A DNA stretch of 64,000 nucleotides from Isoetes taiwanensis (taxonomy: Eukaryota; Streptophyta; Lycopodiopsida; Isoetales; Isoetaceae), in the NCBI GenBank assembly GCA_021234155.1, contig JAJEKV010000096.1, positions 2,603,678-2,667,677 on the forward strand, written 5' to 3'. The first letter of the stretch is position 1. The number at the start of each line of letters is the position of its first letter. Under the pieces are notes generated by a model that was not told where the DNA came from, made no database searches, and saw only the letters and a program-made list of their open reading frames with translations. Below, piece by piece: positions 1 to 64,000 of this stretch. The position numbers and the translations under genes are program-made.

Positions 1-134
1 TGGACCGAGGTGTCATTCCAGGACATTTTATTTTTGGAACGAGGTGCTTATACACATCTATTACCAACACTTATGAATTCCAATTTATCACCCATTGAGA
101 GCTTACTCACACCTACTATTAATTCCAAAGCCTC
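1..134 (+). repeat. Short minisatellite (family 1), interrupted by a LINE
   Basis: Degenerate units built on CACACCTACTACCAATTCC, AAAGTATCACCCATTG and GAGCTTACT, about 40-50 bp each. The same units resume after the LINE insertion at 639 and again at 1700-2440. The small open frames across this stretch are chance products of the repeat. Confidence 0.7.
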
Positions 135-638
135 GAGTGTCAGCACTCTGCCCACTGTGCAAGCAAAGGGATGAGACCATTGAGCATTGTTTCTTTTTAT
201 ATCGTCATCTCCAGCCTGTTTGGTCTTGGTTGCTTTCTCTTTTTCATGTGACATTGACAAGTCAGCAAGTGCTTCTGGCTATTTATCCGGATACTTGGAA
301 TAAGGTGCAGAGCCAAGCATTTCATTTGGCATTAGGATGGTTGTTGTGGTCCATCTGGAAGCGCAGAAGATTGTGTATCTTTCAGGGTTTTGGATATTCC
401 TCCTGCAGTTGTCCTCCAGGACGCACAAGCTAGAATCCCTAAGGTCTACCATTGTTCTTCGCTTGCTCCTGCCAAGCGACAGTTGATATTTGAGTCCTAT
501 TTGAGTGTATTGTCTTATGCATAGGCTGGTGGTTCTACTCAGTGGATCATGATTATCCTTTCAGATTTTATTCTTGCCTCTGCATTTGTATCTGGCTTTT
601 GGCTTGGTGTTTCAATAAAGTTTGTCGTTCTTCAAAAA
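135..638 (+). mobile_element. 5'-truncated LINE insertion (3' end of a zf-RVT LINE)
   Basis: The 3' end of an L1-like plant LINE. Translation on the plus strand gives a reverse-transcriptase zinc-binding segment: CPLC, then RDETIEHCFF, then W-rich sequence (VWSWLLSLF, WLLWSIWKRR). An out-of-frame tail follows, then a short A run near 634-640. The same 3' end, including the sequence before the tail, recurs on the minus strand at 61249-62272, so both belong to one family. The 14-bp sequence AATTCCAAAGCCTC occurs at 121-134 and at 639-652 as a target-site duplication. The insert is about 0.5 kb, so almost all of the element was lost by 5' truncation. The family call is firm. The exact 5' junction may shift by a base or two. 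Confidence 0.85.
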
Positions 639-652
639 AATTCCAAAGCCTC

Positions 653-1493
653 ATTAACTTAGTACCATTGACAATATACCTACTACCAATTCTAGAGTAT
701 CACCCATGAGGAGCTTACTCCCATCTACTACCATTTCCAAATTGTTGCCTATTGAAAACTTTCTATTATTGGACCGAGCTTGCAAAGTTTCAAACCATTC
801 TATCTTTAGACTGAGGGTATGAGCATATAAAACATTTTAGAACATTGCTTACTTGGCGCATCTGGAACATTCTAGAACATTCTACTTTGAGTCTTTATAT
901 TCAAAAAAAACTTTCTATTTTTAGACTGAGGTGCTTATCCATGACCATCTAGATCATTCCAGAACATTCTAGAAAATTCTAGATACTTTCAAAAACACTT
1001 TCTATTTTTAGGCTGAGGTGCTTATCCATGATCATCTAGAACATTCTAGAACATTCTATTTTTGGTTGTTTGCAAAGTTTCAAAAAAACTGCTATTTTTA
1101 GACTGAAGTGCTTACCCATGAGCATTCTAGGATATTCTATTTTGAGTGTTTATACAGTTTCAAAAAAATTACTATTTTTAAACTGAGGTGTTTACCCAGG
1201 AGCATTTTAAACATTCTAGAACATTCTATTTTGAGTGTGTGCAAAGTTTAAAAAAACTTTCTATTTTTAGACTGAGGTGCTTAGCCATGAGCATCTGGAA
1301 TATTTTAGAACATTCTATTTTGAGTGTTTACAAAGGTTCGAAAAAATTAATATTTTTAGACTGAGGTGATTGCCCATGAGAATCTGGAAAAATCCAGAAC
1401 ATTCTAGAAGATTCTAGAGCTACCTAGAATACTAGAGCATTCTTGAATTGATCAACTTTCACCCTTAACTATATGTGAATCTCTAGTTATTTT
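653..1493 (+). repeat. Minisatellite block A (families 1 and 2)
   Basis: A few family-1 units (653-760) lead into about seven family-2 units of roughly 85-95 bp. Each family-2 unit is built from CTTTCTATTTTTAGACTGAG, GTGCTTACCCATGAGCAT, GGAACATTCTAGAACATTCT and TTTGCAAAGTTTCAAAAAA. The block ends in AGATTCTAGAGCTACCTAGA, just before a SINE. The order is the same as in block B. Confidence 0.75.
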
Positions 1494-1670
1494 AGCAAAC
1501 TAATGCTTGGCATAGTGGTAAGTAGAGGGGATTTGGGAGGCAAGAAGCAGGGTTCAAATCCTTTATGCTACATCAAACTTTTAAAAGCCCTCCACTGAAA
1601 TGCAGGGAGGACATGGAGGGCCGAGATCACGCCACGTGGCGCCTCCTTTACTGTCGATGGGGGTTTACCT
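1494..1670 (+). mobile_element. tRNA-derived SINE, copy 1
   Basis: An RNA polymerase III A box (TGGCATAGTGG, 1508-1518) and B box (GGTTCAAATCC, 1551-1561) lie 43 bp apart, as in tRNA-derived SINEs. The body ends in a conserved GTGGCGCCTCC segment. A second copy at 3045-3225 shares head, boxes and body. No A or T tail or clear TSD was found, partly because both copies sit in a duplicated context. Confidence 0.65.
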
Positions 1671-1679
1671 CAGTTTAGA

Positions 1680-3044
1680 AAAAGCAGACCTACCCATATA
1701 CTCCTATAATTCCAAAGTATCATCCGTTAGGAGCTTACTCAACCTCATCTCGGGCTCGGCCTTAGGCCGAGGCCTCGCCTCGGTCATACACACCTACTAC
1801 CAATTGCAAAGTATCACCCATTGGTAGCTTACTCACACCTATTACTAATTCCAAAGTATCGCCCAATGGGAACTTACTCACACCTCCTATCCATTCTAAA
1901 GTTTCACCCATTAGAAGTTGACTCACACCTACTGTACTCAACATTCATTTGTCAATCTACAAGGAGCTTACTGTGACTTACCACCAATTCCAAAGTATCA
2001 CCCCTGAAGAGTTGACTCACACCTACTAACAATTTGAAAGTATCACGCATGAGACGCTAACTCATACCTACTACAATTTCAATGTATCACCCGTGTAGAG
2101 CTTATATACACCTACTACCAATACCTATCAATTCCAAAGTATCATCCATTGGGAGCTATTCACACCTACTATCAATTCCAAAGTTGCACCCATTAGAAGC
2201 AGACTCACACCTACTGATACCTACTACAATTTCAAAGTATCCTCCATTTAGGGCTTATACATATCTACTACCAACACTTCTCAATTCCAAAGTATCATAC
2301 ATTGTCAGCTTACTCACATTTGGTGTCAATTCCAAAGTGGAAACTTTCTATTCTTGGACTACGCTTGCACACCTAGTACCAATTCCAAAGCATCATACAT
2401 GAGGAAAGCATCACCCATGTGGTCCAACATCCAATACTACCAATTCTAACCTTAGCATTTTGTAACGTTTCAAAAAACTTTCTATTTTTAGACTGAAGGT
2501 CTTACCCATGAGACTTTCTATTTTTGGACTGAGATGCGTGCTCATGAGCATCTAAGCATGTAAAATATTTTACCTTGCCTCTTTGCAATTTTTCAACAAA
2601 CTTTCTATTTTTAGACTGATGTGTTTACCCATGTGCGTCTGGAACATTATAGAACATTCTATTTTGAATGTTTGTAAAGTTTTCAAGAAGCTTTCTATTT
2701 TTAGACTGAGGTGCTTATCCATGAAAGAAAACTTTCTATATTTAGACTGAAGTGCTTACCCTGAGTATCTTGAACATTCCAGAACATTCTATTTTGCCTC
2801 CTTGCAAAGCTTCAAAAAAACTTTCTATTTTTAGATTGAGTTGCTTATCCATGAGCATATGGAACATTCCAAAACATTCGCTTTTGCCTCCTTGCAAAGT
2901 TTCAATAAAACTTTCTATTTTTAGATTGAGGTGCTTACCCATGAGCCTCTACACCATTCCAGAACGTTCTATAAGATTAGAAGATTTTAGAGCTATCTAG
3001 AACATTCTATAACATTCTTGATTAGTTCTCAAATTATTTTAACA
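1680..3044 (+). repeat. Minisatellite block B (families 1 and 2)
   Basis: Family-1 units fill about 1700-2440 and at least seven family-2 units fill 2450-2990. Then AGAGCTATCTAGAACATTCT leads to a SINE. The order repeats block A, indicating a higher-order duplication of about 1-1.5 kb. Open frames on either strand here (for example 2082-2402, 1762-1944, 2742-2942) have no recognisable domain and follow the repeat period, so they are not called as genes. Confidence 0.75.
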
Positions 3045-3225
3045 AACTAATGCTTGGCCTAGTGTTAGGTATGGGGGCATGGACCAGTGTTCGAATCCTC
3101 ACTCAACATGAAAGTTTTTGAAGCCCCTCATTAAGATGGAGGAAGACCACAGAGGGCAGAGATCATACCATGTGGCGCCTCCACAATCGTCGAGAAGGCG
3201 TAACCGACAGGCTCACTCACTCAAA
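3045..3225 (+). mobile_element. tRNA-derived SINE, copy 2
   Basis: Degraded A box TGGCCTAGTGT (3055-3065) and B box GTTCGAATCC (3089-3098). Body similarity to the copy at 1494 includes the AAGCCCCTC and GTGGCGCCTCC segments. The sequence before it (TATTTTAACAAACTAATGC) is also shared with copy 1, which supports segmental duplication rather than two independent insertions. Confidence 0.6.
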
Positions 3226-3304
3226 GACGTGGAAGAGGAATCAGTATGCTTCACGAGCATTTTGTAAAACTTGCCCCTTCACTTTGTCGTTGTTTATTGT
3301 ACTT

Positions 3305-3580
3305 TTAGTGCTTAATACGTATCAGTAGACTCCAATAACAAAATGTAGATATAAAAGATATATCAAAAGATAAAGTATTGATTCCTGCAAATTGGTGGCA
3401 GCAACAGAATAAAGGTCTAATTCTTAGATTTATGGGGATTGGTGCTTGCTTGATCAAAGACCTCATGAGTGGCCTAACATTGACAATGCCCAGTTCAATT
3501 GAATGTCCTTGTAGCTTGAACAATTTTATAACTGTAAAATCTTCGTCCAACTCTCCAGTAGCCCTCATCAAAGTTCTCAC
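3305..3580 (-). other. Unrecognised open frame, 91 codons
   Basis: This open frame starts at a non-ATG codon, with an internal Met a few codons in (MRATGELDEDFTVIKLFK...). It has a reasonably protein-like composition and could be a decayed exon; TTTGCAG follows a possible exon end near 3385. No family was recognised, and a chance frame is equally possible. The stretch from 3581 to 3890 holds nothing identifiable. Confidence 0.2.
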
Positions 3581-3890
3581 TCAATAGTATTTTTTATATA
3601 TGAACTGGTGCAGGCACCCCATACGATAAACTGATGCTTATCTTCTAAGGTGCTTGTTTATACTGTCTGCATCGCAAAAATGACATGACCTTTCTTGTAT
3701 ACGAATTGTGGATGTTTTAACCGGGCAGTGTCAGTGCAACATGTGATTACTTCAAATCATGGTTTTTCAAATCATGGTCCTTGGACTGGCTATGTCTAGA
3801 TAATTTTAGAAGCACAAAATTACCACTAGCATTAGCATTATCTTCTTCTTGATAGTCTTTTAATATTTGATTATTGTGTTTGTTGATGGG

Positions 3891-3992
3891 GCCTAGTCCC
3901 CAGGTTTTAGATGGGATGTTGCCCTTGCATATGCCGTCCCATAACCTGGTGGGTTCTCGTGGACGTAAAAATTCATCTTATCTTATCTTATT
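3891..3992 (+). mobile_element. LINE 3' end with (TCTTA) tail
   Basis: The sequence runs from GGGCCTAGTCCCCAG through CCCATAACCTGGTGGGTT and CTCGTGGACGTAAAAATTCA to a short (TCTTA)3 tract. The GTGGACG-TAAAA box followed by a short tandem repeat recurs at the LINE ends listed below. The opposite-strand copy at 4308-4460 shares the CCCATAAC..GGGTTCTCGTGGACG segment. Confidence 0.6.
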
Positions 3993-4307
3993 GTGATTCC
4001 TTTGGGGCATTCCAGTAGCTGATTCTTAGCACATGTGACTTTATGCGAGCTAATTCCAGCAAGGCTTTCTTGTTGTAAAAAGATGCAGATCATTCAAATT
4101 TAGCGTACAAGGGCTTAAGCCCTTTGGAAATTTAATATGCACATTATTCAAGTTCCAGTCTCCACAATCTATTTTCATAGTATTAATTTATAGGGGATGC
4201 TCTTGTTGTAAACACACAATTAGCAAGTTGCATGCACTTGTCACTTTGTATTATTCTTTGTCACTTTGTCGCTAAAAACCTATTCTATTCTATTATTCTT
4301 TTATTAA
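3993..4307. other. Intergenic, LINE-tail debris
   Basis: No gene is seen. Near 4268-4300 the sequence GCTAAAAACC is followed by (TATTC)n, resembling another LINE 3' tail. It directly abuts the opposed tail that starts at 4308. Confidence 0.4.
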
Positions 4308-4460
4308 AAAATAAGATAAGAGTGTTTTAACGTCCACGAGAACCCAACGAGTTATGGGCAGAACGGAAAAAGAGGGCATGAGCCCCAATAGAACAGAGGG
4401 CCTAAGCCCAAACGATACAGGACATGGGGACTAAAGGTCCCAAAGGTACCAAATTTTTTA
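4308..4460 (-). mobile_element. LINE 3' end, opposed to the one at 3891
   Basis: Read on the minus strand, CCCATAACTCGTTGGGTTCT, CGTGGACGTTAAAA and a short (CTTAT) tail match the 3891-3992 copy. The upstream part (GGGCTTAGGCCCTCTGTTC, GGGGCTCATGCCCTC) is a typical LINE 3' UTR. It faces the 3891 copy tail to tail. Confidence 0.6.
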
Positions 4461-4462
4461 CT

Positions 4463-4714
4463 TACACCCAAACACACATTAATATTAAAAGCATAAACCT
4501 TCTTACATACCCCCGTTGTTTGGGTGCATATTGACATGAGCTGTGTAAAGCTATACGGATAGTTATATTATATAATTTAATTAACTTTTGTGCCATGCTT
4601 GTTTAATGTTCATCCATCAAGTCAAGTGAACCACTCTCTCGAGCTTGCCATGTTCTTTCTTTATTAATTTGTCTGGATACCAGAGCATAGAAGCACCACA
4701 TCCTGTAGGCAACT
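4463..4714 (+). repeat. Tandem ~250 bp unit, copy 1 (uninterrupted)
   Basis: Begins TTACACCCAAACACACATT and runs through AAGCATAAACCTTCTTACAT, GGGTGCATATTGACATGAG and CTCGAGCTTGCCATGTTC. The same unit follows directly at 4715 but is split by a LINE, with the rest at 12606-12780. Copy 1 holds the empty target site GGGTGCATAT at 4522-4531. A third, more diverged copy of the right part lies near 12985-13095. Confidence 0.75.
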
Positions 4715-4797
4715 AATTACACCCAAACACTAATGAATAAACATTAATATTAAAAGCATAAACCTTCTTACATATCTCCCATTCTTTGGGTGCATAT
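4715..4797 (+). repeat. Tandem unit copy 2, left part, ending in LINE target site
   Basis: Matches 4463-4531. It ends in GGGTGCATAT (4788-4797), which is the left TSD of the 7.8 kb LINE. The T run from 4797 to 4812 is the LINE's poly(A) tail on the other strand. Confidence 0.75.
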
Positions 4798-5164
4798 TTT
4801 TTTTTTTTTTTTGAGAGTAAGAGTTGATTTTTCCATTAATCAAGAAAAACAGTACATGATTCTGCTTATAGCCGCAGAATACATTTTAGCAAGGTCTATC
4901 ACCAGAATTATGTAGCATAAATACAGAATGTGTTGCTCAACATATGTGATGCTAGTCAAGTTTCAAAAAGTCGTGAACTTTTTTCTCAAAAATAACTTAT
5001 AAGATAAAGATGACTTCAACAGAGAGGAGGAATCTCGACCCCAACCAACACGGGACTGAAACAATCAACCAAAACTCCAACCAGATTAAGAAATAAGATT
5101 GAGCAATTGATGACCAGAGTAGGGCCGGTAATGAGTTCAAGATGGATGAAAGAGAGAAGGTAGG

Positions 5165-6574
5165 CTAAAGGCATGTTGAGTCAAGTCTAGAATTGAAGTA
5201 AGCATAGAAAGGAGCAGCAGAATCAAAGGTATAAGAATCAGTAGTCTGTTCAGCAATCTCCTCAATGCAAGAAGGATCAACCCCACTCAAACAGAGCAAG
5301 GAGCCATATAGATCTGCCAACATTCTATGTGTGTAATATCGCCTCCAGTATCCGAGAACCGATTCTCTGTCATGAAGTGATGGTACATGGAGAGAAAGTC
5401 GAACATGTTGTAAACCCCGCACCACTTCCTGTGGAATAATCTTACTAACTTGATGCTATTGCTTGCCTCTCGCTTCCACCAAAGACATATTGCTAAATAA
5501 CACACTGAAATCTTGACCAATGTCTTTCTTAAGAAGGCTGTCTTCAATCTCCCCCAGACTAGTTTTACATATCTTCAAGTAAGCTAGCATCATCATGAAA
5601 AATGGAATTAGAATTAATGACACCAAGATTGGATGCAAATAAATCAAAAGACCCCCTGAAAAGACCAATTGAGTTCCATTTCTGTTGTATTTATCCAGAT
5701 ATTTCCTTTTATGGGCCGATGCAATTGGACTCAACATCAAATTGAAAGTGGACCTTGATCCAAAAAGTTGAGAATTTTTTCATACCATAAACCACTCTAT
5801 TTCTAGCTTTCCAGACATTCCACAAAGCAATAAACATTAGAGAGTTAGCAAAGGCACACTTATTTTGAATATAAGACAACAGATTACCCGAATCCTATTA
5901 GGGTAAAGATGTCCTAGATTATCAAAGAACCAAGACCAAAAGGGGTTTAGGTGGGGCAAAAGAAAATGTGCTCAAGATTTTTCTTCCCTATTGCATCCAA
6001 GATGGCAAAGAGCGTAAATATCAACATTCCTAATGGCAAGCAATTGTAAATTGGGGACACTTTTATTAGCTATCGGCCCGGATAAAGAGACCGGTCTTAG
6101 GGAAGCAATAGGAGTTCCGCACCTCCTTGAAGCGAGAATGTTGCTTTCTTCCTCCGAGATAAGCCACTTAGAACTTGCCTTGGAGGGTTCATCATTTTTA
6201 CTTATCAAAGAGTATATCTTGCTAACTTTGTAATGAGATTTGCCCTCCAGAGTCCAATTAGTTGCCCTTGGCACAATATTATTTACCCGGATATGAGGCG
6301 CATAAGATTTTATGTGAAAATAAATCTTTTTATCACCAAGTACCATGGATAGTGTTCTTGAGATAGGTCCAAGAAATCAACTTGTTGTTTATGTATAGGT
6401 CTTGTATAGATTTGAAGCCATAATCGACCACTTTTTGTACACCCTCGGATGTCTCAAAGCCTTAACTTTATTTGGATGATTCTTGAGGATAGGATTCAGA
6501 AAATTGACATGTGCAGGTTCAAATCCTCGAGAGGGAGCATAATCAAAGGCAAAGATGCACCTTATTCCAAGCAT
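5165..6574 (-). pseudogene. LINE RT C-terminal and zinc-binding region, broken
   Basis: Several short minus-strand frames together read as the region after the RT domain. SKWLISEEESN lies at about 6170, and IYALCHLGCNREEKS at about 5985-6020 resembles the Cys motif of the plant zf-RVT domain. The final part at 5456-5740 has RKYLDKYNRNGT. Frame changes occur roughly every 200-400 bp. This is the 3' coding end of the 4798-12595 element. Confidence 0.65.
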
Positions 6575-7241
6575 GACTAATGTTCCTCATAAGAGGGAAG
6601 TATTAACACCCAAACATGGAGGACATTAAAGCATGAATCAGAAGAATATGGCCAATAGAGGGGTGACCTTAGGTGATGAGAGGAAAGCAGCCCAAGATTC
6701 TAATGAATAGAGAGGAGGAACTTGAATTGCTCGGCAAGGATTTCCGGATGTATTTACCAAAGCAAAGAAGAGCTTGTGCTTGCGGATGTAGATTTTGCAC
6801 CCTAAGCCCCTGATCTTTAGGATTGGTAACAAACTTCCAACCAACCTTATGAGATCCCCTCCATATAAATCTCCGATTGTTTTCTCAATCTCATAGTAAA
6901 AAAGCCTTGGGAGCCACAAGAGCGTAAGAAAAGTAGATGTGAGAGCTAGCAAAACGTAATTAGCAATTAAAGTTCTCGCAACCTAGAGATAAGCCACCTT
7001 TGAAATTATTCAACTTCTTTTTTGATTCTATCAATGATTGGTTGCCAAAGACCTTTGATTAGGATTTAGAGATAAAGGCATACCAAGAAGAGTAGACGCT
7101 TTGGTTGGAATTTAGAACCTTAATATCGGCAAAATTGGGTTGATATTATCACCAATGATCATACATTTGGCCAGATTTAAATGAACACCGATGCAAAGAG
7201 AATTGTTTAATTATATCAAGAAAAACTCAATATTAGAGATG

Positions 7242-7759
7242 TCAAAGATCTAAGAAAGCAAAGGTGTCATCAGCATATTGGGAAAGAGTAAGAGAGTCGT
7301 CACTGTCAGGCATTTTAAGACCCTTAAGTTCACCAAGGTCCTTGAAATGAATTATAGCCCTTGTGAGCATCTCAGCCACAATCAGAAATAGATAAGGAGC
7401 AAGAGGGCAACCTTGCCTCACACCTCGAGCAAGAGGGAAGAAATGAGAAGGGGATCCATTCAAAATGATAGCAGAGTTGGAGTAGACATTCAAGCCCTGA
7501 ATTAAAAGTCTCAACTTGGGATGAAAACCAATCTTAGACAAAGCAAGGTCAAGGAAATCCCATCTAACAGTATCAAAAGCTTTCTTGAAGTCAAGCTTAA
7601 GAAGAACACAATTTTGGTTGGAGATTCTATTCCAATGAAGACCTTCCATAGCTGTGATATAATTGTCCAGGATAAACCTGTTAGAGAGAAAAGCGATTGA
7701 TGAAGGGAGATGTTTCTCTCAGAGATAATCCTTGATTCTATTAGCAATGATTTTAGCAC
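7242..7759 (-). pseudogene. LINE reverse transcriptase core, broken
   Basis: Encodes the palm of a LINE-type RT. KLDFKKAFDTVRWDFL carries the first catalytic Asp, RGVRQGCPLAPYLF is the conserved RT segment, and QYADDTFAF near 7263-7285 is the YADD box with two catalytic Asp. A second frame (7511-7759) covers the segment just upstream and overlaps it, so at least one frameshift lies near 7640. Further RT sequence on both sides (about 6640-8400) is present only in scattered frames. It would synthesise cDNA at the nicked target, but this copy is not functional. Confidence 0.85.
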
Positions 7760-8659
7760 AGATCTTGTAAGAGGTATTGGTCAGGGAGATAGGCCTCCAA
7801 TCAGAGAATGTAGAAGGATTGTCAACTTTGGGAATAAGAGAAATAAAGCCAGCTGATATGGAAGGATGCGGGTGATTGACCTCCCAAAACCTCTAACCAA
7901 AGAAACAATGTCATGCTTGAGAATTTCCCTTAAGTGGATAAAAACTCACAAGGAAGGCCATCGTGTCCGGAGACTTATTCTTACCAAAAGAACTTAAAAC
8001 CTTAAAAATCTCATTTCACCGGGAATGGCCATAAAGGAACCATCCATGTCCTCAATGGGAGAGGGGATTACCTTATCCAAAGAAATCTAGAAAACTCTTC
8101 TCTTTGATCGAAGTCAATGAGATTAGCAAAAGCAGTTTGGGAGAAGAGGGAAGCATAGTTATCCCGAAAAAGGTTTTGATGAGCTTGGGATCTTCTACTA
8201 ACAGCCCTGTATCGGTTCTAACCTCGAGTGATGGAGTTCCTTAGGAGCCCGACTTTAGCCATTTTGAAGAAAAAATCTAGAACTCGCCACAAAGCCCATA
8301 TCCTTTGCTGAATTTAATTTTACACTTTATAGTTGAACTCTTAGCTTCCACTTCCTCAATACTCTTCAAATAGTTTTCCAAGAGCTCTTCCCCAATCAGA
8401 GGTTTAAATTATAAGGATCATCCTCAAGAAGAGATCTAATATCCCTCATTTTGGAAAGCAACCGCTCCTTCTCATTGATCTTGGACAAATGCTTGCTTTT
8501 TGACCAATCTTTTATCCAAATTTTTGATCTTCTTAATTCTGCCATAAAATCTTTTCATGGAGTGCTGGTTTCTCTTCGTAAATTTGCAAATAGAATTCCC
8601 TAAAGTCTTTCACAAAGGAATCATTCTCAAGCAAAGCACGCTTAAATTTGTAGGGGACA

Positions 8660-9395
8660 TTACCTTCTCTCGGGAATTTGAGTTAATCTTTGTGCAAAGG
8701 AATTGGGCTGGTGATCCGAGATAATATTGCCTTCATCACTAGTAACAAAGCAGCTTGTCCCAAAGAGAGGAGTTTGGGCTACAGACATAATACCTATCAA
8801 GGGCAAAAAACTCTTTTGTCCCCTTTTTTGTTTATTAGACCAGGTATATGAGGCAGTGGAAGAGGGAACATAGATCAAAGCATTGTCAGATATTAGAGAC
8901 TCCCAATTATTTCTCTCTGGAATGGACATATTAATTTTGTTGCCAAGCTTCATGTTCCAATCAGAGTATTGTTAAAATCACCCCAATAATCCGCCTGAAA
9001 TAGGATTATTACGCAACCAAAGGTTAATTTCAGTCCAGAGTAATTCTCTATCTTTGGGGTTAGTGGAGGCATATACATTAATCACTCCAAAAGTCGAGTC
9101 CTGAAATTCAAAGGTAACACCTTGCCACATCTTGGAGGGGAATTAAAGAAAGAAAGCTGTTTTGTGTTTCTCCGCATCATGATAATACCCCCACTTCTAC
9201 CAGAGGCTTCAATCCGTGGAAAAGGCACTGGGAAAATCCAATCACCAAGATTAGAGATTTCAATTTAGGAAGTTTAACTTCCCGGAGCATAATGATGTCA
9301 GCATTATAGCTCCTAATTTGGGAGATAGCTCTCCTTCTTTTGATAGGGCCCTTGATTCCTTTTTTTTTACATTCCAAGAAAGAATCTTCATAGAA
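8660..9395 (-). pseudogene. LINE apurinic-type endonuclease domain, broken
   Basis: Read from the 5' end on the minus strand: MKILSWNV near 9370-9395 is the domain start. SYNADIIMLREVKL follows, with Arg where most family members have Gln or Glu before the catalytic-site Glu. STFGVINVYAS and the WGDFNN box lie near 8970-8990, then SYTWSN and finally ISDHQP. This is the usual order of the EEP/APE endonuclease that nicks target DNA for LINEs. At least two frameshifts separate the pieces. Confidence 0.8.
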
Positions 9396-9522
9396 AACTG
9401 GGGAGGATCGAGAGAAAAAAGGAAATCAAAGGTTCAGTTGTCTATGAAGTTTCTTTTTTTCCTTTTCCCTTCTTAACCTTACTTCTAGTATTAGCATTTT
9501 GGAGTATTATGCATTAATGAGC

Positions 9523-12500
9523 TCAGCCTGGGGTGTCATAGTTTTTGGACTTAGCTAAATTCTTAGTCCGAGAAGAGATAGATTTGGAGATAACCTGAGG
9601 AGGAGGGCACTCAACAAGAAACTTATCTCCCTCCCAATTCTCTTTATCTATATCAGCATCCAAATCAACATCACTATCCTCAAAAGCTCCCCCAGGGATA
9701 AATTCAAACATTTTATTTATTGGAGGAGAATGGTCCAAATTATTGACAGGTTTAACCAAAAAACAGTCATGAGGTGAAGAAATCTGACCTGATAAAGTGG
9801 TGACCATTTCTTGAGATTCCTGTAAATTGCCAGTATCTCTAAGCTTGGAAGTCTCTTCATAAATGTCTTGGCCTTTGTCTTGAGAAATCATGTCTCTATC
9901 CGAGTATCTTGTACAATTTCTTCATCCATTAAATTCCAAAGGCAAGTCCGGCCGAGATTGAGAGTTGAGACCTTCTTGCAAGGAAGCTAATTGCTCAAAG
10001 AATGTCATCAAAGAATAGTGGAGTGTGGGGGAAGAAAAGGATCAGAGACAGGAGAAATATCAATAATGGGAGAAAGACAATTTTTGTTTGAGAGGTCATG
10101 GGAATTGCTCAAAATTACATCCATATCTAACTCAGAGTTAAGGTTAGCTAATACCTGAAATTGGTTGGTATTACCATTTGCTTGATTGGAGCAGTCAATT
10201 GAGTTGACATGAGGAGGACCGGCCCACCTTATCAGCTACCTTGAAGTTATTACAAACAGAGGTTGGGGCTGGAGCAGTACAATCTCCACCAAAGTGTCTC
10301 TAGGATCAATTTCATCACCGAGCAATTGGCTCTTGTTTGAACTTTTGGCCGGAAGACCTTGCCATGTTTGCTTTTTCTTGTTTAATGAACCACTCTTACC
10401 CCTTTTTGAGTTAAATGAGAGAGAGATCTCATTTTTTTCCGCCGAGAGGTTTTGGCTTCCAAAATAATCTTATTTAAGGTCTCATGAAGATCGGCCGACC
10501 TTATTTTTTTTTTGTCCATCAAGGTGCCTTTATGCAACACCTTAATTTGTTGTGAAGAACCCTTTTCAAGAAGGGAGAAGACTTGATCATGTTTCTTAGC
10601 AAAGAGTTGTAGAGGTTGCAATGTTATCTTGAGAATCCCTCACCTTCTTCTTTCTTTGGATTCTTTTATAGTCGCCATTGACTTTAGTCCACTTTGGAAT
10701 CTATTATCTTTCGAGATAATATCCGGAAATCCAATATCACCGATTTTGTTTGAGGCATCATGATGAGAAGCATGCTTCCTAGAATTTTGATCCATCGGTT
10801 GTAGCAATCGACTCCCATGCCGCTTTTTGACTAGCGAAGTTGACTTTTTGATTGACTATATTATTATCATTGACTTCTCGATTTGCTGTCGGCTTGGACA
10901 TAGATCCGTCATTCATATCAAGAGAAGGTGATAATTCTTTTGCAAGATTCATACCAAAAGTGCCTTACCCGCAATTTTGATGTTGTGAGGGGCGCACTGC
11001 ACCACCTTAAGGGAAGGGAGGTTTTTTTGGCCAAAGACATCAAGGAAGGGGATTTGACCGAACTTCCTTGGATATATCAATTTGAACAATAGATCTTGGG
11101 GTTTGTAAGGAGAATATTGATTGCATATGTATGCGAGCCAATTGATCCAAACAAGAATTTAAGGCGCTTCTTCATTCCAAAGAAATAGGATTAAGGCCGT
11201 GAAGAGTTGTCGGCCACACACGGTTTATCCAAATTAGTGACTTCAAATTTAGGATCCCATTTGAGGAAAGTAATTTGAAGGATTCAAGAGCCGGGGACCA
11301 TGGTTGAGTAGAAGATTTGCGGGGTTGTCTATTACCACACTCAATCATGATAAAAGGAGAATGAAGCCAATAGACAAAGATTAATGAGGATTCCTTTATG
11401 CGATTCAAACAGAAAAGCCCATAATTTATCAAGTTTGATGCCATGTTTATTGACTTTAACAACAACAGTGACTCATGAAAAGAACTCAATTTAGCATGAA
11501 CAGAGGGGAGATCCAGGAAATACCCTTTAAAAGTTTCAAATTTTCCTTGTGAAAGGAGGATTGAAAGACCGAATTGTTCCAAGAGCATTCTTGAGAGAAA
11601 CATCCGAAGCATTTTCGGCTGTTCCGCCTCTTTTCTCCATAGGGAACGGGAATTTGAATATTCTCGTCCATGCATGGTAGTTGGCCTCTCAAGTCCGGTC
11701 CTTAGACAAATTATCCCAAAGATGGAACCTTGAAAGAGAGGGGATCCATTGAATTGTCCGACCGCCCGGAGAAAGAGTTAGCAAAGTCACAAAAAAAATA
11801 AATGTTTTTGGATTTTTCTTGAAAGGACCTTAGTCGTTTAAGGAGACTTGCAGAGGGCTCAAGATCAGCAAAGGCGTGAAGAATTGAAAGAAATTTAGGG
11901 TAATTTTTGCTTTTATAAGCTCCATCCGTAAAGAATCAGGTGGAAACTACAAAAAGCAAATTGAAAACGCATGGAAGAGCGGAGAGGGGAAAACAAGGGC
12001 CGAAAAAGAAACAGAGGATGAGAAAATTCGTAAAAAGGAAGTCGGAGAGCCAAGTTCAAGGCCAAAACGACAGGGAAACGGCACAAGAGGATGAATCATT
12101 GCTCGAGAAAAATACCTTTACCACAATTTTAGAGTCGCCCAATCACAATGCACATGAAAATACCGGGCCGACACTTCTTTTCTACCAATGAATTCTTGTA
12201 ACTGTGAATCAACAATTTCGACTTCGAATTCTACCGAACTCGGAACAAAGGAGTATTCGTGGGTGAAGAGCTCTTGGGGGAAGTACTGATTTGTAATCGA
12301 GAGTTCCAAAGATCCATGGGGTGTTCCCTTTAAAACCACATGTGTTAATCTGCCATTGTGCTTGATAATTGTGAAGATATTAATGTCCATCGATAGGAAA
12401 AAGGTGAGGGGAAACATGTGGGATTGCTAGCCCCTACAAGGTCGGGTAACATCAATCTTCCAATTTCTTCACGAGTAGTAGAAATTAGCACGTAAAGATC

Positions 12501-12600
12501 AAGAAAATAGTTTGAATCGAATAGGACAAACAAATCAAGAAAAATGGCGCTGATTGCTGACGTCATCACCGCTCCCGTCTTCTTACCTCTCAGATGGGTG
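9523..12600 (-). pseudogene. LINE ORF1 region, broken
   Basis: Upstream of the endonuclease, a series of minus-strand frames (9523-9891, 10382-10621, 11172-11692, 12118-12600) reads as a long ORF1-type protein. There is an acidic linker (DSDVDLDADIDKENWEGD) at 9650-9700, a Lys-rich stretch at 10430-10530 and a hydrophobic DUF4283-like portion at 11200-11600. No zinc knuckle was found. ORF1 proteins bind LINE RNA. The assignment rests on position and composition more than on clear motifs. Plus-strand frames here (such as 11940-12191) are antisense shadows. Confidence 0.5.
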
Positions 12601-12605
12601 CATAT

Positions 12606-12780
12606 TGACACGAGGTGTGTAAAGCTATACGAATAGTTATATTACATAATTTAATTAACTTTTCTGCCATGCTTCAAGTCAAGTGAACCACTCCCTCGAG
12701 CTTGCCATGTTCGTTCTTTATTACTTTGTCTGGATACCAAAGCATAGCAAAGATCAAGATCCTCAGTAGACAACTCATCG
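12606..12780 (+). repeat. Tandem unit copy 2, right part
   Basis: Continues the 4715-4797 unit after the LINE: GACACGAGGTGTGTAAAGC, TCAAGTCAAGTGAACCACTC and CTCGAGCTTGCCATGTTCG. It matches 4532-4700 of copy 1 closely, with a short deletion near 12672. Confidence 0.75.
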
Positions 12781-14340
12781 TGATGCAATATGTGTCACAA
12801 CCAAGCCGGGCTAGGAAGAGTGGAAAGCAAGCAATGCCATGTGATCTAATGACCTAATCGGTTATGTAGATTGGGCGGGAGTGGTAAAAGATCTCTGCTT
12901 CCCAATTTGGATGTTGGATAATACACATTTCTTAGTGCAAATACCTATATCAACCTTTGGAATTAAATGGATTAAAAAATTCTAAGACTGTATATGGACA
13001 ATTAAATTACACAACTTATGTAACTTTCATGCCATACTTGCTTAGTGTTCATCCATCAAGTCTCCTGAACCATTCCCCCAAGCATGTGCTATATCAAATC
13101 CTTCCCTTCTCAAGACTGGTAGATATCGGTCGTTTGCCTTGCGGGAATAAATCTTTGAAGACTGATCAAACTCGATCATCTGTCTTAAAGATATCCATCT
13201 CCTCTCAAAACTGACCTAACTCGATCGTCTGTTTTGGAGGCTAAAAGACTTCTCCTAAAGTTGATCACCTGATCATCGGCTTTGAAAGACCTGCTACCTC
13301 TTATCTAAGGCTGATAATATTACCATCGACCTTAAGGGAACTTCTACATTTCTCTTATCTAAGGCTGATAACTTACCATCTACAAGAGACATCTCCAAAA
13401 ATATACTTAGGATCTGGCTATTGCGTTGCAGTCACAATAACCTCCTAGTATCTTTCCTTAAAGGAAACCATTTGAAAACACCTTCAATCAAACACCTAGA
13501 GTCCTATTTATGTTATAAATCGCAAAACACCTAAAACCCTAGGTTGCGCCAGGCATCTATAAAAATAAGGTGGTTTCTCCAAACTAAATTCGCAAACTTC
13601 AATGAACAACGTTAGACTAGCAAACTCATGCAGTATTATGGCTCCTCTTGTCTACTAATGCCATTATCTGCATAAAAATTGTTGAGTTAAATCATCACCT
13701 AGCATAAGTTCATCACAAAGACCAATTAAATGTCCACCTCTAGCATAGTTTCAAAGCGTTACAATTTTACTGTCAATAATTCAGGGTAGCCTTGTGGCGT
13801 GACGTTAAAATCTAAACCTAAGAATATTCAAGCAACAACCAAACCAAAGGTCATAATTTCAAGACACTTGGCTAAACACGTCTTTAGATTGATTTTCTTT
13901 CAATGAGGTCTTGAGCAATGGAACCATTGCAATTAAATGATGGCTTTTCTGCAACTACAAATTTAGGGCATCGAATAGCAAGCTAGGGTTTCGGCTGGAC
14001 TGTATGGCTAGGTTTTAGGCGGATTCCACAGCTCTGTGGCATCGAAGGTTCAACCGCTTCTGATTGACAGATAGCTTCAGGGCGAAATCCAAAGTATAAT
14101 TGAGAATGGCGACTAGATTCATTTGGCAGCTTGCTTTTGCATTTCCAGAAGTTTCAGTTCTGGCTCTTCTTGGTCGAACATGGTATTCAAGCTCCACTTT
14201 TTATAACAGAAGGTAGGAGTTCAGAGTATACACTAATTCTTCTGTAATCTTCTAGATTTAATCTTAAACGTATGTTATCTAACAGATTTATCACCAGGCC
14301 TTGTTAACAGATTCCCATAGGTTCGATCTGGACTCTTGAT
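12781..14340. other. Intergenic
   Basis: No gene is recognised. Near 12985-13095 there is a diverged third copy of the tandem unit (GTGTTCATCCATCAAGTC). At 13300-13395 a motif, CTTATCTAAGGCTGATAA, appears twice. Open frames at 12957-13214 and 14015-14197 show no domain. Confidence 0.4.
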
Positions 14341-14349
14341 ACCTATTCT

Positions 14350-14464
14350 TCCTTTAAATATAGTCATTATGAGCATAAGGCCATAGACCAAAACTGGCGA
14401 ACCTGATTCCTTTTAAATATAGTCATTATGAGCATAAGGCCATAGACCAAAACTGGCGAACCTG
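14350..14464 (+). repeat. Tandem duplication, 2 x ~58 bp
   Basis: Two almost identical adjacent units, each containing TTTAAATATAGTCATTATG, AGCATAAGGCCATAGACC and AAAACTGGCGAACCTG. The near identity suggests a recent duplication. Confidence 0.85.
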
Positions 14465-14620
14465 TTGTATGAGACATCATGTGTAAGAGTAGCCAACGAT
14501 ACAGAATTTGGGAATTTGGTACAGTTTATGTGCTTTGATATCTAAGGTATAAGTCATCTACAATAAACTTCATGTTAGTTTTACCATTAATACAATATCA
14601 TAATCGGTGGTGTATTCCTC

Positions 14621-14800
14621 TGATGCCACATGGCATCAACCAATATCATGGAATAAGAAATTGGATTCAAGAATTCTGGATTCCACATGGCATCAACTAA
14701 TATCACAGAATAACAATTGGGTTCAAGTATTCGTTTCCTGCCACATGGCATCAGCCAATATCACGGAATAACAATTGAATTCAAGGACTTTGGATTACTG
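14621..14800 (+). repeat. Palindrome-bearing tandem repeat, 3 x ~60 bp
   Basis: Three units, each starting CCACATGGCATCA and continuing AATATCACGGAATAACAATT. The first begins with TGATGCCACATGGCATCA (14621-14638), a palindrome with perfect 8-bp arms around CA. Later copies have lost part of the left arm. Confidence 0.75.
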
Positions 14801-14935
14801 GTCCAACCGGTGGACACGATTAAGATATTGCATTCAAGAAACCGGTGGTCACGATCAAGAAGCTTGCTTGAGCTTAAACTCCGGCAATGAAAACTACAGG
14901 ATTAAGGTTCTAAGGTGCGTGCTTCAATAATTGAG

Positions 14936-15010
14936 AGACCCAGATATCAAAAGTTTATATCTATATTAGCAGGTGCTTTGTTCTCTATATTCTCCGTGGA
15001 CTTTAAAAGC
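14936..15010 (+). repeat. ~70 bp direct repeat, copy 1 (LINE 3' end)
   Basis: Nearly identical to 15349-15430: ATATCAAAAGTTTATATC, AGCAGGTGCTTTGTTCTC and TATTCTCCGTGGACTTTAAA. This copy lacks the tandem tail and runs into unique sequence. The 340 bp between the copies hold no gene. Confidence 0.7.
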
Positions 15011-15348
15011 TCCTTAATAATTGAGAGATTCAAGCTCCTTAAGCTCTCCCTGATTGAAGAAAATGTCTCCCCAATTATGATACTGTTAGGATAACAGTTT
15101 TTGGTCTGTGATTCCCTGTCTCCAGCCACAAGATTAAATGGGAATCACATCCCAAAAATGTTATTCTAGTACAAGATAATGCCCTCGAACAACACAAGAT
15201 ATGCATGCCCTCTCTTCTTTTCTTAGTGGAGGGTTAAATAGTATTTATCTTTTCATCTATCTATTTAATTGAGCATTTCATTTACATCGTTGCAAACACA
15301 ATGGTCCTAATGGAGATGCAAAGAAAAGGATCTCATTCCCCTTGTAAG

Positions 15349-15519
15349 AGACCCAGTTATTAAATATCAAAAGTTTATATCTATATTAGCAGGTGCTTTG
15401 TTCTCTATATTCTCCGTGGACTTTAAAAGCCCTTCTATTCTATTCTATTCTATTCTATTCTATTCTATTCTATTCTATTCTATTCTATTCTATTCTATTC
15501 TATTCTATTCTATTCTATC
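15349..15519 (+). mobile_element. LINE 3' end with (TTCTA)n tail
   Basis: The second copy of the 70 bp repeat ends in TCTCCGTGGACTTTAAAAGC and is followed by about 17 TTCTA units (15433-15518). This is the GTGGAC-TTAAAA box plus pentanucleotide tail seen at several LINE ends here. The open frame across the tract is a repeat artefact. Confidence 0.6.
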
Positions 15520-16430
15520 CTGTATTCACCAATAGATACCATAACGAAGTCACAATATGTCTATCAAAAGATAACAACTTGTCTTGTTAAAAGAAATAAT
15601 AAAGGAAGAGAAATAACACTTAATCAAGATAGATATATAATGTGTCAGGAAGATACAAGTATCGAAGGAATGACAACTAGAGGAAAATTCCAACAATCTA
15701 TGCGAGAATAGCTACATCCACTTAAAGACCAGTTGAACAAAGACCTGAAATAAGCACTCTTAAATTGTTTGGAGAAAGCCAAGAAAGAAGGAGGCAACTT
15801 GATGCGAAGACGCAACTTGATGCGAAGATGCGGGAAGCGAAATACCAACTTACTAGAAGATGTCTTATGCCCTCTGATCTTAAGCACTTCCCTTCTTTTA
15901 GAGCCATTAATCCGATGGTATCTAAAAGCCCCCTCATGTTGATTCCTTTTGATTTTGAGCCCCTATTTATTTAGGTTGCTAGCCCCATTGGTTTGTCCAA
16001 ATATGCCCCATTTTCCTTATGGGACAATAATAATTCAATAGTCATAGTTACCTTTTTGTTGTCTTCTTATCTCCCACAGAATTCTCTCCAGTTTATCTTG
16101 TCCTTGACCACATATACATTATTACCTCGTGCCTCTTCCTAGGGTTCTTATTTTTGTAATTTTTTTTATTATTTGTCAATATTTGAATTGTTGATTTATC
16201 TTCTACTTTATATAAACCTAATGCACGTCTTTACCAATTGTACAAAACTTTGGAGGCAATAAGAATGAAAGGATATCATAATGTGGCTAGAATACATTTG
16301 TATATTTCATATCAACCATGTGGCACAAACAAATACAACTTTACCATGCAATTATAAGTATCATGAAATTGGTTTCGTGATTTAGGAATTAATTTAATTT
16401 GTTTTTTATCATCTCTGCATGCTAAGAGGT
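15520..16430. other. Intergenic
   Basis: AT-rich with no recognised gene. Open frames at 15645-15974 on both strands overlap a short internal repeat (AACTTGATGCGAAGA twice at 15797-15830) and show no domain. Confidence 0.4.
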
Positions 16431-16470
16431 CTATGGGGACTCAATACAAAAAGAACACAATAGTCTTATC

Positions 16471-16665
16471 ATTATGCTGGATTTAAAATACCCACTTGCG
16501 AAGGGTTTGTAAGCAGAAATTTTTTAGAATTGAATTGAATTGAATGGCTTTTATTATCCACATAGGCCTATGTGATCCAATAAATGAATGCAGCAGACTT
16601 ATTACTATCCAGGTTAGAAAACCCACTGCCCGAAGGGTTTTCGAGGGAAAAACTATGGCAGTAAT
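16471..16665 (-). repeat. Dispersed LINE 3' repeat, two copies, with (TTCAA) tail
   Basis: On the minus strand, a segment reading CCCTCGAAAACCCTTCGGGC then GTGGGTTTTCTAACCTGG (16600-16665) is followed by GGATCACATAGGCCTATG, GGATAATAAAAGCC and (ATTCA)n at 16527-16550. A more decayed copy lies at 16471-16520. Related copies occur at 48263-48325 and 56491-56555. The palindrome CATAGGCCTATG sits next to the tail. Confidence 0.55.
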
Positions 16666-16720
16666 AAGAATGCTGACAAACTATACAAATATACATCATG
16701 AAATACACATGTCAGGTGAA

Positions 16721-18120
16721 TGTTTCAGGACCATTCCTCTCACGATGTTGCTAATGGTACCCTTGATGCTGATGTTGCTGATGTTGTCGCATCGCCGCCC
16801 GCCGCTTCTATTGCTCCGGCCTCCTTAGTTCGTGACCGCTCATACCTCAAATGTATCTTCCTAGGAAACGTGCCTTCTGGGTTGGTGTCTTGAATTGTCG
16901 AGGTTTTCCTCGGCGTAAAGGTGATGGCTTGAATCCCATTGCAAAAGATATGGATATCCTTCGCTCATGGAAACGTGGAGCATTCAACCAAACGGCTACC
17001 TCATTTTACAAAGCTATCAATTGTTTTCATTATTTAATGAATGTCATGGGCAATGAGGTTGATTGGAGTTGCTTGCTATTTCAAGGATGCCCTTGCTCCA
17101 TATATCACGCTCATAAAGCCGATAGATATAATCGCTACATGTGGATCAAACTTCATTGCCACAATAGTAGTACCATTTTGTTGTCGCCTGATTACTTTCC
17201 ACCTACATCATCACCTTTTATGATGAATATGATGTCGCCGCAAGGATTCCTATGGTGATCTTTATGATGACATTGCTCAATTCAAACAGCTTGGGGCATG
17301 TTATTCTTTTTGGTGATTTCAATGCTCGCGACGGCTGAAATGCAAGCCGCTCAACTCATATTTGAGGATGTTCGTGGACCCTTTATAGATGTCCGCTAAT
17401 GATACGCTTCTTTCCATGTTCATCGTTCGATGCTAACAAACCCGCCTCAACATTTGGAAGGGAGCTCATCCAGCCAGGTGAAGTCTTTGAGATGGTACTT
17501 TGTAATGGCTTAGAGCAATGGCCACACTCTAAAGGTATTACATGCACAGGATAGGTGGTGGTGGTACTAGTATTGTTGATTATGTCATTTCCCAAGTGCA
17601 AGCCTTGGATCTCATTTCGATTTCGAATTGGCACAAGGCATAGAGATGAGGAGATAAAATCTGATCACTATCCACTTTTGTCATTAAAGTGGCGCCTTTC
17701 CACCTCTTCAACCCATTGCTATCCCGGCTCCCTCTTTCGTGATTCGCTTTGACTTATTCTAGATCTTTTGAATATGAACAGACATTAGCTCCTCTGGCAG
17801 GTGTATTTTGGATTACCCAACCTTCAAGAGCGTAATGCAAAGATTTGTCGATGCTTTGCTTACTGCCTCTCTTGCGTTGGCACACGCACTTCTGGTGTTG
17901 CTCATGCTTGTAAGAAATCCTTTCCTAGAAATGCCTGGTTTGATGAAGACTGCAAGTAGCTCAAAAAACAATTGCGAACGATAGTTGAGCCAGATACGCG
18001 ACATAATGCCATTCAGAATTATAAGTCTATTTTGAAACGCAAGAAGGCACGCTTTGTTGCTGAGCATCAGAAGCACATGTTTGAATTACTGCTTAATAGA
18101 AACAAACGTTGCTCAAGTTG
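16721..18120 (+). pseudogene. LINE endonuclease region, broken
   Basis: The plus-strand EEP endonuclease of a second LINE lineage is read across several frames. VLNCRGF near 16885 is the domain start and IAKDMDIL follows. LFGDFNAR near 17310-17330 holds the catalytic Asp/Asn box, and KSDHYPLLSL near 17660-17690 the terminal His box. Then comes WFDEDCK near 17935-17960 and a Lys/Arg-rich linker toward the RT. The upstream frame (16740-16850) gives VADVVASPPAASIAPASLVR, possibly the end of ORF1. No RT follows, so the copy is truncated at about 18.1 kb. The small frames 16851-17258 and 17555-17752 are fragments of it. Confidence 0.8.
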
Positions 18121-19820
18121 AAATGATTTTGCACATCAGGTTTAAATAGTAGTGTATAAATCATCAGAGACATTCCACGAAGCAGTCATGAACCTAAGAG
18201 CCAAATCCACATTGTAGAAAAGAAAGGCAAAACATACCAGCCCAGCAGCAAGCTTCAACAACCTGCTGCACTCCAAAAGAAACATTTTGAGTTTGTCACC
18301 TTTATGTAGCAAAGCTTAAGGTGGAAATTTCGTTAAGCAGGAAGCCCTCGACCCTAACCTCATATATGAGTGCTTGTTCATTGACCTTGGTGCTTCTTCA
18401 AAAAAGCTTATCACAACCTCAAACCCCCCCAGAACTTTTACCCTGAAACAAACCGGGATGGAAATGCTATATCGTAGAGCATCTCAACCTTGAGACAAAC
18501 TAAAATGAAAATGCAGGGTTGCATGTGATGTCTGAATATGTTTACTTCTAGAAAGGAGCATTCAAGAATGAGCACAAGTCACTCATTAGCACAGCCCCAG
18601 ACAGTGGCAATGCAATGCGTCGTCATGCTTTGGAAATCGCCGGAGGTTGCAAATGCGGCAGACTTTGATCAGTAGATAATTCGTTAAAAGCGACTATGAT
18701 GGGCATCCCCGACTCTGGAGTGCTCACGCTTTTCACAAAGGTTCTTTTTCTCAATTTTTTTCCTCTTATTTAGCTTTAGTCATTTTTGAGGTTCATGCGG
18801 TACGTCAGTGTTCTGGAGGATATTCTTCATAGATAGCACAAATGCAGAATCTGGATAAAGTTTCAGGCCGCTTATTTGGATTGTGTATAACCAAAGAAAA
18901 TGACGATAGCGTTTGTGCACCAAGCTTCCTTGGATGATCATGAAAACATCTGCATTTCTTTCTACAATTGGTGGTCTCTTTCCTGTGTCTAGTTCGTGTT
19001 TGTCAAAATGACACATATGCGTCTCTTGTGGCAGTTCTCTCCAAGGAGGAGTGTATCATACATCCAATGTACAAATTATATTAGTTCAGGAAGTGCTTCT
19101 GGTATTAGCATCTAGGTTTTTGAGATTAGAGATGCTATATTTGGTTAGCCCTCGATAAAATCAAGAAAGAAAACTTTGTTTTTTGTCACCCATTTGTCAA
19201 AATATCCTTAAAAAATGGCAAAATGTTAATATCGAGCAAAGAATAGGTGTCTTTATCCAAGAGTGACTTGGTCCTAGTCATGGGGTAAGCTGACCCTATG
19301 TTTGACCATATTTGGCTAGCTCATAATGTGCAAAAGCCCCATTATTATTTACACTTGGAATTTAATAACTACATTGGTAGAATCTGTTAGAACTCCAATT
19401 GCTACAATATAATATAAAAACTCTATATACAAATTGTGATAAAAGAAAACCAAAGAACTTTTGTACCATACTTAATGCGAACAATGATCGGTGCATTTGA
19501 TCACAATAGTCGACAAATATAGTTATGGTAGTTCTAGAAGTAAAAGTTAAATCGATCCTGTGCAGGTGAAAATACTTGAAAGCCCGATTCAAGAGCGCCG
19601 CTTGAAATGCTCTACATCCTCCCATGTGGCAATGATATCACACAACCACGTACTTCTATACTATATAGGAGAATCTGCTCAAGCAACACCCGAAACAAAT
19701 GTGCCAGTGGGAGCAGTCAAAGCTACGAATTACGGCAATTATTTTGCATAACATGTAGCCATAGAATCTACACCAAGTGCTTCACTATTTGACAATGATA
19801 TTTGAAGAAGATCTATGGTA
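18121..19820. other. Intergenic, unassigned
   Basis: No convincing gene is seen. A plus-strand stretch near 18340-18480 stays open for about 45 codons without a known motif. Frames at 18780-19016 and 19362-19792 have no recognisable domain. Confidence 0.35.
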
Positions 19821-19827
19821 CCATGAA

Positions 19828-19886
19828 TGAAGGAAGGAAGGAAGGAGGGAGGGAGGGAGGGAGGGAGGGAGGGAGGAGGGAGGATG
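19828..19886. repeat. (GGAAG/GGGA)n microsatellite
   Basis: A purine-rich tract of GGAA, then GGGA units. It lies directly beyond the 3' end of the minus-strand LINE at 19887-21420, so it reads as (TCCC)n there and may be that element's tail. Confidence 0.75.
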
Positions 19887-21420
19887 GATATTTTATCCGC
19901 CCACCTGAGGCCAACCGGCCTCCAGACAAGCTGATACAATATAGCGAAAAGTTTGCAAACACAAAAGAAAACCACGTAAACCCCAGCACAATGTGTCTAC
20001 CACTGGGATGAAAAAACCCCCCATGTAGGAGGAAAAAACCCTTGTAGTAGGCGTTGAGAGGCCCTATCTGGGCGCTCAAATTCCCTGTGCTGTGAGGGAC
20101 TCCCTAACGATGGAGACTTGCAGAATGTAGGATGCAAACGAAAAAAACCATTGGCGGCCGCCAGAGTTGATGAATTGCTATCACGTAGAGCATCCGGGAG
20201 ACGGCATGAGTCGCCGGATGTGTGCATATATGTCGGGCATTCCCGTAGAGCATGGTGTTCATCTTCTACTATCCGCATGTGACAAAGACGGCATAATCTC
20301 TCATCTTGGGGATTCCCCGCCTCCCTCGCCTCAATTCTAAGATGGTGGGACCCTGTCCTTATTGCAGCTATGGCTCTTCATTTCTTGGTAGAGATGTGTG
20401 CCTTCAAATACTGGTGGGGGCCATGTTCAAGCGACGGATTAACCTGCATGTGGTAGTGCTCTGTTTTGGGCTTTGCAAGAGTGGACGATCCCACAGAGAG
20501 GCAAAGAAAGCGCCATTCAAATGCAGCTCCTCGCCCAATGATATCCGACATATCCATATGTGTTGATAGTCTACGGAGCATCTTGCGAACCATCCCCTAC
20601 AATGCTCCTGCCACACTCTCTTCAGACGTTGTGGCCCTTGTGCCAATAACAGAGCCGAGGGAGGAAGACGTTGTGCATCCATTCTGTCAACCTTATGGAA
20701 ATACGCAAGGTGCCTCGACATAGCGTAATCGCCGCAGGCCAAAAGCCGCCTCATACAAAGCAAAATTCCGGGATATGGCACCATGTCCTTGACGCCTAGG
20801 GTCGTATGTCGTGAAAGCCTTCGCACCCTCTCTAGCTTATCCCAAGTACCCTTTGCTAACCGGCCGCCCCCATACCTCTACCCCATATAGCAATACTAGT
20901 TCCACGAAAGTTTCTGGATGTGTGTGCTTTGCATGCCCAATCGCAGAGATCTATTCTATAACAGCCTATTATGCATTGCATACAAGGCTTTCCATCCCAA
21001 ATGACCCTTCTTTCTACACGCGGTCATCCCATAGCATGTTAGCAGAGAAATCCCATTCCCGTGATACTTAAAGGTCCTTACAACTTCCATCCTTTGTCCC
21101 TCGTAATAGAAGTCCGGGGATATCATGATGTGAGACAAGATTGGCAAAATTTTGTTTTTTTCGCCTTTTGATCGTCATTCCCGCTATGTCACGTAATTGA
21201 TCGAGAGCATTCAAATGTTCCCGCATACTCCTAGTCAGATGGGACAATAAGCCCGTGATCGCCTCGCGATAGAGCAACCGTTGTAACAGATATGCCTCTC
21301 GCAGAATCAAGGGCCACCACCTCCATGTTCTTGCATAAAAGAATACAGTCATCTGGTAGGGACATAAGCTAAAAGGTTAACATCGTCTGCATATAACAAC
21401 ATCAAGGCATGGAATAAGAT
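19887..21420 (-). pseudogene. LINE RT and 3' region, broken
   Basis: A minus-strand LINE remnant. LLYADDVNLLAYVPTR at about 21350-21400 is the catalytic YADD box of the RT. DFYYEGQRMEVVRTFKYHG at about 21065-21115 is the segment after the RT palm, usually ending YLG; here it has YHG. A Trp/Arg-rich stretch follows, and EDEHHALRECPTY at about 20220-20270 carries the His-Cys motif of the C-terminal zinc region. The 3' end reads GGCGGATAAAATATCC into the TCCC tract. Stops and frameshifts interrupt it throughout. Confidence 0.8.
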
Positions 21421-22047
21421 AAGGGTGAAACTTGCAATTTTTAAGCACATTTTTAAAATTTTTTGGCTAAAGTAAATTGTGCTGATTTATTTAAGGTCAT
21501 CACATTTGTTTCATTGATACAACATATGCAGGCTCAGTGAAGATGTGCAGAAACATATGGGATAAATAATGTGTGCTTGATCTCCACTTGAATTTGGTAG
21601 ATTTAAGCCTAAAGGGATAATCTAATTCATGAATACTTTAATGGTTTAGCAGTGTGACCTTTTATTTCTTGAAGGATACAATTTATTAAATTTAAATAAG
21701 GTAGTCATCTAAGTTTTGCAGCGAAAAAACTATTGAAAGAAACTTTAAATGAAGTTAGTCCAACAACATTGCTACACTAACTGCTAAATCATCGAAGACC
21801 TGTAAATAAAGACTTACACACTCTTTAAACACAAGTTTGAATAGATTGATTTTGAGATCAATCCAGATGATTAGGTTTGAATATTTTTGTCTTCTATACT
21901 CAGTCAATGCTACAGTATTTCAGTTAATGACTTTAGCTACAGTGTTTTCCAACGGTTCGAGTTGAAATTGTCTAAATATAAGCTAGCTAATATAGAAGTT
22001 GAATTTGAAAATTGAATGTGTGGAATTAAGTTGCTACTAATATTTCA
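21421..22047 (+). mobile_element. Probable copia LTR ending at a primer site
   Basis: No gene is seen. The stretch ends in ATATTTCACA, immediately followed by TTTGGTATCAGAGCAGG. That position is where a 5' LTR would end before the primer-binding site. The LTR start was not located. Confidence 0.4.
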
Positions 22048-23640
22048 CATTTGGTATCAGAGCAGGAAATTGTTTTGCTTGTTATAGCAATATGTCAAGC
22101 AAGTTTGGAGCTAGTTTGTTGAGTAGTCTTATATAAAGGAGGTACAGGCTTTTACGTCTAGAAAGATGCCATAAAGTACATTTTGGCAGTGGAAGACTTG
22201 TGGGATTTGGTTGATCTCTCTGGAGAAGGTTTTGCTCAAATTGGTACTGAAACAAGTAACACAACAAGGTAAGTTATACGTGGTTGAGCCAACAATCAAA
22301 TTAGCATTGCAACTGCCAGCTCGGGTGGCTACTTTAGGAGAAACTTCTGCAACCATTAGTGTTGGAAAAGCTATGAAAAAATCAAGGAAGCCGAAGGCAT
22401 AATTATCTCAAAGTTAGTGCAACTATTAGATTGAAATTCAAAAACTTATAGCAAGTACCCCTGTATGCATACTTGGAGGGGTAGTAGTTGGAGGGGTTGC
22501 GTTGATGCGCCATTAAGAATATTAAAACACATATAACCCATGAAGGAGCATGGAAGCAAGTGTTATCGCAAAAGCCAACAAAGCCTACGTGCATCATCTC
22601 TATGGCGAACGTGAACCACTACCCTTGCTCTAGGATTGCCAAGTGCCCCCCCACAAAAGGTGCGTAGTGCTCCATGATCTATATTAGTTGAAGAAGGTTA
22701 TAAGTACCAAAAAAACATATTGTGACTTGAATTAGACTCGTAAACATCCGTAGTCCTACCTCCATCCATGTAAACCACGTTCCCGGAAATAGAATGAAGC
22801 ACTAAGAAGAAACTGGACGAAGAAATGGATATTCACATGAATGTAAGAAGGAATAAAACATTAAGAAACAATTATATAACTTGCATATTGTACCCATATT
22901 GTACCCCATAATGCTGGGTACTTTTTGTTCTATGGGATTATAGTAGGCAAGAATTTTTGCTTAAGCATTACGAAAAGAAAACCTCCTCCCAAATCGATTT
23001 GCTTGAGAATGAGTTGAGAAGAATGAGGTTGAGAGATGACATTAATATTTTAGAGTTCTTTGATAGATTTGATAGAGTCATTGCTGACCTAGAGGGTGCT
23101 AGAGCAAACACTTCTGAAAGGAGTCAAGTTCTTGCCATAGCAAGAGTAGCTTGTGAGAATGAACATTGTTTATTAGAAACGTGGCCAAAACCAGAGAAGA
23201 ACTGAAGAAAAACAAAAGAAAGTTGTAAAGGATCAAACGACAAAGGGGCATGTTTCTATCGTCATGAAACTGGCCATTTCAAAGATAATTGTCCAAAACT
23301 GAACACTAATTTTAACTTCTATAGATGTGAGGAAAAGGAGATATGGGTGCTAAATGTCCAACACCAAAGGACTATGGAAGTTATTAAAAGGAGGAGGAAC
23401 CAACATGGGATGTGGTGAAAGGAGACCTATAGATTACATATTGCAAGAGAAAAATATGATGCGAACAATGAAGAAAATACAAATGAAAATGAGGTAAGGA
23501 GTGAATTTGCAACTTATGATAATACTGATCACAATACTTTTGTAGTTGATAGTTGAGCTAAGTGATGGATCTAAAAGAAAAATATAGAAGAACTAGTTAG
23601 GTATTGTGTGGAGCAGGGAGACAATTGACTTCCAATATTC
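22048..23640 (+). pseudogene. Ty1/copia remnant: primer site, gag, zinc knuckle
   Basis: TGGTATCAGAGC at about 22052-22063 is the usual initiator-Met-tRNA primer site. Gag sequence is clear at 22957-23205 (LLENELRRMRLRDD, ADLEGARANTSERSQVLAIA). It is followed by a decayed zinc knuckle (CFYRHETGHFKDNC, second Cys replaced by Arg) and a decayed protease site, FVVDS then stop. The same gag, with its own zinc knuckles, occurs on the minus strand at 25816-27440, so both are one family. Nothing of integrase or RT remains here. Confidence 0.75.
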
Positions 23641-24780
23641 TGTTTTCAATTTAAAATGACAGGGAAAAGTTCACAATCAAGCAAGCTTAGAGTAGAGGAA
23701 GAACGTGGATTGCTAGAAGAGAGAGCAGAAAGAAATAGTGTTGGTGATTGCCAAATGCCGAAGAGGCAGCCAAGCTTTGCGACACCTTTGCTCTTGATTG
23801 CTAGCATTGTATATACAAAATGAATGTAGGAACAATTACCGTCATCAGGATCGGCAGTTCCTGCTGTGCCACAAGAAATAATCCTACAAGAATTTGAAAA
23901 TGTATCCAGAACTTCCACATTTTCCTTAGCCGTTACTGACTAATTACCCCCTTTGAGCATTTCATTTGGCCTTTTCATCGGCGAGCTGGGCTTGCATTAT
24001 TGAAGTTATCCAGTATTGATGGTGGCAGGCTTGTGTGCAGTGAATTTCAGAGACTTATTACTGTGTTTCTAATGCTTATAATTTACTACGAGAAAGCACA
24101 TGAAATCTTATGCAATATGTTATTAGCTTTTACTAAAGAGATGGATTGACAAGAGGATCAAAACTATATGAGTGCCAAAATCGGAGCCAACATAGATTAA
24201 TATAAAAGCAATTTTTTTCTATATGAGATTGGTAGGGGCATCCGATCCATACCCAATTGATATAAATGTTCAAATTGGGGTGCTAAAAACACAAATCGTA
24301 CAAACATTTTGAAGCAAGACATGCTAAGAGGAAAGACAATGACTAATGTTGTATTTGACAAAAAAATCAATGTCTCAAAATAAAACCACTGACCATTAAC
24401 TTTGGCCACTAAACTTACCTAGTTCATTCTCTTGGACAACCTTATTTAAATGCTCCATTGTCGGCGACGTTTAACGTAATTTCATCACTAATTTAATTCT
24501 TTCCCTCGACATCATGCCAAACCAACAGACATTAAATGAGATCTTATTCTTTCCCATTGGACTATGGATGGTGCCCAACTCTGTTATATACTAGCAAAAT
24601 TTTAAGAATCAAGGCATACATGACTTCACAAAGAATGGAAGACCACATGCACATGTCAAAAATAGGGCTATACATATCATCTAGTGTTCTACATTATATA
24701 AACATCGAGCCAAATCCAATAGGAGAGATTATAACACATATTAATCTAATATTCCCCATTAGATGTATTCTAAATATTCC
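23641..24780. other. Intergenic
   Basis: No gene is recognised. Minus-strand frames at 23646-23918 and 24197-24409 have no domain. Confidence 0.35.
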
Positions 24781-25322
24781 TCCTGGGGAGATGCAACCCG
24801 GCAGTAGCCCTCTTGGCTACGTACCCGGCAAGCTACGGTCCGGTCCCAATACTTTTCAACCTACTTTGCAAAGTGTGCACGGGAGGGGCGGATGGAGTGG
24901 ACTACCCAACAACCATGTTCTTATGCCAGCCCAATTCATTGCCATGACTCGGTCTGCATTGACTTCTGGAGACCCCAACCGTCAGTCGATCCCCTATGAG
25001 TCTGAGCCCTGGGTAGGATCTTCCCTTGTTGATGATATTGATGTTGTTGTATATGCTATGTTATGATGTGTTCACCCTTCGAGGTGGACTTATTGATGTA
25101 TTGATGTTATGTGCTCATGTTTGTTCACGCTTCCGCAGCTAGGACGGTCCCAAAGGAAGACGGGCAAATGACCCATCCACTCTCCCCTCACTGGCCCAGT
25201 TCATGGGATTGGTGTCAGGTGGATGGCCCCTGCTAGTTTGGCTATCAGGGGGATGAACTCCGCCTTCGGATACGATGGGAGCATCATAGACGAAGTAGGG
25301 GACGTCACAGTGGTATCAGAGC
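24781..25322 (+). mobile_element. LTR fragment ending at a primer-binding site
   Basis: A more GC-rich stretch than its surroundings, ending GGGGACGTCACAG then TGGTATCAGAGC (25311-25322). This is typical of the 3' end of a plant LTR plus its Met-tRNA primer site. The element's internal part is absent, because LINE sequence follows directly. The 176-codon frame across 24536-25066 spans this LTR and unrelated sequence and is not called as a gene. Confidence 0.5.
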
Positions 25323-25815
25323 ATGATCTTGGTAGACCAAGATCGAGCACTGACCATTCCCTGTTTATCATCAAATCATTTGTAGTGCTTAATAAAGTTC
25401 CAGAGTCAGACCATGCAGGCTTACTTTTGGAATTGAACTTGGTTTTGCAGAAAACAAAACAATCGGATGTTTTTGCGCCTAAACTCAAATTAGACTTTAA
25501 TTTGAGTGCAGATTACAAGAAGAAAGTTAGTAAGCTCCTTGAGGCCGCGAAATGGACTGGTATGCTAGAAAATAATTTAGCTTTGCTTTCTGACATATTG
25601 CTCTGTGCAGCTCGCTCCATTTTTGGATGCACCAAAAAACAAATTTCTGAGCATCCATGCAATGGTTGGTGGGATGAAGAATGTCGTGATGCCGTGCTCA
25701 CCTTCCAAAGAATTGCTATTTTAAACCCAAGTGGTTTAAGAATCTAATTAGATGTAAGAAGCATTTGTTATTTGAAAGAAGACAAGCTATGATAGGTTCT
25801 TTGTTTCAAGCAAAA
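25323..25815 (+). pseudogene. LINE endonuclease end and linker to RT
   Basis: One open frame (about 25300-25747) reads as the C-terminal end of a LINE EEP endonuclease (VPESDHAGLLLELNL, with the SDH box). It continues into the linker before the RT: CNGWWDEECRDAVLTFQ, the WxDEEC motif shared with the 17.9 kb LINE (WFDEDC). The sequence then runs on as PKWFKNLIRCKKHLLFERR into about 25815, where copia sequence begins. The start coincides with ATCTTGGTAGACCAAGAT (25327-25344), a palindrome with 8-bp arms. Confidence 0.75.
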
Positions 25816-27440
25816 CCTGAGTGTACCTGCAGGTTAGTTGTCGTTTGATCCCATTTATGATGCAAAAATCTTTGAATTTTATTGACAAATATTCACCCCC
25901 ACAGTCTGATCTTATGCACTTTAGCTTTTCACATGCTCTCCATTTCTTTAACGAATTGTTTAAAAGCTGCCAAAGCTTGAGATTTTCTAGTAAGACAATA
26001 ACAAATATACTTCTTGCTATAACCATCTATAAATGAGATGAAGTATCTTTTGTTGGTCATGCTTCTAACATTTAGAGGGCCACACAAATCTGTATGAACT
26101 AGCTCACGTATTCTTTTTGCTCTGTACTTTGATTTTTTAAATGATAGTCTATTAAGTTTGCCAAACATGCATCCTTCACAAATGAATCCTTGCTTCTCTA
26201 ATTCTTTGCATTCTATTTTCTTAGCCAGAATTTTTAAATTGTTGTAGTGTCTGTGAGCTGGACGTTTGTGCCACGGTTCGATGTCATGAGTGTTCACACA
26301 ATTAATGCTATTGCACAAAGAACTTCTCATTTCAAACAAGTTTCTACACTTTTTTGCCAGGAACTTCAATTCATTTCCAATAACTATTTTACATGCTTTA
26401 GAGTCAAAATTGACTCTATATCCCAGATCCACCAATTGGCTAACAGATATCAAATTTTTTATCATGTTGGGAACACACAAGACATTTTCTACATCCACTA
26501 TATTTCCTTGCAAATCTGTTAACTGTAGCAGCCCACTCCTTTCAATCAAATGCAATGCTCCATTTCCAACTTATATATTCTTGGAGTGCACTTGTTTGAT
26601 GTCCTTGAGCAGGTCCACAGATTGAACTACTGATCTCTCAGCTCCATTATCAACTATAAGTGTGCAGCATGATATTAGCTCCAACAAAATCGTCAACAAT
26701 AGGGCAAAAATATATTAACTCATTTTCATCTTCGATGTCCTTTCTTTTCCTTTTCTTTAGCTTGAGCAATATGCACACCAGTCTGCCTTCTTCACCCCGA
26801 CCCCTGCTTGCATTATATCTTCCTCCTCTGTTATCTTTCCCATTACCTCTTTCTTTGTCATAGTCCTTGGGGTAGAACATTTAGCTGCCACATGTCCTTT
26901 ACTACCGCAATTGTAGCAGTTATATTCATTCTTTAATTTAGGTCAATCCCTTTTGAAGTGTTCTGCCTCATGGCAATAATAGCAGTTTCCTTTGCTTCTC
27001 TTGCCAATAAATAGTACTTCAGTAGTGTCAATTTCCTTGAGCATCTCCTTCTGCTCATGCTCAGTCCTCAGTACATTTTTCGCCTCTTCCCTTGTCTTAC
27101 TCATATTCCTTATGAATAGAGCTAGCTGGTCATTTTCACTAACAGACCTTAAAATCAGAACTTGGCTCCTCTCAGATATGTGAACTCCTGCTCCAGCCAA
27201 ATCAGCTACGATGTTGTCAAAATTATAGAAGAAGTCTGACACATCTCCATCTTCTTGTAACCTTAGCCCTCTTAATTCGTTTTCTAACATATCTATTCGA
27301 GAACTTGTTTTCTCTTCGTAATGCTTTAGCAGAAATGACCATGATCAAACATTCAACAGATAAGTCAATGGACCGATAGGGAAGATCTAATGGAGCCAAG
27401 CCCAAACTAAATTTTTCGTTTTCCTTTTTCTTCCACATAG
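25816..27440 (-). pseudogene. Ty1/copia gag, protease and integrase, truncated
   Basis: Order on the minus strand: gag at 26943-27440 (LENELRGLRLQEDGDVSDFF, VHISERSQVL), zinc knuckles CYYCHEAEHFKRD and CYNCGSKGHVAAKC near 26880-26990, and a degenerate protease site (LIVDNGAERS, Asn for the usual Ser) near 26640-26670. The pre-integrase and integrase zinc finger follow at 26150-26555 (PWHKRPAHRHYNNL, GFICEGCMFGK), then core Asp residues in LVHTDLCGPL and IRSDCGGEY. FIDGYSK has Gly where FIDDYS is usual. RT and RNase H are missing; LINE sequence abuts at about 25815. Confidence 0.85.
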
Positions 27441-27936
27441 AATATCAACAATTTTTTTTTAACATTCACCTTCCATGCAATTCTCATTTATATTTGATGT
27501 TCCATGGCTTATTAATCTATTTGAACGTGAATTAACTCTCTTTTAGGCCTGGTAGTCTCATAGATACGAGAACGTTCATTTCCTTTTATTTCATTATCTC
27601 TCATGTCTGACCTCTATGCCACCCAACATTTACAAGCAATTGCAATTTTTGAAGATTATGGATGAATGCATACCTAGTGATACCCACCAACATCGTTGTG
27701 CTTTGTATACACAATATATACTCAAAATATTACATGTTATTATAGTACTACTAGTGTGTGATATTACATATAGACTATTATATAAAGCTCAAATGACACT
27801 TCCTGCATTGCTACTCAGGATCTAGAGTAAACAATGATACATGGAAACATCTTCAGTTGTTCAAGCTTCAACTTATTTACTTTCTACCATAGGCTGGTAG
27901 AGGTGAGACCAAGGCCTCTACACGGTGAGGGTAAGA
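27441..27936. other. Intergenic
   Basis: AT-rich with no recognised gene. The frame at 27616-27825 has no domain. The part just before 27937 is the 3' flank of the proline-rich protein gene. Confidence 0.4.
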
Positions 27937-28386
27937 TTACCCTGAGGCTGATAGTGCAGGTGAAGGTGAAGGGCCCCTTAAGGGTGCAGGCGAGGGACCC
28001 CCTATAGGTGAAGGGGAGGGTTCTTTAGAGGGTGAGGGAGAGGGAGATGGTGAGGACGTGGGAGTAAAGGGCGGGGGTGGCAGTGGAGGTGGCGGCGGCG
28101 ATGATGATGGTGGTGGAGGTGGCGGCGATGACAATGGCGGTGGAGATGGCGGTGATGGTAGAGGTGGCGATGGGGGTGGAGGACAAAACTTGGATTTAGT
28201 ATCATATTTGCCAGATTTTTCACAAGATTTGAAGATATATGGAGGAGGAGGAGGAGGTGGCCTGCGTGGAGATGGAGGACAAAAGATGGGCTTATAAGTT
28301 AATTTATCACAAATCTTAGAGATATCTGCAAGAGAATGATGAACGAGGAACAAAAGTGGAAAGGAGATAAATAGAACCTTCTCCAT
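27937..28386 (-). CDS. Secreted proline-rich (extensin-like) protein
   Basis: 149 residues from the ATG at 28384-28386, which sits in a good plant start context (GTCGCCATGGAG). Residues 1-21 (MEKVLFISFPLLFLVHHSLA) form a signal peptide. A short Cys-bearing part follows (ISKICDKLTY, IFCPP, KSCEKSGKY, SKFCPPPP), with four Cys. The remainder is dominated by Pro and Ser (PPPPPP, SPPPPP, then SPSPSPSPSKEPSPSP). Such proteins are exported to the cell wall and usually hydroxylated and glycosylated. The alternating SPSP tail is typical of arabinogalactan-type glycosylation. The frame could be opened further upstream, but only by including the promoter. The call is by composition, not by a defined family. 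The Gly-rich frame on the other strand (28058-28297) is its shadow. Confidence 0.7.
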   Translation of the reverse strand: MEKVLFISFPLLFLVHHSLADISKICDKLTYKPIFCPPSPRRPPPPPPPYIFKSCEKSGKYDTKSKFCPPPPSPPLPSPPSPPPLSSPPPPPPSSSPPPPPLPPPPFTPTSSPSPSPSPSKEPSPSPIGGPSPAPLRGPSPSPALSASG

Positions 28387-28492
28387 GGCGACGCTTGCAT
28401 GCCATACATATTGGGCTCCATCATTTATATTAAGGGAAAGGCCACCAAAGTCTAGTAGTTTGGTTGAACATTTGGGCAACTGAATATAGCAT

Positions 28493-28499
28493 CTTTATA
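28493..28499 (-). promoter_or_regulatory. Candidate TATA box for the proline-rich protein gene
   Basis: TATAAAG on the minus strand, about 107 bp upstream of the ATG, leaving room for a ~75 nt 5' UTR. Nothing else upstream to about 28740 looks like a gene. Confidence 0.35.
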
Positions 28500-28920
28500 G
28501 TTTCTAGATTATAGTAATAAATTTAAGACCTAGTTGCACCATGGGTCACTTTCCGAACACTTGGGCATGCTCGTTTTCTTTGGAAGTTTAGATTTAGATT
28601 GACTCAGCAAGATTACGACCTTAGACACTTTGTTATAATTAATGCATGTGTATTGCATGCCAATCCCATCCATAGCACAATAATTGAAGTCAATATATAT
28701 ACATGTCCACTTATTCAATATAGAAGCAAATATTGTCACATTTAACTGATTACTCTTATTTGTTGTGGGGAATAGGAATCCAATAGTATTACCCCAAAAT
28801 GTGATAAAGATACTTGCAAAGAATACAGAAAACTATCTTTAGGCTTGACATTCATCACAACAGCAGTATACAATATTTAGGAAAGGAATGAGAGGGAGTG
28901 ACCATAGGAATAACGTTGAT
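28500..28920. other. Intergenic, upstream of the proline-rich protein gene
   Basis: No gene is seen. The presumed promoter of the minus-strand gene lies at the left edge, and the MITE begins at 28921. Confidence 0.4.
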
Positions 28921-29202
28921 GGATCAAAGCATGGAGGTGGGGGACACTTTTGTTGTCAGTGCCACATGGTGCTTAGTGGGTGCTTTCTGGGGCTATTTTC
29001 TTTGTATTTTTTTAAAATATTTTTCTTTTATTCTTTTGATATTTTTCCCTAAAACGCATTCATATTATGCCTTGGAATACAAAATTTTAGTTTCGTCGAA
29101 GCTATAGAAAAAAAGATAAAAATAAAATAAGGTTTTCAGCATTAAGTGCTTAGGGGGTGCTTGGCTGGCGCAAAAATGCCCCCCAGCTCCATGCTTTGAC
29201 CC
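28921..29202. mobile_element. MITE with ~60-70 bp inverted repeats, copy 1
   Basis: The left end GGATCAAAGCATGGAGGTGG, then GGACACTTTTG and GTGCTTAGTGGGTGCTT, mirrors the right end: CTTAGGGGGTGCTTGG, AATGCCCCCCAGC and TCCATGCTTTGACC. The centre is AT-rich and non-coding. A related element lies at 32311-32575. No TSD could be settled for this copy. The small frames 28898-29107 and 29065-29256 fall across it and are not genes. Confidence 0.7.
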
Positions 29203-31240
29203 TGAGCTACCCCATAACAAACTATATGTAGTTAAGAGTGAGGACAGTGGTGACAACTTCTCATTGAGATTTAAAAAAAAAAAAAAAAAAAAAAAAGCCT
29301 TTTAAAATCTGTTCAACAGACTTTTACCTTCCATGGACTTTTGCAAAGACCACTTCTGGCCAATATGCAGCCTTAAGCCAAAACAGGTGTAAATTTTGAC
29401 TTAAGCCTTAAAAATGGTTAAACATTTATCAAAAGAAATTACCAGATTCTCTTCAGAAATAATGATTTCCTCTTTGTCAATTCAATTAATGTTCTTGTTC
29501 AGTACATCATATTAACCCTTAAAAGAATTCAGCATTGACTAAAAAATGACATAAGATTGAAAATGAAGTATAGAATTTCCCTTGTCTTTTAGATCAACAC
29601 CATATAGCTCAACAGCCTTGTCCAAAATGTGACCTCAAAGTCATCATGTCATGTAGCTTCTCCAACTTGAATGAATGGGAAACATACACAGGAGCAAGAA
29701 ATCCCGTTACCTGCAGTGAAACCAGAGGACAGTTAGCCTAAGAAGGGTAAGAGCCTAAGTCACTAGCAGGTAAGCTACAGATTCCTTGGGCTTATCGCCC
29801 TTCACCTTGTATGTTAACACAAACACAATAGACGAACAATTTATCAAGCAGAGAATGTGTAAAGTACTCTGCCCTAAAAGATAAGGATTCATTAAATTAG
29901 CATGCATGCTAAGAAGTTAAATTAAACGATCACGATGAACATCCTCTTAGGCAATTTGTTCCAGTCATGAACATCCTTCTCGGCAAGGTCCCTCCTAAAG
30001 TTACGCCCTGCAGCAGCCTATGCAGATATAATACATTCTCAAAAACATGAAATAAGTTGACAAGATTCTATTGTAACATATGGTTAAGTCTGCATGTGGA
30101 CCATCTATATAACATCACGTCTACTTGCCCAAAGGGGTTTGTCAATCATATTACTATGGGTATAGCCTCAGCCATCCTATTCATCACAGAAACCTCATAA
30201 GACTTGTAAGAGGCGCCATATTGAAGCAACTTCTCAAGTCATCTGCATAAGGGTTTGTCTTCATGCCACCAACCTGAAGAATGCATGTCAGGCTGCTGTT
30301 ATTTACAGCAGTAGCAGCAGTTCTGTGCACTGTAGTTCTTTCCAAGTAAACATTCTTTCAAACTTCTGTTAGAACATCTCACTTTAGTTCACGAGTAATA
30401 AATAGGTAACCAGAAATCAGAGATCAGTGGCTATTAGCTTTGATCCATGCATCACCCCAAGAAGCATATCCTAAGATCTATTGAATGACAACAAATTCTC
30501 TTAATTTTCTGTATAACTTGATGAAAGCATATGCTAAATCCTTCATCATTTATCTGCTGCTAAATATCAGAATCTTTATGGCATCCACTTTCAAGCTAAC
30601 CACATGTATCTCAAAGGATTCTGCTTATTTAAATGCGCCTGGATAATGCAGCCCATCGCCAAATCTGCAGTTTATATTCCAAACAAAAATAGAAAATGCA
30701 CACATTTTCCACGTAGCTTAATATTTCTGTTAGATTTGTCATAACCACTATAGAGTGATAGAATATACTGCAAATGCCAATTAGGTATTTGGGCTAGCCC
30801 CTAAACTAAAGATCCGTAAACTTATTCATGTTATAACATGTGTAGACTGTTACAATTTTCAGCTTATATTTGTTCATTATTTTGTAGACAGTATCAGATT
30901 CTATATTTCACATCTGGCACATAAGTTCACAAGAGCATTAAATCAAGAAATGTAACCTGTTGTGCTCGATTTTGAGGAAGTATTCCAGCATCTGCTTCTT
31001 GTTGCCTTTGTTATTGCCAAGAGATTCGTCTTCACATTTTCTTGATTCAGATTTTGATCTACTCTATTGCCTTGTTCGGATTCTTGTGCAATGCATCTAT
31101 TGGAATTTCCTCCACGTTTCTCTTTCGTTGTGCCCTGCATTGCATTGTAGTTTGTGCACCGCATTGTTTTGCTTCTGCATGTTTCCTTCCGGATATGATC
31201 AGATTGCAAACTACTAAAAATAGACTTGCCTCAAGCTAAA
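29203..31240. other. Intergenic, unassigned
   Basis: Contains an A run of about 26 at 29271-29297. No gene is recognised. A minus-strand open frame at 30943-31209 (hydrophilic, rich in Thr, Asn, Lys and Arg) lies just downstream of a primer-site-like sequence and could be the start of a decayed retroelement gag. Confidence 0.3.
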
Positions 31241-31241
31241 T

Positions 31242-31257
31242 CCAGGCTCAGATACCA
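31242..31257 (-). other. Primer-binding-site-like sequence
   Basis: The minus strand reads TGGTATCTGAGCCTGG, one mismatch from the common TGGTATCAGAGC primer site. Upstream on that strand (to about 31560) is a plausible but unverified LTR, downstream a short gag-like open frame. Confidence 0.35.
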
Positions 31258-32310
31258 GCATATATATCCTTGCATTCTATTTCTTTCACCCTAAAAGCAT
31301 TTTGGGTGTAGCCCTTCTAGCCGCCAGCGCTTATTTTTATGGATCTCAGTTGAGCAAGGCAACTTTACCCTAACGGATTTCTCATCCAAGTAGCCCGCCT
31401 GCATGGCTGCAACAACCATCTCGGAGGTTAACTTCGAGCCATCTTCTATTTTTCCCAGTCTGTGATACAGGAAACCCTAAAGTTTGGTCTCTTCCATTTT
31501 CGTCTAGGTTTTGCCAAATAAAACAATTTGGGATGAAACATTTTGCCTTTAGTATTTCCCATTATTTCCACAGTTGAAGGTCAAAGCATGTGTATAAATT
31601 CCATGGCTTCCACATGTTGCATAACATGCAACTTTTGATGGCTCATAGTAGGGCTTGTGTCTATGCACTTTCACACTTGTGCACACTTCTCCATTCATAA
31701 TTGCTTTACAACTTTGCCTGCATGTAGTGTAAATGAATTCCATCGTAACATGCTCATACCATAGGTGAATGCCAACGCCAATACCGTAGGTGAATGCCAA
31801 TGACATGTCCCACCATTGTTACCAAATTGCTATGTCTCAAATTATCCATAGTACTGTGTAGTGTCACATATATGCCATAGAACCATTGGTCTTTACCTTT
31901 GTTCAAGCAACCTGCAGTAGATAGCTACATAGCTACAGACAGAGCAATAATTCCTTCCTTAGAGTCCTGATGCATTAGAGCCATCATTACTTATAAAAAA
32001 AAAAAAAAAAAAGCTTGCCCGTTCGATTTTTCGAGGAGATTCTAATGAGAAAATGTTGCAACGACCTTGAGGATGTCTCGAAGACCGAAGATAAAAAGAT
32101 GGCGAAGCCGAATACAATATGTAGCAGAACTTAAAAAAGGGCAGAACACAGGGAAAGTACCCATTAATCGTTAGGAAAAAATAAAAGAGGAATGTGCACC
32201 GCGAGCGAGCGACCACCCAAAAAAGAAAATAAACTTAGCAAGTCATAAGCATCCATGGGACATTGGTATCAACAAAAATATACATAGGAAAAAAGCATCA
32301 CCAATAGATG
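31258..32310. other. Intergenic
   Basis: No gene is seen. There is an A run at 31995-32012. Open frames at 31549-31806 and 31959-32216 have no domain. Confidence 0.35.
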
Positions 32311-32575
32311 GGTCAAAGCACAGATATGGGGTGCATTTATGTGCCAGACAAGCACCCATCAAGCATCCAGCACTGGAAAAGTTATTTTTATCCCCCTTTT
32401 TTATTCTGTTAAGCTTGAATTTTGTATTACAAGGCAAAATATCAATATGTTTCGTATCAAAAAAAATAAAATAAAAAATATTCTTAGATAATACAAAGAA
32501 AAGCCCTTAGGAAGCACCCCCTAAGCACTACGTGTCCCTAACACAAGACGTGTCCCCCACCTCAATGCTTTGACC
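32311..32575. mobile_element. MITE with inverted repeats, copy 2
   Basis: The left end GGTCAAAGCACAGATATGGG, then GTGCCAGACAAGCACCC, mirrors the right end (GGAAGCACCCCCTAAGCAC, GTGTCCCCCACC, TCAATGCTTTGACC). It shares its terminal sequences with 28921-29202. The flanks TAGATGG and TAGGTGG may be a diverged ~7 bp TSD. It sits inside a small minisatellite. Confidence 0.7.
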
Positions 32576-32691
32576 TAGGTGGAAAGGAGAAAATAGCATT
32601 ACCCCAACAAGTGGAAAATAAATAGCATCAACCAATGGTGGAAAAGAAATAGCATCATTCAATGGGTAAAAAAATAATAGGATCACCCAGA
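32576..32691 (+). repeat. ~27 bp minisatellite, 4 units
   Basis: Units of the form GTGGAAAAGAAATAGCATCA plus CCAATG. A further unit (GGAAAAAAGCATCACCAATA) lies on the other side of the MITE at about 32288, so the MITE split the array. Confidence 0.65.
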
Positions 32692-33118
32692 CTCCAACAG
32701 TATTGATGAGTTCTCTGCTCTAATTGGTCCTCCATCTATAGCAATTGAGGATACAACATTAATGATTGCTCCATTAGAAGGTGAAATCCTCATTATCTTA
32801 AGAAGTATAGCTCATGGGAACAGTTCAGGGCCAGATGGCATTCCCCCTGAGCTATATGACACCTTTTGAGAGCTCACGAAGCAGGACCTAGTGACTTCAT
32901 TCAAGGGGTCTAGGAAGCCACCAAACTTCATCCAGCTATCAATGCAGGCCTCATTGCTCTGGTACCTAAGGTAGAAGCTCCTTTTGCCTTCCCAAATTGG
33001 AGACCAATATCGCTAACCAACACTTCTTATAAAATTCTAGCCAAGCTTTTGTCTACCAAGCTGAAAGGGATATTGCAAAACAAAAATAATCCGGTATAGT
33101 CAGCCTTCCTTCCTTCTA
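32692..33118 (+). pseudogene. LINE RT N-terminal part, broken
   Basis: Plus-strand LINE RT finger region. SSGPDGIPPELY near 32830-32860 is the PGPDG motif. A frame change follows, then LIALVPKVEAPFAFPNWRP with ISLTNTSYKILAKLLSTKL near 32950-33065, the conserved WRPISL..YKI..K motif. Stops lie near 32867 and 33100. The catalytic YADD part is absent. Confidence 0.8.
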
Positions 33119-34684
33119 GATCATGATATATACTCTGTAACACATACTGGGCGCTTGTGTTCGAACCCCCACAACAATGTCAACACTTTACTCTAATTAA
33201 TCTAGAGTACTTCAGTATTATTTTGTGCCAAACTTCACTGCCTATATGGCCGTGATTATTTGTCTGCGCCACATGCCTGTCAAATTGACAGCAACCTACC
33301 CTCTTTCGGGGTTGTTCTATCGTAATGGTCTAATAGTATCCAACCATTGTTGGATAGTCATCTCCTTCTAGGGTATCTAGATATGGTTGGGGCAGTGTTT
33401 CGAACCATTGCTTTAGTGCCTAAATAAATGTCATTAAGTTCCACAAATAAACTTATATATTCTAAGGGATTATGTGGATATCCCAAAGGACAGTACCACT
33501 CAAAGACCTCTTAAGAGAGGCCTCTTCTATTAAAAAGGTTCTTGGTGAATTCAACCCACCATGTTGTCCTAGGAAATGAAAGTCTTCTTTCCTAAGCCAT
33601 GCACCAAACCTTTAAAGAGCTTTTCAGCTCTTGCTGCCTTTCAACTCGGAAATCTATCTTTGCATAATAGAAAAGACCACCCTTCAAGTCATGCCATTCA
33701 TTCAAAGATCGTGGAGGTAATAACCATCCTATCCAGGTCGCTAAATATCATTAATAAGGGCCCTCATTCCTTCCCTTCTTCAATATGTTTTCTACACCCA
33801 TGGCCGATTTTCATTATCCCAGCCCTTACGCCTGATACAACGTATACAATTCACCCTTTGGTTGTGACCTTTATTCACTAGAGTCACCAATCCATTTACT
33901 CCTTTAGGTATTCGTTAACCATCTTATGGCTTCTAAGCCGCTATATATGCCCCTTATGTTGTTAACCCACATATCATTGGGGGTTAGGATTCAACGTTGT
34001 CGCCCGCCCTAGAAATGCTAGTCATTATGTCTACCTGTTTCTTATGTTTTGCCCTCTTGTCGGTCAGCCTAAGGGGATGATTAGCAAAGTCACCAAACTT
34101 CCCTTCTACCATCATACGACGGGATAGTTCATACAACCTGCCATACCCAAAACCCAATAGATACTTTCATCTTGTAACACTGAATTAATTTATTCTTCTA
34201 AAGCCTAGTTGAACTCCAAACATAAACCAACCACCAAAATGCGGTAAGAGCCATAGGGGCCCTCCTTTTTATTTCCAAACCGGTAAAAAGATACAACATA
34301 TTCTGAAAACACTTCCAACAAAACCCTGAACATAACACAATTTCTTTTGCTCACTTGCACGTAAGCACAACGTAAAAGTAGGGATACTAGAAATTCTTTA
34401 TGGATGAGATCGAGCTCAATAGTGGGAATCTCATAATCGACATTAATGTTTGCAAGGATCATGAAGTCCAAACACCAATATTTGCAATGACACGAGACAT
34501 AATCATAGGGTTCAACTCCCACATAAGTGAATATCAGTGTCCATGGGAATGCACATGCATTTTGCATTTTTTAATTTAGCACCAAATATCTTCTACACAA
34601 AGTGTATCTTCTGCACATGGCATCTTTTGCACTAAACCAAATAAAAGAAATGTTCGTGGCGGTCAATTTCGTCGCATCGAATTT
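33119..34684. other. Intergenic, with a SINE-like B box
   Basis: TGTTCGAACCCCC at about 33158-33170, preceded by GTAACACATACTGGGCGC, resembles the head of a tRNA-derived SINE. A plus-strand frame at 33576-33881 (101 codons) and a minus frame at 34205-34567 (120 codons) have no recognisable domain. The second is the longer, but I could not support it as a gene. Confidence 0.3.
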
Positions 34685-35058
34685 CTAGATCGATGGAATT
34701 CTAGAATGGGGCTCGCATGAAAACGACAAAAACCTCCCGAATAGAAGAGAAATTCCTTAGCAAAACGGAATCGAGGACGAAGGTCAAAGGATTATGGCTA
34801 AAGAAGAGGCAAGGCCGAGAAAGGACATGCCACAGCATTAATTGGTCAATCCAAGCAGGGAAAAGCCCCTCCCCTGCATGGTTTCAAAGAGAATAAGGTA
34901 CTGCTGAGAGAGAAGAGGAAGCGCCGATGAGACGTTGATGAAGAACCTCGCCTAATATAGCGATCTCCCAACCAGAGAGGCATGCAATACATGCATGCGA
35001 GACATGCATGCTCGCCCCCTCTAGAATCTCGATCCGAGGGCTTGGATCGATGGAATTT
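34685..35058. repeat. ~375 bp dispersed repeat with palindrome, copy 1
   Basis: Starts GATCGATGGAATTCTAGAAT and ends CTTGGATCGATGGAATTTA, so the ends are direct repeats of each other. Inside is CATGCATG-CGAGA-CATGCATG (34990-35010), a hairpin with 8-9 bp stem. On the minus strand a TATATTAGGCGAGG segment precedes a pyrimidine-rich leader. This resembles an LTR promoter, but it is not proven. Further copies lie at 56826-57380. Confidence 0.65.
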
Positions 35059-37010
35059 AGAGCACATATTGTGCCACGTTGATGCTAGCATTGATATTTT
35101 CAGTGAAGGTTAATACATGGCAAAGCTACTTTTATCATGCTAGAGGCAATGATGTTTTTCAGGTAAATAGTCTACCTGTACGAGATTGGATAATACAATT
35201 TTAAGCTGTGCCCACATGAACTTTCTTGTTCCTAGAGTTTACCTTGCATATATGCGACAGAGCAATTGTCAACCTAACACTTGGTTTTTTGGCTATTTCA
35301 TGAAGCGTTGAATTGCTCATATATGCATTCAATGATATGGAACATGCATTTTATCTTACAAACATATATGCCGCAACATTTTTTCTTGTTGCAAACTTGG
35401 TTATATATTTATGCTTCTATACTAGATGGCCTTATAAGCTAGTTATGCCATGCTTTATTTTTGAAGCTCTTATTATTGCTTTAGGAAGCTGATGTAAAAC
35501 CGCTCATCATAAAATTATTGAGTGTTCCTATTTTCGTGAATGGAACGAAGTTGGTAATCTTCTAACAGGGCCATGGATCTTGGTGACTCTACTCAGGTTT
35601 GTTATATGGCTTCAATACAGATTCATGTCTAGAAACCTTGGAAAATCGAATAAAGGTGACATACAAATGGCAACTTACACATATAGGAGTGGTTATATGT
35701 AGTGTTTAAGTGGACGAAAAATCAAATACACATGTTTTTGCTTGTTTAAATAAATCTGGCTCCACGTACATCGTTTTAGTAAAATTCAGTAGACGAGGAG
35801 GCACATCTTGCCATAGAAACAAGCGGCCATGGTGTACGAAAGAAAAACCACTGGCTGACATCTGTTTTGAGAAAATTTGGCCTCTTGCAGTTCCTCTATC
35901 AAGTCTATAAGCATGGAACTGCCTTGGTATTGCAAGCAGTTTTGGCAAAAGCCAAATTGATGAAGAGCTTTACCTGCAATGTCTGAAAATAAAATAGAAC
36001 TGCGTAAGTAGTTTCATCAGAAATCAATTTTGATTAACTTTTTAGCCATGTCCAAAAAGAGATTATTTCAAATCTTCATATCAAAAATAAGCACCATAAA
36101 AGCCTTTAAAGATTACGGCCAAGAGGTCCTCGAACATTTGGAACAAACCACAAAGCTAGATTTAAATTTGAAAAAAGCATTGAAGAACTTTGAAGGGGTA
36201 ATAAATTTATTTATCTCTCAAGTCTGTGAGTGCTAAGCCCTTATTATTTCATGTTCAAGTTTCTGAATATGGTGGATAGTTTTTGTTAAGATTGTCTTTG
36301 TATGACCCCGTTCTTCCATTAAATATTGAGGTACAAATCTTTTTTCATGAGCGTAGACAAGTGGTTATAAGAATGCACTCTTCATCTTGTTTTCCTTCTA
36401 GGTATCACCAAAGGAGCTAAGAAGCTAGCATCTATTGTCTTAAGAAACATTACAATGGTTTGGAGCTCTAGTTAGCACTTCATAACTACATTAATTCCCC
36501 ATGACGCACTTTTACACAGTTGCAGGGAACAAGAGTATTGTTAGGCTATATGCATAATATATTGATAGGCAATTCCTGAGCTTTTAGATGCTTACACTCT
36601 GGGTAAAGGTGGTTGTATATTGATATGAGAAAATATGTCAAATAATTTACATTGTGGGGAAGTAATTCACCAGGTCGAAATGTCATTGTTGCATTTCCAA
36701 ATAAAAGTGTTAACCTTTGTACTACTTAAACTTTATAAAAAAAGTATACAGTTGGACCATCTGTAATATTGAGTGATTATTTCATGGGGGCTAACTTGGT
36801 TGTGGTTTTCTCCAAGGTGTTATTTTGAACCTCTCCTATTATTATGGTACAACTAGTCATTTAATAAAATATTTTGTAAAAAATAGAACCTCCACCCCAT
36901 ATAGAAAAATGGACTCCACCCAGACCCGGAACAAGTGTGATTGATGGGCTCAGTCATAAAGCTCTGCTTTATAACTATAGTTCTGCGTTGCATAGAGTGC
37001 CTTCTAGCCT
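35059..37010. other. Intergenic, unassigned
   Basis: AT-rich. Open frames at 35710-35948 (both strands) and 36030-36236 (a Lys-rich helical-looking peptide) have no recognised family. Confidence 0.3.
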
Positions 37011-37014
37011 GCCG

Positions 37015-37290
37015 TCACTTGTTGCTGGATAGAAGCGTCCCAAAATGTGGTATGTTGAATTTCACTCCCAGGTACTTGTAGGTAGGCACAACCACTAAGT
37101 GAAGGAGAGTGGCCTTGGCTGATGTGAAGATGAGATGAGAAGCATCTTAGTCTTAGCCAAATTCATGCACATTCCAGTGGCCTGGCAACAAGTATCCAGG
37201 GTGTCTCTGTCGGGGTGGTCTACATCATCGGTGTATATGAGGGCAAAAGTTGCATGATGGATCTCCAGGCTCGGGGGCCAATTGGCATAT
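37015..37290 (-). pseudogene. LINE RT palm fragment
   Basis: Minus-strand peptide ATFALIYTDDVDHPDRDTLD then GMCMNLAKTKMLL. This is the YxDD box (here YTDD) and the following conserved NxxKT segment of a LINE RT. A second frame gives PTYKYLGVKFN, the YLGV motif after the palm. It is an isolated fragment without neighbours from the same element. Confidence 0.7.
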
Positions 37291-38446
37291 AGGTAGTATG
37301 TGGAAGAGTAGGCATGTTAACAAGGCTCAATCAAGAAAATGGGCTAGGCATTCTTGAATTTGGGCCAATGGTTAGATCGTGATTACCCCAATAGGCGGTT
37401 GAGATGCGTTTGGGCCACGTGGCAGGATCTAACGTAAATAAAGAAAAAAGAGCAAAGCTAAAAGAACACTTTGAGACATACATGGCAAGACTGATTTGCT
37501 CTTCTTGTTCCTCTTGCATTGCATGCAAAAATGCCGCCATTACTTTCCGTTACAAAGCTTTCCCGATTCAGCTGGAAAGAAAAAAAGAAGAACAGAAAGA
37601 AAAAGCTGCCCCATCCTTTTCGATCTGCCACCGGATTCTTGCATTTCAAGCTACGATCATCAGGTAGGCCCCTCATTATTCCTCTGTCAAGATATTGTTC
37701 TTCCTGGTAATTGTTGTTATAAAATTAGTTTACTTATTCTTCGTTGCAGTTGCTTTTCCTTCAATCTGGCAATGGTGTTGTCTGTTGCCTTAGATTTTCT
37801 TTTGATTTTGATTGCCACAGCCATAGAAATGTGGTAGCTTAAATCTGGTGCAAACTCTTGGCGCTTATTCTGGCAATGTGTTTTGTCTGTTTGCTTTATT
37901 GCTTGTGTTTACAACGAAGAATCAATGGGGATAAAGTATCGCTTCTATTTTTGCATGCCGTATTTAGTCTCTTTGAAGCAATTCGACGCCACTGCTTATT
38001 GGAAGCTAGGAGTTATGATCTCCGATCCAAACATTCATCACTCCACCGGGAAGAATTTTTTCTGGTTATGTTTAGGCTGATCGAATGCGGTCCTTCCGCA
38101 TTAAGTAGAAATTGCCTAAAATCAGCAGAAATAAATAAATGGCGAATGCCATGCAATAGCAACTACGGAGAATAATTCTCTTACCTTTATCTAAATCGCT
38201 GCTCGAATCCAGGTCATTATCATTGCTGAATTTCATGTTTTTGTGAAATTGGTGCGACAATTTATGCTAAGTGTTTCTTTTTTGACAAGTTTTAGATACT
38301 GGTATTTCTACATGCGGGAATCCTAAATGTACATGGTCGAAACGTTTCCTGTTCCTAAACAGGACCTTGCTGATGGTTTTCCACTTGCGGCCAGGTGCAT
38401 GACTCCATTCTAAGCCAGTTATCAGAAGCATAAAAAATGACTATTG
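37291..38446 (+). promoter_or_regulatory. Upstream region and possible 5' UTR exon of the transporter gene
   Basis: No coding sequence is recognised. A purine-rich leader at about 37540-37660 ends CGATCATCAG followed by GTAGGC, a good 5' splice site. TCGTTGCAG at about 37740-37748 would be a matching 3' splice site. This looks like a 5' UTR exon and intron of the gene that begins coding at 38447, but it is inferred only from splice-like sequences. Confidence 0.3.
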
Positions 38447-41400
38447 ATGGAAATGGACTGCTATTCGGAGGGGCCAAGTAAACGCAGAAGATGCATGGGA
38501 TGGTTGGGATCCAAAGTAGGACGGGAACAATTGGATGCTGTGAAGCCTCTCTTGCATCTTATGGCTGCCTTGTTCATGCATGTCACTGCATATTTCATGG
38601 TGGTGCCTGCTCTCACTGATGTAATAATGGAAGCCCTTTGCCCTGGAAAGAAGGAGTGCAGTGAAGCAATTTATTTAAGCAGTCTCCAGCAAGTGGCAAG
38701 TTGCTAGATCGCTAACTCTGTTCGTTTTGTTTTATCAATTAAAGGCTGCGTTACAAGAGTTAATAAGATAAATTGTTATTATTTGATAGGGATAAAAGTG
38801 TTTATGAATAATAAATATCAATCGGGCCCAACATGTTGCAGGGTGCAATGTCAAGGATGCAACATCAAGAAACTCCATAGTTTTCGAACAAAATGCCATG
38901 GAACATGGACAGGATTTATGATTTAAAGTATTGCAGATAATTGAATGATAGTTATCAGATATATCTAGGTTTTAGCCTTCCTCTGTCTTAAACGATCCTA
39001 TGCTAATGTTTGGAATTTTTCATAACTTCGAATATGAGAAGTGCATTGTTATTCTTGTTCATTGTGTGTTGAGAAATTGGTATCATGTTACTAATGACTC
39101 TTGTTGACCTGGAAAACCTGCAGGTTTCAGGTATTGGTACTATGTTACTAACTCCAGTTCTTGGGAATCTTTCCGATGTGTATGGTCGGAAACCTCTTTT
39201 GATGATACCATTCACCTTCGGAATCCTACCTGTTGGTACATTTTCTATCCCCATTTCGTATTCACTAAATAGATGAATTTCACATTTTGATGTGAGCAAT
39301 TGGCAGTTGTTTTGGCATACAAAAGAACCAAATACTTCATCTATATATATTATGGCATTCGTACGGTTGTTGCTATGACTACAGAGGGAAGCATAATTTG
39401 CCTTTCTCTTGCCTATGTGGTAAGAAAAATTGTCTTTAATTTGTATTGGGCTTCCCTGACTTATGTTCAATATATGTGAATTGTCAGGCTGATATGGTTG
39501 AACACCACCTTCGTGGACCTTTAATTGGTGTCCTAAAGACTTCATTCTGAGCTGGTTATGTCACTGGCATACTTATTGCCCGAATACTACCAGAAGAGCA
39601 CATTTTCAAAGTAAGCGTTCCTTGCCGCAGACACTAAATGCTTAACATAATCATCTAAAATCTGTGACATGAATACTGGCATTGTTATCGGTGCTGCATC
39701 GTATCTAATTTCTGCTCTTTGATTTTAGTAAATTATGTTCGAGTTTGCAATCATTTTCTTTTGCAGGAATCAGTTATTCTCTATGGCTTGACAGCTCTTT
39801 ACTTAAAGACCTTCTTGATTGAAGAGGAGTGTATAAGGTGTTTCCGGAAGATGACAAGAGACAAATGTGCCAGGGAAGACGATCCTCCCGCGGGAGATTG
39901 TCGCTGATAGAAACATTGTCCCTTGTCAAGGAAAGGTGTATATAACTGATCTCGCCCAGAAAGTGGGTTTAGGTTAGCAATGCTCAATCTATCTCCCAAG
40001 TTGAAACTGTGTATCAACAACATGGCAGTTGTTACATCTCTGATATATGTTCTTCACTGTGGAATTGCAGCAAGTTGTTAATACAGGTTTCGATTATCTC
40101 ATCTTTTTCAAGCTTGGGAGATGCAGGAATACAAGGCTCTTGGTAAATGCCATCCTATACCGTTTAGTTACCCAATGCACTTTACGGGTGCATTTTATGT
40201 TTATTCCTGCACGTGGAGAAACATCCACTAACTCTTTGAACTGTAGTACTACTTAAAAGCCACCTTCAGCTTTGAAAAAGATCATTTTGCAGAACTGATG
40301 CTTCTTGCAGGCATAACTTCTGTAATTTCACAGGTATTGCAGTACTTTTGTGGAATATTCAGGAAGAAACTTTGGTTAAGTTTGTATCAATTTTTCCTTT
40401 ATAGTTAGTTATTATGCCCGTTCTTGTACACTTAATGGGAGAACAAAGGGTGTTATGTATTGGTCTTCTTGCAGCTTCCTTACATGTAAGATATCATCAG
40501 TCGGGTAATTACTGCTGATACTGGTACTGACTATGCTTCAATTGGTTTTATCCTGCAGGCATTGTTATATGGTATTGCATGGGCGTCTTGGGTGATGTCT
40601 CTCTCCCTCTCTTATTGTCTTATAGACAAGATAATCCACGTTGCATTTCATTTCATTTCCTTCCTTTCTCACACATCCACACACACCGTTTTTCAAATCA
40701 ATTTGTTATCCTTTCCTGAAATCTTCTTTTGATTCCAGGTTCCATATCTGGCTGCTAGCCTTGGAGTGCTTTCCATCTTTGTCTTTCCATCTGTATGGCC
40801 GAAGTCATTTAGCTTTTTATAATTAACAATACAGAAAAACAGAAAAGCAAACTGAAATTTCCATGTGCAGATTGGGAGCATGGTATCAAAGGCTGCAGGA
40901 GATACTGAACAGGCAAGTACATATTTGAACTAGAAATTTCCCAGGATGCAAAGAAAACAGCCATATCTTCTGTTCGACTCTATTGCTATTTAGAGCAAGA
41001 GAACTAGAATTTCAGTTATGGTCCATTCCAGCATATTGAACCGTAAAAACCAAAGCAAGACTCTAAACTGAGCAGTTATGCGAATTTATGTAGGGAAGCT
41101 TGCAAGGATTTATGGCGGGGGTTCGATCCTTTGCAAACATAATAGCTCCATTCGCTATAAGTCCGTTAACAGGTACAAAGATGTTGCCATCAAGGTCCTC
41201 TGCACTTACACGGGCTTTTAACACCCTTTTTTGTTTTGGCAGCCTTGTTTCTTTCAGATAAGGCACCATTTCCATGTCCAGGTTTTAGTATCATCTGTGC
41301 AGGAGCTGTAATGGTACTACTATCTACGAATAAAAAAAATGAGTGACATTGTGAATAACATACCTTGATTCGTGTTGCTTTGACAGATGATGGCTTTCAT

Positions 41401-41506
41401 CCAAGGCACGTTTATGCGCATTCCGCCTACTCTTTCGAGGTTTAGAACAAGCAAGTTTGTCCAAGTTAACGACGAGGACCAGTTTTCTGCGAGTTCCGTC
41501 CACTAG
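38447..41506 (+). pseudogene. HIAT1-like major facilitator transporter gene, 14 coding exons, with lesions
   Basis: Likely a plant hippocampus-abundant-transcript-like MFS transporter (membrane protein; substrate unknown). Approximate coding exons: 38447-38692, 39124-39235, 39307-39419, 39488-39610, 39767-39935, 40071-40142, 40247-40333, 40405-40485, 40559-40591, 40739-40792, 40871-40912, 41094-41172, 41243-41313, 41387-41506. Exon 1 has LMAALFMHVTAYFMVVPALT and ALCPGKKECSEAIYLSSLQQ. Exon 2 has the MFS signature GNLSDVYGRKPLL. Exon 6 has FSSLGDAGIQGS. Exon 12 has GSLQGFMAGVRSFANIIAPF. The C terminus ends at TAG 41504-41506. Intron 11 uses a GC donor. Lesions are TGA at 39548-39550 in exon 4, a reading-frame break near 39824 in exon 5 (DDKRQMCQGRRSSRGRLSLI continues in another frame), and a one-base phase mismatch at the exon 6/7 join. 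All other joins keep phase. It is either a young pseudogene or a gene with assembly errors. Confidence 0.8.
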
Positions 41507-42284
41507 AAAGAGCATAGTACGAGAGTTCCGTTCCCTATACTCGTTGAATTCTCAGAAATTCAACTTGGACGGGAGCTTTGTATATAATGTTGCGCCAATG
41601 CCATGGTAAATACAAGATTTAATCCTCTTGGTAACATCACTAATTTCTGTTCTGACTAATTTGTCTATAATATAATGGGATTAATCTGTAAAATGCAAAC
41701 ATATAAGGAGTCATATAAGATACAAGGAAATTCAACCAGCAGAAATACCTTTTTTTGTTACCTGTAAACCATCGATAGGGTGAAATTCCTGGTAATTATG
41801 CTATTTGTTGTTTTTGGGTATGTCCAAAGCACTGTCAACAACCTGCATTTTTTAGAGAACGAGCCCATGCCCCTTTCTGATCGGCTATGTAGGTTTGAAC
41901 AGAACATAGGCTTGGATTTTCTGATCAAAACAGGAAAAAAAACACGGTTCCAGAAAGCTCAAGACCGAATCTGTTAAGAGAAACAAAAATCAGAAAAATC
42001 GGGTGTCTACACCTAGAGTTGTGAGCCTTCAAATTAGGCCCTATCAACATCCCCGGTTCACCTCCTGCTCATCTAGCGTGCACCAGAATTTTTAGTTCAT
42101 TTTTTATTAAGAGGCACGATTCCAGAGCTTCTGCAAGCGGAAGCTAGTACCAAAACTGTGGCGAAAGTTGGGCAAAGGCACGAAATGCGGGCAACCCCCC
42201 CGTAATAAATAGGGCTTCAAGAGCCTATCTGCTCTCCCTCAGCATTCTTCTTGGAGTGGCAGAATATATTCGATTTGCCCATGT
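41507..42284. other. 3' flank of the transporter gene
   Basis: Probable 3' UTR, then AT-rich sequence. The frame at 41780-41977 looks signal-peptide-like, but its first codon is GTG and no family is recognised. Confidence 0.4.
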
Positions 42285-42947
42285 TTTAAAAAATGGAAAA
42301 TTATAAAAATATCCCTATATCTATGTAAGATTATGAAAATGCCCTTGGTTTTTTGTGTAGTTTGATAGAAATGACCGTAACATTTTTTGTGATGATCCAA
42401 ATGGGAATGTGTCTTTCAGATGCATTGTAGATGAGAATGATATTTTTCACCCAAAGTTAAAATTATTTGAATCGGTACAATGAGAATGATATTTTTCACC
42501 CAAAGTTAAAATTATTTGAATCGGAGTCTAAAATGTTAAGATATAGTCTCCTGAATCCTTACAATTTTTTGTATATTAAAAACAACATAACTTGTAATTT
42601 TGAATTTCGATTCAGGTGATTTTAGCTTTGATGGGAAGATATTATCTTTTTTTTTTTTATTGAAGGCTATGTATAAAAATTGAGAAATGCATGAGATATA
42701 GGTATGCATTCTCTAGTCCAAAATATGTAACCAAAGATATGGTTCTTAATTATCCCATAAAGATCAAAGTCTCATCATTTTCGACCTAATCCCCTTGTTG
42801 TCGAGCAGATGGGAAGATATTATCATTACCTACAATGCATCTAAAGGACAAAGTTAGTCATTTCCATGAAAACTAATCCAAAAATAGGGGCATTTTCATA
42901 ATTTTGCATAAATATAGGGGTATTTTTATAATTTTCCCTTTAAAAAT
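42285..42947. mobile_element. Long-TIR MITE with 9 bp target duplication
   Basis: The element is 42294-42938 (645 bp). Left end GGAAAATTATAAAAATATCC then CCTATATCTATG; the right end, reverse-complemented, reads GGGAAAATTATAAAAATACC then CCTATATTTATG. Similarity continues inward for over 100 bp (TTTCAGATGCATTGTAGATG against TTTAGATGCATTGTAGGTA). Flanks TTTAAAAAA (42285-42293) and TTTAAAAAT (42939-42947) fit a 9 bp TSD with one mismatch, as for Mutator-like elements. It has no coding capacity. Inside, a ~47 bp unit containing GAATGATATTTTTCACCC is duplicated at 42433-42526. Confidence 0.75.
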
Positions 42948-43435
42948 ATCCTCTTCACAAATGCACCTTGTATGCTACGATTGATTCTTGCTTGAAAAGG
43001 GTTTCTTCTTTCTTCAAAAGCTGATTCGTGCTTCAAGAGAGTAAGAATTGAATCAGTCACAGTGGTTCCATGACAGTTTCTTAGCTCAACAACGCAAAAA
43101 TATACATCTTTTCTTTGTGACATGTTGAATTGTTACTTTCTTTTCTTTGTGACGTGTTGCATTGTTACTTTTAAGTATTCTAAAGGGAAAAAATTGAAGC
43201 ATATGCGAGAATGCAAATGAAAGTCTAATCTAAATTATGCCATGCATTTTGAAATTTCAATTTTACTGCATTTTGAAATTTCAATTTTGGGAGTAACGTT
43301 TAAAAAACGTATGGGCAACCCATTCCACTACTATTCGGCATTTATTGCTACACTGTATTGTGTCTCATAAATGAGTCAGTCTCCGAGGACGTTAAAAACC
43401 AATTCAATTCAATTTAATATCCAACCTTACTATAA
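42948..43435 (+). mobile_element. LINE 3' end with (TTCAA) tail and flank
   Basis: No gene is seen. At 43370-43412, GTCTCCGAGGACGTTAAAAA is followed by CC(AATTC)n. This matches the GTGGACG-TTAAAA box plus pentanucleotide tail seen elsewhere. Confidence 0.5.
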
Positions 43436-44400
43436 TTATACTCCATGGACAATTTTGGGATGTTATTGTCTTTATAGTTAGATGGATGCTTAATTCCATG
43501 GCAACAGGGTTGCTTATAGATATCCGACTCCTTGATCCTTATCCGGTGGTATTCGACCCGAAGATCTATCTTAGTAAAATACATAGCTTGACCCAATTGA
43601 TCAAACAACTCGTCCACCCTGGGCAACGCATACCCGTTCTTAACTGTGATCTGATTAAGCATCCGCTAATCAATCCAAAGTATTAGTATGCCATCTTTTT
43701 CTTCACAAACAAAATAGGAGCACCAAATGGGGACGTATTGGGCCTTATAAAGCTTTGATCCAACAATTCAACCAATTGCTTTTTCAACTCCGCCATTTCT
43801 AAGGCATAAAACCTATAAGATGGTCTGGATGCAGGCTCTGCTCCTAGAGTGAGCTCAATCTCATAATCTGCCAGACAACTGTGTCAATTACTCAGGAAAT
43901 ACATCTTTAAACTCATACAAAACTTGTTGTACTTCAGGGGCAATGGTTTCCTCTTGCGAGCCTACCAAGCTATCCCTTAACACTGCACATCCCATTTTGG
44001 AGCAACCTCTTCTGAGTTGCTTCTTAAGCCCCTTCCCAACCAATGGAATGATAGCGTACGATGAAGCTAACCCTTCCAACATATGCTCTTTCCCATCCGG
44101 ACTAGAACAATGGACTAATTGCTTAGCACAATCAATGCGAGCAGCCCACTGTCTCAACTATGACATTCCCAGAATGGCATCGTACTTTTCAAGGCCAATG
44201 ACCTCAAAATCAGCATGGGAGATCATATCTTTCACCTTAAATTCAAGGCACTCAACCATAGCATACGATGGCTTAACCTCGCCATTGGCTAGTTCTATAT
44301 ACCTCGCAGGCCATCCAATCGCATGCAAGTTTAACTTAGCAACCAATTTTGGAGAAATAAAACTATGGGTACTGCCACAATCAATAAGGAAAACACTTAA
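43436..44400 (-). pseudogene. Ty3/gypsy protease and N-terminal RT
   Basis: On the minus strand: VFLIDCGSTHSFISPKLVAK near 44335-44395 is an aspartic protease with its catalytic Asp (DCG). The linker to RT (44158-43888) ends VLYEFKDVFPE. The RT starts with PFGAPILFVKKKDG near 43700 and runs through LNQITVKNGYALPRVDELFD to AMYFTKIDLRVEYHRIRIKE near 43550, which includes the first catalytic Asp (KID). It stops near 43480, just where the plus-strand piece at 48.7 kb begins. Stops at about 43683 and 43525. Confidence 0.85.
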
Positions 44401-47400
44401 TATCCATCAATCTAGTTATGAGAAAAATCTTCAACTAGAGAACTCTTGTCATCAGAGTGTTTACTGATTAAGGCATCAATGGCCGCTTGATCCCCCGAAT
44501 CCAATGAGAGGTCATCTCCTTCACATGCGTACAGATGGACTTCATTGCATTCTAAAGAAGCTTCTGCAAAACCGAGGATAGATCCCACACTAGTTTCTAC
44601 CCTGGAAGGATGACTCTCCTCTGATCTCTAGGTCGTCTCGATTACATGCTCACTTAGTGGGGGTTTGGGCACTTAAGAACTATTCATACACAATTACAAC
44701 TCATAATACCATAACAATCATCATTGCTTACCAAATAGCCCCATTACACCCAACCAACCAGGTTAGTATACATACAAGCCACAGGCAACATTTCCATATC
44801 TATGCCTAAACATTCTCATCAGCACACAGTGCCTACTCCGGTTCTAACATGCACCCAGGCTGATCAGGCCCTGCGGCCAATACGGGCAGGGTTTGCCTCA
44901 TGTGTACACACCCTTCCATGTTGCGTCCAGCACTGGAGGACCACTTTTGCCATGTAGCGCGACAATCCAGCCAGGATAACAATGCCCGATGTCACGCACA
45001 AACACAACTGCAAGTCCAAGCCCCAGAGACTATGCACTTATGCAATATTTTATTAAGCACATATGTTCCAATACCATTATGATTGCAATCCACGCAATAT
45101 CCAAATATAACTATAATGATGATATCATAATAGAATACAATTCCCCATGCATTTTTCTAACATGTATACCACAATAGAAATGCTGATTCTATATAAGACA
45201 TACCATGCATGCATCTTTTCATGATACAATGCCCATTCTGCTCATGGCATAAGGAACATACAACAATCATAACCAAGTATCTATTTTGCCTAGGGTTTGT
45301 TAGGGAATCTCTAGTCGACCCCTATGTTCAAGGATTCCATTACCAACCATTATACTAAGTTCCAGTATAAGGTACATTGGCACCATTTCCCATTTTATAT
45401 CGTTTCTCGGCAAGGTCTTTTTATCCTTAATTTCTCCCCACGTAAGAAGGTTCTTCCCATTATCTTAAGTGTGTATTAATCTAAGCCAACATTTTGTTTT
45501 CATTAAAAATCTCCTTCCTTACTAAGTTTGTTTAACGATTTCCTACTTGTTAAATTCACGTTCTCTACATTTTGCTATTAATTTGCCTAGAACCCATGCC
45601 TGCACTCATGGTTCTCATGCATCTCCTCGGCCTAGAATCCTCCCAAATCTCCGTAACTAAACCAATTTAGTCCCCATTGCAACCCATGGTATTTTTTTGT
45701 GTATCTTAGTATTTATTTAAAGTTATCATCAGTTTTATTTAGTGTTATTTTATAGGCTGATGCTGACGTTCATCTTCAGCCCTAACAGGTCGTGCCCCCA
45801 ACACCTTCAATGCAGGCCCTATGCCTTCATTTCCTCATACATCTGGCCTCCCAGAGGCCTAACATCCCAAATCGGCCCTTGTGGCCTCAGTTTTGACCCT
45901 AGGAGATCCACCCTCTTTATAAGGGATATGCCACCTGTGTGCATAGGGTAGCCAAAAAACCCCTAGTATACGTGTTTCTAATAGGCAAATTTGACCCCTT
46001 TTCGTATGATTTTATAACTAGAAGAGCCGACCCAAAATCCTATGACCCCTAGTATACATACGAAAAAGGGTAAAAAATTGCCCCCCCCACAAAAAAAAAA
46101 AAGCACGTGGTTTTGACAGGTTCCACAAGGTGATGTCCCTTTGGTTCCGACCTCCTTAGGTCGATTTGGTGCCCTAGCAATACCGTTTGACAGCTCCAGC
46201 TATGGCAGCTCGGCTTCAATCCAGAGTTTATTTGAGCCTCCAGCATTCAAATTTGCCCTTCTAGACCAATTTCAGCCCTTTATCGAGGGCCGGCCCAGGC
46301 ACGCTCGTCCGTTCCTAATCATGCCACAACTCTGTCTTACCCCTGTTTCCAAGCTATCCAACCAGACTTTACCAAGCTCTAGCTCTTCCGGTTAATCCCT
46401 AAACTTATTGAGCATTTCTTTAACATCATATAGCCCTTAAAATCTCCTTTGGTGACCTATCTCGAATCCTCCCGCAATACTAGACAGCCAATACGAATTC
46501 TACAACCTGCTTCCTATAATAATTTTAATTCTTTAATACTTCCATTCTAACCAGATTATTCATACCAATGTTGTTAAAAAACCCGTTTTTTATTTTTAAA
46601 GTACCTCTATAAAAATCCTCACGTTTTTTAAAGGATTTTTATGATTTGGCATGGCCAAAAATAAAAAATAAAGAAATTGCACATTCTTTGCACTGCTTTA
46701 TTGGACATATTTGCTACTGTTAGAATGCACATTTTTGCTACAAGTTATAAGACGTAGCATGCCAACAAGTAAATCAAAAACTTATACTGCTATTAGAAAC
46801 TATTAAGTTCAAGTACATAGATATCATAGCTGTTTTGCCATGCAACTCTTAAGAAAGTTTAGAAAAACACTATTATAGAGGTTAAGAAGTATAAGAATTT
46901 TATATACAAGGATAAATAAGTTCAAGAATATCATATATTTGGTTAAAAAAAAATCATAGCCTAAGGATTTTTAAGGATTTTTAAAGATTTTTAAGGATTT
47001 TTAAGGATTTTAAAGATTTTTAACGTATTTTATATAAAATACGTTTTTAAAGATTTTTTTCAAAAATTTTAAAAATCTTCAAAAAATCTTAAAAAACGTT
47101 TTTTAAACGTACGGATTTTGACGTACTTAACAACATTGATTCATACAAAGCAAGATGCAATTAACTCCATAATTTTTTTATTTAGCCAAGATCAACTTTA
47201 TGCATCCTAACATCAAATGAGTAAGTTGTAAATCACCCACCTGGTTAAGCTTTCTTTGTAGTTGTCTGCTTGGTCTCCAAGCCTCCTTTACAGAAAACTC
47301 CTCCTCAGCAAGTATACTCCCAATGGAAAACTTCAAATTCTCTACAATTTACTATATATAGACCTCCTGTATAAACATCTACATACCATGTATGTGTTTT

Positions 47401-47499
47401 TCTTTAAGTCGGTATTAGTTTAATGGTCTCTTATAATCATAACCAAATTGTATTAAACTACTTACGTCACTTGTCAGCTAACACTCCAGGCTCGTTACA
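44401..47499 (-). mobile_element. Ty3/gypsy 5' LTR and leader (minus)
   Basis: Starts at 47499 on the minus strand with TGTAACGAGCCTGGAGTG and runs about 2-3 kb toward the protease. It is the opposite-strand homologue of 51052-52259 plus 55140-56275. Shared landmarks are GCTTAACCAGGTGGGTG, AATGAAAACAAAATGTTGGC, CTTAGTATAATGGTTGGTAA and TTCTCTAGTTGAAGATTTTT. The gag gene is missing: less than 0.3 kb separates the leader homology from the protease. It carries a MITE (46566-47138) and about 240 bp near 45900-46140 that are absent from the other copy. No coding sequence is retained. Confidence 0.75.
46558..47146. mobile_element. MITE with 8 bp target duplication (hAT-like)
   Basis: The element is 46566-47138 (573 bp), with inverted ends CAATGTTGTTAA. 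It is flanked by ATTCATAC at 46558-46565 and 47139-47146. The homologous gypsy LTR at 51416-51423 keeps the site undivided (GTATAAAT in the other orientation), which confirms the insertion. The interior is non-coding and AT-rich, with repeated AAGGATTTTT units (46960-47020) and a 22 bp perfect palindrome centred on ATAT at 47023-47044. An 8 bp TSD is typical of hAT elements. Confidence 0.85.
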
Positions 47500-47501
47500 G
47501 A

Positions 47502-47875
47502 AATGACCTAAATACTCCAGTTAATGTATGCAAAATGAAATGAGAGAATGAACCTCTTAATCCCCTAACTTTTCTCTCTATCTGAACAAACCAATGAGAT
47601 TATTCCTTGACAACTTTTCAAGCTATACTATAACCAGAAAATGACCTAAATACTTCCGTTAATGTACGCAAGATGAAATGAGAGAATGAACCAGTTTATT
47701 CTCTTAACCTTTGTCTCTATACTTGAATAGATCAATGATATTATTCCTTCACATCTTTGCATTGGATCAATGTAGTAATAATAAAACAATGACCTAAAAT
47801 GTGTGCAAAATGAGAGAATGAACCTCTTAATTCTCTTATTTTGTCTCCATATCTGAACATACTAGTGAGATTAGA
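47502..47875. repeat. ~140 bp tandem repeat, 3 units
   Basis: Each unit contains AATGACCTAAATACTCC, AAATGAGAGAATGAACC, CTCTTAA and GAGATTATTCCTT. The array begins within a few bases of the LTR end at 47499. The frame 47741-47947 is a chance frame. Confidence 0.65.
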
Positions 47876-47969
47876 AGTAGAAATCTTCTTATCCATATGG
47901 CACCAAAGTTCTTCATCTAAATAAGACAACCAATGTCTTCTTACCAATGCCCATTTACATCAAATGTGC

Positions 47970-48085
47970 ATCTCTATAAGTAACATTCATCCTAGAACAT
48001 CTAGGTCTTGAATTCGAGACCGCCCAAAGAAACACTATGTATAGACTCGTTCCATAACCCAGTGCAGGGTTCCAATGGACATTAA
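47970..48085 (+). mobile_element. SINE fragment (same family as 58004)
   Basis: B-box region GGTCTTGAATTCGAGACC at about 48004-48021 followed by GCCC. This matches GGTCTCGAATTCGAGACTGCCC in the 58 kb copy. The A box is decayed. Confidence 0.5.
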
Positions 48086-48599
48086 AATAATATCTATCTA
48101 TGAATTGAATTTTACCGTCCGCAAAGACTAAAAAGGCCTATGGGACTCAAACAAAGAACACATCAGCCAATGTGGCATGACATAGAAATACTATCCATCC
48201 ATCCATCCATCCATCCATCCATCCATCCATCCATCCATCCTCTGTCTGTCCATCCATTTATCTACTCTCCAGGATTTAAAAAACCCATTTCAAAAGGTTT
48301 TTGAGAAAAAAACCTTAGCAATGGTAGCCTCAATGGTAAACTGGACATTTGTACATATTAATGTAGTGATGAAGGACATAACTAAGTTCGCATGTCCAAT
48401 ACCTCTTGAAGATACAATGCTCGTCTCCTACTGAAGCCATTTGCAATATCTAGCGGTTGGTTAGGCATAACCAACCCAACATATCGTACCCTAGTAGACC
48501 CAAATGTTGGATAGGTCTAATGGCATCCAATGTACCATTTGGGGCTCGATTTCAAATTGTGGAGGACTTCCATATCCCATTCTTATGATATGTTCTTTG
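48086..48599 (-). repeat. LINE-tail debris and (CCAT)n microsatellite
   Basis: On the minus strand: a copy of the dispersed repeat (48263-48325; GAAATGGGTTTTTTAAATCC), then (GGAT)n at 48192-48240, then ATAGGCCTTTTTAGTCTTTG, CGGACGGTAAAATTCAATTC at 48110-48150. Two different tails are close together, suggesting nested or tandem insertions. The rest, to 48599, holds no gene. Confidence 0.5.
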
Positions 48600-50844
48600 T
48601 AGGTGGGCACTTGCCCGTAGTGGTTCACGCGTGTCCTTCACAGGTGCGTGTGTGTGCTACCATCATGAAAGCTTGAGAAGTTATTGGACTGCCTTTTAAA
48701 CACGCTATGGTCACTATGAGTTTGTGGTGATGCCGTTTGATTTACGCGCCTACTACCTTTATGCGATTGATGAACAATGTTTTTAGACCCTTCCTGGGCG
48801 ATTTCATATTGGTGTTCTTTGATGATATTCTAGTTTATTCTAGAACCCTGCAAGAGCATGTGAAGCATGTGAGGTAGGCTTTGAGTATCCTGAAAGAAGA
48901 GAAGTTGTATGGAAAAATGTCGAAATGTTCTTTTGCACCGCATAAATTAGTGTATTTGGGCTTTATAATTTTTGAAGATGGGGTTGCGCCAGATCCCGCA
49001 AAGACAAAAGCTGTGAAAGATTGGCCAATTCCATAGTCTGTGAAGGAAGTAAGAGCTTTTTGGGACTTGTAGGTTACTATCGCAAATTCGTCCCTAAATT
49101 TTCAAATATTGTTGCTCCTCTCACGCCATTGTTGAAGAAAGGGATTAATTTGGCTTGGACGTAGAATTGAAGGAGGCGTTAATTCGAGATCCTATTTCGA
49201 AGACATTTGATATGGATCAGCCCATTCAAGTAGTCACAAATGCCTCTGGAAAAGCTATCGATGGAGCTTTATTGCAGCATGGAAGAGTATGTGCCTATAC
49301 ATCTCATAAATTGTCGCCAGCAGAGTAGAATTATCTAATGCATGATTTGAAGATGTTGGCAATCATACATGCTTTGCATGTATGGAGACACTACCTATTA
49401 GGTCGTCATTTCTCATTGAAGACTAACCATCAGAATCTAAAATTTTTGTGAAGCAGCCACATTTGAATAGGCAGCGAAGTGGATGCAATTGCGAGAAGAA
49501 TACGATTTTGAGATTGAGTATCAGCCGGGCAAGGAGAATGTGATAGCGGATGCTTTATCCCGCAGATCTGTTTTTACCTCTATTAGTATGCTTCAGGGTC
49601 AATGGAATGCTCATCTCATGGATAAAGTGGCACGGGACCCGTATTTTGGGCCGGTGGTTGCCAGTATCAAAAGGGGTCTACCAAGTTTCCACAATACTCG
49701 TTATCTAATGGAGTCTTGTATTACAAGGATCCGACGTGCAGGATGAGGCTCTTGTATGAAGCGCATGATAGTCCATTAGGGGGACATCCCGGGGTGCACA
49801 AGACTCAAAGGAAGGTCAGATAACATTTCTTTTGACGGGGGCAGAAGAAAATGGTTAAAGAGTATGTGGCAAAATGTTTAGAATGCCAGAAAGTTAAAGC
49901 TTCACGATCTAAAGCCCCAGGGGAGTTGCAACCATTGGAAGTTCCTTCATCCATATGGGAATGCATTGGCATTTTGTAGATCTACCTCGAACATGAGTAG
50001 GGTATAATGCCATTTATGTTGTGGTAAACAGATTGATTAAGCAAGCGCATTTTATGCTAACAAAGACGACAATTACAGCTATGGATATCTCCAAGTTATT
50101 TGTCAAAGAATTTTTTAGGTTGCATGGTATGCCAGTACTATTACCTCCGATCGAGACTCAAGGTTCATGAGTAATTTTTGGCAAGGATTGTTCCGGAATG
50201 TGGGAACTAAGTTAAATACTAGCACTGCATACCACCCACAGACAACCGGGCAAGTGGAGCGAGTAAATCAGGTTTTGAAGGATATGCCAAGAATGTATGT
50301 GTTGAGCCAGCCTAAGGCGTGGGATTCCTATTTACATTTGTCAGAGTTTGCATACAATAATACATACCAAGAATCTATCAGGATAAGTCCCTTTGAGGCA
50401 ATGTATAGCAAAGAGTGCCAATGTCCGATGAATTGGAGGGATTCTACTTGCAATGTGGAAATGGCCAATGAGGTAGCCTAGGATTTGGATGCACAATTCA
50501 GGGGGGACTTTGTCAAAATCTTGCAATGGTTCAAAATAGGCAGAAGCAGTATGCAAATAAAAGGCGCAAACCTTTAGAATTCACAGAAGGTCAATATGTA
50601 TTCTTACGGATTAATCCCAAACAGAATAGAATAGAATAGAATAGAACAGAGCTTATTGGCATTTAAAAGTGCGGGGAAGTGGGCTCCGAGGTATGCAGGA
50701 CCCTTTAAGATCCTGGAACGTATCGGGAAAGTAGCTTACAGGTTGGAATTACCCTCGCATGTTAGGGTGCATAATGTATTCCATGTGAGCAACTCGAGGA
50801 AATATGTCTTTGATCCGTCGCATATGCTTGCCGTGATGATTTAG
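48600..50844 (+). pseudogene. Ty3/gypsy RT (C-terminal), RNase H and integrase
   Basis: Plus strand, broken by stops and frameshifts. TRYGHYEFVVMPFDL near 48700 and ILVFFDDILVYS near 48810-48845 carry the RT catalytic [21 protein letters not shown] and [19 protein letters not shown] follow. RNase H begins MDQPIQVVTNASGKAIDGAL, with TNAS in place of the catalytic TDAS. Its EYDFEIEYQPGKENVIADAL segment lies at 49490-49555. The integrase zinc finger (GGHPGVHKTQRK, AKCLECQKVK), core (SDRDSRFMSNFWQGLF, YHPQTTGQVERVNQVL) and C-terminal [20 protein letters not shown] follow. An (AATAG)n tract interrupts the C-terminal part at 50621-50646. It is homologous to, and complementary in coverage with, the minus-strand piece at 43.4-44.4 kb. 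Confidence 0.9.
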
Positions 50845-51040
50845 TAAGCAGAGATGAATTTTTATACCCCCAACCAGAGCGTATTTTGCAAAGAGAGACA
50901 GGCAAGCTTCAATGACAGACAATCACAAGATTTTTGGTCTAATGGTCTGGTTGTCCGATTGAAGATGCAACATGGGAAGATTCAAAGCGGATTCTTTGCA
51001 ATTTCTTGAGCTTGCCCATAAGGACATGGGTTAAATATTC

Positions 51041-52259
51041 AAAGGAGAGAATGTAAAGAGCCTAGGGTGTTAGCAGACAAGTGATGTAAGTATTTTAATA
51101 CAATTTGGTTATGATTATAAGAGACCATTAAACTAATACTGAGTTGGGGAAAAATACATACATGGTATGCACATGATGTTTATACATGAGGTCTATAAAT
51201 ACTGAATTGTTAGAGGATTTGAAGTTTTTATATTGGAAGTATACTTAGCGAGGAGGAGTTTTTACGTGAAGGAGGCTTGGAGAGCAAAAGCATTAAACAA
51301 GCGCAAAAAAAGCTTAACCAGGTGGGTGGTTTACACCTTACACAGGGGATGTTAGGATGTGTAAACTTGATCTTGAATAAATAAGAAAATTTTGGAGTTG
51401 ATTGCATCTTGCTTTGTATAAATAATCTGGTTAGAATGGAAGTATTAAAGAACTAAAATTATTATAGCAAGCTGAGGTTATGGAATTTTTATTGGGTACA
51501 TCTAGTGGGATAGGTCATTAGAGGAGAATTTAAGGGCTATATGATGTTAAAGAATGTTTAATAAGTTTAGGGATTAACCGAAAGAGCTGGAGCTTGGTAA
51601 AGTCTGGTTGGATAGCTTGGAAGCGAGGGGGTAAAGGCGAGTTGTGGCATGATTAGGAATGGACTGAAGCGGTCGGGCTGGCTGAGAAAGGGCGAAATTG
51701 ATCTAGAAGGGCAAATTTGAATCTTTGGAGGCTCAAATAAACCCGGATTGGAGCCGAAGCTGCCATACTCGAGTCATCAGCGGCATTCGTTGAGAGCACC
51801 AAATCGACTGAAGAGGTCGGGCCGAGGCCACAAGGAACGATTTGGGATGTTAGGCCTCACGGGAGGCCAGATTCTGAAAACGAAGGCATAAGGGCCGTTG
51901 AAGCTATTGGACCCCTTGACCTGTTAGGGCTGAAGATGAATACCCGACAACGACCTACAAAGTAACACTAAATAAATAACTAAGGATAACTTTGAATAAA
52001 CAACACTAAGATACATATAACAATACCATGGGCTGCCATGGATATTAAATTGGTTTAGTTATGGAGATTGGGGAGGATTCTAGGCCGGGAAGATGCATGA
52101 GAACCATGAGCGTAGGCATGGGTTCTATGGAAATTAATAGCAAAATGTAGAGAACGTGAATTTAACAAGTAAGAAATTGTTGAACAAACTTAGTAAGGAA
52201 GGAGAATTTTAATGAAAACAAAATGTTGGCCTAGGTTAATACACACTTAGGTTGATGGG
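51041..52259 (+). mobile_element. Ty3/gypsy LTR, left part, interrupted by the HUH element
   Basis: A polypurine tract (AAAGGAGAGA, 51041-51050) precedes the LTR start TGTAAAGAGCCTAGGGTG at 51052. The LTR runs to GATGGG at 52259, where an unrelated insertion begins; the LTR resumes at 55140. The minus-strand copy near 45440-45460 shows the unbroken sequence. Contains the empty site of the 46.6 kb MITE at 51416-51423. Confidence 0.8.
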
Positions 52260-53039
52260 CTCTAATCAATTCCCGACCATTAGATAGGGGAATATTCCGA
52301 GGGATATGCCCTCTAGTGCGATCCCATCCCTACACCTCATGGGAGATGGGGTCAAGCCCGATGTGGCTCTATTCCTAAGGGGCCGTTGACATCCATTGCA
52401 AGGGATTTTGATGTCAATTGACTTCAAAGTAGCAAGCGCCACTATTCGAACCTTTGAAGCGGGGCGGCTCCTACAACTAAATTAGTAGGCGGTGAGGTTT
52501 CTCCCACAAGCTTCCACGATCTGAGTAGCAAAGCAACCCGAGCAGGTTGGGAGCCATCAAATCAGAGGCTTCTTGACTGCAAAGAGAATGTACAAACAAA
52601 CCGGGGTTTGAACCCCCCGCCAGCGCATTTCGCCATCCTTTTCTTAACTCTCATGTCTGATCATGCAGACAATGAGCAGCCATAACAGAAAGTGACATCT
52701 CCCTCAGGCAAGGAAGAGGAATTACCTAAGTTTCATTGACTTTGCATACGAAATTGCTAATGCACAAAGTGGATGAGTTCAGATTACTAGCAAACACTAC
52801 CTATCAATGAACAGCAACAAGAAGGCAGGGCATGTAAATTCGCCACTGTATAGCAATGAATAGAAAATGAATAAAAAGAAAGCGAGCAGAGCCATACCAT
52901 TGCGGCCGGAGCCGGATAGTGCATGCAGCCCAAAATAGAACACAGAAATAGGCATGGGTCTTAAAATAGGAAAGAGTGCAAGAAAAGCTTCCTGTGTGTG
53001 GCACCACATACCTGAGGCAAGCGTTCACAGCCACCATAG

Positions 53040-53141
53040 AAGCCTGAAGCAGAAGTGCACCTGGAATGAGGACCGCGGTACCGGGGATTGAACCCCTAGC
53101 GCCTTGTCTGCTCAAGCAATCTGCCCGCCCTTAAAGGGCAG
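53040..53141 (-). other. tRNA-like B box and hairpin in the HUH element's 3' part
   Basis: On the minus strand GGGGTTCAATCCCC (53082-53095) matches a polymerase III B box. A similar one, GGGGTTCAAACCCC, lies at about 52602-52616. Just upstream on the minus strand, CTGCCC and GGGCAG (53121-53126, 53136-53141) form a 6 bp stem with a 9 nt loop. No good A box was found, so these could be SINE pieces or part of the element's end structure. Confidence 0.3.
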
Positions 53142-53393
53142 GGGCTATTCCCATGCACATGCACATGCAATCACACCATGTTTTCCCTTAAGTTTTTTTG
53201 GCTGACCTGTAGTCCATTTCCACATCCATTTTTCATTTTTAGTTCCTTTTACGATGCATAGCACACGCCACACAAAAACAACACAATAAGCAAGCAAAGC
53301 ACTTTGTCTAGTTTTGTTCATAACAGACATTGTGGCGCTGGCCAAAGCGTCAATCGCCCGCAACTCCACGAGAAGAAGAGCCCGTCGCGAGAT

Positions 53394-53756
53394 TCATATC
53401 GCGCCCAAGATATCTTTGGCGCTCATCGTGGTGACCTCCACCTCTTCCCCTCCATGTGAGAGGCGACCTCTTCCAATCTTTGCAAAGAAGCCCAAGCTGC
53501 ATCCTAAACAATCGGCCGGAGGCGACCCACGGACTTCGGCGGTGTTAATGTTAACAATGCTTGACACAACATCGAGCAACAACGCACCGCTCCTGTTGGA
53601 GAAGGCAGCGGAGAGGGCCACGGCATTGTGAATCACATCATGGACACTTGGCCCGGGAGGCGGAGGCGTGAGGAGGGAAGATGGGGCCTCCTCATCACTT
53701 TCAATGTTAATGGCGGCATCGGTGGCCTCACCCCAACAAATGCAGCGGGACTGGCG
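53394..53756 (-). CDS. In-frame continuation or second exon of the HUH protein
   Basis: After the TAG at 53757-53759 the same frame stays open for 120 codons to a stop at 53394-53396. It gives an acidic/Pro segment (INIESDEEAPSSLLTPPPPG) and then AVALSAAFSNRSGALLLD and GCSLGFFAKIGRGRLSHG. Splicing is an alternative. CTGCAG followed by GTCTTG at 53878 is a donor-like site, GAATAG ending at 53812 an acceptor-like site, and a different frame then opens with MDRAGGTIGMEIGNGAASA. The downstream part could therefore be a C-terminal domain, a second gene, or decayed sequence. No known family is recognised. GC content matches the Rep region. Confidence 0.4.
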   Translation of the reverse strand, partial: RQSRCICWGEATDAAINIESDEEAPSSLLTPPPPGPSVHDVIHNAVALSAAFSNRSGALLLDVVSSIVNINTAEVRGSPPADCLGCSLGFFAKIGRGRLSHGGEEVEVTTMSAKDILGAI

Positions 53757-54767
53757 CTAGCGGCCCCATTCCCAATCTCCATCCCTATAGTCCCACCAGC
53801 ACGATCCATCTCTATTCAGGCATAATAATTGCAAAGAAAGATGCAAAATCAAAACAAACAAAGACATATGTACAAGACCTGCAGGCAGCCCCCTACAAGT
53901 CACCCAATTGCCATTGTGTAATCCGTACCCTTCCCAATCCGCTGAATGGGCTCCATCCGGTAGGGATCCCATCTCTGACACATCTAACATCGCTTGGCAA
54001 AGCCACTCACGGGTTTGATTGTCGGTGTCGGCGACCTTCACCCTATGCTTTCGGATATAAAGGCAAGTGTTAGAAGGAAGGATCCAGCTAGTAGACAACA
54101 CAAATTTACCGGTTCTAAGCATCCTAGTGATTGTGTATACAAGGCTAGAGCTCAGATGCCTTCCACCATGATAGTTTACAAAATGAAGAGCCCTTCCCAA
54201 GAGGTTCCTGTTATCCAGAACTACCACATGCTTAATGTCTCCTGCACCATACAGCAAGTACAGGTCCTTCCCCATCTCCAATTGGCGCTCGGAAACATTC
54301 TTTGTGTGCAGCTTGAAGTGGGGCTTCCTCATATCCTTCATGCAATACCCTATTAGCCCCTCAAAACAATGGAGCTTCGTATTTCTTAATGCCTTGCAAA
54401 TAAGAACAACCCCCACAGGCTTCTTACCTCCCCACCCAAACCTGCGCTTCATGGCCAAATTGACTACTCTAGGGGACTTCAGAGCAAGCCTAAAGACACA
54501 TTGGTAATGCAGGTGGTCTAGGTCACTCCCCCTCTCCGCTGCAACAGCACCTGACACACAATCCTCCTGACAGAACTTAATCAGCATGTCATAGAACTCT
54601 GGGGGTGCATCCTTGCCTGCCACACCCAGGGTAACACTGACGTCTATGAGGCCTATGCCTTCATCCTCAAGGCCATCTCTGCATGCCTCTATAGTAGACC
54701 TGCCAGAAGAAGACTCTGGTTGCCCATTCCTGCCTGCCCGCCCTGCTCTTCTAGCATCCCTCCTCAT
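53757..54767 (-). CDS. Rep/HUH endonuclease with one tyrosine (Replitron-1-like transposase)
   Basis: 336 residues from the ATG at 54765-54767. The frame is open upstream to about 55049, but without a suitable ATG before residue -64, and a TTTCTTTCC stretch precedes this ATG. Residues 1-14 are Arg-rich. IDVSVTLGV (41-49) matches the first Rep strand. DLDHLHYQCVF (83-92) carries the HUH pair (His85, His87) that binds the metal. FEGLIGYCMKDMRKPHF (135-151) carries the catalytic Tyr141 and Lys144 (YxxK). A second domain follows (about 165-290) with VVVLDNRNLLGRALHFVNYH and MLRTGKFVLSTSWILPS. Such proteins nick one DNA strand and stay joined through the Tyr. There is no helicase domain, unlike Helitron, geminivirus and circovirus Reps. 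All catalytic residues are intact. The stop at 53757-53759 may be a mutation, because the frame continues open beyond it. Confidence 0.75.
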   Translation of the reverse strand: MRRDARRAGRAGRNGQPESSSGRSTIEACRDGLEDEGIGLIDVSVTLGVAGKDAPPEFYDMLIKFCQEDCVSGAVAAERGSDLDHLHYQCVFRLALKSPRVVNLAMKRRFGWGGKKPVGVVLICKALRNTKLHCFEGLIGYCMKDMRKPHFKLHTKNVSERQLEMGKDLYLLYGAGDIKHVVVLDNRNLLGRALHFVNYHGGRHLSSSLVYTITRMLRTGKFVLSTSWILPSNTCLYIRKHRVKVADTDNQTREWLCQAMLDVSEMGSLPDGAHSADWEGYGLHNGNWVTCRGLPAGLVHMSLFVLILHLSLQLLCLNRDGSCWWDYRDGDWEWGR

Positions 54768-55139
54768 GGAAAGAAAACAAGCAGAAGAAGGAAGAACAGA
54801 AGGGAATGAAGCAAACCTGGTTAATATACGCAAGGCGCCTCCAAGGTGACGATTTATACACAGAAATCTGGCCGGATTCCCCATCTTATCCACAACCACG
54901 TCGCCAGGAACGGCAAGCGTGGCCTTCCAAACATAGCGCCCCGAGCTAGTTGGGCACATCCGCGAATACAGTCTGCCCACTAAACCTAACCATTGCTGAA
55001 TGCACCCCAAATGAAAAACAGTCGAAAATGGCAAAGATTCCCTTATGCCCCATTCATGTACACTTTTCTATACAATACACCCTAATAACCATTACAACCT
55101 CATGTTACAAACATACCCTTTTATGAACTAGCAAACTAT

Positions 55140-56275
55140 ATGGGACGAACCTTTTTAGGTGGGGAAAAATTAATGGGTAAAAAGATCTTGCCGGGAGAAA
55201 TCGCATTAAATGGGAAATGGTACTAGTGTACCTTATATTGGAACTTAGTATAATGGTTGGTAATGGAATCGTTGAACATGGGGGTCGACTAGAGATTTCC
55301 TAACAAACCCTAGGCAAAATAGAGACTTTGTTATGATGGTTCTATGTTCCTTATACCATGAGTAGAATGGGCATTGTGTCATAAAAAGATGCATGCATGG
55401 CATGTCTAATGTGGAATCGCATTTCTATTAGAGAAAGGCATGGAGAATTGTATTCTATTATGATATCATCATTATGGTTATATTTGGATATTGCATGGAT
55501 TGCAATCATAATGGTATTGGAACATATATGCTTAATAAAATATTGCATAAGTGCATAGTCTCTTGGGGCCGGAGTCCTTGTGCGGTGGCTTGGACTTGCG
55601 CTTGTGTTTACGCGTGGCATTGAGCTTTGTTATCCTGGCTGGATTCTTTGTCGTGCTACATGGAAAAAGTGGTTCTCAGTCGTTGGATGCGGCATGGAAG
55701 GGTGTGTACACATGAGGACCTCCCCTCCCCCCCCCAGCTCTGTGGTCCGGATCAGCCCGGATGGCATGTTAGAACTGGAGTAGGCACTGTATGATAATGA
55801 GAATTAAGCATGCATATGGAAATGTTATCTGTGGCTTGTATGCATACTAACCTGGTTGGTTGGGTTTAGTGGGACTATTCGATAAGCAATGATGATTGTT
55901 ATGGTATTATGAGTTGTAATTATGTATGAATAATCCTTAAGTGCCCCAAATCCCCACTTAGTCTTTAGGACTAATCCCCAGGTTGGTGTAACCAGTACCT
56001 GATGGAGCCGAGTACAGTAATGCCACAGAGACCTGAGGATCAGAGAGTTGGAGACAAGATCAGGCGTGAGGAGGTGTCTAGATTTCCTTTACGAATTGGA
56101 GGACGAGGCTAGTGAGCATGTAACCGAGACAACCCAGAGATCAGAGGAGAGTCATCCTTCCAGGGTAGAAACTAGTATGGGATCTACCCCTAGTTTTTGT
56201 GGCCATAAATGCCTTAATGAGCGAACCCTCTGATGAAAAGAGTTCTCTAGTTGAAGATTTTTCTCATAACTAGCA
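55140..56275 (+). mobile_element. Ty3/gypsy LTR right part and leader (plus)
   Basis: Resumes the LTR after the HUH insertion and matches the minus-strand 45460-44405 throughout. It keeps about 150 bp that the minus copy lacks (55970-56110), including an ATG at 56022 opening MPQRPEDQRVGDKIRREEV, probably the start of gag. Homology ends at 56275 (TTTTTCTCATAACTAG), next to the protease position in the other copy. Because integrase sequence lies upstream of this LTR and gag-leader sequence downstream, the arrangement is like two tandem elements sharing one LTR. Confidence 0.7.
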
Positions 56276-56825
56276 ATTGTATTGATTCTATAATGGGGCT
56301 CGCATGAAAATGACAAAAACCTCCGATAGATAGGCTTCTCATTCATCTAGCAGATTTTCTACAATGGTGGATAGTGGATAGCCGCACACATGCGAACCAC
56401 CCACGAAGAAAAATAAAAAGAATGTCCAATTATACAACTTGGACCCCAGAAAATACAATGCTACTAGATGTTTGGTTTGTGTACCTGCCGAAAGCTTATC
56501 ACGGGGATTAAAAAACCCTGCCCTTTCGGGTTTTCGAGGAAAAACCCTAGTGATAAGGCTTTGACAAGGGGCTTAGACAAATGTAAGGCTGAGAAATTGC
56601 TCCTAAAAAACCCACGAATGGAGAAGTCGAAGCGGCTATCACTTACCAACCTGTACCTGCACATCACCAACACTAGAACAAATGTGAAAAAACAAACCTC
56701 CCAAAGTGGAGAGGCTGATCACGCGTGCCACACAACAACAAAAGAGAAACCACTTCAAATAGAGGGTCTAGTCACGCGTGTCACGCGACAAATACATTAA
56801 ACAATTAAGGGCGGGGAAGGTGGGC
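56276..56825. repeat. Repeat fragments
   Basis: 56283-56345 matches the first part of the 375 bp repeat (GGGGCTCGCATGAAAA, GACAAAAACCTCC). 56491-56555 is another copy of the dispersed repeat seen at 16.6 and 48.3 kb (CTGCCCTTTCGGGTTTTCGA, minus). Open frames at 56464-56800 cover these repeats and show no domain. Confidence 0.5.
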
Positions 56826-57380
56826 TTCAGAGAAATAGAGAATAAGATACTGCTGAGAGAGAAGAGGAAGCGCCGATGAGATGTTGATGAAGAACCTCGC
56901 CTAATATAGCGATCTCCCAACTAGAGAAAGCATTGAATGCATGCATGCGAGACATGCATGCTCGCTCCTTCTAGAATCTCGATCCGAGGGCTTGGGTTGA
57001 TGGGATTCTAGAACGGGGCTCACATGAAAACGACAAAAACCTCCCAAATAGAAGAGAACTTCCTTATAAAAATGGGATCGTGGGTGAAGGTCAAAGGATT
57101 ATGGCCAAAGAAGAGGCAAAGGAGAAAATGCCTGAAAGATGAAAGAAACGCCAAATTGGTCAATCCAAGCAAGGAGAAGCCCATCCCCTGCATAGCTTCA
57201 GAGAATAAAGAATAAGGTATACTGCTGAGAGAGAAGAGGAAGCGTCGCTGAGACGTTGATGAAAAACCTCGCCTAATATAGCGATCTCCCAACTAGAAAA
57301 AGCATGCAATGCATGCATGCGAGACATGCATGCTCACCCCCTCTGGAATCTCGATCCAAGGGCTCGGATCGATGGGATTG
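56826..57380. repeat. ~375 bp palindrome repeat: half copy plus full copy
   Basis: 56826-57000 is the second half of the unit and 57001-57380 a full unit. They join through GGATTCTAGAACGGGGCTC. Both keep the hairpin GCATGCATG-CGAGA-CATGCATGC (56939-56961 and 57311-57333). Minus-strand peptides LGDRYIRRGSSSTS (34.9 kb) and MGDRYIRRGFSSTS (57.2 kb) correspond but have no known family. Confidence 0.7.
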
Positions 57381-58003
57381 TGGTTTTAGTGTCTTGGAAT
57401 TTTGAATGTATGTACATATATTATATGATTTATTTTCAACACTTGTTGAATGTTAATGAACAAAGATTTGATTCTTCACCATGATGTACAATGTATAAGA
57501 ACTTGCATCAATCTCTAAGGAGCTCCAACCACCCTGTGTAAATGTGTTAATATCAAGTGTGTAAAAGGAGATGATCCCAAGCTGCCTCAGAGAGGCCAAC
57601 TTGGCAAGCCCGTTACAATTTCCTAGTTAGCCTGGCCACACTATGACCCACTGCAAAATTCTGTCCATTTCTATGAATATCAAACTTCTACCAATGCCAT
57701 TAAAGATGCACTATCGATCTCTTAGAATTAACTACTTAAATGATCAACGAGGCATACCATTGTTGGTGCTTCAACAAAGCTAATGTTGGATTCATAATCA
57801 CCAGTTAGCATAAGTTTGTAATCTCCAAATAAAGTGATTTATAATAAATGTTTAACCTGTACTTGCGTGCTCTATATGGTTTTTTGTTGAACTTCTAGGA
57901 GGCGTTGCCTTTCTTTAAATATCTCTAAGAAGGTTTGCCTTTTGGTTCGTTCTCCTTCAATCTTATTCAAAGTGCATTATCTATAGTACACCCAGAATAG
58001 TGT
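57381..58003. other. Intergenic
   Basis: AT-rich; nothing recognisable. Confidence 0.4.
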
Positions 58004-58166
58004 CTTGGTCGTTAGTCTAGTGGTAACACATTAGTTTTAGCAACTATAGGTCTCGAATTCGAGACTGCCCAGAATTGCATTCTGAGCTGTTGGGCGTCTC
58101 ATAGATGCAATGTAAAGTGGTTGGGGGCAGAGCCCTACTGCTAGTTGTTTTTTTTTTTTTTTTTTT
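58004..58166 (+). mobile_element. tRNA-derived SINE with poly(T) tail
   Basis: A box TAGTCTAGTGG (58013-58023), B box GGTCTCGAATT (58049-58059), body CTGAGCTGTTGGGCGTCTC, and a 3' T run of 18-19 (58148-58166). A T-tailed tRNA SINE is the form of plant Au-type SINEs. No TSD was identified. A fragment of the same family lies at 47970. Confidence 0.75.
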
Positions 58167-60285
58167 GGTTCATTTTCTTAATGTTTTTTGTATTAGATCA
58201 AGTGGAGTTTTCTTGCAACGAAAATAACGATGACGACAATGCAAGATTGGTTGACGATATGCTCATATGATGTTGATATTGCTCTTTAAACAATGCCCCC
58301 ACTTGTTAACATGTTCAACACATAAAATTGATAATATTAAATAGATAAAAAAGACTAAACTACGTACAATGTTGCATGAAACTCAAGCATGTAATCAAGA
58401 CAATATCGATAAGCTAACATAGCATGCATCATTGTAGCCAAAAACTTAATTAAAAACTTAAAATATTGAATAGATAAAAAGAATGAAAGCACTCTCATGT
58501 CACAAGATACTTTAAGCATGTAGCCAAGACTGACATTTCATATTTAAGTGAGGTGTAAACTTGAAAAAACAATGGAAGATTGCCTTTTGTACACATATTA
58601 TCCCCATCGTCATAAATAATATTCACATGACATATCCATATGAAATAAGAATATCAAAATTGATCATGAATAAGATGTCTGCAAGCTCTAATAAAGCAAT
58701 GAAGCTACTTCCAAGAAAATTGGAAAAGCTGGGATGTGAGCACAAACGTTATAAATGTTGTTTTTTAACATCATGGGAAATTGTAATTTCACATCCCAAG
58801 GGTTTTTAATTAAAGTAATTGTTCCCAAATGATTAAAGATGTTTGATAATGTGATGAAACATATGTTCGATGAATATTGAATATTGAGTTTTTTATCATC
58901 AATGGAATCTTATCGTGGAACCTACAGTTCCTCGTGATATGTCATTCTACCATCCCAATGTAGATCTAAATCGAGAGGAACATCGCCAGGATGAAGATGT
59001 ACCCCATATCTATTTCTGGCAGTCTTTGAAGAACAATGCAACTGCGCAGAGCCTGTATTTACCTTGTTTGAATAAATATAGATAGTTGATGAACACTATT
59101 TTTGCTCCTTAATACTTCTAAGGAGTAGATTGTTCTTCAACATTTAGGACATGAATTATCCCATTAGAAATGAAATGAATTAAGGTCTATCATCCACGGA
59201 AACCATAAGGTCTACCAGACCCAATACAAGAAAGAGAGCACACCAAGACCATTACTTCCAATGAATAAAAAACGTCTGCCACGAAAGGTTCTACGAGTGA
59301 AAAATCTTACCAGAGAAACTATACATTTGTGTATATCAATGCAAAGATGGAGGACTCATTTCATCTCACTTATCGAGAACCTCAGGATATAGGATGATAA
59401 TGCCATTATTGCGGGGCATCTCGTATAAGCAAAGATAGTGGTCGATTAGGTGTAATCAAGTCAATATATTGTGCTCGTATAGTTGCAAATGCTGGATAAA
59501 CTTGAAAAATGTGGCATTAATCTTTAGTGGCTTCCCTTTGATAATATTGGTATTTCCATGCTTCTCATGGCCCATCTACCTGTTTCTATTTTGAGGCAAT
59601 GTGTACCAGTGTGATTGGATGCAATTGTTTACATGTCTTCATAAGTAAATGTGATAACAAGTATTGTTGTAGGCTAGGGGGAAGTGTGGGATTAATCTGG
59701 CTTTTGTAGTGTGATATTTTAGCCTCCGTCAAAGCAGCGGCATCCCAAAGCTTATCAAGCAAGCATGTATCGAGATATTATTTCAAGTGAGTGTGATCTT
59801 CATTATTCTGCATCTATACAGGGCATGAGCACGCTGCTCGCCATCACTTTTGGAATCTGCCAAAGTTTATACACTAGGTGCTTCTGGAATGGGTATTGTT
59901 CCTTGTTCTTTATATCAAAGCTAATTCTTAAGTTCAAAATAAAAGTCAAGAACATGGTAATATTCAAGGTTAATATGAAGACAATACTATTGAAGGCCAA
60001 AATGAATGCATCCAATTTAACACTTACTAATTAATGAGACTTTATACAAGTACCTACTACCCAGTGTTGGGTACTCCTTTAAGTAGTTTTATGATCCCTT
60101 TTTAATACTTTTTATGGTAGGGTATAGCATGCTTATGCCCTACAATCATTTCTCCTATGCATTCCATCTAGAGAACCAATATGCATATTTCTTCTTCCAA
60201 CATGCTTTAAGATGTTATGGACTCATGACGACTGTGTAGGCAAGTTTCAGAAATCGGGTGTCTCCCATGTTTACCACCTTTTGGC
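58167..60285. other. Intergenic, with one LINE-tail remnant
   Basis: No gene is recognised. At about 59165-59215 (minus) GGTTTCCGTGGATGATAGAC then CTTAATTCATTTC resembles the LINE tail box. A plus frame at 58920-59085 (HPNVDLNREEHRQDEDVPHI) is open for about 55 codons but unassigned. The frame 58561-58809 has no known domain. Confidence 0.35.
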
Positions 60286-60345
60286 AATCGAATAGAATAG
60301 AATAGATTTTTTATCGTCCACGGAGACCAATAGAGTATGTATCGT
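60286..60345 (-). mobile_element. LINE 3' end with (TTCTA) tail
   Basis: Minus strand: CTATTGGTCTCCGTGGACGA then TAAAAAATCTATTCTATTC. This is a clean example of the GTGGACG-TAAAA box followed by pentanucleotide repeats. Confidence 0.6.
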
Positions 60346-61248
60346 CCAAAGTGGAACACGGTCACTGAAGCACAAGAGCATAGGAGCACAAGAGCCACAT
60401 GGCGTTGGTGCCATCACTTCACCCAGAAACTAACCACATATCACCCAAAAACAAAAACAAAACCAGCTGCGATCACCTCGATACTATTTTTACCGCATAA
60501 TAGAATGTGTTGCTCTAGAAGTCACCCCAACCTAAATAAAAAACAACTAAACAACAAATACAAAAACCAATGCAGCTTCGTGTAAATGACCGTTCATACA
60601 GTTTCTCCACAGCAATCTATATTTTTATTAAAGCCTAGGCATCAATGCCATAACTATGCTCATAGCCAACTAAGTGATAATAGCTTGAGTTATTGCCGGC
60701 CTATGATTTTCATGATCCATAACCATGAGCCATAGATCAATAGATGCATTGGTACCAAGCACTTCTACTAGCTAAAAAAATGAAAGCATTATTTGCCATA
60801 AATCCATCAATGGAAGAAACTCATTAGCTTCAATTATCTTAATATCTGACTCATGGGAGAGATGCAGTCGTGATTCTGGGTTGTGGTTCAAAGGATGTAT
60901 CCCCTCTGATATAGAAGCATACACATGAGAAGCAAAAAAAAGGGTCAAGGACCTAGACTTCTTTGAAGTCTCGGATACTTTTTTATGAGAGTAACCAGGA
61001 GTAATAACACTCCGACACACTAGATAGTATGTCATCTACATTACAAACACTTAAAAAGAAAAAAAAAAAGAAAAAAAAGAAAAGGGGAACTAGCAAGCAG
61101 CACACCAGAAGGCTTTAGCAAGGTAAACCTTATTAGGTTTTTATTTAGGCTTGGTATCACAATGTCTTAATGGAGCTAAATCTAATCTGATTAAGCAAGA
61201 AATGGTGTGATAAGATTGTGGTTGTGAAAAATTGTATTCTTTTAATGT
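60346..61248. other. Intergenic
   Basis: No gene is recognised. Frames at 60337-60585 and 60772-61035 have no domain. An A-rich tract lies at 61055-61085. Confidence 0.35.
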
Positions 61249-62272
61249 TTTTTTTTTGAAGGACGACAAACGTTATTGAAACTCCAAGCCAAAAAGCAAA
61301 ATACAAATGCAGAGGCGGGAATAAAGTCTCAGAGGATAATCATGATCCACTGAGTAGAACCACCAGCCTATGCATAAGACAACACACTCAAATAGGACTC
61401 AAATATCAATTGTCGCTAAGGGGAGCAAGCGCGAAGAAATGGTAAGCCTTAACAAATTCTAGCTTGTGCGTCTTGGGAGGACAAGCTGCCGGGAGGAATA
61501 TCAAACCACGAAAGATAGGCGGTCAAGCGCCTTCGGATGGACCATAACAACCATCCACGATGCTAAATGAAATGCTTGGCTCCATAACTTATTCCAAGTA
61601 TCGGATAGGCGACCCGGAAGCACTTCGACTTGTCAATGTCACATGAAAAAGAAAGCGACCAAGACCAAACAGTGGAGATGAACACATAAAAGAAACAATG
61701 CTCAATGGTCTCACCGTCCCTTTTTTGCACAGTGCGATTAGGAGTCTTTGACACTCGAGGATCAAATCGTGGACAAGCACGTTCACACGAGGACATCGTG
61801 AAGAATCGCCACCAAAGCACGACCACCTTAGGATGAAGTAGTTTATCCCAAGCCCAAGTCCACATCGTCTCCAATTAGGAGGTGAAAGCTGAAGGGACCA
61901 CCTAGTGGATGGCGGAAGGATATCACTATTGACAAGCAACCTATACATAGAATTCACAAGCCTATGCTCATGAATACTCTGGTGGGAAACCCACATGCAC
62001 CCTTCAATAGCCTCTGGAGCAACCAATGGCAGAGTACTAGCAACCTTTTGCCAAATAGGTTTGTCCCATCGAGACAATGAGAATTTTGTTTGAAAGATTT
62101 GCCATGTCGCTAACTGGCCAGAATTATACCATGCCGCAACTGTCAAGATTCCTGCTAACCTCCAGCGCCGTTGAGTTAATGGATGAACCGAGGCACAAAG
62201 TGGAAGATTATTTTCCACAGGTATCCACCAACAAGGGGCATTCAGCTGATGACATGCAACAAATGTAGTCAT
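61249..62272 (-). pseudogene. LINE 3' part with zf-RVT region (same family as 135-638)
   Basis: A minus-strand frame from 62272 gives an RT C-terminal region (WYNSGQLATWQIFQTKFSLS). It is broken by a frameshift near 61860, after which WDKLLHPKVVVLWWRFFTMS and DGETIEHCFFYVF match the zinc-binding region. The final 350 bp match the 135-638 element, down to GGACGACAAACGTTATTGAAA by the T run (about 61249-61257), the poly(A) tail on the other strand. The 5' end is truncated at about 62.27 kb. No TSD could be settled. Confidence 0.8.
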
Positions 62273-63404
62273 CGAACGGTTTGTATTTGCAAAAATCTGG
62301 AGCCATTTTCTTGTTTGGATTTTTTTTGTATTAGTAGATCCTTTGCTTTAAGTTTCTCGATTGGATTATATACTTCTTCATAGTTAGTCTGCACGTTATC
62401 GAGTATATTGTGATATGCTTGTGTTCCTGTTTGGCTTGTACCTAATTGAACATTTGGACTTTTATTTTTGTTGTTTGTTAAACAATACCTATTGCATGTG
62501 TGTCATGGGAATGAGATGTCTAGTAGTTGTTTCTATTTTTGCAAATGGTTGTATGTTAGAACTCTCTATGTTGAGAACTCTCTATGAAAATGTGAATTGC
62601 AATGGGATCCACCTTAGCAACAAACCTCCACACATGATCATGAAGGCATTATTTGCATCTCTGGTTAAAGAGATGCTCATTTACAAATTGGTCATTCCGT
62701 AAGAAACACACTTACCATAAATGAGCTAAGCCTAGGCAAACTTGAACTCGCAAAACTCATGGTTTTTTACTTTCTCATAATTTTATTGTTAAGAAATCTA
62801 TGCTGTTTATTTTTTTAAGTAGTACATATTTTTGCATAAAAAAGGAAATCATTTACGATGTTTTGCCTTTCTCCATCAGACGTTCTATTTCCTTGGTACA
62901 ATCTTTTATGGTTATATTTTAAAGCAATACATATTTCTGCATGAAAAATAGAACGACCTAGGATGTTTTGCCTTTCTCCATGCATGGAAGCATTGCAACA
63001 CAAATTGTATGTTCATCTAGAAAATGCAAAAGAAGATGTGCAAAATAATGTAGATGGACTTCGACTATATATGCAAGTAGAAGACTGCATGTTTAGATCA
63101 TCAAATTTTGATTAAGGACAATGAGTGTCATGCCTCGGATGCATAGCATGCAATTGTCAAATTGAATTAAAAAAGACACTAAGTCAATTAAGCTCAGTAA
63201 TGTGATATAGAATGAGTATGTCGCATGCAAACAGTTACATTGCGAGTCTTTTGATTTAAGACACGGTAATTTGTTCTTTGTCTATTGATCCAGGCAATTA
63301 CAGTTATTAAGCTAGACAATCCTAGACAATAAGATCCAGACAATCCCATATACAAGAGAACATTTCTTACTTGAAACCTAGTTGATTCACGGCCACGAAC
63401 GATT
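62273..63404. other. Intergenic
   Basis: No gene is recognised. A motif, GATGTTTTGCCTTTCTCCAT, occurs twice (62858-62877 and 62958-62977) within a diverged ~100 bp tandem duplication (62820-63000). Confidence 0.35.
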
Positions 63405-64000
63405 TTGGTTGGCGTATATTTGCATCCACTTGTTGGACGGATCTTTTTATCTGTGGCAATGGGTGCATGATAAATTTAATAAACAGATGGAGGAATGTTG
63501 GAACAAATCACGAAAAATGATGAGAAAAGATATCTGAGAAAAAACAAGGAGGACTTGGAATGACTTCCTCTTGCTTGAGAAACTTTTGCCGGAGGAGCTA
63601 TGTGTTCAATTGGACAAGCTGTTGGAAAGAAAACAAGAATAGATGGATGTTTGGGGCAATGCCATACTTTGGCAGTGGGGAGCATTCAAGATTGTGAAGG
63701 TGGGGTTCATGAGAGTTGGGCATACACATGATGATGTAGATGCATTCTTCGGAACTTTCTCTACCAAGCTCAAGAGAGAAAATATGACTAGTCTCCCTGA
63801 ACTAATAGATATGCTTGAGAGCTGAATTGGCCCCAATCCAATGGCTTTCTTGATGGATGAGGTTGCAGATTGAAATCATTTGTCGAGGGATACTTATTGG
63901 ATGGTAAGGATCAGTTGACATGACACACAAAGCCACTTTAGTTCAAGTTTTGGGTCAGGGAGGGAATACCGATCATGCAATATAAGTGGAGACTAGGTGA
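63405..64000 (+). pseudogene. DUF7869-like fragment, runs off the window
   Basis: Plus-strand peptide WQWGAFKIVKVGFMRVGHTH then DDVDAFFGTFSTKLKRENMT and SLPELIDMLES (63655-63825). The GHThxDiD motif with a preceding hydrophobic VGF is typical of DUF7869, a domain thought to derive from transposases. Beyond a stop at 63823-63825, the phrase FKFWVREGIPIMQYKWRLG (about 63942-63998) fits the domain's C-terminal part. A stop lies at about 63631 and frames change, so it looks decayed. The rest lies beyond 64000. The family call is from memory of the motif. Confidence 0.5.

Follow-up and report, generated by a model that had tools for sequence, protein, structure and literature searches.

The 64,000-nucleotide stretch of Isoetes taiwanensis DNA analysed here (the window) contains, with a probability of about 0.93, a Replitron of this quillwort, a lycophyte. 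The element occupies positions 52250–55141 on the reverse strand, and its predicted transposase combines an N-terminal single-tyrosine HUH nuclease with a conserved C-terminal region. Sequence comparison establishes the family and the ends of the element, shows that the catalytic residues are present and that selection is purifying, and reveals empty sites, with short duplications at some of them. Replitrons were reportedly first described by Craig in 2023 (PNAS 120:e2301424120), and the 2021 repeat annotation of the I. taiwanensis genome is presumably older than their name. According to an excerpt of PMC10741241, the hallmarks of Replitrons are an HUH transposase, the absence of terminal inverted repeats and a length of 0.9–4 kb, together with target site duplications of 2–8 bp and direct terminal repeats of 5–11 bp. 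The same excerpt records Replitrons from seed-free plants, lycophytes among them. The initial annotation had presented the locus, if confirmed, as a plant example of a little-studied transposition mechanism. A Replitron is indeed present in a lycophyte genome, but it is a member of a kind already reported from such plants, and the value of the find lies in the copy number and the empty sites.

The open frame P0001 (53757–54767, reverse strand) reads 336 residues from its ATG, of which only residues 1 to about 245 belong to the true frame. It lies in a stop-to-stop run of 436 codons (53760–55067), against a longest run of 243 codons in 500 first-order shuffles of 52001–57000. Residues 45–170 (54258–54635, reverse strand) constitute an HUH endonuclease domain that matches Pfam PF21859 (Replitron_HUH) over profile positions 2–127 of 128, with an E-value of 2.7e-15 and 57.3 bits against a cut-off of 28.5 bits; the E-value becomes 6e-16 when this piece is scanned by itself. 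The HLH motif (residues 85–87; 54507–54515, reverse strand) provides His85 and His87 as presumed metal ligands, and the YCMK motif (YCxK; residues 141–144) provides the presumed nucleophile Tyr141, whose codon lies at 54345–54347 on the same strand. Both assignments draw on the sequence and on conservation among paralogs. Judged by sequence alone, a single conserved tyrosine motif follows the HUH motif, and P0001 retains all three residues of the active site, as had been proposed. The frame coordinates and motif positions given in the initial annotation were reproduced, and its assignment to the HUH/Replitron kind is borne out by the family profile, which matches P0001 and each of 13 aligned paralogous proteins.

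That alignment comprises nine proteins of the window's family and four others at 54–61% identity. His87, Tyr141 and Lys144 are present in all 13 proteins and His85 in 12, the sole exception being L012, in which His85 is replaced by Arg. A second conserved region covers residues 171–245 (54033–54257, reverse strand) in the true frame, and the peptides previously quoted for a second domain fall inside it (residues 181–232). The Pfam scan detected no PF21860 (Replitron_C) in the frame of the window copy, and two of the 13 proteins matched this profile weakly at E ≤ 1, under the cut-off; the C-terminal piece of L031 scored 15.3 bits against a cut-off of 27. Likewise, the three pieces neighbouring the HUH piece gave nothing reaching a curated Pfam cut-off. 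Weak matches under the cut-off to zf-rbx1 upstream of the frame and to Terminase_6C in one of the 13 paralogs were taken as chance. No homologues were scored in the protein collection with the whole frame, with a denser search using the conserved part or with the 13-member alignment, and no relatives were found among PDB sequences, PHROGs or viral contigs. Single-sequence AlphaFold models yielded pLDDT values of 32.6 (residues 1–291) and 41.0 (residues 37–175), too low for a fold search.

The HUH chemistry of this family relies on a metal held by two histidines and on a tyrosine that cuts single-stranded DNA, keeps the 5′ phosphate and joins it to the target. In the Isoetes element, His85 and His87 would hold the metal ion, while Tyr141 would attack single-stranded DNA at the element end and stay on the 5′ phosphate. 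The Tyr141-bound strand would then be handed to a target nick, with unwinding and fill-in presumably performed by host enzymes. The bacterial IS200/IS605 transposases are also single-tyrosine HUH enzymes, and Y1 chemistry on single-stranded DNA is presumed to be common to both; they differ from the Isoetes element in belonging to another family with no sequence match to it and in inserting without target duplication.

Helitrons are eukaryotic HUH transposons whose Rep carries two tyrosines and a fused helicase. The possibility that the element is a Helitron relative or fragment, and hence a rolling-circle transposon with Rep and helicase, draws on the HUH chemistry and eukaryotic host that the two have in common. 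It is extremely improbable: only Replitron_HUH exceeds its cut-off, and the element boundaries marked out by the empty site do not look like Helitron-type ends. The lack of a helicase noted in the initial annotation was confirmed, with no match in the scanned pieces of the element or in the 13 paralogous proteins. The Isoetes element carries one conserved tyrosine motif, and short duplications accompany it at some sites, whereas Helitrons are described in the excerpt of PMC10741241 as leaving no target duplication. An integrated Rep gene of a single-stranded DNA virus would equally account for an HUH nuclease in which a tyrosine is the candidate catalytic residue, but its probability is negligible, considering the many dispersed copies with non-coding ends in common, the empty sites, and the absence of matches to viral Rep families (Pfam, PHROGs) or viral contigs. 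Pfam and PHROGs gave no match to a helicase, to a capsid protein or to any other viral family in the scanned pieces, which span the element up to its 3′ 1.1 kb, where the longest frame has about 110 codons.

The Replitron is one of many in this genome. A tblastn search with P0001 gave 4094 candidates, and the 120 that were scored yielded at least 126 match rows, a lower bound that includes a few second pieces of one gene. In the PF21859 profile search, all 150 scored loci (from 2165 candidates) were above the cut-off, again a lower bound, and none of 14 control genomes contained a locus above it. The genome of 1.66 Gb thus holds at least 150 HUH loci in at least three families, the others being 54–61% identical to that of the window. 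The whole frame of about 332 residues, starting from the same Met, is kept in nine of 20 fetched close paralogs, while in the rest the frame is interrupted or partly missing; L020 has Ile at the start Met. Among ten copies of the window's family (45 pairs), dN/dS ranges from 0.08 to 0.50, values that are biased downward because nine of the copies were chosen for open frames. The window copy entered this comparison with its first 234 codons, over which its dN/dS against the other nine is likewise 0.08–0.50. These values indicate that the transposase of the window's family is under purifying selection. Such selection on open frames would also be expected of a domesticated, immobile host gene derived from a Replitron. 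This origin is very unlikely in view of the high copy number, the termini common to unrelated flanks, the empty sites and the frameshift in the window copy. At one locus (L016; G000:C1027:6359400-6369300), two Replitron copies lie in opposite orientation with about 3 kb between them.

The initial annotation regarded the frame as intact, a view that the paralogs contradict. Their frame continues beyond residue 245 and closes with ...LDTTDYTMAIG before the stop codon, for a total of about 332 residues, and therefore residues 246–336 of the window copy (53760–54032, reverse strand) are not protein but a wrong-frame read-through with no real domain. The tblastn matches stop near residue 246, which suggested an intron at that point; this idea was ruled out, as was a longer protein beyond the TAG at 53757, by the uninterrupted frame of the paralogs to ...TMAIG. 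At 53925–53927 (reverse strand), the window copy misses about 131 nt found in paralogs: relative to position 53926, 19 of the 20 close paralogs (L009–L028) have 130–135 extra nt, and L017 has about 379. A second gap lies near 53195, where 82–86 extra nt are present in at least 15 of the 20 and the remaining five are not separable. Compared with L009 and L010, the window copy shows 5–10 differences per 200 nt in the first 400 nt from the gene 5′ end, 2–3 differences per 200 nt and no indels between nt 400 and 1000, and many substitutions plus indels beyond nt 1000. The conserved triplets most often altered in the window copy are CTG (59%) and CAG (49%), against an overall 25% that is itself raised by two gaps. 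The surplus of altered CAG/CTG sites and indels relative to the paralogs is located at 53100–54060 and resembles uncorrected nanopore error at CHG sites; L024 shows the same type of change.

This CAG/CTG pattern could stem from nanopore error left unpolished at CHG-methylated sites, the link to methylation being presumptive. The apparent damage may then be an assembly error over a real copy that is intact, which would be compatible with the element being a Replitron. The contrast between the indel-free nt 400–1000 and the indel-rich remainder, together with the preferential alteration of CTG and CAG, speaks for such an error, and an excerpt of PMC8566536 describes the assembly as based on Nanopore reads, with racon and pilon used for polishing. 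On the other side, the copy also lacks two stretches, one of about 131 nt and one of about 83 nt. We regard an assembly error as a serious possibility at somewhat less than even odds; true decay of the window copy is also possible. Nanopore-assembled repeats may contain false frameshifts, possibly elsewhere in the I. taiwanensis assembly too.

The ends of the Replitron are defined by their recurrence in paralogs with different flanks and by the absence of the element from an empty site. In the window copy, the gene 5′ end is on the right (ATATAGTTTGCTAG...) and the 3′ end on the left (...CCCATCAACC), where the edge can be placed only to within about 10 bp (52250–52260). The length of 2892 bp, like the 2.4–3.5 kb of other copies, is in the Replitron range of 0.9–4 kb. 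The gene 5′ end is sharp across the examined subgroups, with the L030/L032 family left out, and reads ATATAGTTTG, ATAAGCTG or similar. The 3′ end is less regular, reading ...CATCAACC or ...ACG, then ATAA(T), in many copies. In family 3, the gene 5′ end is ATAATGTGTCC, with TTAATG in one of seven copies; ATAAT occurs at the 5′ end in six of seven copies and after the 3′ ...ACG in four of the six seen, the exceptions being L046, which stops earlier, and L048, which differs. The terminal direct repeat of the window's family is only ATAA or TAA, and some of these bases may belong to the target. Terminal inverted repeats were not found in the window copy, where the longest inverted match between 52240–52329 and 55070–55159 is 6 nt and lies off the tips. 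The idea that the 3′ end forms a conserved hairpin was rejected as unproven: none of its 8 pairs is changed on both sides, and z-scores in five copies range from −2.96 to +1.38. The Isoetes element resembles described Replitrons in its PF21859 HUH transposase, lack of terminal inverted repeats, length, short target duplications and seed-free plant host, but differs from them in its weak PF21860 matches and in terminal direct repeats that we read as 3–5 bp, at or below the reported 5–11 bp.

The repeat surrounding the element in the window has a paralog without the Replitron at 44412–45862 (reverse strand), recognised by alignment to the flanks. Positions 52005–52259 and 55140–55962 match one continuous paralog at 45710–44652, and therefore the Replitron entered that repeat; its right part (55142–56273, forward strand) matches 45460–44412 in pieces. 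The interrupted repeat is thought to be a Gypsy-type LTR because of an integrase-like frame at 50119–50478, which was recognised by eye and has no Pfam match. Comparison with the empty site points to ATGGG at 52255–52259 and 55140–55144 (both forward strand) as a possible 5-bp target duplication. It is uncertain because the left ATGG, which may be element sequence, is also present in paralogs at other sites, and the loss of a few bases at insertion is an uncertain alternative reading of this site.

Other insertions were compared with empty sites in the same way. The only clean case is the duplication of CATG(A) at L011 and L022, for which the window provides two empty copies, near 245 and 61645. 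The two insertions probably represent one event because their flanks are shared. They lie about 8 kb apart (G000:C1063:4112300-4130600) in what is probably a duplicated segment, with flanks 93–98% identical. The repeat that they interrupt is present in the window in two copies, at 131–640 and 61248–61901; inspection by eye suggests that the frames at 77–430 and 61592–62347 encode the C-terminal portion of a LINE protein, the latter having no Pfam match. L025 exceeds the four empty sites compared with it by 8 nt, and L026 exceeds its two by 9 nt, the duplication being imperfect in both; the paralogs of L026 diverge further downstream. Six identical nt flank L020 on either side, seen without an empty site, and searches spanning the junction gave no match for either L020 or L028. 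In a permutation test on 12 copies, from which L022 was omitted because of the flanks shared with L011, own flank pairs aligned better than permuted ones (P = 0.019), weakly above chance; the own partner ranked best only for L011 and second for L020, and the window copy ranked worst. A strict model derived from the junctions alone, with a cut at TAT and no target duplication, was dropped when the empty sites gave 8–9 extra nt.

The roughly 4–9 extra nt at the three insertions with empty sites are probably target duplications. Acting by itself, a single-tyrosine HUH enzyme is not expected to duplicate its target, and therefore a second, staggered cut or some repair step would have to contribute; the simplest guess is a second offset nick or a displaced flap that is repaired. 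We propose only tentatively, and with more doubt than belief, that Isoetes Replitrons regularly duplicate about 4–9 bp next to ATAA(T) through such a staggered cut or repair, unlike Helitrons and bacterial Y1 transposons. If this regularity holds, empty sites within one genome would reveal the rule directly. Because open frames are numerous and empty sites can be located, the quillwort genome is a good place to learn how single-tyrosine HUH transposons choose targets and ends.

The window also contains other repeats. A LINE-type reverse transcriptase fragment is located at 7245–7718 (reverse strand; PF00078, E-value 4.5e-19) and a Copia-type fragment at 25932–26570 (reverse strand; PF13976, E-value 2.5e-7). 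Rfam and tRNA scans of the window gave no matches. By eye only, a SINE-like unit of tRNA origin was recognised at 58001–58160 (forward strand); it has motifs resembling an A box and a B box and ends in a run of T. Tandem arrays that are large and imperfect, their units measuring about 45 to 220 bp, extend over 858–2969.
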